Source: a virus. From it: a stretch of DNA of 49,796 nucleotides. The notes below the pieces were generated by a model. That model was given only the letters and a program-made list of their open reading frames with translations. It was not told where the DNA came from and did not search any database. Position numbers and translations under genes: made by a program. The stretch covers positions 1 through 49,796 of the IMG/VR virus record IMGVR_UViG_3300020020_000048, one strand, 5' to 3'. Of this stretch, positions 1-49,796 are shown in pieces. Numbering within the stretch: the stretch's first letter is position 1; each line of letters starts with the position of its first letter.

Positions 1-949
1 AGTTGCGCTGCGCTCGACCCGTCACCGTGTAGATGCCACCCATCCCGGCCGGGATGGTGACCGTCCCGTCCGGCACGGTGATGAAGCCATGCGAATCCTC
101 AACCTCCAGAGCGAAGGTGAAGGCCGTGAGCGCAGCGGCGCCCATCGAGACACCCGACGCTCCGACCACGACCCCCACTCGTGGGTTGGGATTGGTGGCA
201 GGCACCGATCCAGCGGAAGGGCCCAGGTCCTCGATGGTGAAGTAGCCCCGCTCCCGGCCGTTGAGACCCGCGCCGTCGGTCATGGCGATGGTCACGGCGA
301 GCGTCTTGACGCCGGACGCAGGCACGGTGAACGGGACGTCCACCGTGCCCGAGGGGATGTACCTGCTCCCCGCCACCGTTGCGATCGTGTGGTAGTAGGT
401 GAAGCCGGTGATGGGGACGCCGTCGATGTTCGGGCGCCACATGATGGTGTCGCCCTCGACGTTGCCGTAGCTGCTGTTGCGGGTCAGCCGCATCACGTAC
501 CGACGACCGGCGATCAGGTTGACCGATGTGGCCCCCTGATCCACGTAGGCAGTGGTGACCGCGAAGTCCCAGCTCGGGCTGCTTGCGACGAGGCCCCAGG
601 CGGTGTTCCAGCGGGCGTCCTCGCTCAGCGCGCCGGGGTCGTCGGTGTCGACCCACAGCTCGATCGTCGGGGTGGCGACGATCGGGTCGTCCGGGCCGAT
701 CCACACCTCGTCGGTGCCCGTGCCACCCGTGCTGCTAATGGTCAACGAGTCAGCGGCGTCGTTGTAGACGATGTCGATGCCGGTGCCCTCGACGAGGAAC
801 CCCGCGACGAGGTCCATGATCTCTTCGTTGGTGGGGCCGGTGCCGCCGCCTCCGCTCCCGCCAGCGCCCCTCGGTCGCCGCTCCTCGCGCGTCAGACGCA
901 CGTTGAGGTCGCGCAGGATGCCGACGAGGGTGTCGCGCTCGTTCCTCAT
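1..949 (-). CDS. Minor tail protein, 3' end cut by window edge
   Basis: The frame is open from an ATG at 949 to the left window edge, giving at least 316 residues with no stop, so the C-terminus is missing. The first 20 residues are charged and helical, then comes a Gly/Ser-rich linker (GGSGGGGTG). The rest is beta-rich, with many Thr, Val and Gly, which is typical of phage receptor-binding or tail-tip domains. The start overlaps the stop of the upstream tail gene (ATGA), so the two are translationally coupled. Its place downstream of the tape measure and two other tail genes supports a minor tail or host-recognition role. No enzymatic motif was seen. Confidence 0.75.
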   Translation of the reverse strand, partial: MRNERDTLVGILRDLNVRLTREERRPRGAGGSGGGGTGPTNEEIMDLVAGFLVEGTGIDIVYNDAADSLTISSTGGTGTDEVWIGPDDPIVATPTIELWVDTDDPGALSEDARWNTAWGLVASSPSWDFAVTTAYVDQGATSVNLIAGRRYVMRLTRNSSYGNVEGDTIMWRPNIDGVPITGFTYYHTIATVAGSRYIPSGTVDVPFTVPASGVKTLAVTIAMTDGAGLNGRERGYFTIEDLGPSAGSVPATNPNPRVGVVVGASGVSMGAAALTAFTFALEVEDSHGFITVPDGTVTIPAGMGGIYTVTGRAQRN

Positions 950-2040
950 GGTGGGATGATCATCTGTCCCGGCGCCCCGATGGCGGTGATCTGGACGGTC
1001 TCGCCACCCGGAGCTTCCTCGGTGACGATGATGTGCTGGAGACGCTGCCAGGCGGTGAGCTGGCGGCAGAGGCTGAGCACGCTGATCTCGAACCAGGCAC
1101 CCGGGATGAGGTCGTCGTCAGTCCACGGCGCCCCAGGCATCAGCGTCGTGTTGGCCGGGATGTTCACGGACACGGGCGTGGGCGCGCGGCCGTCGATCTG
1201 ACGACGTGCCGAGTCGTTCCACTCGGCGATCTCCTCGGGCGTGGCCCCATCGGGCGTGCCGTCCTGGACGTGGGTGGTGAGCCAGTCGATGGCGCCGTAG
1301 AGGTTGAGCATCTCGGTCGAGGCCTGGGCGTAGCCGGTGGGACCGGTGCCGTTGTTGACGAAGCCGCGCGTGGCCAGCTCGTTGCCGTACTCGACGATGC
1401 GCGGGAACTGGCTCAGGTACTGCTCGTCGAGGGGCGGGATGATGAGCCAGGCCAGGTTGGTGTCCCAGTAGTAGACGTCGCGGTTGATGACCATGTAGTC
1501 GGTGCCGCTGTCCTCGGCGTAGAGGTCGAAGTCCTCCCACACGTAGAACTGGTTGGCGAACACCGACCGCGAGGTGCGCGGGTCGCCCGAGTGATGCACC
1601 GGGTGGAGGTGGGGCACCATCCGCCACGGGTCGCCGTCCTTGGCGTAGCACTGCTGGCGCAGGAGCCAGTCCATTCGGTCGATGACGTTGGCGATGTTCG
1701 GATACGTCTGGTCGTAGCCCACCTGGAGCACCTTGCGCTTGGCCGCCCACAGCACGTCCTCGGCGTAAATCTGGACCTGCTCGTGCTCGTACTCGATGCG
1801 CGTGATCGGCCCCTGCCAGACGATCTTGCCGTTGCGCTCGATGTGCAGCTCGCTGAGGATCGTCCGCAGATTCCCCAGCAGTTCGCAGCACTCGTGCACG
1901 GGGACGGTGCAGGAGGCCGTGCTGATCTCGTCCCGCACCCGCTCCCACTGGACGCGCGACACCGGGGTCAGTTCGCCCACGTAGACCTCGCCCCCGCGGG
2001 CGTACACGTGAGCCCGATGCGACCCGCAAGCGAAGGGCAT
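946..2040 (-). CDS. Minor tail protein (Gp37/Tal-like)
   Basis: This 364-residue protein is the third gene after the tape measure. Its N-terminal part has the pattern (R..GKIVWQGPITRIEYEH) of siphovirus Gp37-like or tail-associated proteins that build the tail tip, followed by aromatic-rich beta segments (YYWDTNLAWLIIPP). Its ATG overlaps the stop of the upstream gene (TGATG), and its own stop overlaps the next start (ATGA), so the three tail genes form one translational unit. No lytic domain is visible. The family assignment is by sequence pattern and position only, so the general tail-tip role is firmer than the exact family. Confidence 0.7.
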   Translation of the reverse strand: MPFACGSHRAHVYARGGEVYVGELTPVSRVQWERVRDEISTASCTVPVHECCELLGNLRTILSELHIERNGKIVWQGPITRIEYEHEQVQIYAEDVLWAAKRKVLQVGYDQTYPNIANVIDRMDWLLRQQCYAKDGDPWRMVPHLHPVHHSGDPRTSRSVFANQFYVWEDFDLYAEDSGTDYMVINRDVYYWDTNLAWLIIPPLDEQYLSQFPRIVEYGNELATRGFVNNGTGPTGYAQASTEMLNLYGAIDWLTTHVQDGTPDGATPEEIAEWNDSARRQIDGRAPTPVSVNIPANTTLMPGAPWTDDDLIPGAWFEISVLSLCRQLTAWQRLQHIIVTEEAPGGETVQITAIGAPGQMIIPP

Positions 2041-3428
2041 CAGCCAGCACCGAGGGCGATCGTCTCCACGTCGATGCGCAGGCGCACCGGTCGGGTGGCG
2101 TCCTGGTCGACGGTCAGGCGGTACTCGCCGTGCGGCAGCTCGGGCAGCTCGCGCGGGAAGCGCCCGGCCCAGTCGCGCACGAACCCGGGCAGCGCCTCGT
2201 AGCGCTCGTCGATGTTGGCCATCGCCGTGCGCCCGTCTACCACCACGCCGGTCTGGCTGGCGACGAACGGGATCGTGTAGCCGCCGATGCGCTCGTCACC
2301 CGCCCACAGGCCCAGACGCACCGGGCCGCTGTCGGTGCCGTTGGCGCGCACGCGCACCCGCGGCGCCACCGTCTGGAGAATCTGATCGCTGAACCCACGC
2401 AGCGGGATGGTCGAGCGCACCCACGACGTCGCCAGCGGGGGCAGGTCAGGCACGGGTGGGTTGGGGATCGGCAGCGTCGAGGCGTAGGGGTTGGGGCGCG
2501 GAGCCGGTGGGACCACGTCGACGACCGGCTCTCCGCCCTCGACCCACGTCGCCGCCGCGCTCACGGGCAGCGAGTGCAGACGGGGATCGCCGCAGGTGAT
2601 CGTGAACTCCAGCTCGGCCACCGCGCCATCGGAGTAGAGCTTGGGGTGGTTGAGGATCGTCGGACCCTCGGTCACGCGCACGTTCTTGAACTGGCGGAAG
2701 TACGGGGCCACGCACGACTCCACGCAGCAGGTCCACGTGGGCGGGCCGATCTGGAGGCGGTTGTAGATCGTCGGCCAGGTACACCACTCGTCGTCGGTGG
2801 GCGGGCCAGCCTCCAGCTCGTTGTAGGTGTTCGGCCAGAAGGCTGGGGCACACAGCGGCTCGCCGGGGCCCAGCTCGTTGTAGTTGGTCGCCCAGCAGGT
2901 CGTCCCGCCCTCTTCGGCTTCGGGACAGAGGCATGGGCAGCAGTCGAAGAAGGTCAGCGCATCGCCGCCGCACTCGTTGTACTCAGCGTTGTAGCGGCCG
3001 CGCAACCACGTGATCCCGTACTGCAACGAGCACTCGTCGGTGGCGATCGCCAGCGCCCGGATGACCAGAGTGCGTGGGCCCATGTACGTCGGGCCGATCA
3101 CGCCGATGCCGCTCGTGCTCATCATCACGTTGGCCTGGCGGGTGGAGTTCTCGGCGCCCTGCACCTCCATGCCGATGACGCCCAGGAAGCCCTCGGAGTC
3201 GGGGTCGTTGGCCGAGTACCACGGGGCGGGATCGGCGCGCACGCTCTCGAAGGGGAAGCCTGGTGTCGCGGTCAGCGCCGAGTCGCAGTCCTCGCACTCG
3301 TACAGCCAGCACAGGCCCTTCGACGTGGCGTAGGAGTGGGCGCGGGCGTTGTTGATGATCTCCTCGAACACCGCCAGCGGATCACCGAACGGGTCGCCGC
3401 TTCCGATGACCATCCACCCTGCGTACAC
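2040..3428 (-). CDS. Cys-rich minor tail protein, first gene after tape measure (distal-tail position)
   Basis: This 462-residue protein starts at a GTG preceded by GGGGGAG and lies 11 bp after the tape measure gene, the usual place of the distal tail (Dit) protein. Residues about 35-230 hold many cysteines, including CC and CxC pairs. Three copies of a short repeat, W(x)3-YNxLxxGxP (WATNYNELGPGEP, WPNTYNELEAGPP, WPTIYNRLQIGPP), sit between cysteines in the middle. The C-terminal ~140 residues look like a separate beta domain after a Pro-rich linker (PNPPVPDLPP). The cysteine clusters suggest disulfides or metal binding in the virion, which is unusual for a distal tail protein. Function is inferred from position. 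Confidence 0.7.
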   Translation of the reverse strand: MYAGWMVIGSGDPFGDPLAVFEEIINNARAHSYATSKGLCWLYECEDCDSALTATPGFPFESVRADPAPWYSANDPDSEGFLGVIGMEVQGAENSTRQANVMMSTSGIGVIGPTYMGPRTLVIRALAIATDECSLQYGITWLRGRYNAEYNECGGDALTFFDCCPCLCPEAEEGGTTCWATNYNELGPGEPLCAPAFWPNTYNELEAGPPTDDEWCTWPTIYNRLQIGPPTWTCCVESCVAPYFRQFKNVRVTEGPTILNHPKLYSDGAVAELEFTITCGDPRLHSLPVSAAATWVEGGEPVVDVVPPAPRPNPYASTLPIPNPPVPDLPPLATSWVRSTIPLRGFSDQILQTVAPRVRVRANGTDSGPVRLGLWAGDERIGGYTIPFVASQTGVVVDGRTAMANIDERYEALPGFVRDWAGRFPRELPELPHGEYRLTVDQDATRPVRLRIDVETIALGAG

Positions 3429-3439
3429 GGCTCCCCCTC

Positions 3440-6400
3440 TCAGCGACTCGCCATCACGGCGGCACGGTTGACGATCTGATGGCTGACCGCGACCGGGTCG
3501 GCGCTGGCCGGGGTGATGGTCATGTAGTTGTTGACGACCTTGCCCGGGCCGCCCGGGAGGGCCACAGTCTGACCGTCGCCACGCAGCAGCTCAGCGAAGT
3601 GGCGCACGCTCGGGTCGACGCGGTTGAGCGGCAGCTGCAACGGGACCAGCGCTTCGGCGTAGCCGCGCTCGCCCACGTTCATGTGGCGCGGCCCGGTGAT
3701 CATCGCTCCGGTCATGCCACCCGGGCTGCCGTTGTTGACGAAGTTCGTGGTCACGGTGACGGTCTTGCCGTTCGTGTTCTCGATGGCCCGGTCCAGGTCC
3801 CGCACCGCTTGCAGCCCATAGACGTTGGCGCTCACCGACACGGTCTTGCCGTGCAGGCCGTTGATGGCGGAGTCGAGGTTGTCGACCGCGGTCTTCGCCG
3901 CGCCAGCGCCGATCACCGACACGTTGGGCGTGGCGTTGGTCCGGTCGAGCTTGTCGAGGGCCCGCTGGAGGGTGTCGATGTTCATCTTCAGCCCCGAGTA
4001 GCTGGGCATCTGCACGCGCGGGGTGGCGGTGGTCCGGCCGAGCTTGTCCAGCGCGGTCTGGAGGGTCTTGATGTCCTTCTCCACGCCATCGGCGCTGGGC
4101 AGTTCGACCTCGGGGGTCGCCGTGGTGCTGCCGAGATCATCGACGCCACCCTGGAGTCCCTCGACATCGCCCTCGACGTCGGGGATGGTGGGTGCCGCGA
4201 CGGTGGGCTCGCCACGGGTGGTGTTCAGCCCTTCGACCAGACCCTTGAAGCCCTCCACGTCGGCCATCGCGGGGTCGATGCCTGCGGCCTCGAACTCGGT
4301 GATGACGGGGTTGCCCGCGGCGTCGTAGAGCAGCGTCAGGTTCTCGGCGTTGAGCAGCGCGTCGATCATGCCGGGCGTCTCGACGATGGTCTGGACCAGC
4401 TCGGGTGTGCCGATCAGGGAGGTGATGAAACCGTCGACCTCTTCCTTGCTGATGCCGAACTGGGCACCGGTCTCGACGAGCGTGTTGCGCATGGCGGCGA
4501 GGTGGGTGTTCATCTCGCCCGCGGCGACCCCGTCTGCGGTGGCCGCGATGGCGTAGGCCAGCATCTCGTCGACGCCACTGCGCATGGCGTCGCGGAAGCC
4601 CAGCGCGGCCTCGGTGGTGCCGAACACGGCCTCCAGTCCTGACCCCACCTTGGGCAGTGCTTCCTCGCCGGTCTCCTTGAGCTTCTCGTTCAGATCGTTG
4701 ATCGAGGTGTAGAAGGCATCGAAGGACTCCTGGGCGGTGAGCCCGGTGCCGAACAGGATGTTGAAGGCCGAGGTCAAGGCATCGGCGGCGGTGGATGCGT
4801 CGCGTGACGCGTTGCCGATGCCGATGAGTCCATCCACGACGGACTGGGTCATGCCCATCTCGACGGCCAGCGCTCCCGCGGCGCGCTCGGTCGCGCCCTT
4901 CAGCTGCTCCTGCGCGCGGTAGGTGTCCATCGCGGCCCGCTGCGATTCCTTCAGGGCCTGGGCTTCGGCCTCATGCGCGGCGGTGGCCTCGGTGATGACC
5001 CCGGTGATGATCTCGTAGCTCGACGCTCCGGCCAGGATCGCGGCTGCTGAGTCGTCGGCCGCGTTGGTGTGCTCATCCAGCAGGCGGACGTACTCCTCGT
5101 ACAGCGGCACCACGCCAGCCGCGATGTCCCCAGACTTCTGCGCGGCCTGGGCCTGGGACAGCAGCGCCTGCTCGGCCTCGGTGCCGGTGCTCGCCACGTC
5201 GAGGAACTGCTGGGCGATCTTGTCGAAGTTCGTGTTCTCGGCCTGGTCCTGGGTCTCCTCCATCGCCCCGTACAGCTTGACCAGCTCGTCGCGGGGGATG
5301 CCGGTGGCGTCGGCCAGATCGGTCAGCTTGTGCCCCAGAACAGTGGCGGTGCCTTGGGCGCTGGACATGTTCTCGTCGGTCGAGTTGACGATGTTGGCCA
5401 GTTCCTTGGCCGCGTCGGCGGGCAGGCCGTAGCCCTCGGCCAGCCCTTGCAGGGTGCTGATCGTGGAGTCGCCCTCTTCCCGCATCCCCATCAGCACGCG
5501 CGTGGTGTCCTCGATGCCCAGGGAGGCGTCGCCTGCGCCGCGGTTGATGGTGGCGAAGGAGTCCATCAGCTTCTCGCCGCCCTCGCCGGTCTCCGCGATC
5601 GACTTGTTCAGGGCGTCCATGCCAGTCGCCGCGCTGTTGGCGCCATCCCCGCTGAGGATCATGGCGTCGACGTTGTTCTGGAGGGCGGTGGTCAGCTCCC
5701 TCGTCCGCTCCTCGACCTCCTGCGACTTGCTGCTGAAGGAGTCGTAGGCGACCATCGCCACCGCGACAGTCGCCGCGATGGCGAGCCAGATGCCGCTCGT
5801 GAGGGTCATGGCCTTCATGGCCAGGCTGATGCCTTGGATGACGCCCTTCATCTTGAGGCCCACCGCGACGACCACACCGAAGGCGCCGACGATCTCCAGG
5901 AGCGCCGGGCTGATGTTGCCCAGTGCCTCGACGAGCGGGCTGATCGCGGCCAGCAGGGTCGAGATGGCCGTGATGGTGCCGAGCTGACCGAACAGGTTGA
6001 TGATCTCGGCGATGACCGGGATGGCCTGCCCGAGGGCCTCGCCCAGCCCCTCGAAGCGCCCCATCGTGTCCGGCGTGACGAGGATGTCGAAGGCCTCCTT
6101 GAGCCCATCCAGCACGGGCTGGAAGGCAGCGATGGCGTCCTTCCCGCTCTGGAAGAACTCGGTCAGCGCGTCCTGCCCGCGGGCGCTCTCCAGCCATCCG
6201 TCCCAGCGCTCGATGATGTTGTTCAGCGCGATGACGAAGCCGTCCCCGCTGTCGGCGCCCGCCTCGAAGATGGTGGCCAGCAGGTCACCGGTCGACTGGA
6301 GCAGCGCACCCCAGGCGCGCAGACTGTCGATGCCCTCGTCGAGGAACGTCTGGATGCGGTTCTGACCCTGGCTCGACGACACGAAGTCGCGCAGCTGCTC

Positions 6401-7747
6401 GGCGGCCCGCTCGAACATCTCGGCCAGCCGCTCAGCAGCGGGAGCAGCGGCCCGCAAGAAGGGCTCCGTGGCCTGAGCCAGCGCGGTCATGCCATCGAAG
6501 GCGTCGTCCAGCGCGGGGTCGAGCTCGCCCATCATGTCGGCGAAGTTCGTCTCGCGGGCCACCCCGGCCATCTGGCGCCCGAACTCGTTGACCGAGTCCG
6601 CGGCGATCTGGAGAGCAGCGGACATGTCGGGGATGGTCTCGTCGGCCATCGACGCGATCTCGTCGGCGAAGCCGCGGAACAGCTGGGCCTGGACGTCCTC
6701 GCGCAGCTGGCCCAGCTCGTCACGGATGTCGGCGAAGGCCATCGCCGCGGCCTGCGCCTCGGGGGCGAGGTTGCGGAAGGCGGCGCTGGTCTGGATCAGC
6801 GTCCGGTTCATCGGACGCCCCTCTGCGTTGGCCAGCGCGAACTCGTCGTTGACCACGCTCAGCGCGTCACCGAAGCCCTGCGCGCCGACGATCCCCGAGG
6901 CCAGAGCGGTGCCGAGCCCAGCGACCAGCGGAGCGGCCGCACCAGCAGCCCCGCCCAGCGCGCTGATGGCGGACGAGATGACCGACGTAGCCGAGGCGGT
7001 GACCCCCGACAGTCCGGCGGCCAAGGCATCGCCCATCGACAGCACGGCCGCGGCGATCCACTTGCCGTCGCTCATGCTGCCGCCGAAGCTCTTGCCGAAG
7101 TTGGTCCCGGCCTTGCTGCCCGTCTCGTCGAAGTTGCGCTCCAGCAAGGCGTCGGCCTTGGCCTTCGATGCGCGGTCGATGTCGACCTCGACGTCAGCCT
7201 CGATCGAGTCCATGTTGGCGTCGATGCGGGCCTTGGATTCCTGCACCGAGGCCATGTCCGGGCTGACGGCGATCGTGGCCTCGATGCCGCGCACGATGTT
7301 CTCGATCTCGCGCTCGGCGCGCCGGGCCTCCTGCTCCTGGAGGTCCACTCCGATCACGGCGTCGATCTGGTCGACGAACCGGCGCTCCAGGTCAGCCTCG
7401 GCGCGCTGGGCCTCGACGTCATCGAGCGTGACGCCGACCTCGGCCAGCAGGTCGTCCAGCTTCTCTTCGATCTGCCGCTCGACGCGGGCCAGGTCGCCGC
7501 GCTCGACCTGCACGCCGACCTCGGCCAGGAGGTCGTCGAGCGACTTGTCGATCTGCTGCTCGGTCTTGCGGAGCGAGCCCTTGTCGACACCGACCTCGAC
7601 GTCCGCCTCGACGTCGTCGAGGGCCTTCTCGATCTCGGCCGCTGCCGCCTCGCCGCCGGTCTTGCCCGCTCGCTTGAGCTGAGCCTTGAGCTGAGAGGTG
7701 TCAGCGTCGACGGTGACTTCGATGCTGCCAACCGACCGGGCGGCCAC
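3440..7747 (-). CDS. Tape measure protein
   Basis: This is the longest gene (1435 residues), directly downstream of the tail assembly chaperone pair, as expected for the protein that sets tail length. It starts at GTG behind a strong GGGAGGTGAG site. Residues about 1-200 are charged coiled coil built of a roughly 38-residue repeat (IeekLDDLLAEVGV and variants). The middle has Ala/Gly-rich hydrophobic stretches (about 225-290 and 600-680) that fit membrane insertion at genome ejection. The C-terminal part has about four copies of a ~36-residue repeat (DIKTLQTALDKLGRTTATP and variants), then an NNY...ITP tail. At about 1.5 A per residue this implies a tail near 215 nm. Confidence 0.93.
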   Translation of the reverse strand: MAARSVGSIEVTVDADTSQLKAQLKRAGKTGGEAAAAEIEKALDDVEADVEVGVDKGSLRKTEQQIDKSLDDLLAEVGVQVERGDLARVERQIEEKLDDLLAEVGVTLDDVEAQRAEADLERRFVDQIDAVIGVDLQEQEARRAEREIENIVRGIEATIAVSPDMASVQESKARIDANMDSIEADVEVDIDRASKAKADALLERNFDETGSKAGTNFGKSFGGSMSDGKWIAAAVLSMGDALAAGLSGVTASATSVISSAISALGGAAGAAAPLVAGLGTALASGIVGAQGFGDALSVVNDEFALANAEGRPMNRTLIQTSAAFRNLAPEAQAAAMAFADIRDELGQLREDVQAQLFRGFADEIASMADETIPDMSAALQIAADSVNEFGRQMAGVARETNFADMMGELDPALDDAFDGMTALAQATEPFLRAAAPAAERLAEMFERAAEQLRDFVSSSQGQNRIQTFLDEGIDSLRAWGALLQSTGDLLATIFEAGADSGDGFVIALNNIIERWDGWLESARGQDALTEFFQSGKDAIAAFQPVLDGLKEAFDILVTPDTMGRFEGLGEALGQAIPVIAEIINLFGQLGTITAISTLLAAISPLVEALGNISPALLEIVGAFGVVVAVGLKMKGVIQGISLAMKAMTLTSGIWLAIAATVAVAMVAYDSFSSKSQEVEERTRELTTALQNNVDAMILSGDGANSAATGMDALNKSIAETGEGGEKLMDSFATINRGAGDASLGIEDTTRVLMGMREEGDSTISTLQGLAEGYGLPADAAKELANIVNSTDENMSSAQGTATVLGHKLTDLADATGIPRDELVKLYGAMEETQDQAENTNFDKIAQQFLDVASTGTEAEQALLSQAQAAQKSGDIAAGVVPLYEEYVRLLDEHTNAADDSAAAILAGASSYEIITGVITEATAAHEAEAQALKESQRAAMDTYRAQEQLKGATERAAGALAVEMGMTQSVVDGLIGIGNASRDASTAADALTSAFNILFGTGLTAQESFDAFYTSINDLNEKLKETGEEALPKVGSGLEAVFGTTEAALGFRDAMRSGVDEMLAYAIAATADGVAAGEMNTHLAAMRNTLVETGAQFGISKEEVDGFITSLIGTPELVQTIVETPGMIDALLNAENLTLLYDAAGNPVITEFEAAGIDPAMADVEGFKGLVEGLNTTRGEPTVAAPTIPDVEGDVEGLQGGVDDLGSTTATPEVELPSADGVEKDIKTLQTALDKLGRTTATPRVQMPSYSGLKMNIDTLQRALDKLDRTNATPNVSVIGAGAAKTAVDNLDSAINGLHGKTVSVSANVYGLQAVRDLDRAIENTNGKTVTVTTNFVNNGSPGGMTGAMITGPRHMNVGERGYAEALVPLQLPLNRVDPSVRHFAELLRGDGQTVALPGGPGKVVNNYMTITPASADPVAVSHQIVNRAAVMASR

Positions 7748-7784
7748 TTCTCACCTCCCTCGGCTCAGGTGCTGGGCGGAGATG

Positions 7785-8446
7785 TTACGTGGCCGACGCT
7801 GCGGGGTCACCCACCGCCCTGGGTGGGGACACGCCGAAGGCGGCGGCGAAGGCCATGAACGCTTGGCCATCCTGCTCAATCTCAGCCTGCGTGACGACCG
7901 AGTGGTCGACGAACTCGCTCATCGGCAACGGGAACGGCCGGGCGAGGTCCATCTTGAAGTGTTCGACGTCCTTCACGCGCTGCACCGACCACCAGTAGAC
8001 CGCGTTCAGGAGGCGGTCGAATCCGAGTTGGAAGTAGTCGACACCGCGGCCAGCTGCTTCGCCGTCGATCGCTTCCCAGTGGCTTGCCGCGATCCCGACG
8101 AGGTGGGCGGCCGTTTCGTAGGGCGGGCAGACCACTCCTCGATGAGGTACTGGACGACCTCGATCAGCACGGCCACGTCGAGCCCCTCGTGCAGCTGGTT
8201 CTCGATCTGCTTGTAGGCGTGGTCGTCGAGCACCGCGGCCAGGAAGTCGAACATGGCCCGGACCCCGGCCGTGCCGCCCTCGTACTGCTTGGCGAAGAAC
8301 AGCGCCAGCTGGCCGGTGGTCGGCGCGTGGGCCACCATCTCGGCGAACTCCCCTTCGCGCACCTCGAACTCGAAGTGGACGTCGACGGGGTTGTTGACCG
8401 CCCCCGTGCCGCGACGAGCTGCGGTCCCAAACTGCTTCATGGTCAT
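7785..8446 (-). CDS. Tail assembly chaperone, -1 frameshift fusion product (G-T type)
   Basis: The first reading frame (start 8446) overlaps a second frame that stays open to a stop at 7785 and lies in the -1 register. The second frame encodes a plausible protein segment (AAHLVGIAASHWEAIDG, then FDRLLNAVYWWSVQRV) with no good start of its own, immediately before the tape measure. This is the conserved G/GT arrangement of siphophage tail assembly chaperones, where a fraction of ribosomes slip back one base. Possible slip regions are ACGAAAC (8119-8113) and TGGGAAG (8078-8072), but neither is a classic heptamer, so the exact slip site is unproven. The fusion would be about 219 residues. Confidence 0.75.
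8006..8446 (-). CDS. Tail assembly chaperone, unshifted product (G type)
   Basis: This is the 146-residue zero-frame product, starting at ATG with GGGGAGG six bases upstream. The N-terminal ~100 residues (VHFEFEVREGEFAEM, then IENQLHEGLDVAVLIEVVQYLIEEW) match the general form of actinophage chaperone G proteins. As in that family, the end is a low-complexity Ser/Thr/Arg tail following WSARPTKRP. It would coat the tape measure during tail assembly together with the frameshifted form. The downstream frame shares the first part of this gene, so this entry and the fusion are two products of one locus. Confidence 0.8.
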   Translation of the reverse strand: MTMKQFGTAARRGTGAVNNPVDVHFEFEVREGEFAEMVAHAPTTGQLALFFAKQYEGGTAGVRAMFDFLAAVLDDHAYKQIENQLHEGLDVAVLIEVVQYLIEEWSARPTKRPPTSSGSRQATGKRSTAKQLAAVSTTSNSDSTAS

Positions 8447-8469
8447 AGATGACCTCCCCGCGGGGGACT

Positions 8470-9009
8470 CTACATATCCACGCGGGCCGCGATCCCTGCC
8501 GACCCCAGCACGGCCACCGTCGCCTTGCCCAGGATGTGCTCACCGGCACGGGCCGCAGTCTTGCTGCCGACCCGCTTGGGAAGGGTGTCGACGCGGGCGT
8601 TGAAGGCCAGCTCGCCGCGCGACAGCGGCCGGTCCTCGCGGCTGACCTTGCCCGGGCCACCGATGCGGACGATCGCCCCCCCGTAGGCGCTCCACGAGAA
8701 GATTTGCATCTTGCCGCTGCTGGTGCGCCCCCACTCGACGTAGACCGCATGGTTCTGGCCGTTGGTCACGCGACAGATGACGTGGTGTCCGCTGGAGCCG
8801 CGCCGATCCCAGTCCCAGCTGGCCTTCAGCCGTCCGACGTCGCCGCCACGGTGGAGAGCGTTCTCCGGGTCATTGATCGGGCTGGTCGCCTCAGCGATGC
8901 TCTTGATCTCGCTCCCCACCTCATCGCGCCAGCGGAACACCCCGCCTCCGGGTGTGTTGAGTGCGGTGATGATCGCCCGGTCGGTGATCTTGACCCGGAC
9001 CGAGGCCAT
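8470..9009 (-). CDS. Neck/tail-completion type protein
   Basis: This 179-residue protein begins MASVRVKITDRAIITALN. Its ATG overlaps the upstream stop (TGATG), which rules out the longer upstream extension of the frame. Size, position just before the chaperones, and an N-terminal helix followed by basic beta-rich sequence fit the minor structural proteins at the head-tail joint (HK97 gp10-like or tail completion proteins). A C-terminal segment (KRVGSKTAARAGEHILGK) is helical and basic. The family is not certain; the assignment rests mainly on gene order. Confidence 0.55.
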   Translation of the reverse strand: MASVRVKITDRAIITALNTPGGGVFRWRDEVGSEIKSIAEATSPINDPENALHRGGDVGRLKASWDWDRRGSSGHHVICRVTNGQNHAVYVEWGRTSSGKMQIFSWSAYGGAIVRIGGPGKVSREDRPLSRGELAFNARVDTLPKRVGSKTAARAGEHILGKATVAVLGSAGIAARVDM

Positions 9010-9515
9010 CAGAAGACGTCCAGCGGCAGGTAGGCGATCCAGAGCCCCCCGACGCATCCCCCCGCAGGGCCGGACGGCTGGTAGGACTCGACGGCCAGGT
9101 CCAGCCCGCAGCACTGGAGGGCGAGGTACAGGGCCCGCGCGTCGAGCGCCTGGCGGATCGTCACCTCGGCCATCACCGCCGGGGGCACCAAGTTGCCGTC
9201 CTGCGGGGTGGGGAAGCAGCGCAGCGCGCCGACCTCCACGGCCAGCGCCAGCGGGCGGGCGCAGCGCTCGTCGACCACCGCGGTCGGGAAGGCGTCGTAG
9301 GGGAAGATGGTCCCGGCGCGCACGTAGCCCATCCCGCACGTGTCGGTGCCGCACTCGCCGCAGTACTCCCACGAGGCCGAGGCCCCGGGGTGCAGCCCGC
9401 ACCAGCACGTCTCCCCGGCGCCCTCGTTGGCGAGCATCGTGCAGACGCACTCCGAGAGCTGGAGCAGGGAGCCGACGATGGAGGGCATCGGCAGGACGGG
9501 CGGGTCGATGCTCAT
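9009..9515 (-). CDS. Cys-rich head-tail connector/tail terminator candidate
   Basis: This 168-residue protein has about eleven cysteines, among them CVCTM, CWCG and CGECGTDTCG in the first 65 residues and LQCCGLDL near the C-terminus. The remainder looks like an alpha/beta virion joint protein (PAVMAEVTIRQALDARALYLAL). It is translationally coupled to the next gene and sits two genes upstream of the tail chaperone, where the tail terminator is usually found. The cysteine density matches that of several other structural proteins of this phage. Function is inferred from position; no catalytic motif was found. Confidence 0.5.
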   Translation of the reverse strand: MSIDPPVLPMPSIVGSLLQLSECVCTMLANEGAGETCWCGLHPGASASWEYCGECGTDTCGMGYVRAGTIFPYDAFPTAVVDERCARPLALAVEVGALRCFPTPQDGNLVPPAVMAEVTIRQALDARALYLALQCCGLDLAVESYQPSGPAGGCVGGLWIAYLPLDVF

Positions 9516-9522
9516 GGCCGCA

Positions 9523-12500
9523 TCATCCCACCGGCTCGGTCAGGCGCCAGTCGACAACGTCCCTGCCGTTCCAACGCATGCTGACGACCTCCTGGCCATT
9601 CCACCATCCGGTGATGGTGTCTTGGCCCGAGAAGCCCGAGGCGGTCAGGACGAACCGGTAGGGGACGAGCACCGACGACCCGGTCACGCGGCGCCCGGAT
9701 GCGCTGATCGTCTCGACGTAGACCAGCGCCGCGGTGCCCCGCTGGACGCGACGCCCGGTGGCCGTGACTGCCCAGGTGTGGGTGATGACGCGCGATCCCT
9801 TGGGCACGCGGCGTCCGCTGGCCGTGGTGTCCCACGAGTGGTTGAACCGCGCCGTGCCCTGCTTGACGCCGACCTCGGGGCTGACGCCCTGGGCGTTGAG
9901 GTGCCAGTTGACAGCGACGGTCTGCGCGCCCTTGGAGGTGCGCTTGCCGACCCCGGTGGCGGTCTCGGTCCAGGCGAAGGAGGCGGAGCCGGTCTTGGCG
10001 CCCACAGTGGGACGGACGCCGCTCGCCGTCACCGCCCACGTGTGGTTGATGGTTCGCGAGCCCTGCGAGGTCCGTCGACCGAGCGCGGTGGTGAGCGCGT
10101 TCCACGTCAGACCGACGAACCCGCTGACCGCCTTGCGACCTGCCGCGGTGACGGTCTCGGACCAGGCGACGATTGCCTCGGCGCGGGACTGGCGCGTGCC
10201 CGCGGCGGTGGTGTGGGCGTTCCAGTTGACGGCGGCCGAGCCCTGGTTGACACCGACCTGCGGAGCTACGCCGACCGCGGTCATCGTCCACGTGTGCGCC
10301 TCGATGACGATGGCCCTCGGCTGCCGCTTGCCGACCGAGGTCAGCGTCTCCAGCCAGGACGCGACGACGGTGGCCTTCGGTGTGCGCTTGCCCGCCGCGG
10401 TGGCCGTCTCCGACCACGCGAACGCCGCGCTGCCCTCGCTCGGCTCGGTTGGTGGCGGAGCGCTGCTGGGAGCGATGGCGACGAGCAACCCCACGACCCG
10501 CTCAGCGCCGGGCGTCCCCGGCATCGTCGGCACCAGCGCACCGGTCGAGACACCAGCGGAGGTGGGGAACGTGATGACCAGCGACGAGAAGAAGCCGTCC
10601 TCCGTCGCGTCGTACAGCTCGGTCGTCGTGGCGGGGGCGGTCCACCCGGAGCCGACGTCGCCGTTGTAGATGCCGATGCCGAGCGTGTTGCCGCTGACTG
10701 GCGTGAGGGCCACCGAGGGGCCGGTGTTGTTGCCACCGACCAGGTCCCACGCCACCGCGTGCGAGTCGATCGGTGTGTCCGGGTTGAACGTGCCCGCCTC
10801 GATGGGAACGACGCAGACCTGGGTCGAGCCGTCCGAGCCGAACGTGTATGACGTGGGCTCGCCGCTGGCCGCGACGACGTGCCACCAGAACCCGTAGGCG
10901 TTGCTGCCGCCAGGCGCGTCATCGCGCGAGACGAGCGTCCATGCTGCCGGAGCGGTCATGCGACTGATGGCGGCGTCGATGTAGAAGCCGTCGTGCCCGC
11001 GGCTGAACCCCAGGAGCAACGTGCCCGCCACCCACTCGGCGCGACGAGTGACGACGACGGTGCTGGCGAAGGCCTCGGCCACCGAGGGAAACGCCAGGTA
11101 GGTCGGCGGCTCGGATGGCTCGACTGATGGGGCGGGGGCGAACACGACGATGACGCCCGCGGCCTTGGCGGACGTGTCGCTCGGGATCACGCCTACCGTG
11201 GACGTCGGCGCATCCGGGATGGACGCATCGGCCGTGGCGAGCATCAGCGACGTCGACACCCCGGTGATCTCGTCCTCGACGGTGTATCCAGCGCCGACCG
11301 CCCAGTTCGAGAGGGTGAAGGCGTAGCCACCAGCGAAGATCAGCCCGAGGCCATCGGCCACGGTCGGGTCGACCGAGGGCATGACCAGCGGGGTCGTGGC
11401 GTAGTGGCTGGTGCGGTGCTCACCGATGGCGGCGATCGGGGTGTCGGGGTGAGCGCCCTTCAGCACGGCCATCATCAGACGCCCTGGCCCGAGGTCAGCG
11501 TCCGGGTAGGTCATCGTGTGCGTGGCCGGTTCGGACGCCGCCACGGGCACGTGCTTGATGTAGAAGCCGTAGGCCTGCTCGAAGAACGTGGCGTACTCGA
11601 CGACGTCGGTGAACCCAGGGATGCCGATGTTGGCCAGGACATCGGTGGCGGTGTTGTCGCGGAAGTACCAGGCGACCAGGTGGTCACCATCCTCCAGGCC
11701 CGCGGGCGTGGTGATCGTCTTGGCGTTGGTCGGGTTGATGACGACGTTGCCCAGCGTCACGTCGCTGCCCGAGGGGGGATCGGGTGGCCTCACGCCCGCC
11801 GCTGACGCCGACCAGGCGTGGTTCACGGAGACGGCTGCGCTGAACCCGGGCGCGGCCTGGAGGACCGCGCACATGACCACCCAGTCGGCGGCGACCGCGG
11901 TGACGTTGTAGGTGATCGTCGCGTTGGCGGTGGGGACCTTGTACTGCCCCGCTGCGGTGACGCAGTTGGCGTCCGTGCCGCTGGTGGCGCTGCGAGCGAG
12001 CACCTGCGCGGACCATGAGCTGCCACCGCCCGTGTCGGAGTCCCCGGTGATGGTGCCGCGCGTCTCGTTGGCGATCATGCCGAGCACGAGGTCGCCCGCC
12101 AGGATGCCCGCGAACGCCTGCGCCGATGCCGCCGTGGCCGTGCCGGTCATCCCGATGGCCGCCGCGCGCGGCGTGTTGTCGGCTCCGATGAACGACTCCG
12201 CGTACGCGGCCTTGTGGGCCACCGCACCGGACAACGTGATCGTGATCGTGCTGCCCGCCGGGCGCGCCACTGTGGCCTTGGTGGCGAACATGCCACCGGC
12301 CACGCCCGCCGCCGCGGTCGAGCTGAATCCTGCTGCCTGGCGCAGGACGGTGTAGGTGTTGCCGCCGTCCGTGACGGTGAACGTCGGCGTCGTCCCGCTC
12401 AGGTTGTCGGAGGCCACCCGAACGACGACGAGGTCACCGACGTCGATGGCTCCCGTCGTGGTGATCGTGACGGTGGTGCCCGACGAGGTGGAGAGGCCGC

Positions 12501-12531
12501 TGCCGAGTGACCGCTTGAAGGCGGCTGGCAT
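9523..12531 (-). CDS. Large repetitive beta-rich virion protein
   Basis: This 1002-residue protein lies between the head and tail genes. Residues about 1-690 look like three related ~220-residue beta domains, each with a G(D/T)xLxxxxxRxxDG-like strand followed by an FxxD-type strand; two of them end in PDTPI. Residues about 700-965 are 12-14 copies of a ~20-22-residue motif with consensus hxxxWxxTxxGxR (for example HTWAVTATGRR, FAWTETATGVGKR). The end (WWNGQEVVSMRWNGRDVVDW) is a double WNGxxV motif. The composition suggests an exposed adhesin-like or decoration fibre rather than the main tail tube. Repeat number could vary among relatives. No signal peptide or catalytic site was seen. Confidence 0.6.
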   Translation of the reverse strand: MPAAFKRSLGSGLSTSSGTTVTITTTGAIDVGDLVVVRVASDNLSGTTPTFTVTDGGNTYTVLRQAAGFSSTAAAGVAGGMFATKATVARPAGSTITITLSGAVAHKAAYAESFIGADNTPRAAAIGMTGTATAASAQAFAGILAGDLVLGMIANETRGTITGDSDTGGGSSWSAQVLARSATSGTDANCVTAAGQYKVPTANATITYNVTAVAADWVVMCAVLQAAPGFSAAVSVNHAWSASAAGVRPPDPPSGSDVTLGNVVINPTNAKTITTPAGLEDGDHLVAWYFRDNTATDVLANIGIPGFTDVVEYATFFEQAYGFYIKHVPVAASEPATHTMTYPDADLGPGRLMMAVLKGAHPDTPIAAIGEHRTSHYATTPLVMPSVDPTVADGLGLIFAGGYAFTLSNWAVGAGYTVEDEITGVSTSLMLATADASIPDAPTSTVGVIPSDTSAKAAGVIVVFAPAPSVEPSEPPTYLAFPSVAEAFASTVVVTRRAEWVAGTLLLGFSRGHDGFYIDAAISRMTAPAAWTLVSRDDAPGGSNAYGFWWHVVAASGEPTSYTFGSDGSTQVCVVPIEAGTFNPDTPIDSHAVAWDLVGGNNTGPSVALTPVSGNTLGIGIYNGDVGSGWTAPATTTELYDATEDGFFSSLVITFPTSAGVSTGALVPTMPGTPGAERVVGLLVAIAPSSAPPPTEPSEGSAAFAWSETATAAGKRTPKATVVASWLETLTSVGKRQPRAIVIEAHTWTMTAVGVAPQVGVNQGSAAVNWNAHTTAAGTRQSRAEAIVAWSETVTAAGRKAVSGFVGLTWNALTTALGRRTSQGSRTINHTWAVTASGVRPTVGAKTGSASFAWTETATGVGKRTSKGAQTVAVNWHLNAQGVSPEVGVKQGTARFNHSWDTTASGRRVPKGSRVITHTWAVTATGRRVQRGTAALVYVETISASGRRVTGSSVLVPYRFVLTASGFSGQDTITGWWNGQEVVSMRWNGRDVVDWRLTEPVG

Positions 12532-12542
12532 GGCTCAGCCCG

Positions 12543-12887
12543 CTACGTCGAGGAGCCGTTGACGGTGAGCGACGTGATCGTGTACTCGCCTGCCGCGTTG
12601 AAGGTCTGGTCGCCGGTGAGCTGGGCGCTGCCGTAGAACACGCCGCCCGTGGCCAGGCTCCACAGACCGACGTACTGCGCTGGTCCGTTGGCCGCGCCCC
12701 CGGTGAAGTTCTTGTTCGTGATCACGAGGTCGCCGTTGGAAGGGGCGGGCCAGCTCGCCGCAACGCGGGCTGCGGTCGAGGGGTTGAGCCCGGTGGCGCC
12801 GGGGTCGGCGGTGTGGATGGCCAGGAACGGCGCCGCGCCACCCATTGCCGTGGCCCCAACGTTGAGCAGTGAGTCGAGCAGGGCCAT
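12543..12887 (-). CDS. Small structural protein with tail-fibre-like fold
   Basis: This 114-residue protein starts at ATG behind TAGGAGAACTG. It has a pattern (VAASWPAPSNGDLVI, FTGGAANGPAQYVGLW, GDQTFNAAGEYTITSLTV) seen in small beta-sandwich proteins encoded near phage fibre and decoration genes. It precedes the 1002-residue repetitive protein by 11 bp and may be assembled with it. No enzymatic residues are evident, so the virion role is inferred from fold-like pattern and operon position. Confidence 0.55.
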   Translation of the reverse strand: MALLDSLLNVGATAMGGAAPFLAIHTADPGATGLNPSTAARVAASWPAPSNGDLVITNKNFTGGAANGPAQYVGLWSLATGGVFYGSAQLTGDQTFNAAGEYTITSLTVNGSST

Positions 12888-12895
12888 CAGTTCTC

Positions 12896-13126
12896 CTACG
12901 GTGCGAGACGGAGGTACAGCGTGTCAGGTTGTTCGTTGGCGGGGGGCCATTGGTCGTAGGGCACCGCGATGACGGTGGGGCCGCCAGGAGGGCCGGGAGG
13001 ACCGGGCGTGCCGATCAGCGACACCGCCGCCAGACCCGGCTGCGCCACGGCCACCGTGGGCCGCGGGGGCGCGGCCAGCGCAACGGTGACGGTCGGGTTG
13101 GCGGCCAGGTCGACGACGAAGCTCAT
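12896..13126 (-). CDS. Small protein with short collagen-like segment
   Basis: This 76-residue protein starts at the ATG (MSFVVDLAANPTV) that overlaps the stop of the upstream gene (ATGA). A GTPGPPGPPGGP stretch (three to four GXY triplets) lies in the middle, and the end (DQWPPANEQPDTLYLRL) is a typical fibre-trimer-like tail. Short collagen-like repeats followed by a carbohydrate or trimer motif are common in phage fibre and decoration proteins. The longer upstream extension of this frame is rejected because it runs through the upstream gene. Confidence 0.55.
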   Translation of the reverse strand: MSFVVDLAANPTVTVALAAPPRPTVAVAQPGLAAVSLIGTPGPPGPPGGPTVIAVPYDQWPPANEQPDTLYLRLAP

Positions 13127-13554
13127 GACGCCGCCCGGGACACGTCCTTCGTCACGATCAGCGACCCGGCGAGCAGCGTCGTGACCTCGGCGCCCAGCGT
13201 CATCTCCAGGTCCCAGACGTAGACCGCCGCGGCCAGCGAGGCCGAGACCACCGCGGTCAGGATCACGTCGACGGCGTTCGTCATCCCGGGCACCGGCTGC
13301 ACCAGGAGCGTCCCGGCGACCACGGTGTCGTCCACGTTGAGGCGGATGTCCGCGTCCCACGTCGCCGTCGAGATGTCGATGGGCGTGGTCCCGTTGGCCT
13401 CGGTGAGCGTGACGCGGAAGCGCCCCGAGTCGCCGCGGTAGGCGCACAGGTCGAGCTTCTGCGGCTGCGTGAAGCAGGTCGCCGCCATGAGCTCAGGAGC
13501 TTCGAGGTGGAAGTCCGGCAGGCCCAGGGCCGCGCGGCTGATCGTCGCCGTCAC
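13123..13554 (-). CDS. BppU-like N-terminal domain structural protein
   Basis: This 143-residue protein has GTG at 13554 overlapping the upstream stop (GTGA); an ATG at residue 23 is an alternative start. From residue about 35 it has CAYRGDSGRFRVTLT, then DISTATWDADIR, and a second half of short strands (VWDLEMTLGAEVTTLLAGSLIV). This is the pattern of the small immunoglobulin-like domain found at the N-terminus of baseplate upper proteins, used to anchor fibres. It is followed by the collagen-like and fibre-like small proteins, so these genes may together form a fibre or decoration complex. Confidence 0.5.
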   Translation of the reverse strand: MTATISRAALGLPDFHLEAPELMAATCFTQPQKLDLCAYRGDSGRFRVTLTEANGTTPIDISTATWDADIRLNVDDTVVAGTLLVQPVPGMTNAVDVILTAVVSASLAAAVYVWDLEMTLGAEVTTLLAGSLIVTKDVSRAAS

Positions 13555-14348
13555 GGCGTCACCTCCAACTGGGTCGACTGGTAGCGGTGCTTGGCCCAGG
13601 GCACGTCCGGGCTCCAGACCATCGGCGGGACGACCATCCCGTGCGGGTTGACGCTGAGGATGTAGGCGTCGACCTCGCGGATGCCGGTGAGGCCGCCATC
13701 GAACAGCGCCGTGGAGAACGTCATGCTGACGCCCTGGCGGGCGATCGAGGTGACGGTCGAGGGCAGGCGGCACTTCGCCCCGCTGCACGCCTTGGAGTAT
13801 TCACACGCCAGCACTCCAGCCGCCCACAGCCCGGCCGAGTCGGGGACGATGCCGGGGATGTAGATGATCCCGAAGCTGCCGGGCTCGGTGAGCGGGGCGT
13901 TCATGTCCTGGCAGGACGGGAAGCACAGGCCATCGGTCCGCACGATGCGGTGGCCGTTGTCGACCCGGTAGTCCTCGGACGGTTGCAGGACACCGCCGAG
14001 CGTCACGGAGACGATCCCGGCCACTGGCCCGGGCATGACGATCTCGCACAGGCGCTCGCACGAGCACTCGGGGCCCGCGCAGACGCAGTTGATCCACTCC
14101 CCGGCGCGCAGGCCCGCCCGGACCCAGCTGGACCGCGCGTCGAGGTGGTGCGTCCACCACTCCGTGCACGGGTCGCAGGGCGGGCCGAGACACGGCCGGA
14201 CGATCGCCGGACAGTTCCCGACCCGCCCAGCCGTGAGCGTGCGGAGCGTCGACCACGCCAACTCGGTGGCGCGCTCCTGGAGGTCTGGGTCTACCGAGTC
14301 CCAGTCGTCACAGCACTCGTAGTTGGGCTCGAACGGAACACAGGCCAC
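13551..14348 (-). CDS. Head-tail connector protein, Cys-rich
   Basis: This 265-residue protein has an N-terminal helical segment ending in GRVGNCPAIVRPC, a signature I associate with head-to-tail connector proteins of high-GC Gram-positive phages. It then has WINCVCAGPECSCERLCEIVMPGPV followed by beta segments (SVTLGGVLQPSEDYRV). About sixteen cysteines are present, several paired. It lies directly after the major tail protein candidate in transcription order. The connector call is from pattern memory and context rather than a verified match. Confidence 0.6.
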   Translation of the reverse strand: MACVPFEPNYECCDDWDSVDPDLQERATELAWSTLRTLTAGRVGNCPAIVRPCLGPPCDPCTEWWTHHLDARSSWVRAGLRAGEWINCVCAGPECSCERLCEIVMPGPVAGIVSVTLGGVLQPSEDYRVDNGHRIVRTDGLCFPSCQDMNAPLTEPGSFGIIYIPGIVPDSAGLWAAGVLACEYSKACSGAKCRLPSTVTSIARQGVSMTFSTALFDGGLTGIREVDAYILSVNPHGMVVPPMVWSPDVPWAKHRYQSTQLEVTP

Positions 14349-14366
14349 GGGGCATTCTCGCGCCTG

Positions 14367-15317
14367 CTACTTGCGGGCCGACTGTGTCGCGGCCTCTTCT
14401 CCGGCGCTCTGCGTCCCGACCACCGCGGCACGTCCCGCCACCCAGGCCGCGCCGTCCCAGTACATCTCGCCCGGGGCACCAGCGGTGGAGCCCTGGACGT
14501 ACTGGCCCGCGGTCCACGCCGTGGTGGGTGAGGCCACGACGGTCGTCGCGGCGGCTGCGTTGGCGGGCCGGTCGGCGCCGCTGGGCGTCCAGGTGCCGGG
14601 CGTTCCGGCGGTGGCACCCGTGGCTGCCGTGCCCTGGGGCACCAGCTCGACGCACCCGTCCGTGACCTCGGGCGGCGGGACCGTGGTGAAGATGGCCAGG
14701 AGGTGGTCATCGACGTCGAGCGGGTCGTTGAGCGGTCCGGCGACACCTCCGTCGTCGACCACGTCGTAGGGGCCAGTGCCCCAGCCGTTGCCGTCGCGGG
14801 TGACCGCGCCGGTCACCGTGAACGTGATGGCTGCGTTCTCGATCGTGAAGTCACCGATCACTCCGGCCTGGAGGCAGGGCAGGAGCAGGTAGCCGAAGGC
14901 GCCACCCTCACCCGAGCAGGCCACGCCTGGCACGCCCATCCACACTTCGAGGGCGAAGCCGCTGTCGCAGACCCGGACCTTGGAGTTCATGCGGAAGCCG
15001 ATGGCGTTGCCCTCGCCGTCGAGCACCACGGGCTGGCCGGTGACGAGTGAGAACAGGCACGGCGTCACCTGGCAGAACGTGATCTCGACGTTGTAGCCCT
15101 GGAACTCGGGACAGCCCGCGTCGCGCACGCACGTGGCGCCGTTGGCGTTGGTGATGACGATCTCTTCGGGCTCGTTGATGTTGGCCGTCAGGGCGACGCT
15201 CACGAACCCGTCCGACACCGACTGGTTGTCGGGCCCGTACGCAGGCGAGCAGCAGCCGTCGAGGGCGGTGACCCGCATCGTGCGACCCCGCACCAACGGA
15301 AAGGAATTGGTGGGCAT
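14367..15317 (-). CDS. Major tail protein with C-terminal decoration domain
   Basis: This 316-residue protein has features I associate with actinophage major tail proteins: MRVTALDGC near the start, SDGFVSVALTANI, a Cys-containing GYNVEITFCQV strand, LVTGQPVVLD and a DFTIENAAITFTVTGA core. After a Pro hinge (TTVPPPEV) the last ~90 residues form a separate Ala/Gly/Thr-rich module with WTAGQYVQGS and MYWDGAAWVAG. Such appended modules decorate tail tubes. It lies two genes after the capsid gene. If correct, the main tube protein is separated from the chaperone by seven genes, which is farther than usual. Confidence 0.65.
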   Translation of the reverse strand: MPTNSFPLVRGRTMRVTALDGCCSPAYGPDNQSVSDGFVSVALTANINEPEEIVITNANGATCVRDAGCPEFQGYNVEITFCQVTPCLFSLVTGQPVVLDGEGNAIGFRMNSKVRVCDSGFALEVWMGVPGVACSGEGGAFGYLLLPCLQAGVIGDFTIENAAITFTVTGAVTRDGNGWGTGPYDVVDDGGVAGPLNDPLDVDDHLLAIFTTVPPPEVTDGCVELVPQGTAATGATAGTPGTWTPSGADRPANAAAATTVVASPTTAWTAGQYVQGSTAGAPGEMYWDGAAWVAGRAAVVGTQSAGEEAATQSARK

Positions 15318-15330
15318 TACGCGCTCCTGT

Positions 15331-16113
15331 TCATGAGCAGGTCACTTCGACCTTCGCCACGAGGCAGTCGAAGACGGGGACGTAGACGCGCTCGGCGAGG
15401 GCGCGCATGGGGGCGAAGTCGCCGCCATCCAGCACCTGCTGGGGGACGGAGAACGAGTTGACCGGTCCACGCAGCAGCGTGATCTGGCCGGTCACGTACA
15501 TCGTCCCCTCGGTGACGGTGACGGGGACGGTGATGGCCGTGGTCAGCGGCGCCACCCGCGACCCGGAGCAGGTCGACAGGGTGCCGTCGAGGTTGGCGTG
15601 GAGGGCGCCGTGGCCGCAGGCGCACTGCACGTAGAGGCGCGGGATGAGCAGCGTGGGCTTGCCGCCGTAGACCGTGGCCGCGAAGGCCTCGGCCGCGCCG
15701 ATGCCCGCCTGGATCTCCATCGGTCCGCCGAGGTCGATGACGTCGGCGTCGACAGCGAGCATGGCGTCGATGTGCTGGTCGACCGCTCGACTCTCACCCA
15801 GGGCCAGACGGTTGCGGGCACGGGCCTCGGACTCGTCCAGCTTCTGAAGGTCGCACGACACCCCGGCGTAGACGGCGAAGGGCTCGCCGAACACCACCTC
15901 CGGGTTGGCCTCGAACAGCTTGCGCCCGGTCGGGGAGATGTCGCACCACTCCGACCATTCCTCGGCCGTGGCGCAAGCGTCCGTCAGGGCCTGCACGCCC
16001 ATCAGCTCGTGACCGGAGGTGTCGATGACCTGGGCAACGCTGACCACGCCTCCGCCGAGGGGCTCGGGATCGGGCAGCGTGATGTAGGCCCTGGCTCCTG
16101 TGATCATGCTCAT
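15331..16113 (-). CDS. Capsid-proximal structural protein, possible second capsid subunit
   Basis: This 260-residue protein starts at ATG behind GGAGGTGAGTCG, 39 bp after the major capsid gene. A long helix (DESEARARNRLALGESRAVDQHIDAML) recalls the spine helix of HK97-fold proteins. The last strand region (MRALAERVYVPVFDCLVAKVEV) also looks like the end of a capsid-like fold. A central CACGHGALH segment holds Cys/His residues. It may be a minor capsid or pentamer protein or a head-completion factor. I do not recognise the family with certainty. Confidence 0.5.
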   Translation of the reverse strand: MSMITGARAYITLPDPEPLGGGVVSVAQVIDTSGHELMGVQALTDACATAEEWSEWCDISPTGRKLFEANPEVVFGEPFAVYAGVSCDLQKLDESEARARNRLALGESRAVDQHIDAMLAVDADVIDLGGPMEIQAGIGAAEAFAATVYGGKPTLLIPRLYVQCACGHGALHANLDGTLSTCSGSRVAPLTTAITVPVTVTEGTMYVTGQITLLRGPVNSFSVPQQVLDGGDFAPMRALAERVYVPVFDCLVAKVEVTCS

Positions 16114-16152
16114 CGACTCACCTCCTCACGATTTCCGGGTGTGCAGGACCGA

Positions 16153-17838
16153 TCAGGCCGTGGCGTCCGGCGGCATCATGCAGGCGATGAGGTCGTTGGC
16201 GGCGGTGCGACCGCTGACGCAGACGGGGATCTCGATGGCGCACGTGTGCGTGCAGCGCTGGACGGCGAGGATGCCTTCCTCGATGAACAGGGCCGTGTAG
16301 ATGTTCTGCTCCAGCGAGGTGGAGTCGTAGACGGCATCCATGTTGATGACGTCGATCGAGCCCTTGACCCACGTCCCGGCTGGGTACATGAGCACCTTCA
16401 CGCTGGCCGGGAACGTGATGAGGCAGTCGTTGGTCGGATCGACCACCGGGTCCTGGAAGTCGAACACCCACTGGACGCTGAGGTTGCGGTCCGAGAACCA
16501 CTTGTTCACCGCGGCGTCGCTGGCGTCGGGGTTCCACGTCCGCATCCCGAGGTCTTCCTTGATGAAGGCCTTGAGCCAGTAGGGCGCCACGACCTCGATC
16601 GTCTGGGTCTCGCCCATCCGGTAGCGGTAGCGCATGCCCATCGCGGCCATGCCGATCGCACCGAGCGAGATGCTGATCGAGTCCATGTCGGTGGCGAACG
16701 TCGACGTCCCGGCGGCCAGCTCCATCGTGTTGATGAGGTAGGCGTTGACCTTGTGCTGGTGGGCGACCAGCGCACCCTCCATGAACCGGCGGACCAGCTC
16801 GGGGTACGTGGCCTGCGTGAGCAGCGGGGCCTTCACGCACAGACCGATCAGGTCAGCCCTGATCTCCTCGAAGGGCGGGCAGTCGACGATGCAGCAGGTC
16901 TTCTGGGCCGTGCCTGCGATGACCGCTGCCTCGGTGAACTGGAACCCACACTCGGCGTAGATGTCGCCGAAGTCGGGACCCTGCGTCCAGCGGATGCCGC
17001 CGCGCGGGATGGCGATCTCCGGGAGGTCGAGGATGCCCTGCACGGTCTCGTACTGACAGAGGTCGTAGAGCGTCTCGGAGGGTGAGCACCAGCCTCCGGC
17101 GGCCACGAGCGATCCACCGGGCAGGCGCGTCTCCATGCCTGCCTTCTGGACCAGCTCGTAGTCGTCCATGCCGCCGGACACACCCGCGACCAGTTCGCCG
17201 TAGCCCTGCTTGTGGATGAGGGCTGCGCCGTAGCGCTGGCGGACGCCATCGTCACCACCGATGCGCTGCGTGGGCAGCGCCTTCATGCGGTTGATGATCG
17301 CCACTGCCGCCGCGCTGAGACCTTCGAGCGGAGCCCCGGTGGGGATGCCTGGGACGTCCGCTGCGGCCACCAAGGAGGCCACTTCGGTGCGCCGCGCAGG
17401 GACCTGCGGTGGCGCACTGTTGGCCGCAGCGCGGCGGGCAGGCGAGGCCGCCGCGGCGACGGGCTCGGGCTGGATGACCTCGTCCGGGACGACCGCCTCC
17501 GGCGTGACCTCGGCGACGACCTCCGGCTCGGGGGTCGGGGCGGGCGTCTCGGCGATCTTGTGCGTGTGATCGGCCGCAGGCGCTGGCGCAGGGGGCGGGG
17601 TCGCCAGCTGCTGCTGCAACGCCTCGGCGCGACGCACGCGCTCGGCATCCGTCTCCTTGGTGCGCTGCTCGCCTCGGACCTGGTTGATGAGGCCGACCAG
17701 GCGCTCACCTTCCACGATCGTCGCCTCGTCGCTCTCGGCGGTGACGCCCAGCGTCCGCAGCGCGTCGAGTCCCTGGTCGATCAGGGCTTGCAGTTCCTCG
17801 ACGCTCAACGCGGGAAGGTTCTCGGGCAGCTCGAACAT
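16153..17838 (-). CDS. Major capsid protein with fused scaffold-like N-terminus
   Basis: This 561-residue protein starts at ATG 17838 behind ACGGAGGCCGTG; the longer upstream frame lacks a site. Residues about 1-80 are a charged coiled coil (VEELQALIDQGLDALRTLG and on), and about 80-165 a Pro/Ala/Glu-rich linker. This resembles the delta/scaffold domain that is cleaved from many HK97-like capsids. The remainder is the capsid domain, with GGWCSPSETLYDLCQ, an IAIPRGGIRW strand and KTCCIVDCPPFEEIRADLIGLCV, a pattern typical of actinophage capsid proteins. It is preceded by a candidate promoter at 17953-17981, consistent with high late expression. Confidence 0.85.
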   Translation of the reverse strand: MFELPENLPALSVEELQALIDQGLDALRTLGVTAESDEATIVEGERLVGLINQVRGEQRTKETDAERVRRAEALQQQLATPPPAPAPAADHTHKIAETPAPTPEPEVVAEVTPEAVVPDEVIQPEPVAAAASPARRAAANSAPPQVPARRTEVASLVAAADVPGIPTGAPLEGLSAAAVAIINRMKALPTQRIGGDDGVRQRYGAALIHKQGYGELVAGVSGGMDDYELVQKAGMETRLPGGSLVAAGGWCSPSETLYDLCQYETVQGILDLPEIAIPRGGIRWTQGPDFGDIYAECGFQFTEAAVIAGTAQKTCCIVDCPPFEEIRADLIGLCVKAPLLTQATYPELVRRFMEGALVAHQHKVNAYLINTMELAAGTSTFATDMDSISISLGAIGMAAMGMRYRYRMGETQTIEVVAPYWLKAFIKEDLGMRTWNPDASDAAVNKWFSDRNLSVQWVFDFQDPVVDPTNDCLITFPASVKVLMYPAGTWVKGSIDVINMDAVYDSTSLEQNIYTALFIEEGILAVQRCTHTCAIEIPVCVSGRTAANDLIACMMPPDATA

Positions 17839-17952
17839 CACGGCCTCCGTCAGTCGAAGCTGGGAATGGGACAACAGGCCCCACCACCTCGCCGCTGTGC
17901 GGCGGGCATCCGGGAGCTGCGCTCGGACCGGACGGGTCGGGATCTGGGCCGC

Positions 17953-17981
17953 ACTGTAGACCACGCCTGTTGCCAGGGCAA
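17953..17981 (-). promoter_or_regulatory. Candidate late promoter for the capsid operon
   Basis: On the minus strand, TTGCCC (17981-17976) and TACAGT (17958-17953) are separated by 17 bases, each matching four of six positions of the sigma70-type consensus. It would place a start about 105 bases before the capsid ATG. Its -35 overlaps that of the divergent candidate on the other strand. A perfect 6-bp hairpin with a 3-nt loop lies in the leader at 17890-17904. Confidence 0.4.
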
Positions 17982-17997
17982 TCATCGGTGGGACAAT
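17970..17997 (+). promoter_or_regulatory. Candidate promoter for the plus-strand envelope cassette
   Basis: TTGCCA (17970-17975, five of six matches) and GACAAT (17992-17997, four of six) are spaced by 16 bases and point into the gene beginning at 18041. The element would let the inserted cassette be expressed independently of the minus-strand late operon. It shares its -35 region with the divergent capsid promoter candidate. Confidence 0.45.
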
Positions 17998-18040
17998 GAC
18001 CCTCTGACGGGGTTCAGCCGTTGGGCTCCGGGAGGGGGGA

Positions 18041-18208
18041 GTGGCGGTGGAGCTGCACCCGTTGGTCCAGCTGGAGTGGCGTGAAGACCACACCCTCTCC
18101 AGGCGATCGCTCATCTGGATCGAGGAACACGCCGATCCTGGGGATGCCCACCCGATCTGTACGGCGGTGGCCCAGCTGCGCGCGCTGGGGGTCGATCGAC
18201 TCACGTAG
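18041..18208 (+). CDS. Small hypothetical protein (55 aa) leading the envelope cassette
   Basis: GTG at 18041 is preceded by GGAGGGGGGA, an excellent ribosome site, and the frame ends at TAG 18206. The product has charged and hydrophobic residues in a natural mix (LVQLEWREDHTLSRRSLIWI, then ICTAVAQLRALGVDRLT) and no similarity I recognise. It lies 48 bp upstream of the PRC-barrel gene and just downstream of the candidate promoter. A second GTG at 18047 is an alternative start. It was found by reading the frame directly, since it begins at GTG and is short. Confidence 0.5.
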   Translation: MAVELHPLVQLEWREDHTLSRRSLIWIEEHADPGDAHPICTAVAQLRALGVDRLT

Positions 18209-18256
18209 CACCGGAGTGGGTAGGGCTCCTCGGTCCGTCAACCAAGGAGACGCACG

Positions 18257-18883
18257 ATGAATCAGACCGACCGGGTCGGCAGCTACGACGAGTGGGTCGG
18301 GCGGGATGCCTTCGACCGCCACGGCAACAAGCTGGGCGAGATCAAGGACATCTTCTACGACGACGTGACGCAGCGCCCCGAGTGGGTCGCGGTCAAGGCC
18401 GGGGCCTTCAAGGGTCAGCGCCTCGTGCCGCTCGCCGGGGCCGCACTCCACGGCGACGACGGGAACCTGATGCTGAACTTCGACAAGGAGCGGATCATCG
18501 ACGCTCCGAACTTCGACGAGGACCAGCATCTGAGCCCCGAGCAGGAGCAGCGCCTGTACCAGCACTACGGCTACGACTGGGCGAGCCGGGGCAAGGACCA
18601 CGGCTACGGCACCAGCTTCACCGACCAGCGCTTCGACAAGGACTACGACCGCTCGAAGATGGGCGCCATCGGCGCGGTCGGCACCGAGCGCACCCACGAG
18701 CGCACCGAAGAGGTGCCCGTGAAGGGCATCGTCGAGGTCCCCGTCGACACCACGGTGCGTCTGCGCCGCTGGGAGACCCAGAAGCAGTCCACCCGCACCG
18801 TGCAGGTCCCCGTGACGGAGACCGAAGAGCACGTCGAGGTGGTCGGACAGGAAGGGAAGGTGTCTCGTGATCACCGCTCGTAA
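18257..18883 (+). CDS. PRC-barrel and DUF2382 (YsnF-like) domain protein
   Basis: This 208-residue protein has ATG 18257 behind CAAGGAGACGCACG. Residues about 8-85 form a PRC barrel (W(V)GRDAFDRHGNKLGEIKDIFYDD, then PEWVAVKAG). Residues about 135-200 are a DUF2382/YsnF-type stress domain (ERTEEVPVKGIVEVPVDTTVRLRRWETQ). In bacteria this pair occurs in envelope or general-stress proteins of actinobacteria and relatives. It is not a phage structural family, so it is most simply a host-derived accessory gene. The gene overlaps the start of the next one (18867), giving a coupled operon. Confidence 0.85.
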   Translation: MNQTDRVGSYDEWVGRDAFDRHGNKLGEIKDIFYDDVTQRPEWVAVKAGAFKGQRLVPLAGAALHGDDGNLMLNFDKERIIDAPNFDEDQHLSPEQEQRLYQHYGYDWASRGKDHGYGTSFTDQRFDKDYDRSKMGAIGAVGTERTHERTEEVPVKGIVEVPVDTTVRLRRWETQKQSTRTVQVPVTETEEHVEVVGQEGKVSRDHRS

Positions 18884-19157
18884 GGCCCTGGCCGCTGGCG
18901 CCGCCGCCACCGTGCTGACGTTCGCCCCCGCCACGATGGCGGGCGCCACGGTCCCCGACGACGACGATGTCGCCGAGGCCGTGGGCGTCGATGACGATGA
19001 CGACGACAGCGACAAGACGGGCCTGTGGGGTCTGCTCGGCCTGCTCGGTCTGGCCGGGCTGGCCGGGCTGCGTCGCCGCCCCGAGCACCACATCGGGACG
19101 ACCACGCGGGTCCAAGCCGACACCACGCCGCGCGGGTCAACCTCCACGGGGCACTGA
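18867..19157 (+). CDS. Secreted small protein with C-terminal WGLLGL...RRR sorting-like motif
   Basis: This 96-residue protein starts at GTG 18867. It has a signal peptide (about 1-26, ending near TMAGA), an Asp-rich region with runs of acidic residues, then a hydrophobic segment GLWGLLGLLGLAGLAGL followed by RRRPEH. This tripartite end (W-G rich hydrophobic helix plus Arg cluster) is a known type of envelope-anchoring tail in bacterial proteins and is common in actinobacteria. A short Thr-rich tail follows. It probably localises to the host membrane or cell surface. Overlap with the upstream gene and a 16-bp gap to the next support a single operon. Confidence 0.65.
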   Translation: MITARKALAAGAAATVLTFAPATMAGATVPDDDDVAEAVGVDDDDDDSDKTGLWGLLGLLGLAGLAGLRRRPEHHIGTTTRVQADTTPRGSTSTGH

Positions 19158-19173
19158 CCTCTAGCATCCGCCG

Positions 19174-19764
19174 ATGCAACTGAGACGGGCAGCAGCAGTA
19201 GTTCTCATCGCGACCGTGGGCCTGATCGCCTGCGATGACGATGGAGACGACGACGATGACGGTGCGCCGCTCGCAGCGGCCACCGTCCCTGACGCCACGG
19301 TCGTCACCGACACTCCCAACGCGGTGACGGCCGTGGCGACCGACTACCGCTTCGACGGGCTCCCGGCGACCACGCCGGTCGGGACGCAGTTCAACCTCCA
19401 GAACGACTCCACCAAGGAGGTCCACGAGATGGTCATCGTCCGCATCCCGGACGAGGTGACCGAGACCGTGGGCCAGCTGCTGGCGCTGCCCGAGGAGGAG
19501 CTGGACGCCAAGGTCGGTGACATCGAGCCCTCAGCGGTGATCGTGGCCCTGCCGGGTGAGACGGGCCGGGCGATGGAGGGCGACGGGATCATCGACGAGC
19601 CGGGTCGCTACGCGGTGCTGTGCTTCATCCCGGTGGGTGCCGACCCGGAGATGATCGCTGAACTGATGGAAGGCCCACCGCCCACCGGCAACGAGCAGCC
19701 ACCGCTCGGTGACGGGCCGCCGCACATCATGGAGGGCATGTACGCCGAGATCGTGGTGGAGTGA
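19174..19764 (+). CDS. Cupredoxin-like lipoprotein
   Basis: This 196-residue protein has a signal peptide with lipobox LIAC (Cys20), an acidic linker, and a beta domain starting VTAVATDYRFDGLP. Within the domain, His84 (KEVHEM), Cys150 (YAVLCFIP), His184 and Met189 (PHIMEGM) occur in the order His, Cys, His, Met expected of a type 1 copper site. The Cys-His distance is long, so copper binding is only possible, not shown. Similar cupredoxin-fold lipoproteins are found in actinobacterial envelopes. As the last gene of the cassette it would be exported and anchored on the lysogen or infected cell surface. Confidence 0.65.
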   Translation: MQLRRAAAVVLIATVGLIACDDDGDDDDDGAPLAAATVPDATVVTDTPNAVTAVATDYRFDGLPATTPVGTQFNLQNDSTKEVHEMVIVRIPDEVTETVGQLLALPEEELDAKVGDIEPSAVIVALPGETGRAMEGDGIIDEPGRYAVLCFIPVGADPEMIAELMEGPPPTGNEQPPLGDGPPHIMEGMYAEIVVE

Positions 19765-19784
19765 GCCGTTGTAAGGGGTCCTAT

Positions 19785-19819
19785 GTCGCGATCGTCGCGA
19801 CTCCCCTGAGATTTCTCAG
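19785..19819. terminator. Two adjacent perfect palindromes between convergent genes
   Basis: A 7-bp perfect stem with a 3-base loop (19785-19801) is followed by a 6-bp perfect stem with a 2-base loop (19806-19819). They lie between the plus-strand lipoprotein stop and the end of the minus-strand 45-residue gene, whose stop codon is inside the second palindrome. There is no U-tract on either side. A bidirectional termination or RNA-end role is likely from position. Confidence 0.35.
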
Positions 19820-19953
19820 ACCTTGATGGTCTGGTACTTCCCACCCTCGGCGCGGAGGATCGCCATCGCCGCGCTGAGCGAGGCCACCGTCTCCTGACGA
19901 CCGGCCTTGGTCGTCACCACGTACTTCTTCTTGCCGCTACCGCAGTTGCACAT
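19816..19953 (-). CDS. Small CxCG-motif protein (45 aa)
   Basis: This short frame begins at ATG 19953, two bases after the stop of the upstream decoration gene. It encodes a 45-residue protein beginning MCNCGSGKKKYVV and continuing as a short basic domain. Small MCxCG proteins directly after head fibre or decoration genes recur in actinophage genomes, with unknown function; the two cysteines could bind metal. Codon positions and coupling to the neighbour make it likely real despite its size. Confidence 0.65.
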   Translation of the reverse strand: MCNCGSGKKKYVVTTKAGRQETVASLSAAMAILRAEGGKYQTIKV

Positions 19954-19955
19954 GC

Positions 19956-20360
19956 TCAGGTCACCGTGAAGGCGGAGTTGTTGGACTCTTCGGGACCCTG
20001 GCGCACGGTGAACTGCTTGGTCCCGGCCGTGGTCGGGTCGTAGCTCGTCGTCAGGCGGGTCTGGTTGACGTAGGTCGTCGGCACAGCCACGTTGTCGATC
20101 TCGATCACAGCGGTCGGCAGGAAGTCCGATCCGTTCACCGTCACCGTCACCGCACCGGCCGCCGCGGCGACCGTGGCGGGCGAGAGCGAGGCGATCCGTG
20201 GATCGGGGACAGCACCGGGATCACCGACGTCGAGGCGACCCCACCCACCGTGGCCGGGGGCGGTCGTGCCGTGGTTGGCATGGCGAGTCGCCCAATCCTG
20301 AACCCCGTTCTGGGTGTTCGGAACGAGGTTCGTCACCGTCTGGTTGGTGAGGTCGGACAT
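19956..20360 (-). CDS. IPT/TIG immunoglobulin-like head decoration protein
   Basis: This 134-residue protein has an N-terminal ~55 residues with NGVQDWATRHANHGT and a Gly/His-rich segment. The rest is an IPT/TIG-type Ig-like domain (PRIASLSPATVAAAAGAVTVTVNGSDF pattern with paired strands and ending in FTVRQGPEESNNSAFTV). Ig-like domains of this type decorate phage heads and tails and can bind cell-surface sugars. It lies between the maturation protease and the capsid gene, so a head fibre is the likely role. Its ATG (20360-20358) shares a CATG with the divergent methyltransferase start. Confidence 0.65.
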   Translation of the reverse strand: MSDLTNQTVTNLVPNTQNGVQDWATRHANHGTTAPGHGGWGRLDVGDPGAVPDPRIASLSPATVAAAAGAVTVTVNGSDFLPTAVIEIDNVAVPTTYVNQTRLTTSYDPTTAGTKQFTVRQGPEESNNSAFTVT

Positions 20361-21048
20361 GGCGTCACCGTACTCTCGGCAGATGGGCAGACCCGTTCTC
20401 CTGGATCTGTTCTGCGGCGCGGGCGGCGCAGCGATGGGCTACTGGCGCGCCGGGTTCCGCGTGATCGGGGTCGACATCGCGCCCCAACCGCACTACCCCT
20501 TCGAGGTTCGCCGGGGCAACGCCCTGTGCCCACCGATCGCCTTGCACCACGTCGCCGCCGTGCACGCCAGCCCCCCCTGCCAGGCGTACTCGGTCGCCAA
20601 CAACATCCACGGCAACGACCATCCCGAGCTCATCGAGGCCACGCGCCAGATGCTCCAGGCGAGCGGCCTGCCGTACGTGATCGAGAACGTGCCGGGCGCG
20701 CCGCTGCGCGATCCGGTGCGGGTGTGCGGGCGGGCGCTCGGGCTGTCGGTGAAGCGCCACCGCTACTTCGAGTCCAACGTGACGCTCACGGGGACCGAGT
20801 GCCCACCGGGGCACATCGGTGGCTGGCTGTCGGTGTACGGGAACACGGTGATGACGCGCGGGAAGGTCATCGGGCGGGCCAAGGGCGGAGGGCCGCGTGT
20901 CCACCGCGCCCACGTCGAGCACCACTACGGCCGCACCGCAATGGGCATCGACTGGATGGACGCCAACGAGCTGTCGGAGGCGATCCCCCCGGCCTACACC
21001 GAGTGGATCGGCGCCCAGGTCATCGCGACGCTGAGGCCTTCTCCTTGA
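20359..21048 (+). CDS. Cytosine-C5 DNA methyltransferase
   Basis: This 229-residue protein has ATG 20359 with GAGG six bases upstream; 20383 (MGRPVLLDLF) is an alternative. The motifs are in order: I DLFCGAGG (16-23), IV SPPCQ with catalytic Cys74, VI ENV (99-101), VIII RHR (123-125) and X IPPAYTEWIGAQV (199-211). The short length and small target-recognition region are typical of orphan phage enzymes. It would place 5-methylcytosine in phage DNA, either for protection or as the substrate of the TET/JBP enzyme at 46511-47518. It is inserted against the direction of the late operon, with its end overlapping the maturation protease gene by 29 bp. Confidence 0.9.
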   Translation: MASPYSRQMGRPVLLDLFCGAGGAAMGYWRAGFRVIGVDIAPQPHYPFEVRRGNALCPPIALHHVAAVHASPPCQAYSVANNIHGNDHPELIEATRQMLQASGLPYVIENVPGAPLRDPVRVCGRALGLSVKRHRYFESNVTLTGTECPPGHIGGWLSVYGNTVMTRGKVIGRAKGGGPRVHRAHVEHHYGRTAMGIDWMDANELSEAIPPAYTEWIGAQVIATLRPSP

Positions 21049-23155
21049 GCCACGGCGGACGGTCGTCCTCGGCCTTCTCGCACTTCGCCATGCGCGCCTC
21101 GTAGGCCTTGTCGGACTCGTCGTCGCGCCGCTTGCCACAGTCAGGCTTCTCGTCCTTGCCCGTGGCGCCCTTCTTGAAGTTGTCCGGGATCGCGGCCATC
21201 AGGCGCTCGGCCCGCAGCTGACGTCCGGTGGCGGTGACCGCCGCGGCGCGCTGGGCCCGCTGCTGAGCGGCTTCACGCTCATCGAGCGCACGCTGCACCG
21301 CGAGCACCATGCGGTCCTCGGACATCGAGTTGGGGTCGGTGGCGACGATCGCCGCAGCGACCAGCGACATCGTGCGCCCCGCCGACGCGGCCATCTCGAC
21401 GCGCGGGATCGGGAAGCCCGGGACGTTCACGGCCAGCGCGGCCACCAGCTCCAGGTTTCCGCCGATGCGCCGCCAGTCGCCCGACAGCGCGCCCGTGGCC
21501 TTGAGGACGTACACCTGGTGCTCGGAGACGCCCGGACGCATGGCCCCGGCGACCCAGATGCCCCACTGGTCCTCGCCTGCGTTGACGTCGGCGACGCCCG
21601 TGCCGGTGTTGTCGTAGTGGGAGACGGTCTCCGCCGGACCCACGTCCTTCCCGGCGTGGCCGGTGTCCATCGTGATCTGGCCCACCGCGACCAGCTCGCC
21701 CTCGCGCGTCTCGACCTCGCCCGTGCGGAAGTGGGCGTAGCTCGTGTTGGAGCGCGGAGGCGTGACGCACTCGCCCGTGATCCCCACATGGCATGTGTCC
21801 CAGGTGGCGAGGTGACCGAGCACGCGGCCGTCACTGGTGATGGTCAACGGGGTCGGGGCATCGAAGCCCGGGTCGTCGAACCACTCCTTCGGGTACAGCA
21901 GCATCGGGCTCTCCTCCAGTTCGTTGGCCGCCGCGAATGCCGCGTCGATCATGGCCAGGGTCTCGGGCGAGGTGTCGTCCTCGGCGGTGGCCTCCAGGGA
22001 GGCGTCGCTCTTGCGCCCGCCACTCTCGGGGTTCCAGATGCCGAGTGCTTCCTTGTGCATGTTCTGGCACGTGCCCCAGGCGTGGGGTCCGACGTACTTG
22101 CGCAGGTTCTTGGCGCAGCGGGTCAGGTCACCGGGCGAGCCCCAGCCGATCTTGGCCGCGCCGGGTCCCTTGACCCAGTAGTTGCGGAGGCGCTGGGTCT
22201 CGCGCGGGTGGGTGAGCCAGCCGGGCGCGTCGTGGGTGCCGGGGGGCGAGCTGCTCTTGGGCCATCCCTCAAGGAACGTTTCACCTTCGACCGGAGCCGC
22301 AAGCAAACCGGCCTCTTCCTTGTCGGTCGCCTCGTCCTCTTCGGCGCTCGCGGTCCAGGAGTCCGGGATGAGCGAGGTCAGCCCGAGGGCCTTGGCGCGG
22401 CGGCGGATGTGCGCCCTTGCCTTCGCCGGGTCCTTGGCGCGGCCGATGGCCTGGATGGCGTTGCGGAGGTCTTCAGCGTTGGCGATCGGGAAGCTGCCAT
22501 CGGGCATCGCCGTGTGGCGCTTGGCCATCTGCTTGCGCTTGGCGCTGTCGAACGCCCGGGCCACCAGCTCGGGGTCGTCCTCGGCAACCAGCGCCGAGGG
22601 GCGGGCGAGCCCAGCGACGCTGGCGGACGGTGCGGGTGCGTCCACCGCTGCGGGCACAGCGGCTGCCGAGAGCGTTGACGGCTGCAAGGTACAGCGGCAG
22701 TTGATCCAGACCTCGGGCGGCCCGATGGGCTGGCCCGGGTAGAGCAGCGGGACCCCGCCGACGAGGAACGGCTGACCGGCCGCTTGCACCTCGCCGTGGA
22801 GAGGCGTGTGCAGGTCGCGCACCCGGTCGTCCTCCATCGTCACCCAGCGCATCGGCGTGCCGGGAGGGGTGGCCGAGAGGACCGCCGCGTTGGACGCGGC
22901 GACGCTGACCATCGCCGTGACCCGGTCGACCTGTTCCTCGGAACCGTCTGGCTCGGTCAGGCTGATGGCGTTCTCGATCGACGCGACGAAGGCCGCGGTG
23001 CCCTCGGTGGGCTCGTCGGAGATGTCGTCGTAGGCCATCGCGAAGGCGTCCGCAGCGATCTGGCGCAGCTCCCGGTCGCGGGCCCGGGTGTTGGTGCGGC
23101 TGAGCGCGGTGGCGACGTCGCCGCGCAGCAGTTCGGCCAGCTCGGCGGCGTTCAC
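21020..23155 (-). CDS. MuF-like and capsid maturation protease fusion
   Basis: This 711-residue protein is coupled to the portal gene (ATGA). Residues about 1-160 are a MuF-like head morphogenesis domain with W(V)TMEDDRVRDLH and the closing NCRC motif. A middle section has an AKRHTAMPDGSFPI segment and a YWVKGPGAAKIGWGSPGD segment, both seen in actinophage MuF-protease proteins. Residues about 390-570 are the likely protease (LGHLATWDTCHVGITGECV, DTGHAGKD, HYDNTG, SGDWR), with His and Asp residues suitable for catalysis. The C-terminus is basic and charged. It would process the capsid scaffold-like N-terminus. Confidence 0.8.
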   Translation of the reverse strand: MNAAELAELLRGDVATALSRTNTRARDRELRQIAADAFAMAYDDISDEPTEGTAAFVASIENAISLTEPDGSEEQVDRVTAMVSVAASNAAVLSATPPGTPMRWVTMEDDRVRDLHTPLHGEVQAAGQPFLVGGVPLLYPGQPIGPPEVWINCRCTLQPSTLSAAAVPAAVDAPAPSASVAGLARPSALVAEDDPELVARAFDSAKRKQMAKRHTAMPDGSFPIANAEDLRNAIQAIGRAKDPAKARAHIRRRAKALGLTSLIPDSWTASAEEDEATDKEEAGLLAAPVEGETFLEGWPKSSSPPGTHDAPGWLTHPRETQRLRNYWVKGPGAAKIGWGSPGDLTRCAKNLRKYVGPHAWGTCQNMHKEALGIWNPESGGRKSDASLEATAEDDTSPETLAMIDAAFAAANELEESPMLLYPKEWFDDPGFDAPTPLTITSDGRVLGHLATWDTCHVGITGECVTPPRSNTSYAHFRTGEVETREGELVAVGQITMDTGHAGKDVGPAETVSHYDNTGTGVADVNAGEDQWGIWVAGAMRPGVSEHQVYVLKATGALSGDWRRIGGNLELVAALAVNVPGFPIPRVEMAASAGRTMSLVAAAIVATDPNSMSEDRMVLAVQRALDEREAAQQRAQRAAAVTATGRQLRAERLMAAIPDNFKKGATGKDEKPDCGKRRDDESDKAYEARMAKCEKAEDDRPPWLKEKASASR

Positions 23156-24924
23156 GGGACGGGCGCCAAGGGGAGCGGGCGGGAATGGAGCAGGGCGCCG
23201 AGGACGACGGTCGAGTGGGGCCGCTTCGAGCTGAGCAGGCCGCGCACGTAGAAGTCGAGCGTCTCGACCACCCCGTCCACGTCGTCGGTGTACGGGGCCA
23301 ACAGGTCATTGGCGCAGTCCCACGCCCCGGCCAGGAGCTTGTCCACGTCGCCTCCCAACGTGCGGTAGACGTCGGTCGCCGTCATGCTCGAAGTGTCGGT
23401 GCGCGGGTGGGCGTTCCGCAAGCGGTTCCCCGCCCGCTCCAGCGCCCGGAACACGAGCGCATCGCAGCTGGCGGCGAGGCCCTCGGGCACGCGCTCAGCG
23501 CGGGAGCGTCCCGCGTCCTCATCGGGCAGTTCGCGCCGGGCGATCGCGGGCACGGTGTCGGTGCGGAGGTCGTCGGGTGGGGGCCGGTTCTCCCCGTCCA
23601 CGACGATCGGGCCGAAGTTGATGCCGAGCATCGCCAGCGCGGCCTGGGTCTGTTCGGGGCTGGTCGAGCCGGTGGCGATCTTCCGCAGGAGCCAGCCCTT
23701 GAACTGCTCATCCACGGGCGCATCCTCCGGTTGGAAGCCGGTTTCCCGCCTGAGAGCGGGGCCAGACAACTCGCCCCGGTCGTACAGCTCGATCGCTTCC
23801 TCGGAGCGGTTGGGCCGCAGGCGGATCGACGCCGTGTCAGCGATGACGTAGAAGTCGTCCGGGTTGGTGACCTGGCCCTTGAGCGACGGGCGCAGGTACG
23901 ACGTGGTCATGGCACCCGCAACGATCGCCAAGCGCGGTTCCAGGTGGGCCTTGACCGCGGACTCCTCGGAGAGCCAAGCGTTCCAGTGGTTCGCATCGGC
24001 CACGCCCAAGAGCACCTCGGGCGGGACATCGAGGCCGAGGGCGAGGCGCTTGATCGCCGCGTCGCGCATCTCGACCACCGCCGCGTCGAGCTCGGTCCAG
24101 AACTTCAGGTGCTCGTTCTTGCCGAGGCTCTCGGTCGGGACCATCGCCACGATGGGGACCAGCGCGCTCGGGTTGGACGGGTCGTGGATCGGCGTCATCA
24201 TCGCCTCGCCGAGCAGGGCCATGAAGATTTCAGCCTGCGACGCCGCGGGGTCCATCCCGGGCGGAATCGGGAACTGCACCTCGTTCGACAGGAACAACAC
24301 CCCACCACCGGCCAGGCGCGAGCGAACCTGGGCGGCGATGTGGGCGTCGTACGCCACGATCTGGGCCAGGGTCGCCAGATTGGCCCGGACCGGGGAGTCC
24401 GCACGAGTGGTGTCGCGGGGGTGAGCGGTCCACACCCGGATCGTCAGGTCGGACTTCTGCAACGGCTTCGCGCCACCCTCGGTGCCGAAGTCGGCCTTGA
24501 TGAGCTGGCCGGGTTGCTGGGTGACCTTCCCGCTCGACAGCGTGTTCCAGTCGTCCTCGGATGCCCGGTTGACGACGTAGGCCTCGCCGGAGACGGTCAG
24601 GTTGACCCCGATCTTCTGGAGCATCTCGGTCTGGCCTTGCGGCCCGCCGTACAGCTGCTCCATCGCCTCGAAGGCCGGACCCTTGGTGACGGGAACGAGC
24701 ATGCGCCCTTCGCGCTGGGCCGGGACGAGCATGGCCCGGGACATGACGTTGCCGATCCACGTCGCCACGTAGCGCAGCTCGGGCACCGTCTCCCAGTAGT
24801 TCCACGCCTCGGACTGCCAGCTCTCGGCACGCCCGGCCATGTTCCGTGACGGTGTCGGCAAGCGGACCGCTGAGGCCACGAAGCCGGTGGGAGCCTGTGG
24901 CTCAGCAATACGCGCCCGTGCCAT
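23152..24924 (-). CDS. Portal protein
   Basis: This 590-residue protein lies between the terminase side and the MuF-protease in the conserved order. Features include an early W(x)YWETVPELRYVATWIGN segment, a central LDVPPEVLLGVADANHWNAWL and an acidic C-terminal end. These are typical of the large actinophage portal family (PF05133/PF04860-type). It forms the dodecameric ring for DNA passage. The ATG has no clear ribosome site but is preceded by a 12-bp perfect hairpin 19 bases upstream, so translation could be controlled by leader structure. Confidence 0.88.
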   Translation of the reverse strand: MARARIAEPQAPTGFVASAVRLPTPSRNMAGRAESWQSEAWNYWETVPELRYVATWIGNVMSRAMLVPAQREGRMLVPVTKGPAFEAMEQLYGGPQGQTEMLQKIGVNLTVSGEAYVVNRASEDDWNTLSSGKVTQQPGQLIKADFGTEGGAKPLQKSDLTIRVWTAHPRDTTRADSPVRANLATLAQIVAYDAHIAAQVRSRLAGGGVLFLSNEVQFPIPPGMDPAASQAEIFMALLGEAMMTPIHDPSNPSALVPIVAMVPTESLGKNEHLKFWTELDAAVVEMRDAAIKRLALGLDVPPEVLLGVADANHWNAWLSEESAVKAHLEPRLAIVAGAMTTSYLRPSLKGQVTNPDDFYVIADTASIRLRPNRSEEAIELYDRGELSGPALRRETGFQPEDAPVDEQFKGWLLRKIATGSTSPEQTQAALAMLGINFGPIVVDGENRPPPDDLRTDTVPAIARRELPDEDAGRSRAERVPEGLAASCDALVFRALERAGNRLRNAHPRTDTSSMTATDVYRTLGGDVDKLLAGAWDCANDLLAPYTDDVDGVVETLDFYVRGLLSSKRPHSTVVLGALLHSRPLPLAPVP

Positions 24925-24942
24925 TGGGCCGCGACACTACGC

Positions 24943-24971
24943 CCCTCGTTCCCCACGTCGGGGAACGAGGG
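24943..24971. promoter_or_regulatory. Perfect 12-bp hairpin before the portal gene
   Basis: CCCTCGTTCCCC and its exact complement flank a 5-base loop in the 61-bp gap between the 89-residue gene and the portal start. No U-tract follows in either direction. It could act as a processing site, a weak terminator or a leader structure for the portal message. Confidence 0.45.
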
Positions 24972-24985
24972 CACCCGAGCGAGGG

Positions 24986-25255
24986 TCAGGCGGTGTCGTA
25001 GTGGTCTTCGTGCCAGGAGGGGAACACGCCCGAAGGCTCCTCCTGGGGCTTCCAGCCCGTGCGCTCACGGGTCTCGAAGCTCTTGGTGTCCTGGAGAGAC
25101 GTGCCGCCGCGCTCGCGGCGCTTCGTCTCGATCTGGCGCAGCCCCTTCTGGTCGGGGTACTGGCGCGCCTGGCCGGTGTCGGTGTCGGTCTTGCGGCGCC
25201 GCTTGGGCTTCGCCTCTTCCTCGACGGGTGCTTCGGTGGTCTCGGTGTCGGTCAC
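24986..25255 (-). CDS. Hypothetical charged protein (89 aa)
   Basis: This is an 89-residue hydrophilic protein with an acidic N-terminus, a Lys/Arg-rich patch (KPKRRRKTDTD) and a C-terminus rich in Trp, Pro and His (PSGVFPSWHEDHYDTA). It is probably largely disordered. It overlaps the upstream small gene by ATGA and precedes the portal. No domain is recognised; a virion or packaging accessory role is only suggested by position. Confidence 0.6.
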   Translation of the reverse strand: MTDTETTEAPVEEEAKPKRRRKTDTDTGQARQYPDQKGLRQIETKRRERGGTSLQDTKSFETRERTGWKPQEEPSGVFPSWHEDHYDTA

Positions 25256-25413
25256 TTCGGTTCGGCCTCCGGGTCGTTGCCGCCGCCCTGGTCGTGCGTC
25301 GGACCCTTGTCCTTGCTCTGGCCGCGGTTGTCGGGCTTGTCCTTGATCGGCTTGCCCTGCTCGTCGAGCTCTTCGTCGGGATCGACGGGCTTGGTGGACG
25401 GGTCGTCACTCAT
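25252..25413 (-). CDS. Hypothetical acidic disordered protein (53 aa)
   Basis: Start ATG is at 25413 (MSDDPSTKPVDPDEE); the longer upstream part of this frame runs through other genes. The protein is almost entirely charged or polar (Asp, Glu, Lys, Pro, Gly), with no hydrophobic core. It is coupled to the next gene by ATGA. No function is recognised. Confidence 0.5.
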   Translation of the reverse strand: MSDDPSTKPVDPDEELDEQGKPIKDKPDNRGQSKDKGPTHDQGGGNDPEAEPK

Positions 25414-25427
25414 GCCGCGAGTCTCCC

Positions 25428-25523
25428 TCATCTGCGCTGCCACCAATCGCCGACGAGCACCCCGATCACCAGCCCCACCGAACCAGCGAGGACGAAGCCG
25501 AGCAGAGCCCACGCCGCGGCCAT
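25428..25523 (-). CDS. Single-span small membrane protein (31 aa)
   Basis: The ATG at 25523 overlaps the stop of the upstream membrane protein gene (TGATG). The 31-residue product is nearly all one transmembrane helix (ALLGFVLAGSVGLVIGVLV) ending GDWWQRR, so the C-terminus is positively charged and probably cytoplasmic. It may form a pair with the upstream membrane protein. Size makes it easy to miss, but coupling and composition support it. Confidence 0.5.
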   Translation of the reverse strand: MAAAWALLGFVLAGSVGLVIGVLVGDWWQRR

Positions 25524-25876
25524 CACTCCCGCTGATCGGGGGGGATGTCGCGGGTGCCCATGTAGCCAGCAAGCCACGAAAGCGCGGCGATGGAGTTCAC
25601 GAACCACCACGTCCAATGCAGGTCGCTCGCCCACGCCCATCCGACGATGATCGCGGCCACGTAGGGCGACGTACACCACACGCACTCCACGAGCACGCCC
25701 CACTTGCCGGGGACGAGGCGGGTGAAGCGGTCCGTGAGCCAGCGGGTCGGCGGGTACTGGTCGTCGACGATGAGCCGGGTCCACCGGGCCACGGCGAGGA
25801 TCGCCACGATCGCCGCCGAGACGAGGACGAACGGGTCGTCGAAGGTCAGGGGCGAGGCGTCAGAAAGGAGGGCCAT
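25523..25876 (-). CDS. DUF1360-like membrane protein
   Basis: This 117-residue protein starts at ATG 25876 (MALLSDASPL). It has a first hydrophobic helix (VLVSAAIVAILAVARWTRLIV) with the following DDQYPPTRWLTDRF, then VLVECVWCTSPYVAAIIVGWAWA and a last helix (WWFVNSIAALSWLAGYMG). This resembles the DUF1360 family of small membrane proteins with a C(x)WC motif, found in actinophages and bacilli. It lies among genes between terminase and portal. The role is unknown; envelope interaction is likely from topology. Confidence 0.65.
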   Translation of the reverse strand: MALLSDASPLTFDDPFVLVSAAIVAILAVARWTRLIVDDQYPPTRWLTDRFTRLVPGKWGVLVECVWCTSPYVAAIIVGWAWASDLHWTWWFVNSIAALSWLAGYMGTRDIPPDQRE

Positions 25877-26072
25877 GATGGCGGGCCTCCACTTCGCCTC
25901 GCCACAGCGCCACCTCACCGATGATCGCCGTGCTCTCCTCGAACACGTCGATCTCGATGGTCCAGGACTCGTGGTCGAAGTCGGAGTCGAAGGCGCGCAA
26001 GCGGATCAGCGCCTCCTCGCGGACGCTGGCCGCGGTCTGGCCGTGGACGTCGAAGCGGATCGTCGTGATCAT
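25860..26072 (-). CDS. Hypothetical protein (70 aa)
   Basis: Start ATG is at 26072 (MITTIRFDVHGQTA), overlapping the upstream stop by ATGA. It is a compact alpha/beta protein with strand-helix-strand pattern (TIRFDVHG, VREEALIRLRAF, WTIEIDVFEE), perhaps a ferredoxin-like or dodecin-like fold. It overlaps the next gene by 17 bp. No family is recognised. Confidence 0.6.
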   Translation of the reverse strand: MITTIRFDVHGQTAASVREEALIRLRAFDSDFDHESWTIEIDVFEESTAIIGEVALWRGEVEARHHGPPF

Positions 26073-26302
26073 GCGTCCGCGTGTTCCCGGCGCCACTCGC
26101 CCAGACGCTCCACCGGGACCACGACCTCGGCACAGTTGTCGAGCCCATCCCACTCGACGTCGCCGGTCATGACGAGCTCGACCCGCTCGTCACCGTCTTG
26201 GACCCAGAACGGGGGGATGCTCCCGGGGAGGACCTCCATCCACACGCCGTTCAGGTGGTCCGGGACGAGGCGGAAGACGATGAGGCGACTCGTTGCGGTC
26301 AT
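26069..26302 (-). CDS. Hypothetical protein (77 aa)
   Basis: I chose the start at ATG 26302 (MTATSRLIVFRLVP); a start at 26365 would add 21 residues of less natural composition. The protein is beta-rich and acidic (VWMEVLPGSIPPFWV, ELVMTGDVEWDGL). It is coupled to the following gene. No function is recognised. Confidence 0.55.
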   Translation of the reverse strand: MTATSRLIVFRLVPDHLNGVWMEVLPGSIPPFWVQDGDERVELVMTGDVEWDGLDNCAEVVVPVERLGEWRREHADA

Positions 26303-26390
26303 GAGGTGCGGCCCGGTGAACTGGCGGGTTGTCCACCTGGCGGGCATCGAACCTGATCTGGCCACCGGACCGCCCGGCCAACGTAGCCCT

Positions 26391-26555
26391 TCATGCCAGC
26401 AGGTCTTTCAGGTCACCGAGCATGACGAAGGCCTCGGCTTGGCCGTAGCGCTCCATGAGGTCGTTGAAGTCGACGTTCACGTTCAAGCTCCCGGTGGGGA
26501 TCGTGCCCAGCGTCTCGAACGTGGTCGTGATCGTTTCCTCGGGCTCGTCCGGCAT
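26391..26555 (-). CDS. Hypothetical small protein (54 aa)
   Basis: The frame from ATG 26555 to TGA 26391 encodes 54 residues: an acidic start (MPDEPEETITTTFETLGTI), then SLNVNVDFNDLMERYGQA and a short helical end. The ATG overlaps the upstream stop (TGATG), supporting translation. It was read directly from the sequence because of its small size. No function is recognised. Confidence 0.5.
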   Translation of the reverse strand: MPDEPEETITTTFETLGTIPTGSLNVNVDFNDLMERYGQAEAFVMLGDLKDLLA

Positions 26556-26776
26556 CACCGCTCCAGATCGACGAAGCGGACGTCGGTCAAGCCGTCGTGA
26601 CCGTGGATCGTGCGCACGCTCTCGATCCCGTGGTCGTGGAACACGACCGAGGTCGGGTTCTTGCCGATCCAGCGCAAGGCCACCGTGCCATCGGTGAACT
26701 CGACGCCTTCGGCGACGATGCCGGTGCCGCTGACGCCGGTGACGTCGGTGGCGCGGTGAAGTTGGAAGGCTCTCAT
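26555..26776 (-). CDS. Hypothetical protein (73 aa) with GAAAGGAAC start box
   Basis: Start ATG 26776 (MRAFQLHRATDV) follows GAAAGGAACCCC, the same box used by many leader genes on the plus strand. The product is beta-rich with SVVFHDHGIESVRTIHGHDG. It lies 10 bp after the large terminase gene. No family is recognised. Confidence 0.6.
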   Translation of the reverse strand: MRAFQLHRATDVTGVSGTGIVAEGVEFTDGTVALRWIGKNPTSVVFHDHGIESVRTIHGHDGLTDVRFVDLER

Positions 26777-26786
26777 GGGGTTCCTT

Positions 26787-28184
26787 TCATCGGCGGATTC
26801 CTTGCAGGTGGCGACGCATGCGCGCCGTGTCGTCGTCGCGGGTACGGAGCTGGGTCGGGCTGGCGACGGTGGCCGCGGCGGACTTGCCGAGGACGGACGT
26901 GGCCCCGTGGACAAGAGCGTCGAGGCGGTTGGGGCTGTCGCGGTCCTCGTAGGGCTGCCAAGAGGTCAGCTCTTCCTCCAGCTCCTCGAAGACGCCGACG
27001 TGGTGGGCGCGGTGTTGCTCGTAGACGCCGACGATCGGCTCGGCCCGGATCGCCTTGCCCCGTCGCGAGTGGACCCCGATGACCCGCTTCGTGACCCCGG
27101 CCATGCGGAGGTTGTTCGTGACCATCTCGCCGCCGTAGTTCGTCTCGGCCACGACGGCGTCGGCGCCGAACTCCTCGTACGCCGCGTCCACGGCCAGGGC
27201 CCACCCGTACGGCGAGAAGCGGCCCGAGCGGTCGGCGAGAACGTAGAGGTGGTCGTTGTAGGCCCCGACGACGACGATCCCGGTCTCGTCGTTGGACTTC
27301 TTGGCCCCTCCGGCCGGGTCGACCCCCACGACCACGCGCTGGAAGTGGTCGGGGGGCTTGGGCACCCGGTCGGGCTCGATCAAGTCGTACGTCCACAACG
27401 CACCCTCGACGTCCTCCAGAACCTCGCCGTACAGCTCTTGCCGCCCGAGGCGCGTGCCTTGGTACTTGCGCAGAATCCGCTCGGCGAAGGCGGGGGCGAG
27501 GTTGTCGAGGTTGTCGTAGGTCGAGGCTCGGGAGATGCGGGTACCCGGTTCCTTGAGCGTCTCCTTGACCCACGGGCGGGGCTTGGGCGTCGTCGTGCAC
27601 ACGACGCGCGGCCGCTTCCCGATCCGCAGGCCGAACATGAGGTTGTCCCAGGCCTCTTGGACGAGGGCCCAGTGGGCCGGTTCGTCACACCACGCGTACC
27701 CGTGCTCGGGGCCGCGGAGGCGGTCGGGCTCCTCGGCGGAGAAGATCGTCCCGATGCACCCGTTGGGCCACGTCAGTCGGCGCTTGGAGGGCTCGAAGTT
27801 GGGGCGCAGGCCGGGCGGGGCGATCGTCATCAGGCCGCTCTCGCCCTCGATCATGGTGTCGCGGGCGTCGGGTCCGGTCGCCCCGACGAGGGCGATCCGC
27901 CCCGTCACCTTGGCCATGCGATGGGTGAACTCGGACCCGGTGCGCGTCTTGCCCGAGCCGCGCCCGGAGATCAAGAACCACGTCAACCACTCGTTGTCCA
28001 TCGGCGGGTGTTGATCGGCCCGCGCATGGTTCCAGGTCCACGTGTCGTGGGGCTTGCCGTCACAGCCCGGACGGGGGCAGTAGAACGGGCGCCAGTCCTC
28101 CGACGAGCGGGCCTTCAGCGCCTCCAGGGCACGCTGTTGCGCTTGGGGGGTCCATTGCTTGTAGGCGTCGGGGTCCACGGTCAC
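26787..28184 (-). CDS. Terminase large subunit
   Basis: This 465-residue protein has a GTG start at 28184 overlapping the previous stop (GTGA). Walker A is GRGSGKT (74-80), followed by the Walker-B-like CDE (166-168) and a coupling TTTP (197-200). The C-terminal nuclease has the acidic residues Asp289 (VVVGVDPAGG), Glu347 (AVVAETNYGG) and Asp422 (SPNRLDALVHG), as in RNase H-like terminase nucleases. A Cys cluster (CPRPGC) near residue 36 is an extra. It cuts and pumps phage DNA into the prohead together with the small subunit at 28500-28973. Confidence 0.93.
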   Translation of the reverse strand: MTVDPDAYKQWTPQAQQRALEALKARSSEDWRPFYCPRPGCDGKPHDTWTWNHARADQHPPMDNEWLTWFLISGRGSGKTRTGSEFTHRMAKVTGRIALVGATGPDARDTMIEGESGLMTIAPPGLRPNFEPSKRRLTWPNGCIGTIFSAEEPDRLRGPEHGYAWCDEPAHWALVQEAWDNLMFGLRIGKRPRVVCTTTPKPRPWVKETLKEPGTRISRASTYDNLDNLAPAFAERILRKYQGTRLGRQELYGEVLEDVEGALWTYDLIEPDRVPKPPDHFQRVVVGVDPAGGAKKSNDETGIVVVGAYNDHLYVLADRSGRFSPYGWALAVDAAYEEFGADAVVAETNYGGEMVTNNLRMAGVTKRVIGVHSRRGKAIRAEPIVGVYEQHRAHHVGVFEELEEELTSWQPYEDRDSPNRLDALVHGATSVLGKSAAATVASPTQLRTRDDDTARMRRHLQGIRR

Positions 28185-28522
28185 GGCCGGATCATCCCCC
28201 CGTTCAAGATGAACGGCAAGGCGTCGGGGTCGACCCGGTCCACGGCCACGATCGCCGTCCCGAGCAACCGCCGCACGTACGTCTCCATCGGCAACCCCCG
28301 ATCGGCGGCGATCCGCGACAACAAGCGCTTCTCGTCCAAGGTGATCCGAATGCCGAGACGGGCCATGCCCGGCGCCCCGGCGACCGCGTCGCCGTAGTTC
28401 CCGCCGAGGGCGCGCCACCGCCACATCCGCTCTCGGGGCGTGTCGTCCAAGGCGATCATCGCGCTCCGTACCCACGCCGCCACTTCGTCCGCGTCGGCCT
28501 CACGGCTCGGCAAAGGCCTCAT
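28181..28522 (-). CDS. Ribbon-helix-helix-like protein between terminase genes
   Basis: This 113-residue protein has residues about 58-92 (RLGIRITLDEKRLLSRIAADRGLPMETYVRRLL) with the strand-helix-turn-helix pattern of ribbon-helix-helix DNA-binding proteins. The N-terminal half is helical. It overlaps the small terminase by 23 bp and the large terminase by 4 bp. It may regulate packaging genes or take part in packaging-site recognition. The call is by pattern only. Confidence 0.55.
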   Translation of the reverse strand: MRPLPSREADADEVAAWVRSAMIALDDTPRERMWRWRALGGNYGDAVAGAPGMARLGIRITLDEKRLLSRIAADRGLPMETYVRRLLGTAIVAVDRVDPDALPFILNGGMIRP

Positions 28523-28973
28523 CGACCACCTCGCCCTCGACGACCTCGGGCTCCATCGCCATCAGCTCAGCGGCCGAGGAGCCGAGCATCCCCGCCACCC
28601 ACGCGTCGATCTCGGTCGCGGTGGGCGTGTGGATGACGACCTCTTGCGGGGCGTCGAGCCCGTACAGCTTCGACAGTCGGTCGATCAGCTCCTTCGCCAC
28701 CTTGACCGCGACGAGCTGTTCCGGGTGGTCGGGGTTGGTGGCCTTGGCCCAGACGCTCCGAAGCAGGCGCTCCAGGCGAGCCCCGTTCTCGGCGCGCATC
28801 CGCTCCCGCCCGTCGACGTCGTCCCACGCCCGAGCCTCCAACGCCTCTTCGGCCATGCGCCGGGCCACGAGCGCATTCGCCAGGCCGAGCGCCTCGGCCA
28901 CGTCGTCATACCCCGCCCCGGCCAAGCGGAGGGCGAGCGCCGCCGCGCCGACCCGCTTCGGAGGGTCAGCCAT
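28500..28973 (-). CDS. Terminase small subunit
   Basis: This 157-residue protein has an N-terminal helix-turn-helix (ALALRLAGAGYDDVAEALGLANALVARRM), a central helical oligomerisation region (RLERLLRSVWAKAT to KELIDRLSKLYGL) and an acidic C-terminal tail (EVVEGEVVDEAFAEP). This is the layout of small terminases that bind the packaging site and the large subunit. The gene lies one gene upstream of the large subunit. It overlaps the upstream ribbon-helix-helix gene by 8 bp. Confidence 0.8.
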   Translation of the reverse strand: MADPPKRVGAAALALRLAGAGYDDVAEALGLANALVARRMAEEALEARAWDDVDGRERMRAENGARLERLLRSVWAKATNPDHPEQLVAVKVAKELIDRLSKLYGLDAPQEVVIHTPTATEIDAWVAGMLGSSAAELMAMEPEVVEGEVVDEAFAEP

Positions 28974-29220
28974 TGGCCACCTCGTCCGTCACGTCGAGCC
29001 GCCCGAACCAGTCGTCGGCCGCCGCATGGCCATGTGTCCCGGTCATGGGGTTGACCCCGGTCTTGCGGAACTTGCCGCTGATCTCTTTGGCGACGCAGAA
29101 GCTCACGAAGTCGCTCAAGGACCAGTTCCGAGCCTCGGCCCGCACGCACACCTCGCGGTAGATGTCATAGGGCAACCGGATCGTCAGGGCGATCCGCGGC
29201 CCCCGGGCACGTCGAGGCAT
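28966..29220 (-). CDS. Ribbon-helix-helix protein (84 aa)
   Basis: This 84-residue protein has a basic N-terminus (MPRRARGPR) then IALTIRLPYDIYREVCVRAEARNWSLSDFVSF, a clear ribbon-helix-helix pattern with an N-terminal strand and two helices. The C-terminal part is unassigned. It is likely a DNA-binding regulator of the late or packaging genes. It is the second of three such proteins in 1.5 kb. Confidence 0.7.
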   Translation of the reverse strand: MPRRARGPRIALTIRLPYDIYREVCVRAEARNWSLSDFVSFCVAKEISGKFRKTGVNPMTGTHGHAAADDWFGRLDVTDEVANG

Positions 29221-29244
29221 CGAGGTGCACCGTAACGCACCGCC

Positions 29245-29679
29245 TCACACCCGCCACCGCTTGTCGATCCCCCGGACGGCGCCACAGTCCTCACACCGGA
29301 GCAGCCCGCCCGTCACGGCGACGTAGCGCTTGTGCACGCACTCACCGACGATCGACCCGGCGGCCAAGGCGGCGACAGCCTCCTCAGCGACCCGCTTGCG
29401 GACCTCCTGACGAACCTGCTCCCGAGGGGTACGTACGTACGGTTCAGGGCGCGGCAACGGGTCGGCCACGAGCGGCGGCGTCACCGACCGAGGCACCACC
29501 GTCATCGTGCCCCGGGGAGCGAACGTCTCAGGAGCCGCCCCCTCCAAGATCATCCACTCCAGATAGGCCCCCCGACTCAGCGGACCCCGGCGGGCATCGA
29601 GCCGTTCGACAGCGGCAGGCGACAGACGAAGGGTGATGGCCCGGGCGGGACCGGACGAGTTACGGAGGGGCCGAGGCAT
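29245..29679 (-). CDS. Ribbon-helix-helix regulator with C-terminal zinc-like motif
   Basis: This 144-residue protein starts at ATG 29679 (MPRPLRNSSG) behind GAGGT. Residues about 14-46 (AITLRLSPAAVERLDARRGPLSRGAYLEWMI) form a ribbon-helix-helix. The C-terminal end carries CVHKRY...LLRCEDCGAV (one Cys, one His and a CxxC), a possible zinc site. It is the first gene of the leftward operon and faces the rightward early region. Two related direct repeats lie at its start, so autoregulation is plausible. Confidence 0.65.
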   Translation of the reverse strand: MPRPLRNSSGPARAITLRLSPAAVERLDARRGPLSRGAYLEWMILEGAAPETFAPRGTMTVVPRSVTPPLVADPLPRPEPYVRTPREQVRQEVRKRVAEEAVAALAAGSIVGECVHKRYVAVTGGLLRCEDCGAVRGIDKRWRV

Positions 29680-29720
29680 ACGTACACGATACCTCACCTG
29701 TAGCGGATACGTATACGGAT
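29678..29720. promoter_or_regulatory. Operator-like direct repeats upstream of the RHH regulator
   Basis: ATACGTACACGAT (29678-29690) and ATACGTATACGGAT (29707-29720) share the core ATACGTAYACGRAT with starts 29 bp apart, close to three helical turns. Each is near-palindromic (the second contains CGTATACG). The first overlaps the start codon of the ribbon-helix-helix gene. Short palindromes in tandem are the usual operator form for this regulator class. Confidence 0.45.
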
Positions 29721-29948
29721 CGGAGGTCCAACTTGCGGACACTCGCACAGCGGGAGAGCGCCCTCCGGGCGTGCGCCCGCACGAGCTCAGCGGACCGCCC
29801 CCACCGCAGCCGTGTGACAAGTGACACACCGGAAATCCCCGCTGGGCGGAGTGATCCCCGCTGGCCGACGGTAGATTGGTACACATGAAAGGAACGGCGC
29901 CGGTGAGTGGAGCGATCCCCGCTCCCACCAGCGCCGATGGTGAATGAG
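29721..29948. promoter_or_regulatory. Divergent control region between leftward late and rightward early genes
   Basis: No gene is seen here. It holds an imperfect palindrome GTGTGACAAGTGACACAC (29812-29829, seven of nine pairs) and three copies of ATCCCCGCT at 29835, 29854 and 29915, two of them in a longer GGAGYGATCCCCGCT. A -10-like TAGATT lies at 29872-29877 and a GAAAGGAAC box at 29887-29895. A 20-codon frame (29885-29947) ends next to the ATG at 29949 and could act as a leader peptide. A hairpin can form around 29907-29929. No consensus -35 is evident. Confidence 0.4.
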
Positions 29949-30365
29949 ATGAGCGAATGGAATGCCGACCAGCTCGATGAGGCCTCGCGTGCGTGGCCCG
30001 AGCTCCAGGGGGATGAGGCCAAGATCCGGGCCGCCCTCGACAAGGGGGTCAAGCTGACCTCGTGCTCCGATGAGCAGCGAGCCAACGTCGCCGATCTGGC
30101 CGATGAGCTGGGCATCGACCTCACGCCGGTCAAGTGGTACGCCGCGGCCCGCGACATCGACCGCATCTACCTGCGCCAGCACGGTCCCGACAACACGGCC
30201 CCGGCCATGCGGGAACTCGTCCGCATCCTCAAGGACCCGGCTGGTCCGTACCGGATGAACGCCAACCAGGTGGCCGCGGCCATCGGCATCCCGCCGAGGT
30301 TCATCAACGGGATGTACGCCGCGGGGGTCAAGGCCCAGGCCACGCCGGTCCAGGCCACGGCCTGA
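29949..30365 (+). CDS. Hypothetical protein, first rightward gene
   Basis: This is a 138-residue protein if ATG 29949 (MSEWNADQLDE) is used; ATG 29937 or GTG 29907 are alternatives. It is helical, with a C-terminal segment NANQVAAAIGIPPRFINGMYAAGV that resembles a helix-turn-helix. It leads the rightward operon, so a regulatory role is reasonable, but no family is recognised. Local hairpin and repeats before the start suggest translational or transcriptional control. Confidence 0.65.
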   Translation: MSEWNADQLDEASRAWPELQGDEAKIRAALDKGVKLTSCSDEQRANVADLADELGIDLTPVKWYAAARDIDRIYLRQHGPDNTAPAMRELVRILKDPAGPYRMNANQVAAAIGIPPRFINGMYAAGVKAQATPVQATA

Positions 30366-30488
30366 TCCGATCCGGGTCGGGGGGGTGCGATCCCCCTGCC
30401 CCGGGAGGTGGGCGCTCGGGCTGCGGCTTGAGCTCCGACCTCCCGGTGCACGATGCCCCGGGACACGAGCACGTGAAAGGAACACATC
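30366..30488 (+). promoter_or_regulatory. Intergenic leader with two hairpins
   Basis: GGGGG/CCCCC flank TGCGAT at 30381-30396. A 9-bp perfect stem (30401-30409 with 30438-30446) encloses 28 bases containing a smaller GCTC/GAGC pair. A GAAAGGAAC box follows at 30475-30483, just before the next start. No U-tract is present. Confidence 0.4.
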
Positions 30489-30743
30489 ATGCTCAAGCTC
30501 CTGCTCCTCCCCCTCGCAGCCGCTGGTGGCTGCGCTCCCGCTGCCTGCCAGCCAGCCAGCCCCGGGCCACGGCCCACGGTGGCCTGCCAGCCGGGCGTGG
30601 AGATCGTCATCGAGTGGGACCAGCCCGCACCGTGCGACCTCGACGGGTCGCAGACGCTGGTCCTGCTCGGGGGCACCGAAGCCCACTGCGAGTCGGTCGG
30701 TGGGCGCTGGGTCTACGAGGCCTGCGAGGACGTCGACTACTGA
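30489..30743 (+). CDS. Secreted Cys-rich small protein or lipoprotein (84 aa)
   Basis: This 84-residue protein has ATG 30489 behind GAAAGGAACACATC. It has a hydrophobic N-terminal signal (MLKLLLLPLAAAGGC), with the Cys possibly a lipid-attachment site (AAGGC), then a Pro/Ala linker. The remaining ~50-residue domain has four cysteines (VACQPG, APCDLDG, AHCESV, EACED) likely paired in disulfides outside the cytoplasm. It probably acts at the host envelope, for example in exclusion of other phages, but no family is recognised. Confidence 0.6.
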   Translation: MLKLLLLPLAAAGGCAPAACQPASPGPRPTVACQPGVEIVIEWDQPAPCDLDGSQTLVLLGGTEAHCESVGGRWVYEACEDVDY

Positions 30744-30756
30744 GGCTCGGCCTCGG

Positions 30757-30814
30757 CCCCGACCCCCTGTCGTGGGGGGTCGGGGCGCTGAGCTCAGGCA
30801 TCCCGCCTGGGCTC
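30757..30814 (+). terminator. Two tandem GC-rich hairpins between small genes
   Basis: CCCCGACCCCC (30757-30767) pairs perfectly with 30775-30785 over a 7-base loop. A second 10-bp stem (30790-30799 with 30805-30814) has one G-U pair and a 5-base loop. No U-tract follows. They sit between the Cys-rich protein and the next GAAAGGAAC leader, consistent with termination, RNA processing or mRNA stabilisation. Confidence 0.45.
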
Positions 30815-30831
30815 GTGTGAAAGGAACACAC

Positions 30832-31113
30832 ATGGACGAGCAGGTGCCAACCACCTTGCGCTTGGCCTGTGGGGCGGACGTGCCCCACGAGGTCGGGACC
30901 AGGGTCTTCAACCACTACGACCGCAAAGCCGGACGCATCGAGCGCACCGCCAGCCGCAGCCAGCCAGACACGTCGGGCGCCTTGCCCGAGGGGAAGGCGT
31001 GGTGGGTGGACGTGCGCCACGACGACGACAGCCGGGCCATGCTCGACGGGAGTCGCATGTGCTCGATGGCGTTCGCCATGAGCCGGGGCTGGTACGTCGA
31101 GGATCAGCCATGA
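30832..31113 (+). CDS. Hypothetical protein (93 aa)
   Basis: Start ATG 30832 (MDEQVPTTLRLACG) follows a GTGTG-AAAGGAA-CACAC leader in which the ribosome site can sit in a hairpin loop. The product is a hydrophilic domain with TRVFNHYDRKAGRIERTA and AWWVDVRHDD. Its stop overlaps the next start in a CAGCCATGA junction. No family is recognised. Confidence 0.6.
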   Translation: MDEQVPTTLRLACGADVPHEVGTRVFNHYDRKAGRIERTASRSQPDTSGALPEGKAWWVDVRHDDDSRAMLDGSRMCSMAFAMSRGWYVEDQP

Positions 31114-31373
31114 GGCTCAGCCTGGGCTTCGGCCTCGGACCACTGCGTCTGACCATCCCGCTCAGCGGCGGTGGGGGCAGCGGGAGGCCAGTCAAGAGCG
31201 AGGACCAGCTGCGCGCTGAGCGCAAGCAGCTGTACCAGGACATGCGCATCGCCCGAGCCGAGGGCATCTCGGTGCGCGAGGTGCGGGTGCGCCGGTACGT
31301 GACCCGCTTCCTCGTCGCCTTCGTGGTCGCCCTTCCGCCACTGCTGGCATACAACTGGCTGGTGGTCTGGTGA
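31110..31373 (+). CDS. Small membrane protein (87 aa)
   Basis: Start ATG 31110 is coupled to the upstream gene. It has a Gly-rich N-terminus (SLGFGLGPLRLTIPLSGGGGSG), a charged helix (EDQLRAERKQLYQDMRIAR) and a C-terminal transmembrane helix (FLVAFVVALPPLLAYNWLVVW). It is likely tail-anchored in the inner membrane. No family is recognised. Confidence 0.6.
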   Translation: MRLSLGFGLGPLRLTIPLSGGGGSGRPVKSEDQLRAERKQLYQDMRIARAEGISVREVRVRRYVTRFLVAFVVALPPLLAYNWLVVW

Positions 31374-31549
31374 TCCTGCGCTGGGCCAACGGCAGCGAGA
31401 CCGAGAAGCTGCACAGCGAGGTCGACGTGTGCCGCGGGGTGGTCGCCATCCATCGTCGAGCCGGGAGCTGGGACGTGCACGAGCACCTCGGCGAGGACGG
31501 GCCAGTCGTGCTCGTCGGGAGCTACCTGCGCACCGAGTGGCGCGGATGA
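31370..31549 (+). CDS. Hypothetical small protein (59 aa)
   Basis: GTG at 31370 overlaps the upstream stop (GTGA) and the frame runs to TGA 31547. The product has a natural beta-rich composition (VILRWANGSETEKLHSEVDV, then VVLVGSYLRTEWRG). It is the last gene of its sub-operon, before a strong hairpin and the tRNA-like pair. No family is recognised. Confidence 0.5.
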   Translation: MILRWANGSETEKLHSEVDVCRGVVAIHRRAGSWDVHEHLGEDGPVVLVGSYLRTEWRG

Positions 31550-31551
31550 TC

Positions 31552-31584
31552 GTGGCTGGGCAGGGCGCCATCCTGCCCAGCCAC
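31552..31584 (+). terminator. Perfect 13-bp hairpin before the tRNA-like genes
   Basis: GTGGCTGGGCAGG (31552-31564) pairs with its exact complement at 31572-31584 over a 7-base loop, 3 bp after the stop of the 59-residue gene. The stem is long and GC-rich but has no U-run. It probably ends or processes the upstream message ahead of the tRNA-like region. Confidence 0.5.
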
Positions 31585-31589
31585 ACCTT

Positions 31590-31657
31590 GGGCCTGCCCT
31601 GGCAGGAGCGTGGACACCTAGACCTCCATGCTGCGGGTTCGACTCCCGTCAGGTCCA
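31590..31657 (+). tRNA. tRNA-like gene 1, reduced D-arm
   Basis: A 7-bp acceptor stem (GGGCCTG with CAGGTCC, one G-U) closes a 68-base element. It has a proper T-arm (GCGGG, loop TTCGACT, CCCGT, one G-U) and an A discriminator. The anticodon stem is only a 4-bp TGGA/TCCA with an enlarged loop containing CCTAGAC, so the anticodon cannot be assigned. The D-arm is reduced to a possible CCT/AGG 3-bp hairpin. No encoded CCA. Either an unusual short tRNA or a decaying one. Confidence 0.45.
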
Positions 31658-31661
31658 CTCT

Positions 31662-31731
31662 GGGTCAGTCCAGGCAGAGAGCAGCTTTGCGTTCCTTTCG
31701 CTGCTCGTGGGTTCGAGTCCCACCTGGCCCG
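31662..31731 (+). tRNA. tRNA-like gene 2, degenerate D-arm
   Basis: Lying four bases after the first, this 70-base element has a 7-bp acceptor stem (GGGTCAG with CTGGCCC, one U-G), a perfect T-arm (GTGGG, loop TTCGAGT, CCCAC) and a G discriminator. A GCG/CGC stem around TTCCTTT would give anticodon CCT (arginine), but the outer anticodon-stem pairs are poor. An alternative GAGCAG/CTGCTC stem has a 16-base loop. The D-arm is not canonical. The element shares GGCAG and acceptor similarity with the first, suggesting duplication. Confidence 0.45.
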
Positions 31732-31766
31732 CGACCCGGCACCCAGCCGGGCATGGAAAGGAACAG

Positions 31767-32303
31767 ATGGACAGCAAGCGAGTGCTGCTGGCGTTGGGGG
31801 CGGTCGTCGTCCTCGGTGCGTGCAGCTCAGGGTCGCCGGAGGCCGAGGCCCCGACGACGAAGCCACCGACCGTGACGGAGGCACCGGCAGCCACCGAGCC
31901 GCCGACCACGACAGCCGCGCCGACCACGACGCAGGCTCCGACCACCACGGCCGCGCCCACCACCACGCAGCCGCCGACCACGACGCAGCCGCCGACGACC
32001 ACCGCGCCACCGCTGCCGCTGGGCCCTGCCGACTACGGCATCACCCTGACCGTGACGAGCAACAAGTGCTTCGGCTCGGCCGGTGGCCTGGTCACGGTCG
32101 AGCCAGCGTTCTCGATCGTCAACCTCCGGGCGCTCGCCGTGCCGGTCACGATCATCTACGACGTCCAGGGGGGCGAGCACGTCCAGACGGACAGCGTCGA
32201 CGTGAAGGCCGATGGCACGATGACCTTGCACCGAGCGGTCATCTCCACGGGCGCATGTGACGTGGTGCCCACCGCCGTCATCACGCAGGTGATCGAGCGA
32301 TGA
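31767..32303 (+). CDS. Thr/Pro-rich lipoprotein
   Basis: This 178-residue protein has ATG 31767 behind GAAAGGAACAG. It has a signal peptide with lipobox LGAC, then about 55 residues of TTTxAPTTT/QPPTTT repeats, a typical wall-spanning linker. The last ~95 residues form a beta domain (YGITLTVTSNKCFGSAGG, then a Cys near the end, GACDVVP) probably with one disulfide. It would be displayed outside the membrane of the infected cell. The stop overlaps the next start. Confidence 0.7.
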   Translation: MDSKRVLLALGAVVVLGACSSGSPEAEAPTTKPPTVTEAPAATEPPTTTAAPTTTQAPTTTAAPTTTQPPTTTQPPTTTAPPLPLGPADYGITLTVTSNKCFGSAGGLVTVEPAFSIVNLRALAVPVTIIYDVQGGEHVQTDSVDVKADGTMTLHRAVISTGACDVVPTAVITQVIER

Positions 32304-32776
32304 TCGGCAACTGCATGGACGAGCAGTGGCACCCGGACCTGTACCCGGAGTTCGCTCCCGAGGGCATCCAGGTGGGCTGCGACCACACGGCCACGGTGCT
32401 CGTGGAGCGGGACGGGGAGCGGGAGGTGGTGTGCCAGATGCACGCCACCGCACGCCTCGCTGAGGCGCTCGACGCGGGCGCAGCCATCAAGCTCCGCACG
32501 ATCGACGACACCGACCGCGAGCACCTCATGGCCGGAGCTGCGTACGCCGACAGCCTGGAGCTGGACCGGGCGCAGTACATGTGGCTGGCCCACGAGGGCC
32601 TCGACGGGAACATCGCCCTAGGCACGCCGGAGCACAGCCCGGAGTGCTTCGACGTGGGCTTCGAGTGGCGCCTGATGGAGCGAGTCGCCGCCTGGGACGC
32701 CGAGGAGAGCCGCTCGTGGGCTCGGGGCTACGAGCCCGTGCTGGACCCACCGAGCCACTACCGGGACATGCTGTGA
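32300..32776 (+). CDS. Hypothetical protein (158 aa)
   Basis: This acidic protein has MIGNCMDEQWHPDLYPEF at the start and several Cys/His residues (VGCDHTATV, VVCQMHATA, SPECFDVGF). These could bind metal, but no standard motif is complete. It is coupled to both neighbours (ATGA and TGATG). No family is recognised. Confidence 0.6.
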   Translation: MIGNCMDEQWHPDLYPEFAPEGIQVGCDHTATVLVERDGEREVVCQMHATARLAEALDAGAAIKLRTIDDTDREHLMAGAAYADSLELDRAQYMWLAHEGLDGNIALGTPEHSPECFDVGFEWRLMERVAAWDAEESRSWARGYEPVLDPPSHYRDML

Positions 32777-33075
32777 TGGGCGAGCCGATCGAAGTCGACT
32801 TCGCCGCTCGCTACTGGGCGGGTGACTGGACCGAGGGGGACGTCGGGCGCAGGCGCCAGGCGTGGGTGCTCGGGGCGGACGACGACCCGATCATCGTGTG
32901 GCAGGGCGACGAGGGCGCGTACCTCGTGCTGGCCATCACACCCGAGGGCACTGGCTACCGACTGGCCGACCTCACCGCCACGGACGGGCGCATCGCCATG
33001 AGCGATCAGTTCGGGACGAGGTTCTTCCAGGTGGGTGACGACGGGGTGGTCACGCAGGTCGAGGAGCAGCCATGA
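32776..33075 (+). CDS. Hypothetical protein (99 aa)
   Basis: Start ATG 32776 overlaps the upstream stop. The sequence is beta-rich and acidic (WVLGADDDPIIVWQGDEGAYLVLAI, then FFQVGDDGVVTQVEEQP). The stop lies in a CAGCCATGA junction shared by several genes here. No family is recognised. Confidence 0.6.
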   Translation: MGEPIEVDFAARYWAGDWTEGDVGRRRQAWVLGADDDPIIVWQGDEGAYLVLAITPEGTGYRLADLTATDGRIAMSDQFGTRFFQVGDDGVVTQVEEQP

Positions 33076-33224
33076 GGGTGATCCACCGCATCGGCTTCGT
33101 CCTCGGGTCGGTGGCCCTGGGGGTGCTGGTCGTGCTCTCGGCCAAGCCCAAGGACCTCACCTACCGAGGCCAGTTCAAGGACCGCTTCGCCGAGAAGCCC
33201 GACGTGATGAGGAAGCAGCCATGA
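33072..33224 (+). CDS. Single-span membrane protein (50 aa)
   Basis: Start ATG 33072, coupled to the upstream gene. It has one transmembrane helix (GFVLGSVALGVLVVLSA) followed by a basic tail (KPKDLTYRGQFKDRF). It forms a tandem pair with the next 50-residue membrane protein. No family is recognised. Confidence 0.5.
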   Translation: MRVIHRIGFVLGSVALGVLVVLSAKPKDLTYRGQFKDRFAEKPDVMRKQP

Positions 33225-33373
33225 AGGTGCTGATCGCCGCCACCGTGGCGGCCATCGTCGCCGTGCTGGCGGTGCCCGAGGTCGTCCACCACCTGGACCA
33301 GCGGGCATACGGCAGGGACCTGCGCAAGCGGGCCGAGCGAGCCGCACGGGAGGCGCAGCGGGCATGTGGGTGA
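33221..33373 (+). CDS. Single-span membrane protein (50 aa), second of pair
   Basis: Start ATG 33221. An N-terminal hydrophobic helix (VLIAATVAAIVAVLAVPEVV) is followed by a basic helical tail (LRKRAERAAREAQRACG). It could also be a signal anchor. It overlaps the next gene by 10 bp. No family is recognised. Confidence 0.5.
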   Translation: MKVLIAATVAAIVAVLAVPEVVHHLDQRAYGRDLRKRAERAAREAQRACG

Positions 33374-33633
33374 TCGTCTGCCAGGGCGACGCCATCGGCG
33401 GGCACCAGGAACTGGTCGGGCACTACCTGGCCTTCTTCGACCCGGACCACGGCCATGCCGGGGAGGTGCGCTGGAGCGCAGCCATCGAGGATGCGCTGCA
33501 CTTCGAGTCGCTGCCCAACGTGTTCGTGGTGTGGCGCACGGTCAGCATCACGAACCCGCTGCGCCCGGACGGGCAGCCGAACCGCCCACTCACTGCGTGG
33601 AACATCGAGCCACGGCTCGTGGAGCAGCCATGA
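33364..33633 (+). CDS. Hypothetical protein (89 aa)
   Basis: An alpha/beta protein starting MWVIVCQGDAIGGHQEL, with YLAFFDPDHGHAGEV and NVFVVWRTVSIT. It ends in VEQP within a CAGCCATGA junction. No domain is recognised; it lies in a run of coupled small early genes. Confidence 0.6.
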   Translation: MWVIVCQGDAIGGHQELVGHYLAFFDPDHGHAGEVRWSAAIEDALHFESLPNVFVVWRTVSITNPLRPDGQPNRPLTAWNIEPRLVEQP

Positions 33634-33893
33634 GTCGGGACCGACCAGTCGTGACGCGCCGAGGCAACTGGTGGGGGATGGCGTGCTGGAACGGGCTGAG
33701 TGAACGGCAGCAGGAGCAGCTCCTGCGGGTCGGCACCCTGGAGATCGGCTACGAGCCCGGAGGCGAGTGCGAGCGGCCACCCACGGTGGCCATCGAGACC
33801 GAGCAGGACGTGGCCCCTGGGCCGCGCTTCTTCTGCCTGCCCTGCGCCATCGACTACCTCGTCGATCTGCACGCGCCGGAGGCGCAGCCATGA
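33630..33893 (+). CDS. Hypothetical Cys-containing protein (87 aa)
   Basis: Start ATG 33630 (MSRDRPVVTRRG). A first helical part (WWGMACWNGLSERQQEQLL) is followed by a region with ECERPPTVAIE and FFCLPCAIDYLVDL, a CxxC-type pair that may bind zinc with the earlier Cys. It is coupled at both ends. No family is recognised. Confidence 0.55.
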   Translation: MSRDRPVVTRRGNWWGMACWNGLSERQQEQLLRVGTLEIGYEPGGECERPPTVAIETEQDVAPGPRFFCLPCAIDYLVDLHAPEAQP

Positions 33894-34120
33894 GTGGCAC
33901 GTGCGACTACACCGTCGACAGCGAGCACGGTCCGGTCGGGTGCCTCGCGCCCGCAGTCATGGAGGTGCGCTGGCGGTGGCGTCCGGGCTTCGATGCCTCG
34001 GGGCTGGTCACCGCGGGAGCCATGTGCGAGGGCCACATCTTCATCGCCTGCCAGGAGCTGGCCGAGGACCCGGACGTGGTCTATGAGTCGATCCAGATGA
34101 GGAGGATGCCGACGATCTGA
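33890..34120 (+). CDS. Hypothetical Cys/His protein (76 aa)
   Basis: Start ATG 33890 (MSGTCDYTVDSEHGP), with further VGCLAP, MCEGHIF and ACQEL. The spacing of Cys and His suggests a small zinc-binding domain like those common in phage early regions. It is the last gene before an intergenic leader. No family is recognised. Confidence 0.55.
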   Translation: MSGTCDYTVDSEHGPVGCLAPAVMEVRWRWRPGFDASGLVTAGAMCEGHIFIACQELAEDPDVVYESIQMRRMPTI

Positions 34121-34255
34121 CCCGCTACCAGGCGGCCGCTGCCCAGCGGTAAAGCCGGGTGAATCAGCCCTGGAAACTAGGTGCCCCCGGGTGCCTCGTA
34201 GTAGGCTTGACAAGTAGACGCCGGGAATCACCAGCGTTCTGATGAAAGGAACATC
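34121..34255 (+). promoter_or_regulatory. Intergenic leader with GAAAGGAAC boxes
   Basis: This 135-bp gap holds a short hairpin (CCGCT/AGCGG, 34136-34149), a direct repeat GGTGCC, a perfect -35-like TTGACA (34207-34212) without a good -10 downstream, and a GAAAGGAAC box at 34244-34252, directly before the start at 34256. A second copy (34264-34272) lies just inside the gene. No coding potential was seen. Confidence 0.4.
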
Positions 34256-34474
34256 ATGCCGATGAAAGGAACGGAGGTCGTCGTCGACGCCCTCCCACCG
34301 TGCGACTGGGACGCGGCCCACGGGCCAGCGTCCTACGACTTCAAGAGCAAGTCCGGGCCGTGGGGCTACGGGTGCGACGCGTGCTTCGAGGCCAAGGGGA
34401 TGGGCCTCGGGCTGGGGGTCGGGCAGCGCCTGATCCTGCGCCCGAGCGTGGCCGGTGAGGCGGTGGAGCGATGA
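34256..34474 (+). CDS. Hypothetical zinc-ribbon-like protein (72 aa)
   Basis: ATG 34256, with an alternative ATG at 34262 followed by another GAAAGGAAC. The product has ALPPCDWDAAHG and YGCDACFEAKG (C...H...CxxC), consistent with a small zinc-binding fold. It leads a sub-operon of coupled genes. No family is recognised. Confidence 0.55.
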   Translation: MPMKGTEVVVDALPPCDWDAAHGPASYDFKSKSGPWGYGCDACFEAKGMGLGLGVGQRLILRPSVAGEAVER

Positions 34475-34872
34475 ACGCGGGGGAGCGAGTCCAGCGCCTG
34501 GACGCGGACATCGACCTGCTGGCGGCCCGTGTGGTCGGGCTGACCGCTCACATCGGTGAGGCCCAGGAGGGGATCACCGCCCTGAGCGAGGACATCCTGG
34601 GCCTGGCCGAGAGCGTGCTGAAGCTGGCCACGCGCGTGGCCGACATGGCCGGGAAGGCATACCCCGAGGCGCCACGGGTGGCGGTGAGCAGCACCGAAGG
34701 GACACCGGCCGATCGCAAGGTGTGGGTGGCCACGGTGGACGAGGGCGACGAGTACGGGGTCGGCCCGGTGCAGGTGATGATCGAGCAGGTCGCCCTCGGC
34801 ACGACGGTGGCCTTCCGCCGCAAGGACAGCGACGTGTGGAGCCGCCCGTGGTGGGCCGAGGGGCGGCCATGA
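34471..34872 (+). CDS. Coiled-coil hypothetical protein (133 aa)
   Basis: Residues about 1-65 form a coiled coil with regular heptads (VQRLDADIDLLAARVVGL, then ILGLAESVLKLATRV). The C-terminal half is a beta-rich domain (KVWVATVDEGDEYG, VQVMIEQVALGTTVAF). It is coupled to neighbours by ATGA. No family is recognised. Confidence 0.6.
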   Translation: MNAGERVQRLDADIDLLAARVVGLTAHIGEAQEGITALSEDILGLAESVLKLATRVADMAGKAYPEAPRVAVSSTEGTPADRKVWVATVDEGDEYGVGPVQVMIEQVALGTTVAFRRKDSDVWSRPWWAEGRP

Positions 34873-35120
34873 AGCGCCGACCGAGCATCGCCATCGACGA
34901 GCTGCGCCGGTTCGGCAACGCCCGCAACCGCGACACCGACACCGAGATGCGGGTGGTCACCGTCAGCGACGACGACGCCCGCGACCTGGCCGCCTACATC
35001 GACAGCCTGGAGAACCCGAGCAACGACGACGGGATGGCGTGGTGCGGGCACGCCCGGGCCGATGCCGTGGGGCACTGCCTCACCGAGTCGTGCTCGAACT
35101 ACTACGGGAGCCCGGTGTGA
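34869..35120 (+). CDS. Hypothetical protein (83 aa)
   Basis: Start ATG 34869 (MKRRPSIAIDELRRF). The C-terminal part has MAWCGHARADAVGHC and ESCSNYYG, a possible C..H..H..C metal site. It is coupled to both neighbours. No family is recognised. Confidence 0.55.
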   Translation: MKRRPSIAIDELRRFGNARNRDTDTEMRVVTVSDDDARDLAAYIDSLENPSNDDGMAWCGHARADAVGHCLTESCSNYYGSPV

Positions 35121-35479
35121 TGGGCCGCTGCGCGGCACCGACCACCCGGGGTCCGCGGTGCAGGCGACTGGCCCGTCCGGGTGCCCTGACCTGCGCCCAG
35201 CACACGGTCAGCCTGGTGAACCCGAAGACGGGCAAGCAGTGGACCGTGGCCGAGCTGCTCGACGCCATCCGCTCGATGAACGAGATCGCCAACCGCCAGG
35301 CCAACCGTCATGGGTACTGCTCCCAGTGGGAGCTGATCATGCGGGTCATCGTTCACCGCACGGGGCTGCCCTTGGAGGGGCGCCCGAACTCGATGAGGCA
35401 CAACTCCATGACGATCGAGGATGAGGTGCGCTGGGACGTCGAGATGGAGCGGGTGCAGCAGGGAGGAAGGCCCACGTGA
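35120..35479 (+). CDS. Hypothetical protein with N-terminal zinc-like motif (119 aa)
   Basis: Start ATG 35120 overlaps the upstream stop (TGATG). The N-terminus MGRCAAPTTRGPRCRRLARPG continuing to TCAQH follows a C...C...C...H pattern seen in many phage-encoded small zinc proteins. The middle is helical (WTVAELLDAIRSMNEIANRQ). No specific function is recognised. Confidence 0.6.
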   Translation: MGRCAAPTTRGPRCRRLARPGALTCAQHTVSLVNPKTGKQWTVAELLDAIRSMNEIANRQANRHGYCSQWELIMRVIVHRTGLPLEGRPNSMRHNSMTIEDEVRWDVEMERVQQGGRPT

Positions 35480-35922
35480 ACGGTGAGCTGCTGGTGGTCG
35501 CCCCGGATGGGCGCCACTGGATGATCGAGAACAGCTACGACGGGATCAAGGCTGCGCTCGCCGGAGCCACGTTGGACCTGGTGGTGCTGCCCGATCGGAC
35601 GCACAACCTGTGGGTCGACGACAACGGGATGGTCGAGGCGTTGGAGTTCAACGCCTGCGCCTCGCTGATGGCGGGCTATGCCCTGTACGGGCGGGTCGTA
35701 ATGAGCGGGCCACCGGATGGGAACGGGGACTGCACCGCACCCGAGCCGCGCATCGTCTCTGCCTTCAAGCACATGGCGATGACGTGGGAGCGGATCGTCG
35801 CTGACGCCCGGGGCAAGGGCCAGGAGATCATGACCAGCGCCAACCCGGCCACCGTGCCCCCGCCCACCTTCACCGCGATGAGCGCCGAGGACTTCGACAA
35901 GTGGCTGCGAGGACTGCTGTGA
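35476..35922 (+). CDS. DUF3846-like protein
   Basis: This 148-residue protein starts at GTG 35476, coupled by GTGA. It has VVAPDGRHWMIENSYDGIKAAL, then LWVDDNGMVEALEFN and YALYGRVVMSG, the order of elements in DUF3846, a family of unknown function common in phage and mobile-element early regions. The C-terminal ~45 residues are an extra helical tail ending FDKWLRGLL. Confidence 0.55.
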   Translation: MNGELLVVAPDGRHWMIENSYDGIKAALAGATLDLVVLPDRTHNLWVDDNGMVEALEFNACASLMAGYALYGRVVMSGPPDGNGDCTAPEPRIVSAFKHMAMTWERIVADARGKGQEIMTSANPATVPPPTFTAMSAEDFDKWLRGLL

Positions 35923-36098
35923 GCCCGGATACCGAGGCCATCATCCTCGGCCTGATCCTCTACGCCGTCGTGATCGAGCTCATCATGTGCGCCCACTCGG
36001 CGTGGACTCGTCGTCCGCGCGTCATCCGCTGCTCCGATGGGCGGTGGCGGTCGGTCCGCTCGCAAGCGTTGGGAGGCAGTCATGGACCTCGCCGCTAG
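35919..36098 (+). CDS. Single-span membrane protein (59 aa)
   Basis: GTG 35919 overlaps the upstream stop (GTGA). An N-terminal helix (AIILGLILYAVVIELIMCAH) is followed by a basic tail (RRPRVIRCSDGRWRSVRSQ). The frame overlaps the next gene start by 17 bp. No family is recognised. Confidence 0.5.
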   Translation: MSPDTEAIILGLILYAVVIELIMCAHSAWTRRPRVIRCSDGRWRSVRSQALGGSHGPRR

Positions 36099-36393
36099 GC
36101 GTGCCACCTACGACGCCGTGATGACCCAGCTCGCGGAGGACACCCCGGAGCTGCACGAGATGGTCCAGGGCCTGGTCGAGGAGATGACCGTGCGCCTGGG
36201 TGAGAGCCCGGAAGCGTGGCGCGGGGTCCAAGAGGTCTGCGACATGATCGTCGCCAGCTTCAAGGCCGCCGGGTCGGCGCATCATTCGATGGACCCAAGG
36301 CGGGCGAGCGGCATGGTCACGTTCGTGACTGCCGTGTGCGTGGCCTTCTCGCTGCACCCGTTGACCCCGTGGGGGCGAGGGGTGGAGCGGTGA
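36082..36393 (+). CDS. Hypothetical helical protein (103 aa)
   Basis: ATG 36082 follows GGGAGGCAGTC, a good ribosome site inside the end of the upstream gene. The product is mainly helical (DLAARRATYDAVMTQLAED, then VQEVCDMIVASFKAAG) and has no recognised domain. Its stop overlaps the next start (GTGA). Confidence 0.55.
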   Translation: MDLAARRATYDAVMTQLAEDTPELHEMVQGLVEEMTVRLGESPEAWRGVQEVCDMIVASFKAAGSAHHSMDPRRASGMVTFVTAVCVAFSLHPLTPWGRGVER

Positions 36394-37055
36394 GACCCCT
36401 CCGCTGGCTACTACTGGCCCCGATCCTGGCCTCGTGCGCATGCGACGAGGCCAACCACGAGCCCGACGTGCTCGACCCCCTGCCCACGGCACCGCTCGCC
36501 CAGTATCGGCTGAAGCCGATGGAGACGAAGCCGCTGGAGTCGAGCACCACCGCGCCGGTCACGCCCCCACCCACGCCGGAGTGGCGCGGGGTCGAGCCCA
36601 CGATCGTGATCGAGGCGGAGGAGGTTGAGCAAGGCGATGGCCCACCTGTCGCCCAGCCCCCACCTCCGCCTCCGGCACCTCCGGTGGTGACGCCGCCACC
36701 GGAGGTGCCACCTTCGACACAGCCCGCGAGCAACAACGGCGGTGGAGATTCCACAGCCGATGTTGCACCGCCCCCACCACCACCGCCTGCGCCTGCGCCA
36801 CCACCGGCACCACCGCCGCCCACGAGGCCGCCAGACAGGCCCGTAGCGACGCCAGCGCCCACTCCGGCCCCGACGCCCGCACCGACCCCTGCGCCCCCAC
36901 CAGCGGCCACGCAGCCGCCAACCACGCAAGCACAGACGACCACCACCGAAGAGCAAGGACGAGGACGAGGGGATGGACGACCGGAGAACCCCGGCAACGG
37001 AAACGGGAACGGGCCGGGCAACGGCCAAGGCAACGGGCGAGGTCGAGATGGATGA
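36390..37055 (+). CDS. Pro-rich lipoprotein with Gly/Asn-rich tail
   Basis: This 221-residue protein starts at GTG 36390. It has a signal peptide with lipobox LASC, then PPPPPPAPP, PAPTPAPTPAP and TQPPTTQAQTTTT segments forming a long extended linker, and a GNGNGNGPGNGQGNGRGRDG end. There is no globular domain; it resembles a wall-spanning spacer. It would be anchored in the host membrane and extend through the cell wall. Opposite-strand open frames here are artefacts of the repeat composition. Confidence 0.6.
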   Translation: MRPLRWLLLAPILASCACDEANHEPDVLDPLPTAPLAQYRLKPMETKPLESSTTAPVTPPPTPEWRGVEPTIVIEAEEVEQGDGPPVAQPPPPPPAPPVVTPPPEVPPSTQPASNNGGGDSTADVAPPPPPPPAPAPPPAPPPPTRPPDRPVATPAPTPAPTPAPTPAPPPAATQPPTTQAQTTTTEEQGRGRGDGRPENPGNGNGNGPGNGQGNGRGRDG

Positions 37056-37635
37056 GCTTCGCACTGTGCGCGCCGTGGCCGCGGCGTGGCGCAAGTGGTC
37101 GAGCGAGCCGGACTTCCCGTTCACGCCGGACCACTGCATCAACGGCACCCGCATCGTGACGCTGGCCCTCAGCCAGCTGGGCGTGAAGGCCAAGCCGGTG
37201 AGCGTCAGCCTGGCGTTGTTCAACCGCTCAGCGTGGGACTTGTTCCAGGCCAACGTGCCGCTGGCCGAGTGGCCCGACCATGCCTGGAGCTTGGGCGTGG
37301 GCCCGGGTCACCGCACCGGGGACACCGCCAAGTGGAACGGGCACCTCGTCTGCGAGGGCGACGACTGGACGCTCGACATCTCCGCCGGTCAGTTCAACCG
37401 CCCGGGACGCATGGTCATGCCCGGGCCGCGCCTGATCCCGGTGCGCTTGCCCGAGGTCGGGATGGGCACCTACCACGACGATCGCCAGCAGGTGCTGATG
37501 ATGGGGCGCTGGCCCGCCAACAACGCCTGGCGCACCGCCTCGGGGTGGAGTCGCCTCCACGCCACCGAGGTCAACGAGATCGTTCGGCGCGTCCAGTCGC
37601 GCCTGAACCACCCTTCGGTCGACAGCACCCGCTGA
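37048..37635 (+). CDS. Transglutaminase/papain-fold-like protein
   Basis: This 195-residue protein starts at ATG 37048. Cys30 (DHCINGTRIV) begins a helix followed by a strand. His99 (WNGHLVCEG) and Asp110 (TLDISAGQFNRPG) follow on consecutive strands. This Cys-His-Asp order and spacing fit the transglutaminase-like (cysteine peptidase) fold. Similar small proteins occur scattered in actinophages with no known substrate. Hydrolysis or amide transfer is possible; catalysis is inferred from residues only. Confidence 0.6.
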   Translation: MDELRTVRAVAAAWRKWSSEPDFPFTPDHCINGTRIVTLALSQLGVKAKPVSVSLALFNRSAWDLFQANVPLAEWPDHAWSLGVGPGHRTGDTAKWNGHLVCEGDDWTLDISAGQFNRPGRMVMPGPRLIPVRLPEVGMGTYHDDRQQVLMMGRWPANNAWRTASGWSRLHATEVNEIVRRVQSRLNHPSVDSTR

Positions 37636-37658
37636 CGATCGCCATGAAAGGACCAACC

Positions 37659-37940
37659 ATGAGTGAAGCCACCGAGCGAGCGGTGCGCGCCTACGTGCGC
37701 GTGCACGCCAACACCGCCCACTGGCGTGACCCGTACAAGGAGCTGGCCGCGCCGTGCGCGCTCGCTGTGGCCGATGAGATGGCCTGCGCGTTCATCGGCA
37801 TCCAGCGAGGCTCGCTCCACGAGCTGGTGCTGCCGATGATGGCCCCGCCCTACCACCTGGATCAGCGGGAGGTGTGGATCGACGCGGCCACTGCCATCGT
37901 CCTGGCCCACGTGCTGCCCCGCGTCACCGTGGAGGAGTGA
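37659..37940 (+). CDS. Hypothetical helical protein (93 aa)
   Basis: ATG 37659 follows a variant box GAAAGGACCAACC. The product is helical (ATERAVRAYVRVHANTA, then IDAATAIVLAHVLPRV) with no recognised domain. The stop overlaps the next ATG (TGATG). Confidence 0.55.
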   Translation: MSEATERAVRAYVRVHANTAHWRDPYKELAAPCALAVADEMACAFIGIQRGSLHELVLPMMAPPYHLDQREVWIDAATAIVLAHVLPRVTVEE

Positions 37941-38152
37941 TGGTCCGCATCATGCTGCCCACGGGCAAGGCCGTGGAACTGGGCGTAGCGCGCGGGTCGC
38001 ACGTGGTGGTCGGTGACCGCGCCGACGACCCGCTGTTCGTGCCGGACGTGGAGTTCTTCACCTACGACGAGGACGCTGCCTTCTCCACGGTGCGCCGGTT
38101 GAAGGAGCAGTACCCGGAGGTGGCCTGGTTCGTGATGCGAGTGCAGCCATGA
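37940..38152 (+). CDS. Hypothetical protein (70 aa)
   Basis: A small alpha/beta protein (MVRIMLPTGKAVELGV, FFTYDEDAAFSTVRRL, VAWFVMRVQP). It ends in a CAGCCATGA junction. No family is recognised. Confidence 0.55.
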   Translation: MVRIMLPTGKAVELGVARGSHVVVGDRADDPLFVPDVEFFTYDEDAAFSTVRRLKEQYPEVAWFVMRVQP

Positions 38153-38427
38153 GCGTGATCTGGGCCATCGGCATGCTCGCTGGTGCGGCCATCGGGTGGA
38201 CCTTCGGCTGGAAGTTCGGTGTCCGCCGAGCGCAGCGTGACGCTCCATCCGAGCTGAGCATCTACGTCACGGATCGCCTGCCGGTCGAGCCCGAGGAGTA
38301 CGTCGACCACGAGCCGAAGTGCGCGCTGTCGATCACCCACGGGAACCCGAACCTGGCGTTCTGCGAGCTGTGCGAGCGGCCCATCAAGCGCACCACCTCG
38401 GGCCAGCCGTGGAGGCACATCGCATGA
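38149..38427 (+). CDS. Membrane-anchored zinc-ribbon-like protein (92 aa)
   Basis: A short N-terminal transmembrane helix (VIWAIGMLAGAAIGWTFGW) is followed by a cytoplasmic part with KCALSITHG and FCELCERPI (C...H...CxxC), a likely zinc ribbon. It is coupled to the methyltransferase gene downstream. No family is recognised. Confidence 0.55.
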   Translation: MSVIWAIGMLAGAAIGWTFGWKFGVRRAQRDAPSELSIYVTDRLPVEPEEYVDHEPKCALSITHGNPNLAFCELCERPIKRTTSGQPWRHIA

Positions 38428-39173
38428 GCGACGACCTCACCGAGTTCACGCCCCAGCAGATCGAGCAGATGAAGCGGGCCGCGGACGAGATGACCGAGGC
38501 GTTCGCCCGCGCCGCGCAGCTGGGCCCCGACCTCGCCGCCAGGGACTGGCTCGTGGAGCTGCCCGACTACGACGCCGAGGGCGTGGTCATCGACAAGATG
38601 GTCATCACCGAGGCCGCTGCCAACATCGACAAGCTGAAGGCTGCGTTCAATCCGCAGCGCACCGACCGCAGCGTGGACGCCGGGACGTACACGCGCCTGA
38701 CGGTGGACGGGCAGGTGTGGATGACCGACACCCCGGCCGAGGTCCACGACCACATGGTCGTCGACGAGCAGCTGGAGCGCTGGGAGCGCCCGACCCTGCT
38801 CGTGGCCGGGCTGGGCATCGGACTGGTCGTCCACCGGGCGATCACCTGGCACGCCACCGAGCGCATCGACGTGGTCGAGATCGACCCACGCGTCATCCGC
38901 GCCGTGGGTCCGCACTACCAACAGCTGGCCGATGACCACGGGGTCGAGCTGAACATCCACGAGTCGGACGTCCACGACTGGCGAGCCCCGCGCGGGGGCG
39001 CGTGGGACGTGGCGTGGTTCGACATCTGGCCCACGATCAACGACGACGACATGCTCGAAGTCCGCCGCCTCCGCAGCCGCTTCCGCAAGCGAGTGGGGTG
39101 GAGTGGGGCGTGGGCTCAGGACGAGCGCCGTGCCATGCGCAAGCGCATCGCCTCGGGGCGGTGGGCGTATTGA
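38424..39173 (+). CDS. Spermidine-synthase-like class I methyltransferase
   Basis: This 249-residue protein starts at ATG 38424. The C-terminal ~130 residues carry LLVAGLGIGLVVHRAI (motif I), IDVVEIDPRVI (acidic ribose-binding Glu/Asp) and AWDVAWFDIWPT (motif IV region), as in the spermidine-synthase branch of Rossmann methyltransferases. The N-terminal ~110 residues are helical and of unknown role. Substrate is unknown; polyamine, DNA-base or protein methylation or aminopropyl transfer are all possible. Confidence 0.65.
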   Translation: MSDDLTEFTPQQIEQMKRAADEMTEAFARAAQLGPDLAARDWLVELPDYDAEGVVIDKMVITEAAANIDKLKAAFNPQRTDRSVDAGTYTRLTVDGQVWMTDTPAEVHDHMVVDEQLERWERPTLLVAGLGIGLVVHRAITWHATERIDVVEIDPRVIRAVGPHYQQLADDHGVELNIHESDVHDWRAPRGGAWDVAWFDIWPTINDDDMLEVRRLRSRFRKRVGWSGAWAQDERRAMRKRIASGRWAY

Positions 39174-39278
39174 AATCACCCTGCCATTCATCCCGGCCAA
39201 TTGGCTACCGCAGCGTGCTACCGGCTAGGCTAGGGGTACCGCTCCGGGGCGGTATCACCACATGAAAGGAACAAGACC
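39174..39278 (+). promoter_or_regulatory. Intergenic leader with hairpin and GAAAGGAAC box
   Basis: The gap holds TTGGCT (39201-39206) and TAGGCT (39226-39231) as poor promoter-like boxes with a 19-base spacer. It also has a TACCGC/GCGGTA hairpin (39237-39254) and a GAAAGGAAC box at 39264-39272 before the regulator start. No coding potential was seen. Confidence 0.4.
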
Positions 39279-39710
39279 ATGCCTGAAGTCCGCGACTGGA
39301 TGACGGTCCCGGAAGCTCAGCAGGCCCTCGGGGTGAGTCGTCAGCGCGTCTACCAACTGATCGGTTGGGGACGCCTGAAGGCGACCAAGGTGGGCGCCAC
39401 CTACCGCGTCGATCGCAGCTCGGTCGAGCTACGGAACGCCGGAGGGGCACGGCTGAACTCCAGCCAGTGCGTCACCAGTACCGAGGTCGCTGACTTCTTC
39501 GGAGTCGACGTCAAGACGGTGCGGGGGTGGGTCGACCACGGTGACCTGCGTGCCCGCAAGATCAACAACCGCTTGTGCTTCAACCCGGACGACGTGGTCC
39601 GGTTCGTGCCCCCGACGTACGGGGGACCGGGCCGCCACCCGGCGCGCAAGCCGACCAGAACTCTGCGCGGTCGGGTCTACCCCCCGCCCGCAGAGCAACC
39701 GCCAACATGA
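39279..39710 (+). CDS. Double helix-turn-helix regulator (excisionase/MerR-like)
   Basis: This 143-residue protein has two similar domains. Residues about 6-50 (WMTVPEAQQALGVSRQRVYQLIGWGRLKATKVG) and about 62-108 (CVTSTEVADFFGVDVKTVRGWVDHGDLRARKINN) each have the winged helix-turn-helix pattern of excisionase and MerR N-terminal domains. The C-terminus is basic and Pro-rich. Two domains in one chain suggest binding to tandem half-sites. It is followed after 9 bp by the AAA+ gene and likely controls that unit. Confidence 0.75.
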   Translation: MPEVRDWMTVPEAQQALGVSRQRVYQLIGWGRLKATKVGATYRVDRSSVELRNAGGARLNSSQCVTSTEVADFFGVDVKTVRGWVDHGDLRARKINNRLCFNPDDVVRFVPPTYGGPGRHPARKPTRTLRGRVYPPPAEQPPT

Positions 39711-39719
39711 GAGGAACCA

Positions 39720-41162
39720 ATGCCAACGACTGAGAAGGACCTGCGCGAGCAGGCTCTGGAGAAGCTCGCCGAGATCGGCGGGAAGTTGCGGGGCGACGAG
39801 GACATCAAGCGCCAGGGGACGAAGTACATCCTCCCGGCCAACTCGACCCTCGACCAGGACATCCAGTACCTGGTGAAGCGCCGCGACGACGAAGAGAACG
39901 ACGTCACGTGGGACCGCCAGTACCCCTACCGCCCACTCGACGGGGCACGGGCGACGAAGCTGGCGATCGAGGAGTTCGCCGGGTTCGCCCTCGGGCAGAC
40001 CCTGTACTCGTTCTTCGGCAGGCAGCTGCCGCAGTTCGTGGACATCTCCACCGGACCCGGCCCCAACGACCGGGAGCAGGTGCCCCAGGGGGCCATGTCG
40101 GTGCCGGGGTTGCAGGGTCTGACGATCCACCTCACCCACGCCAAGGACGCCGAGCTGGGGCTGGTGTTCCGCATCCACGCCGAGGGGCCGCGCAAGTGGC
40201 GCCACCACGTGCAGGGGCTGTTCGACCTGATCGAGAAGCACCTGAAGACGAACTCCATCTACAAGGGCAAGGCCCTCGACGGTGGGGAGACGTTCATCGA
40301 CGTGACCTCGGTGAACCCCGAGGACGTGGTGTTCACCGAGAGCGTGCAGCGTCGCCTGGAGGGTGACGTCTGGGCGTTCATCCGCCACGAGGAGCTGCTG
40401 ACCAAGCTGGGGCACGGCGGTAAGTTCGCCGTGCTGTTCGATGGGCCGTACGGGACGGGCAAGTCGCTCGCCGCGCTGCTCACCGCGCAGATCGCCGTGC
40501 AGCACGGATGGACGTTCCTGATGTGCCGCCCGGGCAAGGACAACCTCGTCACCACACTGGAGCTGGCGCGCATGTACCAGCCCGCCGTGGTGTTCGCCGA
40601 GGACATCGACACGATGGCCGGGGCGCAGAGCGGGGCGACCATCGAACGCCACCTCGACATGCTCGACGGGATCAAGACCAAGGGCCTCAAGCTCGTGGCC
40701 GTGTTCACGACGAACCACGCCGAGGACATCCACCAGGGGATGCTGCGACCGGGTCGCATCGGTGCGGTCATCCGCATCGGAGCGATGGACCGGGAGGGCG
40801 TCGAGCGCCTCGGGCGCCGCGTCATCGGTGACGCGCTGATGGACGACACCGACTGGGACGAGGTCTGGAAGCACGTCGACGGGTACATGCCCGCCTTCGT
40901 GCGGGAGGTCTTCGACCGCTCGGTGCGCTACGCGATCACCCTCAACGACGGGGTGCTCGGGCAGATCGGGACCGAAGCGATCTGCCTCGCCGCCGACAGC
41001 CTGCGCGATCAGCACGAGCTGATGGCGGGGGCCAAGGAGGACGTGCGGACCACCGACCTGGCCACCGCGTTGGGCAACGTGGTCCAGGGCGCTGTCGATG
41101 GCGTGAGGGTGCTCGACAACGACGAGGACCAGGTGTTCACGCTGGCGGCCAACGACAGCTGA
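39720..41162 (+). CDS. AAA+ ATPase
   Basis: This 480-residue protein has Walker A GPYGTGKS (242-249), Walker B VFAEDID (291-297), sensor-1 FTTN (329-332) and arginine-finger-like residues in MLRPGRIG (341-348), consistent with a classical AAA (p97/FtsH-like or RFC-like) ATPase. The N-terminal ~230 residues are a separate region of unknown fold. Related lone AAA ATPases occur in actinophage early regions, with a role in replication or protein remodelling not known. Start ATG 39720 follows GAGAGGAACCA. Confidence 0.85.
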   Translation: MPTTEKDLREQALEKLAEIGGKLRGDEDIKRQGTKYILPANSTLDQDIQYLVKRRDDEENDVTWDRQYPYRPLDGARATKLAIEEFAGFALGQTLYSFFGRQLPQFVDISTGPGPNDREQVPQGAMSVPGLQGLTIHLTHAKDAELGLVFRIHAEGPRKWRHHVQGLFDLIEKHLKTNSIYKGKALDGGETFIDVTSVNPEDVVFTESVQRRLEGDVWAFIRHEELLTKLGHGGKFAVLFDGPYGTGKSLAALLTAQIAVQHGWTFLMCRPGKDNLVTTLELARMYQPAVVFAEDIDTMAGAQSGATIERHLDMLDGIKTKGLKLVAVFTTNHAEDIHQGMLRPGRIGAVIRIGAMDREGVERLGRRVIGDALMDDTDWDEVWKHVDGYMPAFVREVFDRSVRYAITLNDGVLGQIGTEAICLAADSLRDQHELMAGAKEDVRTTDLATALGNVVQGAVDGVRVLDNDEDQVFTLAANDS

Positions 41163-41325
41163 CGGACCGTGGGGGCGCGTGTTCGGACTCCCTCCCGCAG
41201 CGCGCGCCCCCACCCCCGTCGACGGCTGAGGTGTTGTCGGGACATCTCGCTGTCGACAAGCGGAGGGGGCGGGTGCAGTTCACGGCGCCTGCCCCCTCCG
41301 ACCCGACATCCGACGAAAGGAACCC
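41163..41325 (+). terminator. Intergenic region with three hairpins after the ATPase gene
   Basis: An 11-bp perfect stem (41169-41179 with 41203-41213) encloses 23 bases. A 6-bp TTGTCG/CGACAA stem lies at 41234-41259. A 16-bp stem with two G-U pairs (41261-41276 with 41285-41300) has an 8-base loop. The next gene's GAAAGGAAC box (41315-41323) follows. The stacked hairpins probably end the ATPase message; no U-tract is present. Confidence 0.55.
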
Positions 41326-41682
41326 ATGCCTGTCAATCCGAACCTGACCCAGGAGGAGCTGGATCACTACGCCGCGATGTACGCGGCGTGCCGTGGCCCT
41401 CTACGTCATCGCTGGGACCTGATCGTGGCGAGCAAGGAGCAGCGGCCGAGCTTCGGCACGTTGGCCCTGTTCCGCTGTGAGCGGTGCATGACGCTGCGCC
41501 ACGACATCTTCAGTCGCATCACGGGGGAGCTGATCTCCCGCTACTACGAGCACCCCGCCCACTACCGCGATGCGGGTGGGCGCAGCAGCTCCGAGTACCG
41601 CGCCATCTGGGCCGAGGTCGAGTTCGCCGAGGGGCGCTTGATGGATGCCGAGGAAGCGCCGAAGTCACGGAGGCGGTCATGA
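41326..41682 (+). CDS. Zinc-binding hypothetical protein (118 aa)
   Basis: An N-terminal helical part (TQEELDHYAAMYAACRG) is followed by HRWDLIVASKE and FRCERCMTLRHD (CxxC), then RYYEHPAHYR. The arrangement is seen in small actinophage proteins of unknown function with a single zinc site. Start ATG 41326 follows GAAAGGAACCC. It is coupled to the next gene. Confidence 0.65.
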   Translation: MPVNPNLTQEELDHYAAMYAACRGPLRHRWDLIVASKEQRPSFGTLALFRCERCMTLRHDIFSRITGELISRYYEHPAHYRDAGGRSSSEYRAIWAEVEFAEGRLMDAEEAPKSRRRS

Positions 41683-41867
41683 ACGACTGCCCGCACACCA
41701 ACGTCCACCAGCTCCACGACGCCACGACGTACCTCTGCAAGGACTGCGGCGTCGAGGGCTACCGAACCAAGACCGGGCGCATCCTCACCAACGAGGACAT
41801 CGAGGCCCTGGCCGACGAGGCCGAGCGCGGCTACGACGTGAGCGAACTGCGGCGGCGTGAGCCATGA
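41679..41867 (+). CDS. Small zinc/RHH-like protein with LTNEDIEALADEAERGYDV motif
   Basis: ATG 41679. The N-terminal MNDCPHTNVH and LCKDCGVEG give C-H...CxxC. The C-terminus (RTKTGRILTNEDIEALADEA followed by ERGYDV) matches the sequence of many short phage and antitoxin-like proteins. A DNA-binding or regulatory role is likely. It is coupled to both neighbours. Confidence 0.6.
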   Translation: MNDCPHTNVHQLHDATTYLCKDCGVEGYRTKTGRILTNEDIEALADEAERGYDVSELRRREP

Positions 41868-42178
41868 GGCGCCTGCTGCTCATCGGCGCGCTCGCGCTGG
41901 CGGCGTGCTCGGACACACCGGAGGCCGAGACGGACCTGCCCGAAGAGCAGATCGCCACCCACGACGGGGCCACCGACGTGATCCTCAACGCCGACCGGTT
42001 CCCCAACTTCGCCCACACCTGCTGGGAGAAGGACGAGGTCGCGGTGGGCTTCTGGAGCACCACCGATCGCATCGCCATCATCGTCTACAACGACTGGCTC
42101 TGCCCTGGCTCCAGCAAGGAACGGGAGATGACCGTGCTCAGCGGCAACCCGCGCGCCGTGGTGCAGGGGGGATCGTGA
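41864..42178 (+). CDS. Lipoprotein (104 aa)
   Basis: ATG 41864. Signal peptide with lipobox LAAC, then a ~85-residue domain with FPNFAHTCWEKDE, a STTDRIAIIVYND segment and LCPGSSKE; two Cys (besides the lipid Cys) probably form a disulfide. Similar FPN-AH-C lipoproteins occur in actinophages and are suspected exclusion or envelope proteins. It ends coupled to a small zinc protein. Confidence 0.7.
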   Translation: MRRLLLIGALALAACSDTPEAETDLPEEQIATHDGATDVILNADRFPNFAHTCWEKDEVAVGFWSTTDRIAIIVYNDWLCPGSSKEREMTVLSGNPRAVVQGGS

Positions 42179-42330
42179 GCCTCTACGACATGCCCGTCTG
42201 TCCGGGGTGTGGGGCGGTGGCTGAGCGGATGGGCACGCACGACCACACGTGGCTGGAGACGCTCCATGACCGCGACTGCCCGTGGATGAACGAACTGGAA
42301 AGGAACCCAGATGACGAACCCACTGCCTGA
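42175..42330 (+). CDS. Small zinc-finger-like protein (51 aa)
   Basis: GTG 42175 overlaps the upstream stop. VCPGCGAVAERMGTHDH and RDCPWMNELERN give a CxxC...H...C pattern typical of single zinc ribbons. It overlaps the next gene start by 20 bp. Confidence 0.5.
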   Translation: MSLYDMPVCPGCGAVAERMGTHDHTWLETLHDRDCPWMNELERNPDDEPTA

Positions 42331-42916
42331 TGCCAAGCAGATCGCCGAGTGGATCGGCGGCGGAGGCCAGCAGGCCTACGTCGAGGACCACGAGGTCGGC
42401 CCTGCCGTGTTCCTGGTTGGCCCCCGAGGTGAGGCGGTCGTCCTCCACCTGGGCCCGCGCTACGAGGGCGTGCACCCCTCCGATGCCTTCGGCGACCTGA
42501 TCAGCCGCGTCGGGAAGATGTACCCGTGGGCGTTCATCGGGACGGTCTCTGAGGCGTGGGTCAAGGAGGCCGACTACGACGACCGGGGCAACTACCCACG
42601 GGGGCGGATGCAGGAGCTGGCCGAGGCCGGTGACACGAGCGTGCGGACTGCCGTGCTCGCCTCGGTGTTCAACCTGCGCGACCCGCTGAACTCGCACCTG
42701 CGCAACGCCACCGTGATCCGCGAGGACCCGCTGGAGTGGACGGTCGAGGACTTGCCCGGTCCCATCTCCGGGTTCATCGCGACCGCAGTCCTCGGGGGCT
42801 ACGAGCACGCGCTGGCGCCACCAGCTGGCCTGGGACTGCCACCACTGGCGATCATCGCTGAGCTCATCACGGCCAGCGGGCTGGCCTCCACCGCGATGGT
42901 CCTGGGGGTCGAGTGA
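42311..42916 (+). CDS. Hypothetical protein (201 aa)
   Basis: ATG 42311 follows GAAAGGAACCCAG. It is an alpha/beta protein (AIFLVGPRGEAVVLHLG-like start, IGTVSEAWVKEADYDDRGNYPRG, then a hydrophobic C-terminal part). VGPRGEAVV and YPRGRMQEL segments are conserved-looking, but no family is recognised. It leads a sub-operon of coupled genes. Confidence 0.6.
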   Translation: MTNPLPDAKQIAEWIGGGGQQAYVEDHEVGPAVFLVGPRGEAVVLHLGPRYEGVHPSDAFGDLISRVGKMYPWAFIGTVSEAWVKEADYDDRGNYPRGRMQELAEAGDTSVRTAVLASVFNLRDPLNSHLRNATVIREDPLEWTVEDLPGPISGFIATAVLGGYEHALAPPAGLGLPPLAIIAELITASGLASTAMVLGVE

Positions 42917-43242
42917 TGGAGAGCAAGGAAGTCGTCGACTACATCGCCCTCGTCGTGCCCCTCGGGGTCACGCTCGATCAGCCAGGCGTGCTGGACAAGC
43001 TCGACGCGATGACCGTCGAGGCGGTCGTCAAGCAGTACGCCGACCGCAAGGCACCAGCGGGAATCCTGCTGGCCCCGGTGGAGTGGACCCTGACGTCGGA
43101 CCCGGAGATGGTGACCACCGTCCAGCCCGAGCACGACTGCGAGACGTGCCGCGACGGGAACCTCAAGGCCCAGGAGTTCCTGCGCGAGCACCCCGATCGG
43201 CAGATCGCCCTCGGGAACGTCCACTACCTGGAGCTGTGGTGA
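42916..43242 (+). CDS. Hypothetical protein (108 aa)
   Basis: ATG 42916 overlaps the upstream stop; GTG 42913 is an alternative. HDCETCRDGNLK holds a CxxC. The rest is helical (DKLDAMTVEAVVKQYADRK). No family is recognised. Confidence 0.55.
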   Translation: MESKEVVDYIALVVPLGVTLDQPGVLDKLDAMTVEAVVKQYADRKAPAGILLAPVEWTLTSDPEMVTTVQPEHDCETCRDGNLKAQEFLREHPDRQIALGNVHYLELW

Positions 43243-43403
43243 GCTACGACCCGCAGCGCTTCCCTGATGACAGCTGGCAGGAAGGGATGATCGCTCACGA
43301 GCCGATGGCTGACGGGCGGGCGTGGTGCCTGATCCCGCTGACCTTCGGCCGCGTCCGCATCGTCATCGTCGAGGACGAGTGCTCGATGGGCGAGCACTGG
43401 TGA
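43239..43403 (+). CDS. Hypothetical small protein (54 aa)
   Basis: GTG 43239 overlaps the upstream stop (GTGA). The product (VSYDPQRFPDDSWQEGMIAH, then VRIVIVEDECSMGEHW) is a short beta-rich protein. No family is recognised. Confidence 0.5.
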   Translation: MSYDPQRFPDDSWQEGMIAHEPMADGRAWCLIPLTFGRVRIVIVEDECSMGEHW

Positions 43404-43415
43404 TTCGAGGACCTC

Positions 43416-43517
43416 GTGCAGGCGGTCGTCTGCTATCACGCCGGACCTGACGTGGCGCCCACCGGATGGACGCGCCACATGTTCCCGAACGGAGAGCAGG
43501 AGTGGCCGACGAGCTGA
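43416..43517 (+). CDS. Possible 33-residue peptide
   Basis: GTG 43416 to TGA 43515 lies in a 98-bp gap and overlaps the next gene's start by 16 bp. The product (VQAVVCYHAGPDVAPTGWTR and more) has a natural composition but a weak ribosome site. It is listed because the gap is otherwise empty. Confidence 0.3.
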   Translation: MQAVVCYHAGPDVAPTGWTRHMFPNGEQEWPTS

Positions 43518-44032
43518 ACCCGCATACCTTCCGCTGGGAGCAGCTGCGCGAAGGCGAGGAGGACATCCACGATGGCCGCCTGTGGGCGGGCCTGGCGAGC
43601 TACCCAGCGCGCTTCTACCGGGAGTCAGCGGGCGACCACATCCCGAAGACCGACCCGTTCTGGGCGAGCCAGCCCGAGTTCCGCATGGAGTCGCGCCAGG
43701 CATGGGTCCACTTCGAGAACATGTGGCATCTCTCGGTGATCTGGGGCGACGCCACCTACTCGTCGAACTCGTGGAGCCTGTCGCTGCGCTACGAGAAGCT
43801 GCCGTTCATCGAGGAACCCACGATGGTCGAGGTCGGAGTGCTCCCGCCCGTCGACAATCACCTGTGGGGCGAGCCGATGGGCTACGTGGACGTGCCGATG
43901 TTCGTGCGTCTGGCCGAGCTGGTGATGCACCTGCCCACCGACATTGAGCTGCCCGAAGGCGACTGGGAGAGCGCCGAGGGGTTCTGCGACTTCCTCGTCG
44001 CCGCCGGACTGGAGAGGACGTTCAATGACTAG
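43502..44032 (+). CDS. Hypothetical protein (176 aa)
   Basis: GTG 43502 follows GGAGAGCAGG. The protein is acidic with aromatic-rich strands (FRMESRQAWVHFENMWHLSVI, SLSLRYEKLPFIEEPTMVEV) and a helical end. An in-frame upstream ATG (43466) is less likely because it lacks a ribosome site. No family is recognised. Confidence 0.55.
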   Translation: MADELNPHTFRWEQLREGEEDIHDGRLWAGLASYPARFYRESAGDHIPKTDPFWASQPEFRMESRQAWVHFENMWHLSVIWGDATYSSNSWSLSLRYEKLPFIEEPTMVEVGVLPPVDNHLWGEPMGYVDVPMFVRLAELVMHLPTDIELPEGDWESAEGFCDFLVAAGLERTFND

Positions 44033-44297
44033 GCACGTGGTCCGCGCGGACCTCACTGAGCCGGGACCGTGGTGGATCGCTCACGAGCACCCGGAGCGCA
44101 TGGTCGACCGATGGACCGTGTGGTCGTGGGACTGCGACGCGTGCATGCTCCACCTCATCGCGGCGAGCCGATCAGCAGCCTCGACCTGGTACGCCGAGGA
44201 GTTCAAGGCGCATGGCGACAAGACCTGCACCAGCGTCGCGTCCACCCTCGCCGCAGCCCGTGCATGGCGAGCCGAGCAAGGGTTGCGGGAACTGTGA
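44025..44297 (+). CDS. Hypothetical Cys/His protein (90 aa)
   Basis: ATG 44025. Holds PWWIAHEHPERMVD and WDCDACMLHLIAAS (CxxC..H), then KTCTSVASTL. A small zinc-binding fold is likely. It is coupled to the next gene by GTGA. No family is recognised. Confidence 0.55.
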   Translation: MTRHVVRADLTEPGPWWIAHEHPERMVDRWTVWSWDCDACMLHLIAASRSAASTWYAEEFKAHGDKTCTSVASTLAAARAWRAEQGLREL

Positions 44298-44524
44298 GCG
44301 ACTACGTGAACACGCCGGTCTGCGAGGCCTGCTGGATACACCGCGAGGCCACGTGGGACGAGAACGACAGCGACGTGCTGATCGGACTGCGTCTGCCGGT
44401 GCGCGTCGTCGACCTGGAGCTGGAGCAGTGCGGCTTCTGCGGCAAGCCCACCTTCATCGGCATCTTCCAGCGGGCAAAGCGCAGTGAAGCTGCGTTCTAC
44501 ATGGAAGAGCCCGAGACTCCCTGA
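44294..44524 (+). CDS. Small zinc-ribbon protein (76 aa)
   Basis: GTG 44294. VCEACWIHRE and QCGFCGKPTF are two CxxC knuckles about 38 residues apart, typical of zinc ribbons. The first knuckle is followed by a conserved-looking HREATW. It is the last small gene before the DNA-modification gene at 44543. Confidence 0.65.
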   Translation: MSDYVNTPVCEACWIHREATWDENDSDVLIGLRLPVRVVDLELEQCGFCGKPTFIGIFQRAKRSEAAFYMEEPETP

Positions 44525-44542
44525 GCGACCTACCGTGAGCTG

Positions 44543-45547
44543 ATGCCCGCTGTCGACCACTGGCGCATGTTCGCCGAGTTCTGCCGCTACGAGAAGGCGG
44601 TCGGTGGGCCGAGTCCGCACGCTGCGATGGTGGCGGGGATGATCCGTGGTCTGCCGGTGCAGGAGCAGGTCTGGCGAGTGGGCTGCTACGGGGGCGTCTA
44701 CAACACAGGCGGAGCGCTGGCGCTGTGGACGGCACTGAGCCGCGAGTCGGTGCTGGGGATGGGCGAGCCCGCGCTGCGCGGCTGGCTCAAGGAGAACTGG
44801 GAGGGCCTGCCCTTCCGCCGGGAGCGCCGCGCTGTGCGAACCCCGGAGAAGCTGGCCCGCTACCTGTACTCCTACGCCCTGTACTCGCGGGACTGGCCCG
44901 ATCGGGACTGGTGGCACGGTGCGGCCTCTCGGGCCAACTACGAGGCCGGGTGGCACGACGTGCTCAGCGTGTACGGGGTCGGCCGCTACATCGCCATCCG
45001 CATGTTGGAGCTGTTCTCCCGCTCGGGAGCGGGGACAGCCTCCTACGACATTCGCGCCCTCGACGCATGGTCACCGCGTCGCACACTCTCACTGCTCTGG
45101 CCGCATCACACGCAGATGCTCAGCCGCGACCTCTCGCGCCAGGCCGCAGCGGGCACGGAGAAGATCGCCAACACCACGCTCCAGCGCCTGCGCGATGAGT
45201 TCGGTGTCGAGCTGAGTCACTACGAGCTGCAAGTGATGACGTGCGAGTACCGCCAGTCGATCGAGAAGCGCCGCCAGTACCCCGGCCGGAGCATCGACAG
45301 TGAGGACCGCTACTTGCGCGAGATCACGCCGTACTGGGGCGCCCCCGTGGCCGAGCCTGGGTGGCGCGTGCGCCGCGAGCTGTTCCCCGAGGTATCGCTG
45401 GGTGAGCTCAACGGGTGGCAGGGCGCACGGGATGAACTGGGGACGGTGGCCGCGGTGCACGGGTACACGTGGAGCGACCTCGTCTACGACTACAAGGCCA
45501 CCACGGACCTGGCGCACCCGGCGATGCGCGTCGAGGTGCACACGTGA
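44543..45547 (+). CDS. HhH-fold amino acid:DNA transferase / aGPT-pyrophosphorylase-like protein
   Basis: This 334-residue protein starts at ATG 44543. N-terminal FAEFCRYEKAVGG and the block WRVGCYGGVYNTGGAL (44-59) are characteristic of the phage families predicted to displace an activated 5-substituent on modified bases (aGPT-pyrophosphorylase and ADDT clades). Residues about 131-158 (HDVLSVYGVGRYIAIRMLEL) are the helix-hairpin-helix of their DNA-glycosylase-like fold. It would join an amine or amino acid to a phosphorylated hydroxymethyl base. It faces a P-loop kinase and TET/JBP dioxygenase less than 2 kb away, the expected partners. The clade is by recognition, not a run search. Confidence 0.75.
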   Translation: MPAVDHWRMFAEFCRYEKAVGGPSPHAAMVAGMIRGLPVQEQVWRVGCYGGVYNTGGALALWTALSRESVLGMGEPALRGWLKENWEGLPFRRERRAVRTPEKLARYLYSYALYSRDWPDRDWWHGAASRANYEAGWHDVLSVYGVGRYIAIRMLELFSRSGAGTASYDIRALDAWSPRRTLSLLWPHHTQMLSRDLSRQAAAGTEKIANTTLQRLRDEFGVELSHYELQVMTCEYRQSIEKRRQYPGRSIDSEDRYLREITPYWGAPVAEPGWRVRRELFPEVSLGELNGWQGARDELGTVAAVHGYTWSDLVYDYKATTDLAHPAMRVEVHT

Positions 45548-46029
45548 AGACGCTGATGTACGACGTGGGCGACGGGCGCCTGTTCATCGGGCCACATCTG
45601 CTCGACGTGCCCGACGAGGCCAAGCGTGCCGCGGTCAGCGCGCGCCGGATCACGATGGTCGTGAACCTGTGGCGACGTCGCGACGACGAGTTGGCCCTGG
45701 CGGTCACTCGCTACCACCACTTGCCCCTGAGCGACGGGCTGCTCAGCGACGAGCTGTTCGCGCGCTACGACGGCATCGCCCGAGTGGCGGCGAAGCACCT
45801 CGACGAGGGCGGGAACGTGCTCGTGCAGTGCTACGGAGGACGCAACCGCAGCGGCCTGTTGGCCGGGCTCATCACGTGCTGTTGGCGCGGGGTCAGCGGA
45901 CGTGAGGCCGTGGCCGCGGTGCGCGCCGGGCGTGGTGTCTCAGCGCTGAACAACCGTCACTTCGCCACCTGGCTCGAATCGCTCCCCGCCTTCGACAGCA
46001 CGTCGGCGAACTGCTCGGCGAGCAAGTAG
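45544..46029 (+). CDS. Dual-specificity-phosphatase-like protein
   Basis: This 161-residue protein starts at GTG 45544, overlapping the transferase stop (GTGA). NVLVQCYGGRNRSGLLAG gives the CX5R loop with Cys96 and Arg102; the usual preceding His is Gln. Asp64 in PLSDGLLSD is placed for the general acid. The early LFIGPHLLDV and MVVNLW strands fit the fold. In this operon a substrate such as a phosphorylated DNA base or a nucleotide is possible, but a protein substrate cannot be excluded. Its 3' end overlaps the convergent kinase gene by 73 bp. Confidence 0.75.
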   Translation: MKTLMYDVGDGRLFIGPHLLDVPDEAKRAAVSARRITMVVNLWRRRDDELALAVTRYHHLPLSDGLLSDELFARYDGIARVAAKHLDEGGNVLVQCYGGRNRSGLLAGLITCCWRGVSGREAVAAVRAGRGVSALNNRHFATWLESLPAFDSTSANCSASK

Positions 46030-46514
46030 GCGGGCATCGTCCCGTCGAGCGTCACCACCTCGCGCCACTGCACGAGGTTGCGGACCTTGGTCGCTCGCCC
46101 CTTCCACCACGACTCGTCCTGCACGGGCCGGTTGAGCCCTCGGGCACGGACGGTGGCGCGCCAGCGCGCGTACTCCAGCGGGGTGTCGAGGTGGACGAGC
46201 GTGAGGTTGGGACAGGCGTCGAGGAACCCTGCGTTGGCGAGGCGGTCACCCTCCCCCACCAACAGCTCGCACTCGGTCTCGATCTCGCTCAGCCAGTGGA
46301 TCGCCTTGGGCTGGATGCTCATCGAGAGCGTGTCGGTGCCGCCGAAGTCGGGCCGGGGCTTGCCGATGTGCCAGAGCCCTCCGTAGCGGACGTGGGGCAC
46401 GGGCACGTCGAGCACCGGGGTCCCGAGCATCCCGGGCATCAGCATCGACACCGCTCGTTCGACCATCGTCGTCTTGCCGCTGCCGGGCAGACCGATGACG
46501 TAGACGACGTTCAT
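45957..46514 (-). CDS. P-loop kinase, candidate hydroxymethyl-base DNA kinase
   Basis: This 185-residue protein starts at ATG 46514 (MNVVYVIGLPGSGKTT), with Walker A GLPGSGKT at 8-15. A later LLVGEGDRLANAGFL and a lid-like RARGLNRPV-ESWWKGR segment fit small nucleotide-kinase-like P-loop proteins. In phages with hypermodified thymine a kinase of this size phosphorylates 5-hydroxymethyluracil in DNA to create a leaving group. Coupling to the dioxygenase (ATGA) and opposition to the transferase support that role here. A nucleotide-level kinase is the alternative. Confidence 0.75.
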   Translation of the reverse strand: MNVVYVIGLPGSGKTTMVERAVSMLMPGMLGTPVLDVPVPHVRYGGLWHIGKPRPDFGGTDTLSMSIQPKAIHWLSEIETECELLVGEGDRLANAGFLDACPNLTLVHLDTPLEYARWRATVRARGLNRPVQDESWWKGRATKVRNLVQWREVVTLDGTMPAYLLAEQFADVLSKAGSDSSQVAK

Positions 46515-47518
46515 GCGTACTTCCGTGGCTTGCGAGAGGGCTGCCAGCCGGTCGCTCGCTTGTCCTCGGCCTCGGTGGCCTCGACGGCGGCGCGCTGGGC
46601 CTCCTGGGTGGGATCGGCGCAGCACTTCCGCATCCCGACCTTGGCGTAGGTCACCAGCGAGTAGCGGAAGGCCGCCGGGTGGGTCATCGTCATCGGGGTC
46701 ACGCCGTGGACGATCGACTGGCCGTCGAAGATCGTGATCGAGCCGTGGGGCACGCTCAGGTAGGTGTCGTAGTCGGCCAGGTGCAAGTAGCCCCCAGCGA
46801 CCTGCCGCCGACACACGAGCATCGCGCTCCATGAGGAGGTGACGTTCGACTGGTCCTTGTGATACGGCAGCGAGACGGTCTTGTTGATGATCCCGCTGGA
46901 CCACGGGGTGCCTGCGATGAGCCAGGCCGGGGCGATCGCATCGCGCACCTTGCGGGCCGTGATGTCGTGGACGTCGCTGGCGTTGGTGCGGAAGACGTGC
47001 TCGGCCACCCGGCAGAACTGAGCGATCTGGTCCATCGCCCTCGGGTACTCGGTGTTGAACTGCGACCGCGAGCACCCGTAGCGCCGACGCATCGGCACCG
47101 GAGGCTGGTAGCCAAACGTGCGGTGGGTCACGGCCATCCCGTTGAGGCGCGAGGTGGTGGTGACGTTGGCGAACACCTGGTCGTCCCACTTCACCTGGCT
47201 CAGCGAGGACGCCAGATCGGTGGCCAGGTCGGTGGCGCAGACCATGTGCACGGCGACGACCTTGCCGGTGCCCTCGTCGACGATGGCCACGTTGCTGTCG
47301 ATGACACGCGCGCCCACCGCGGGCGCCGGAGCGTGCGACTTGACCAGCCGGTGACCGCAGTTCGGGCACAGGTGCTGTGGCGCGTAGGGCACCCACGCAC
47401 CGCAGCTCTGGATGCGGCGGTTCCAGCGGTCCTTCAGGCCTTCGGCGTAGGCGCAGGGAACGAGGGGATCACCCCGCGAAAGCGTCAGCCGCGGGATCGA
47501 AACCGTTTCCCTCTGCAC
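46511..47518 (-). CDS. TET/JBP-type 2-oxoglutarate/Fe(II) DNA base dioxygenase
   Basis: This 335-residue protein starts at GTG 47518. The double-stranded beta-helix core has PYHKD (iron ligands His220 and Asp222), FDGQSIVHGVTP (distal His271) and RYSLVTYA with Arg285 for 2-oxoglutarate. KTVSLPYHKD, YLHLADYD and HGVTPM together mark the TET/JBP branch. The N-terminal part has CPNCG with Cys39 and Cys94 as possible zinc ligands. It would oxidise 5-methylcytosine or thymine in DNA to the 5-hydroxymethyl base. The gene is coupled to the kinase gene downstream and overlaps the ParB-like gene upstream. Confidence 0.85.
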   Translation of the reverse strand: MQRETVSIPRLTLSRGDPLVPCAYAEGLKDRWNRRIQSCGAWVPYAPQHLCPNCGHRLVKSHAPAPAVGARVIDSNVAIVDEGTGKVVAVHMVCATDLATDLASSLSQVKWDDQVFANVTTTSRLNGMAVTHRTFGYQPPVPMRRRYGCSRSQFNTEYPRAMDQIAQFCRVAEHVFRTNASDVHDITARKVRDAIAPAWLIAGTPWSSGIINKTVSLPYHKDQSNVTSSWSAMLVCRRQVAGGYLHLADYDTYLSVPHGSITIFDGQSIVHGVTPMTMTHPAAFRYSLVTYAKVGMRKCCADPTQEAQRAAVEATEAEDKRATGWQPSRKPRKYA

Positions 47519-48143
47519 GGAAGCCCTCCAATGCTTCTTGCACGAGCCGCTCGACCACCTCGGCGTTCGTGTCCATCCCCCACACGGTCCGCAACGTAGC
47601 CAGTCCCTGGGCGACGGGCTCGTAGCGACTGAACTCGTAGGGCAGGATCAGGCTGCGGATGTCCAGCTCGTTGTAGGCGTCGATGCGCTCCTCGGGCACC
47701 ACGCCCTGGCGGATGCCGCCGACGATGGTGTCGGCCTCGACGCTCTGGAGCAACAGCTCGTAGGCCGCACGGTCGTAGCCCGTGCCATCCAGGCCCTCGC
47801 TGTCGACCAGCGTCTGGAGCAGTGAGAACAGCTGCTCGTCGTCGTAGAAGGCGAGGTCGGACGTGCGGTTGTCGGCCAGCAGGATGCGCGTCGCGGTCTC
47901 GTCGTCGCAGTCCACCCAGAAGCCGGGGATCGTCGCCATCCCCTCTTCGCTCATCACCCGGAAGCGCGTGTTGCCCGCGATGATGTTCCCGGTCGAGCGC
48001 TGCACCAGCACCGCACCGAAGAAGCCGTTGCGGGCGATGGACTCACCGACCGCTCGGTCGTCGCCCTTGCGGGGGTTGTCGGGGTGCTCGTGGATGCCGT
48101 CGATCGGGATGGCCGGATCGAACTCCTGCGCTAGCTGCTTCAA
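47469..48143 (-). CDS. ParB/Srx-domain protein
   Basis: This 224-residue protein starts at TTG 48143 behind AGGAG, overlapping the upstream stop. Residues about 10-90 are a ParB N-terminal (sulfiredoxin-like) domain: HPDNPRKGDDRAVGESIARNG, VLVQRSTGNIIAGNTRF and DNRTSDLAFYD. ParB-like proteins are repeatedly linked with phage TET/JBP enzymes, where they may act as nucleases, nucleotide-dependent clamps or site selectors. The C-terminal half is helical with no clear helix-turn-helix. It overlaps the dioxygenase gene by 50 bp, indicating joint expression. Confidence 0.8.
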   Translation of the reverse strand: MKQLAQEFDPAIPIDGIHEHPDNPRKGDDRAVGESIARNGFFGAVLVQRSTGNIIAGNTRFRVMSEEGMATIPGFWVDCDDETATRILLADNRTSDLAFYDDEQLFSLLQTLVDSEGLDGTGYDRAAYELLLQSVEADTIVGGIRQGVVPEERIDAYNELDIRSLILPYEFSRYEPVAQGLATLRTVWGMDTNAEVVERLVQEALEGFRAEGNGFDPAADAFAG

Positions 48144-48397
48144 CGGGCGCTCCTTGCTGCCTTGATGATCTTGAACACCGCATCATCCCCCACTGGTGCA
48201 CCGCCAGCGGCCACGGACGCCCGCGTCAGGCGTGCCGCGATCTCGACCTGGCTCAGGCCCTCGGTGCGGTGGAGGTAGACGATCAGCTCGCGGCGTCGCC
48301 GGTCTGCGATCTGTCCTTCGGTGACCTTGCGTTGCTCGCGCTCAAGCTGGCGTTCGGCCATTGAGCGTGCGCGTGGGGTGTACCCGTTCAGTTGCAT
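48140..48397 (-). CDS. Helix-turn-helix protein (85 aa)
   Basis: ATG 48397 (MQLNGYTPRARSM) follows GAGGGAACG. The central part is basic and helical (AERQLEREQRKVTEGQIAD), and the second half (LIVYLHRTEGLSQVEIAARLTRASV) is a helix-turn-helix. It may be a regulator of the modification genes downstream. It is coupled by TTGA overlap to the ParB-like gene. Confidence 0.65.
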   Translation of the reverse strand: MQLNGYTPRARSMAERQLEREQRKVTEGQIADRRRRELIVYLHRTEGLSQVEIAARLTRASVAAGGAPVGDDAVFKIIKAARSAR

Positions 48398-48407
48398 CGT
48401 TCCCTCG

Positions 48408-48770
48408 TCAGGTCTGGCCGCGAATGGAGGCGTTGAGCGTGCGGAGCGAGTCCAGGTGGGCGCGCAACGTCTGCAAGTGCTCACGCTTGCTGTTGCGAGC
48501 AGCCTGCGTGATGAGGTGGTTCTTGTGGGCGTCAGCGGTGAGCAGGTCGGCGCGCGCCTGGCGCTCGGCCACGGTCTGCTTCTCGCCTGCGTTGATGACG
48601 GCCAGCAGGGCTCGGGCTGAGTCGCGCCGGTAGTCGGCCTCGGCCTCTGCCGCGGCCTGAGCGACGTCGTCGTAGGCCTCGGTCTCTTCCTCCATGCGCT
48701 CGATGACCGCTTGGATGCGTTCCTCGACCTCGACCTGGGAGAGCGGGCGGGTGTGGCGGGTGTCAGTCAT
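48408..48770 (-). CDS. Coiled-coil hypothetical protein (120 aa)
   Basis: ATG 48770 (GTG 48773 alternative). Almost entirely helical (VEERIQAVIERMEEETEAYDD, then EKQTVAERQARADLLTADAH), without cysteines. A similar small protein is common in actinophages beside replication or recombination genes; function unknown. Confidence 0.6.
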   Translation of the reverse strand: MTDTRHTRPLSQVEVEERIQAVIERMEEETEAYDDVAQAAAEAEADYRRDSARALLAVINAGEKQTVAERQARADLLTADAHKNHLITQAARNSKREHLQTLRAHLDSLRTLNASIRGQT

Positions 48771-49188
48771 CACCGGGTCCGATCGACAGCTGGCGCTGGA
48801 GGTAGTGCTGGTAGACGGTCTGGCCGCCGATGACCATGTAGGGCAGGAACACCTCGTCGGCGGTGACCATCTGCGTCTCGATGATCGCCAGCTGTGCTTC
48901 GACCCAGTCCTTCATGATCCGCCAGGCCACACGCTCGGCCTGGGCGGCGGACTTGTAGCGGGGCGCCACGTTCTGGCGCCGCAGCACCTTCTCGACCGCG
49001 GTGGGGTCCACGGGCAGGCGGTACTGCCCGACCCCGGTGGGCGTGTCGAGCGAGAACGCCACCCCCACCGGTCGGCTCGCTGCGTAGTCGATGAGAATCT
49101 GGCGCGCGCCCGATGCGGCCAGCTTGTCGACGATCTGGCTGATGGTCCGCGTCGAGGCGACCTCGGTGGTGAAGTTGAGCAGGGGCAT
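48763..49188 (-). CDS. Conserved phage/mobile-element protein of unknown function (141 aa)
   Basis: ATG 49188 (MPLLNFTTEVASTRTI) overlaps the upstream stop. The patterns STRTISQIVDKLAASGARQILIDY, YRLPVDPTAVEKVL and VAWRIMKDWVEAQLAIIE are those of a family widespread in phages and integrative elements of Gram-positives. It is a mixed alpha/beta protein without known catalytic residues. It is found near DNA-metabolism genes, but its activity is not known. Confidence 0.65.
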   Translation of the reverse strand: MPLLNFTTEVASTRTISQIVDKLAASGARQILIDYAASRPVGVAFSLDTPTGVGQYRLPVDPTAVEKVLRRQNVAPRYKSAAQAERVAWRIMKDWVEAQLAIIETQMVTADEVFLPYMVIGGQTVYQHYLQRQLSIGPGDD

Positions 49189-49448
49189 CAGGCCTCGCCT
49201 CGTCGTCGCCACTCAGCGCGCTCGGGGCAGGTCACGAAGTGACTGACGTAGCGCAGGGGCACATTCTTCGGCACCCCGTCCTCGTTGAGGGCCACGTTCA
49301 CCACGGGCATCCCGCCCTCGATGTGGTCGACCCACACGTTGCCATCGGCCACTGCCACGGGGTCGATGGGCATGCGCTTGCCGTTGGCTGCGGTGACCAC
49401 CCAGCGCACCGGAGCGTGGCAGCTCCGACACTGGGCGTCGGCCTTCAT
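49188..49448 (-). CDS. Zinc-binding hypothetical protein (86 aa)
   Basis: ATG 49448 (MKADAQCRSCHAPVRWVV). CRSC with His and a C-terminal SHFVTCPERAEWRRR give Cys and His positions of a small zinc-binding protein that recurs in phage genomes. The middle has NGKRMPIDP and VADGNVWVD. It is coupled at both ends. Function unknown. Confidence 0.65.
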   Translation of the reverse strand: MKADAQCRSCHAPVRWVVTAANGKRMPIDPVAVADGNVWVDHIEGGMPVVNVALNEDGVPKNVPLRYVSHFVTCPERAEWRRRGEA

Positions 49449-49796
49449 CACAGCTCCTGCAAGGTGGCGGCGATGTTGGGGTAGGCGGTGGGGTCGAACC
49501 CACCGATCCACCGCAGCGCGTCGCGGGTCTTGGCAGCGAGGGCGCGGGGACCACCGGGGTCCTTGTGGCTGATCTCCATCAGCGTCGGGAGCCCGGAGTC
49601 GAGCGAGTCGAGCACCTCGGGCTCGCGGGCCTGGCGTCCCTCGCGCATCCACTGCACGTTGACCACCCGAGCGAACTGGCAGAGGATGCCGCCCTTCGAG
49701 CCGATCTCCGGGTCGCCGTCCACCTGGTAGTAGCGCCACCGCTCGCTGTCGATGAGCGCGGTCACGCCGGGGTTGCGGGTGAGCATCAGGCCGGGT
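49448..49796 (-). CDS. Hypothetical protein, 5' end cut by window edge
   Basis: The frame is open to the right window edge and ends at 49448, giving at least 116 residues, so the N-terminus is missing. It is an alpha/beta fragment with WRYYQVDGDPEIGSKGGIL, VVNVQWMREGRQAR and LAAKTRDALRWIGGFDP. It is coupled to the next gene. No family is recognised from this part. Confidence 0.55.
   Translation of the reverse strand, partial: PGLMLTRNPGVTALIDSERWRYYQVDGDPEIGSKGGILCQFARVVNVQWMREGRQAREPEVLDSLDSGLPTLMEISHKDPGGPRALAAKTRDALRWIGGFDPTAYPNIAATLQEL

Follow-up and report, generated by a model that had tools for sequence, protein, structure and literature searches.

A probable DNA-base hypermodification cassette with an ADDT-linked phosphatase in a phage of actinobacteria

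Described systems and the five-gene locus

Phage TET dioxygenases encoded together with a C5 methyltransferase belong to cytosine hypermodification systems, in which the next enzymes are glycosyltransferases. Cassettes of the type ParB-TET-ADDT-(FAD)-kinase, where ADDT is an amino acid:DNA transferase, are widespread in cultured and metagenomic phages. Among cultured actinophages, Mycobacterium phage Prince, Gordonia phage CloverMinnie, and Rhodococcus phage Tonitrus contain ParB, TET, ADDT, and a P-loop kinase; for Tonitrus, a possible role of the set in thymidine hypermodification has been published (PMC11955845). Two further papers describe M6, ViI, and PhiW-14, in which 5hmdU is incorporated at replication. 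The M6/ViI/W-14 group was assigned a kinase route (PMC6449724), and in PhiW-14 the kinase reaction is followed by transfer via a hydroxymethyl-pyrophosphoryl intermediate (PMC5977210).

The DNA analysed here (the window, 49,796 nucleotides) covers positions 1 to 49,796 of the IMG/VR record IMGVR_UViG_3300020020_000048, an uncultured viral contig that is possibly incomplete. Its portal protein was of the actinophage type, and the virus is a phage of actinobacteria. A five-gene cassette, which very probably serves to attach a bulky group to the bases of the phage DNA, was located at positions 44543-48143, and profile searches assigned each gene to the family that a preliminary description had named for it. 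The features were as follows.

20314-21048, plus strand: compact C5-cytosine DNA methyltransferase (phrog_363, E 4e-35; motifs FCGAGG, SPPCQ, and ENV)
44543-45547, plus strand: ADDT-family transferase, 334 aa (PF18724, 28.3 bits against a cut-off of 26.2, a marginal match)
45544-46029, plus strand: dual-specificity-type (DSP/PTP-type) cysteine phosphatase, DSP, 161 aa (PF00782, E 9e-7)
45829-45849, plus strand: CX5R motif of the DSP, CYGGRNR, intact (CYGGRNRS with the following serine)
45957-46029: convergent antisense overlap of the 3' ends of the DSP and kinase genes, 73 bases
45957-46514, minus strand: P-loop kinase, 185 aa, predicted 5-hydroxymethylpyrimidine DNA kinase (PF18751, E 3e-19)
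46511-47518, minus strand: TET/JBP Fe(II)/2-oxoglutarate dioxygenase, 335 aa (PF12851, E 2e-10)
47345-47440, minus strand: Cys-rich, zinc-ribbon-like N-terminal insert of the TET (C...SCG...CPNC), from alignment
47469-48143, minus strand: ParB-N-like protein (PF02195, 27.2 bits against a cut-off of 26.3; phrog_723, E 2e-32)

The profile searches that the preliminary description had proposed as a check placed the ADDT, the TET (40.5 bits, cut-off 34.9), and the kinase (69.6 bits, cut-off 27; Walker A motif GLPGSGKT) above their cut-offs, and by these family assignments its reading of the locus as a TET/kinase/ADDT base-hypermodification cassette appears right. The HxD...H...R pattern noted earlier in the TET corresponded to the Fe(II) site and the 2-oxoglutarate-binding arginine, and residues His220, Asp222, His271, and Arg285 were invariant across 16 homologues. 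The Cys-rich insert of the TET, which gave a weak match to Zn_ribbon_3 (E 0.019), was common to the relatives of the window and missing in the aligned cultured actinophage TETs. The ParB-like gene adjoined the TET gene in most surveyed loci, and such a protein is commonly encoded upstream of phage TETs. At codon position 3, all five genes were strongly biased towards G+C (0.89-0.94).

Since ParB-TET-ADDT-kinase is a known actinophage type, the cassette as such represents no new kind of system. The distinctiveness claimed for it earlier held only through the phosphatase. In contrast to the window, the Prince, CloverMinnie, and Tonitrus type has neither a phosphatase nor a C5 methyltransferase, is co-linear and near the terminase gene, and often contains an FAD or other oxidoreductase instead; the TET and ADDT identities to the window were 27-28% and 18-23%, respectively. 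The bidirectional layout had also been put forward as a distinguishing feature. The 73-base overlap proved real, and a 3' overlap of the DSP and kinase genes of similar kind was found in two relatives (L005 and L007), but the convergent layout was rejected as a key feature because the relative L006 carries the same five genes co-linearly.

The window resembles M6, ViI, and PhiW-14 in the predicted use of a hydroxymethyl base, a DNA kinase, and a transferase acting via a (pyro)phosphate intermediate, whereas its TET suggests oxidation within DNA; the consulted parts of the M6/ViI/PhiW-14 descriptions mention no phosphatase (PMC6449724, PMC5977210). The thymidylate-synthase-family hydroxymethylase (PF00303) of that group was absent from the window and present in G004, and no FAD-enzyme profile corresponding to its tailoring enzyme matched in the window. 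Compared with the cytosine hypermodification systems that have a TET and a C5 methyltransferase in one genome, as here, the glycosyltransferases are replaced by the kinase, ADDT, and DSP.

The phosphatase and its ADDT subclade

The window DSP scored 29.3 bits against PF00782, under the cut-off of 33.5, while its homologues in G002 and G003 exceeded the cut-off. Residues Cys96, Arg102, and Ser103 were invariant in 12 homologues. The AlphaFold2 model (pLDDT 85) had the DUSP fold, with a TM score of about 0.7 in the fold match. This fold was generic, that of an ordinary DUSP, and the nearest PDB structures were protein phosphatases that gave no hint of the substrate. The structure model of the ADDT was poor (pLDDT 53).

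In the tree, the window ADDT was a member of a phosphatase-linked ADDT subclade, which matched the canonical ADDTs in profile-profile comparison (99.5%, E 4e-22). A DSP was carried by all 54 subclade rows of the tree, and in a query with the ADDT only, the DSP gene adjoined the ADDT gene or was fused to it in 41 of 41 loci. Gene fusions were formed between ADDT and DSP in one virus (L133/L134) and between DSP and kinase in another (L157). By contrast, a DSP was lacking in each of the 16 cultured phages with a TET and/or a kinase that were tested. A tblastn search of cultured phages with the window ADDT and DSP gave no match, and a scan of genome contigs with the window ADDT found no relative. 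Judged from the pairing in the subclade and from the cultured phages, the phosphatase is a new part of the cassette and a fixed partner of the ADDT subclade; the earlier description of it as an added enzyme was correct as to its distinctiveness and wrong in treating it as an extra.

The DSP was kept in subclade loci whether the hydroxymethyl source was a TET or a thymidylate-synthase-type enzyme. This persistence when the TET is replaced indicates that the DSP belongs to the kinase/transfer stage and not to hydroxylation. Uncultured-virus operons of the order INO1-ADDT-DSP-kinase-(HMUDK_hel)-hydroxymethylase (for example L009, L115, and L119), where INO1 is inositol-3-phosphate synthase, shared the ADDT subclade, the phosphatase, and the kinase family with the window and differed by INO1 and by a thymidylate-synthase-type hydroxymethylase in place of the TET. 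No description of such operons was found in the literature searched.

The kinase family bears the label 'terminase small subunit' in PHROGs, and it also precedes terL in Bclasvirinae mycobacteriophages that have no TET or ADDT (BirdsNest and CRB2), so that a DNA-modification role is not certain for every member. These two points would fit a locus unrelated to modification, with the kinase serving packaging as a terminase-like ATPase, the DSP acting as a host-directed protein phosphatase, and the two adjacent by chance. However, the window kinase lies 17 kb from terL (26787-28475) amid TET, ADDT, and DSP, Kharcho encodes its small terminase in a gene apart from the kinase, and the DSP-kinase and ADDT-DSP fusions speak against chance adjacency. 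Assignment of the kinase as a small terminase subunit was disfavoured by its position, by Kharcho, and by the DSP-kinase fusion, and we regard a non-modification function of the locus as very improbable.

Proposed pathway and target base

The locus is probably a phage DNA-base hypermodification cassette with an obligatory phosphate-removing step, which is the best explanation of the whole. The analysis demonstrates the gene families and their linkage, the conserved catalytic motif of the phosphatase, the gene fusions, and the joint inheritance of ADDT and DSP; the chemistry, including its target base and donor, is what we infer. Hydroxylation would be post-replicative: within the finished DNA, the TET would act on the 5-methyl group of a pyrimidine, either T or 5mC produced by the phage C5 methyltransferase, and the kinase would (pyro)phosphorylate the resulting hydroxymethyl group. 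The ADDT would then displace the (pyro)phosphate leaving group and attach a small-molecule donor. The DSP would carry out an obligatory dephosphorylation tied to this transfer, most likely by taking the phosphate off a donor or adduct that carries one; resetting of unreacted phosphorylated bases is the chief alternative. The ParB-like protein probably contributes DNA binding or site choice, and the modified product should protect the phage DNA against host nucleases.

The 5-methyl base named in the preliminary description may be T or 5mC, and the methyltransferase at 20314-21048 is a candidate member of the pathway that could provide the TET with 5mC. This enzyme was below the cut-off of PF00145. 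In a cytosine version of the chemistry known on thymine, it would form 5mC, the TET would convert 5mC to 5hmC, and the kinase and ADDT would act on 5hmC, with either of the donors considered below. Each of the three long records in the window group kept the methyltransferase, with 71-73% identity; in G001 and G003 the identity was 71-72%. In the TET-type locus L124, a DNA methyltransferase from a different family (phrog_757) was encoded upstream of ParB. However, the three records are relatives and represent one event, and phrog_363 was found in only 1 of 45 other TET records and in none of 16 cultured phages, which indicates that TET-ADDT-kinase cassettes work without a C5 methyltransferase. 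Methyltransferases of this sort are common among mycobacteriophages generally, and the gene lies more than 23 kb from the cassette, in the structural region. The methyltransferase was not accepted as proof of a cytosine target, being confined to one group of relatives, and we consider such a target possible, at somewhat less than an even chance.

INO1 and the nature of the donor

An amine or amino acid had been proposed as the donor, which is one option only; the link of the subclade to INO1 points elsewhere. INO1, detected by PF01658 in place of PF07994, which was too weak, was present in 34 of the 54 ADDT-subclade loci, often directly before the ADDT gene (E 1e-33 to 1e-37), and was carried by the earliest branches of the subclade in the tree. 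The gene is rare, occurring in 18 of 50,697 phage records. In a reciprocal scan with INO1 only, ranked by similarity to a cassette INO1, an ADDT was located within 8 kb in 56 of 80 viral loci, and five of the 80 lay in 7-deazaguanine DNA-modification clusters (FolE/QueC/DpdA/QueE).

If the ADDT transfers glycine or another amino acid, the DSP would have an editing role and clear unreacted 5-phospho- or 5-pyrophospho-hydroxymethyl bases. The homology of the subclade to canonical ADDTs is consistent with this, as are the match of a profile combining both groups to the solved glycinyltransferases 8z2m and 8z2n and the frequent occurrence of canonical cassettes with FAD enzymes. However, no glycinyltransferase structure was found with the subclade's own ADDT profile, the subclade has no FAD partner, canonical cassettes have no comparable phosphatase, and the INO1 association would stay unexplained. 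Amino-acid transfer with editing is a tentative reading, which we hold to be doubtful.

The more specific form of the phosphate-removing cassette is that the ADDT attaches inositol or inositol phosphate to hydroxymethyl-pyrimidines and the linked DSP dephosphorylates the donor or the adduct. Actinobacteria synthesise inositol-3-phosphate. Here the host could plausibly supply a phosphorylated donor, inositol phosphate for instance, as the actinophage-type portal would allow, while related phages of hosts that do not synthesise inositol would bring their own INO1. The INO1 counts given above argue for this route; of the 56 ADDT-near INO1 loci, 17 were of a second, phosphatase-free type, TET-ADDT-INO1(-kinase). 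Against it, INO1 (PF01658) was absent from the window's record, which may be incomplete, from G001, G002, and G003, and from all eight TET-type loci of the subclade. In addition, loci like that of Caulobacter phage Cr30 use INO1 without a DSP, and the scan was ranked on resemblance to a cassette INO1. The phosphatase-free type is represented by the cultured phage Cr30, whose TET-ADDT-INO1-kinase cluster shares TET, ADDT, and kinase with the window but has INO1, no DSP, and an ADDT of another lineage. One viral INO1 was interpreted as a gene presumably of bacterial origin (PMC9025141), and no published link between INO1 or inositol and phage DNA modification was found in the literature searched. 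The inositol route, for the actinophage and its relatives alike, is rather unlikely as a specific proposal, and it can be tested in the cultured Caulobacter crescentus phage Cr30.

On the genomic evidence, the ADDT-linked phosphatase marks a branch of phage DNA hypermodification that was previously unrecognised and is apparently widespread; the frequent presence of INO1 in this branch points to a novel form of DNA decoration. Viral INO1 genes would thereby gain a definite function. Should the donor be inositol, the DNA would bear a decoration for which we know of no parallel. New base-modifying enzymes of this kind may be useful reagents and bear on the escape of phages from restriction.

The window cassette and its known relatives

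The cassette, in a virus record of 49,796 bases, was composed of five genes, and profile searches bore out the family identity that the preliminary description had proposed for each of them.

Genes of the window cassette, each assigned by profile search
44543–45547, plus strand, ADDT transferase (PF18724)
45544–46029, plus strand, dual-specificity-type cysteine phosphatase (DSP; Pfam DSPc, PF00782)
45957–46514, minus strand, P-loop kinase
46511–47518, minus strand, TET/JBP dioxygenase (TET)
47469–48143, minus strand, ParB-like protein

Adjacent genes overlapped by 4, 73, 4, and 50 bases, in this order, and the G+C content by codon position was strongly gene-like for all five. The iron and 2-oxoglutarate ligands of TET were retained, and the CX5R motif of the phosphatase was intact. 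The window locus is a genuine, well-formed cassette. Some PHROGs labels are probably annotation errors: phrog_6059, matched by TET, was labelled 'queuine tRNA-ribosyltransferase'; phrog_800, matched by the kinase, 'terminase small subunit'; and phrog_17568, matched by the phosphatase, 'thymidylate synthase'.

The cultured phages Prince (Mycobacterium), CloverMinnie (Gordonia), and Tonitrus (Rhodococcus) carried a similar ParB-TET-ADDT-kinase set close to the terminase gene, and the ADDT of the cultured actinophage cassettes was verified with Pfam. The set was found again across about 80 metagenomic TET loci, many with a FAD enzyme and some in which a glycosyltransferase replaced ADDT/kinase. 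Therefore, this kind of cassette was already known, and thymidine hypermodification has been put forward for the Tonitrus system by its authors (PMC11955845). Mycobacterium phages KayaCho and Nigel had a ParB-TET-kinase-terL arrangement lacking ADDT, so the kinase may work without the transferase or have another role.

Phosphatase linkage to one ADDT branch

The phosphatase set the window cassette apart from the known actinophage cassettes. DSPc was detected in the window and three relatives, as well as in a distant record, and was missing from all 16 cultured phages with TET and/or kinase that were tested. When viral loci were scanned with an alignment of the phosphatase-linked ADDT subclade as the only query, 41 loci were obtained, and DSP adjoined or was fused to ADDT in every one. 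Loci L133 and L134 encoded a single ADDT-DSP protein (ADDT, residues 6–332; DSP, residues 344–483), and locus L157 a single DSP-kinase protein (DSP, residues 6–144; kinase, residues 153–306). In a tree of 43 sequences, the DSP-linked ADDTs formed one clade (14/14, SH-aLRT 99.7). In a larger tree, DSP accompanied all 54 ADDTs of the subclade, which was split from the outgroup with a support of 100. No description of a branch of phage DNA modification with a linked phosphatase was found in the literature searched, the coverage of which was partial.

The phosphatase was retained where a thymidylate-synthase-type enzyme (PF00303), the best solved relative of which was CMP 5-hydroxymethylase, stood instead of TET. 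This retention argues that the phosphatase is part of the kinase/transfer stage. In two loci, a glycosyltransferase associated with TET was located between ADDT and DSP (L124, 9216–9968; L125, 1370–2215, PF20691 in the latter), which suggests additional sugar attachment.

Inositol-3-phosphate synthase near ADDT

Inositol-3-phosphate synthase (INO1, PF01658) was present in 34 of the 54 ADDT-subclade loci, frequently directly upstream of ADDT. A whole-record PF01658 search gave no INO1 in the window, its three relatives, or the other TET-type subclade members tested. INO1 was found in 0 of 8 TET-type loci, whereas 17 of 24 other subclade loci contained it (Fisher p = 6e-4, with loci that are not phylogenetically independent).

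A reciprocal scan of viral contigs was performed with INO1 as the sole query, and the best 80 loci, including some near-copies, were retained; the query alignment was built mainly from cassette members, and the ranking was biased towards them. ADDT lay within 8 kb of INO1 in 56 of these best 80 loci. Among the 56, a separate DSP was present in 34, 17 were of the Cr30-like TET-ADDT-INO1 type, 3 had long ADDT reading frames, and 2 were on truncated stretches. Two of the long frames (L185 and L186) were on the contigs carrying the L133/L134 fusion, and L170 was the third. Five further loci of the best 80 had INO1 beside 7-deazaguanine genes, and 14 had no partner gene within reach, 4 of which resembled host chromosome (G+C 0.71–0.72).

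In the cultured-phage collection, INO1 was found in only 18 records, Caulobacter phage Cr30 and Stenotrophomonas phages. The INO1 of Cr30 was grouped with ADDT (PF18724, E = 1e-52), TET, and the kinase (NC_025422.1, 3706–12599). In this cluster, TET was annotated as 'SNF2 repair protein' and the kinase as 'terminase small subunit', and ADDT and a TAGT-like gene lacked annotation. A hypothetical protein of Cr30 (15855–16655) strongly matched the CBASS inhibitor Acb3 (PF25187, E = 2e-68). In Moby, the only Stenotrophomonas phage inspected, INO1 was within a FolE/QueC/DpdA/QueE cluster (NC_048802.1, 8207–13621). The gene in its relative Ps15 has been listed as presumably bacterial in origin (PMC9025141).

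Target base and proposed pathway

A C5 methyltransferase was encoded in the window and in the related records G001 and G003 (71–73% identity), and 5mC is therefore a possible target. This family (phrog_363) was rare with such cassettes: a single match came from the 45 other TET records and none from the 16 cultured phages. The assignment leans slightly towards T. The window gene (20314–21048) was embedded in a structural operon but on the opposite strand. A further methyltransferase-like gene was located at 38319–39173 (phrog_15480, E = 2e-34).

Linkage, gene fusion, clade co-inheritance, and undamaged catalytic motifs were established for the cassette and its relatives. In the proposed mechanism, TET would form a hydroxymethyl base within DNA, the kinase would activate it, and ADDT would join a donor to the activated base. 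DSP would take phosphate off the donor, the adduct, or the unreacted base. In published work, kinase action is followed by transfer via a hydroxymethyl-pyrophosphoryl base (PMC5977210, PMC6449724).

The window portal protein was of the actinophage type. Inositol synthesis is present in actinobacteria. Inositol phosphate as the donor would account for DSP and INO1 alike; its use in the window cassette, supplied by an actinobacterial host, is conceivable and rather unlikely. The window phosphatase opened the way to a branch of phage DNA modification that was not described in the literature searched.

Follow-up and report, generated by a model that had tools for sequence, protein, structure and literature searches.

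Gene content of the locus

The window is the whole record of the virus IMGVR_UViG_3300020020_000048 (49.8 kb), in which genes for a TET/JBP-family dioxygenase, a P-loop hydroxymethyl-base kinase and an ADDT-family base transferase are adjacent (Table 1). By sequence and gene context this locus is a TET/kinase/ADDT base-hypermodification cassette, in which the TET/JBP dioxygenase probably generates the hydroxymethyl base. The ParB-like gene beside TET is a standard neighbour in such cassettes and also adjoins TET in L001, L002, L005, L012 and Tonitrus. The C5-cytosine methyltransferase-like gene elsewhere in the record has orthologues in two relatives (71–73% identical), which likewise match PF00145 weakly. 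Because of this conservation TET may act on 5-methylcytosine, and the methyltransferase-like gene is a possible supplier of that base, the link between the two being inferred.

Table 1. Genes of the cassette and a possible accessory gene in the 49.8-kb window.
Feature	Coordinates	Strand	Evidence
C5-cytosine methyltransferase-like gene, start uncertain	20314–21048	+	weak PF00145 match
ADDT-family base transferase, long clade	44543–45547	+	PF18724 (1.8e-6, over the cut-off), alignments, tree
DSP-type cysteine phosphatase (PTP), 161 aa	45544–46029	+	CX5R motif, Pfam, profile, fold
P-loop hydroxymethyl-base kinase (Ploopntkinase3)	45957–46514	-	PF18751 (3.3e-19)
TET/JBP-family dioxygenase	46511–47518	-	PF12851 (2.1e-10)
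ParB-like protein, start codon uncertain	47469–48143	-	PF02195 (4.2e-6)

The PTP gene starts with a GTG codon that overlaps the ADDT stop (GTGA, 45544–45547) and is preceded by GAGGTG, and its 3' end shares 73 bp with the convergent kinase ORF. Both the coupling to the transferase and the overlap with the opposite-strand kinase gene, as described in the earlier note, were thus borne out. Searches of 50,697 phage records by tblastn with the ADDT and PTP sequences of the window and of L003 returned no match, which leaves the PTP without a close cultured relative in that collection, and an ADDT profile search of genome contigs yielded no relative. In Caulobacter phage Cr30 (L034, positions 10054–10599) the base kinase bears the annotation terminase small subunit, as does PHROG_800, a family to which the window kinase matches too.

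Fold and catalytic residues of the phosphatase

The window PTP matched PF00782 (DSPc) with an E value of 8.7e-7 and 29.3 bits against a Pfam cut-off of 33.5 bits, which six of its relatives exceed, and a family profile of 14 relatives retrieved solved DSPs (archaeal TkPTP, human DUSPs) at 1e-14 to 1e-12. Its AlphaFold model (mean pLDDT 91) was best matched among solved structures by DUSP28, mouse 2hcm, DUSP14, VHR and TkPTP, with VIA-align Z values of 18.3 for DUSP28, 17.9 for TkPTP and 16.4 for PTEN. Estimates of dN/dS were about 0.20 for the L003/L022 pair and 0.09 for the L021/L023 pair, indicating that PTP relatives are under purifying selection. Together, the PF00782 E value, the family profile, the model fold and the dN/dS values place the match beyond chance. 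By sequence and predicted fold the protein is a member of the cysteine/DSP phosphatase superfamily, and we infer that it is a catalytically active phosphatase. DUSP28, DUSP14, VHR and TkPTP have their fold and catalytic motif in common with it at 19–27% identity, but its gene context points away from protein substrates. PTEN, the PTP-like phytases and the RNA triphosphatase of capping enzymes belong to the same superfamily and act on inositol phosphates or RNA ends; they serve here as functional analogies only.

The CX5R motif reads QCYGGRNRS and comprises Gln95, Cys96 (45829–45831), Arg102 (45847–45849) and Ser103. Asp64, within SDG, aligns with the general-acid Asp of TkPTP in the profile alignment and is likely to be the general acid of the window PTP. 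CX5R is intact in all 39 nonredundant relatives, two of which carry Ala for the final Ser, and the residue preceding Cys is His, Gln, Leu, Met, Tyr or Phe. The suggestion that Gln in place of the usual His alters substrate preference therefore did not hold up: this position varies freely among relatives, and Gln95 is not special. The PTPs of L063 and L064 have the P-loop variant HCIAARDRA, without the usual Gly and Ser. Those of L003, L021, L022, L023 and L027 read SPSxVP, with Ser or Pro at the position of the general-acid Asp and CX5R intact; judged from these residues, this hydroxymethylase-type subgroup would need an alternative acid or a more readily departing leaving group.

Linkage of phosphatase and transferase in relatives

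All relatives found via the PTP carry an ADDT gene next to or near it, plus a kinase gene. To avoid the circularity of this PTP-based search, we also seeded searches with ADDT alone, and the PTP adjoins ADDT in nine of nine records found in this way (the second ADDT query comprised five sequences, of which L003 itself came from the PTP search). Seeding with inositol-1-phosphate synthase (Ino1) alone gave 35 loci with a long-clade ADDT, in 33 of which the PTP follows ADDT, while the remaining two lie on contigs that break off within ADDT or immediately behind it. When whole records were searched, DSPc had a single match per record in all 14 with a long-clade ADDT and none in eight comparators (Tonitrus, MakoManhole, Margaery, Altadena, Serendipitous, L012, Ps15 and Cr30). 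The earlier view of a CX5R phosphatase-like protein tied to base-modification genes is thus supported by DSP fold and linkage alike, and co-occurrence with such genes, which had been named as the check on it, is near absolute in relatives.

In L001 the ParB, TET, ADDT, PTP and kinase genes lie on one strand, and in the window kinase and TET are on the opposite strand; the ADDT–PTP pair survives rearrangement. The PTP start overlaps the ADDT stop in several loci. PTP, ADDT and kinase are a fixed module of one subtype of base-hypermodification cassette. An ADDT–PTP fusion considered for L026 was ruled out, as the two genes are in different frames. A TET-associated glycosyltransferase gene is located between ADDT and PTP in L019 (9216–9968) and L020 (1370–2215), which suggests a further sugar on the adduct.

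Association with inositol-1-phosphate synthase and a second phosphatase

Ino1 (myo-inositol-1-phosphate synthase, PF01658, 1e-35 and better) was identified in the records of six relatives (L003, L021, L022, L023, L024 and L027); where the genes were read, it immediately or closely precedes ADDT in these hydroxymethylase-type cassettes. In the same six, where the contig is long enough, a ThyA-like enzyme that presumably acts as hydroxymethylase takes the place of TET, and the gene order in these proteobacterial-type phages is Ino1-ADDT-phosphatase-kinase-hydroxymethylase. Genes for nucleotide-level hydroxymethylases and a YfbR-like nucleotidase accompany the PTP module. The virus-wide search seeded with Ino1 alone recovered 80 loci, 33 of which have the order Ino1-ADDT-PTP-kinase (one of them as ADDT-PTP-Ino1-kinase), some of these contigs being near-copies of each other. 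Ino1 accompanies all 33 PTP loci of this Ino1-seeded set, and all 38 Ino1 loci devoid of ADDT lack the PTP. The window itself is without Ino1, as PF01658 had no match in the whole record.

Other Ino1 loci encode a small HAD-motif protein (DxDG, T, K, EDD) that adjoins Ino1 or sits within about 1.5 kb of it. Across the 80 Ino1 loci plus Cr30 and Ps15, this protein is present in eight loci with a Cr30-type ADDT and 20 without ADDT in view, so that 33 loci have the DSP, 28 the HAD-type protein and none both. In other Ino1 cassettes the DSP is replaced by this unrelated HAD-type phosphatase; because each of the two follows one ADDT lineage, their mutual exclusion amounts to few independent events. 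The HAD model (pLDDT 93) is closest to the 3'-phosphatase of T4 Pnkp, a nucleic-acid enzyme, and PHROG links the protein to polynucleotide kinase/phosphatase. A further 18 Ino1 loci without ADDT showed neither phosphatase; some are at contig ends and about half have ample flanks.

Cr30 gp118 belongs to the HAD family, as does a Ps15 protein whose annotation is phosphoribosyltransferase; Cr30 gp120, also considered as the Cr30 phosphatase, was rejected for having no motif or family match. In the Stenotrophomonas phage Ps15 (L033, 7001–8736), a Menderavirus, Ino1 and the HAD phosphatase lie beside queuosine-type genes, and an Ino1–ADDT pairing in Menderavirus was dismissed given that Ps15 has no ADDT match. 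GT4-type glycosyltransferase genes were observed beside Cr30-type ADDT and Ino1 in L111 (4412–5563) and L100 (3205–4284).

The cassette of the cultured phage Cr30 consists of TET, ADDT, TAGT-like, Ino1, HAD and kinase genes. It resembles the window in having ADDT, kinase, TET and a phosphatase, and its Ino1 is linked to base-modification genes; it differs in that the phosphatase is of the HAD type and the record has no DSPc match. Cr30 gp129 (NC_025422, 1706–3034) bears the annotation SNF2 DNA repair protein and has a Tet_JBP match (8e-21); gp123, beside the TAGT-like and Ino1 genes, is an ADDT (1e-52).

Cassettes without Ino1, transferase phylogeny and hosts

Actinophages such as Tonitrus and MakoManhole carry five-gene thymidine hypermodification cassettes of ParB, TET, aGPT-Pplase2/ADDT, 5-hmU DNA kinase and a DAO-like enzyme (PMC11955845). 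They share ParB, TET, ADDT-family transferase and Ploopntkinase3 with the window but differ in their separate ADDT clade, the DAO-like enzyme and the lack of a PTP in the whole record. Neither phosphatase was detected in six viruses that have ADDT and kinase but no Ino1 and lie outside the long clade, namely Tonitrus, MakoManhole and L012 (whole records searched) and LittleMunchkin, Kozie and phiA8-29 (a few kb near ADDT searched), and the PTP is absent from the searched region of L122, a hydroxymethylase/ADDT phage. The DAO-like enzyme is found in Tonitrus, MakoManhole, LittleMunchkin and L012, the last of which also has a GNAT. The L012 locus (6329–10513) has the order ParB-TET-ADDT-GNAT-DAO-kinase; its TET is closely related to that of the window, and its tailoring genes differ.

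In the ADDT tree, a quick tree with some open forks and two long branches, the TET-type lineages without Ino1 (the window clade; L025; L026; L019 with L020) nest inside the Ino1 clade. They occupy up to four places there, and all retain the PTP. The simple reading of this nesting and retention is that Ino1 was lost and the same donor chemistry kept.

Host hints, which stem from identities of 30–50% and are weak, are in line with this reading. The window terminase is nearest to those of Arthrobacter phages (46–49% identity), so the host is likely actinobacterial, and the L025 terminase is nearest to those of Streptomyces phages. The polymerases of the Ino1-bearing L003 and L024 are nearest to those of Pelagibacter/gammaproteobacterial and Rhodoferax phages, i.e., proteobacterial. 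Among the control genomes, Ino1 matched in Corynebacterium and had no match in E. coli and Caulobacter. Ino-1 feeds mycothiol synthesis in actinobacteria, and in Corynebacterium it carries out the first step committed to that product (PMC6528642).

Putative role of the phosphatase

We favor the reading that the PTP is an active DSP-type phosphatase of a distinct TET-or-hydroxymethylase/kinase/ADDT subtype that dephosphorylates inositol for base modification, with a probability of about 0.5. It is preferred because PTP, ADDT and kinase form a fixed module, Ino1 is part of the relatives' operon, the HAD-type protein replaces the DSP in other Ino1 cassettes, Ino1-less cassettes outside the clade showed neither phosphatase in the stretches searched, the Ino1-less lineages that keep the PTP are nested in the tree, and the host hints agree. 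The inositol role of the PTP, its substrate, the order of the steps and inositol on DNA are all read from gene context. The hydroxymethyl pyrimidine would be made by TET in the window and by the ThyA-like enzyme in relatives, and the P-loop kinase would phosphorylate it, a reaction known for 5hmdU (PMC6449724, PMC7653180). The ADDT-like enzyme would then exchange the base phosphate for inositol or inositol phosphate, and the PTP would strip the phosphate group either from free inositol phosphate before transfer, supplying free inositol, or from DNA-bound phosphoinositol after it, neutralizing the adduct. In this catalysis Cys96 would attack the phosphate, Arg102 hold it and Asp64 protonate the leaving alcohol. 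Where the host does not synthesize inositol, the phage would bring Ino1 along, and phages of actinobacteria, the window virus probably among them, could use the inositol phosphate that such hosts make themselves.

Action before and after transfer appear nearly equally probable. Inositol monophosphatases are generally present in bacteria, and it is thus not evident why a phage would need its own enzyme for free inositol phosphate. We lean slightly to DNA-bound phosphoinositol because the PTP is kept where hosts own such enzymes and because the HAD protein has nucleic-acid kinship. Besides these bacterial monophosphatases, several points speak against the inositol reading: the window has no Ino1 and its probable host is deduced from terminases, the HAD protein resembles a nucleic-acid enzyme, the nearest solved folds to the predicted PTP model are protein phosphatases, the putative general-acid Asp is replaced in the hydroxymethylase-type subgroup, and 18 Ino1 loci without ADDT showed neither phosphatase.

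The phosphatase opposite a base kinase had been proposed to edit unreacted phospho-bases, recycle a nucleotide intermediate or remove pyrophosphate. Its place in a base-modification cassette stands, but generic editing or pyrophosphate removal is weakened because ADDT and kinase cassettes without Ino1 should need it too, and those outside the clade have neither the PTP nor the HAD protein in the sequence searched. The association with Ino1, moreover, suggests another substrate. Editing, by which the PTP returns unused 5-phosphomethyl (or pyrophosphoryl) bases to hydroxymethyl bases, would fit a gene coupled to ADDT and placed between it and the kinase. Among CX5R enzymes are RNA 5'-triphosphatases, which dispense with a general acid; such chemistry would suit the Asp-less subgroup. 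DNA with phospho-5hmdU blocks restriction and reportedly lowers in vitro transcription (PMC7653180), and a pyrophosphoryl intermediate builds up in a PhiW-14 mutant (PMC5977210). Even so, editing leaves both Ino1 and the HAD replacement in other Ino1 cassettes unexplained, and we consider it unlikely. Rather improbable is that ADDT attaches another phosphorylated nucleophile, e.g., phosphoserine or phosphoethanolamine, that the PTP unmasks on DNA. The Pfam name of the transferase, amino acid:DNA transferase, and the tailoring enzymes (DAO-like, GNAT) borne instead by Ino1-less cassettes agree with such a donor, which is nevertheless superfluous where an Ino1 in the same operon supplies a specific phosphorylated metabolite.

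Because nucleotide-level hydroxymethylases and a YfbR-like nucleotidase accompany the module, the PTP could hydrolyse pyrophosphate or a modified nucleotide released in the pathway, yet it is also part of TET-type post-replicative cassettes and is missing from the searched region of L122, which makes this housekeeping function very improbable. The chance that the PTP dephosphorylates proteins, either of the host or the modification enzymes themselves, seems similarly slim: its nearest solved structures are protein dual-specificity phosphatases, but neither the fixed linkage to ADDT and kinase nor a HAD protein in its place would be expected of an effector of host proteins.

Implications for phage DNA modification

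Extended beyond the window, the inositol reading would imply that phages decorate bases with myo-inositol or a derivative, that long-clade ADDTs transfer inositol (phosphate) to kinase-activated hydroxymethyl pyrimidines, and that a DSP- or HAD-type phosphatase is obligatory; to this general scheme we give somewhat less than an even chance. The literature searched contained no description of a cyclitol DNA modification, and an earlier mention of the PTP/Ino1 neighbourhood is possible. Even if the donor is not inositol, the constant presence of a phosphatase in one such subtype opens a missing step of the pathway to direct testing. If the inositol reading is true, phage DNA would carry a cyclitol and the ADDT family would not be limited to amino acids. 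It would also explain the presence of Ino1 in some tailed phages, offer a gene signature for predicting the ADDT donor, and provide new enzymes for labelling or protecting DNA.
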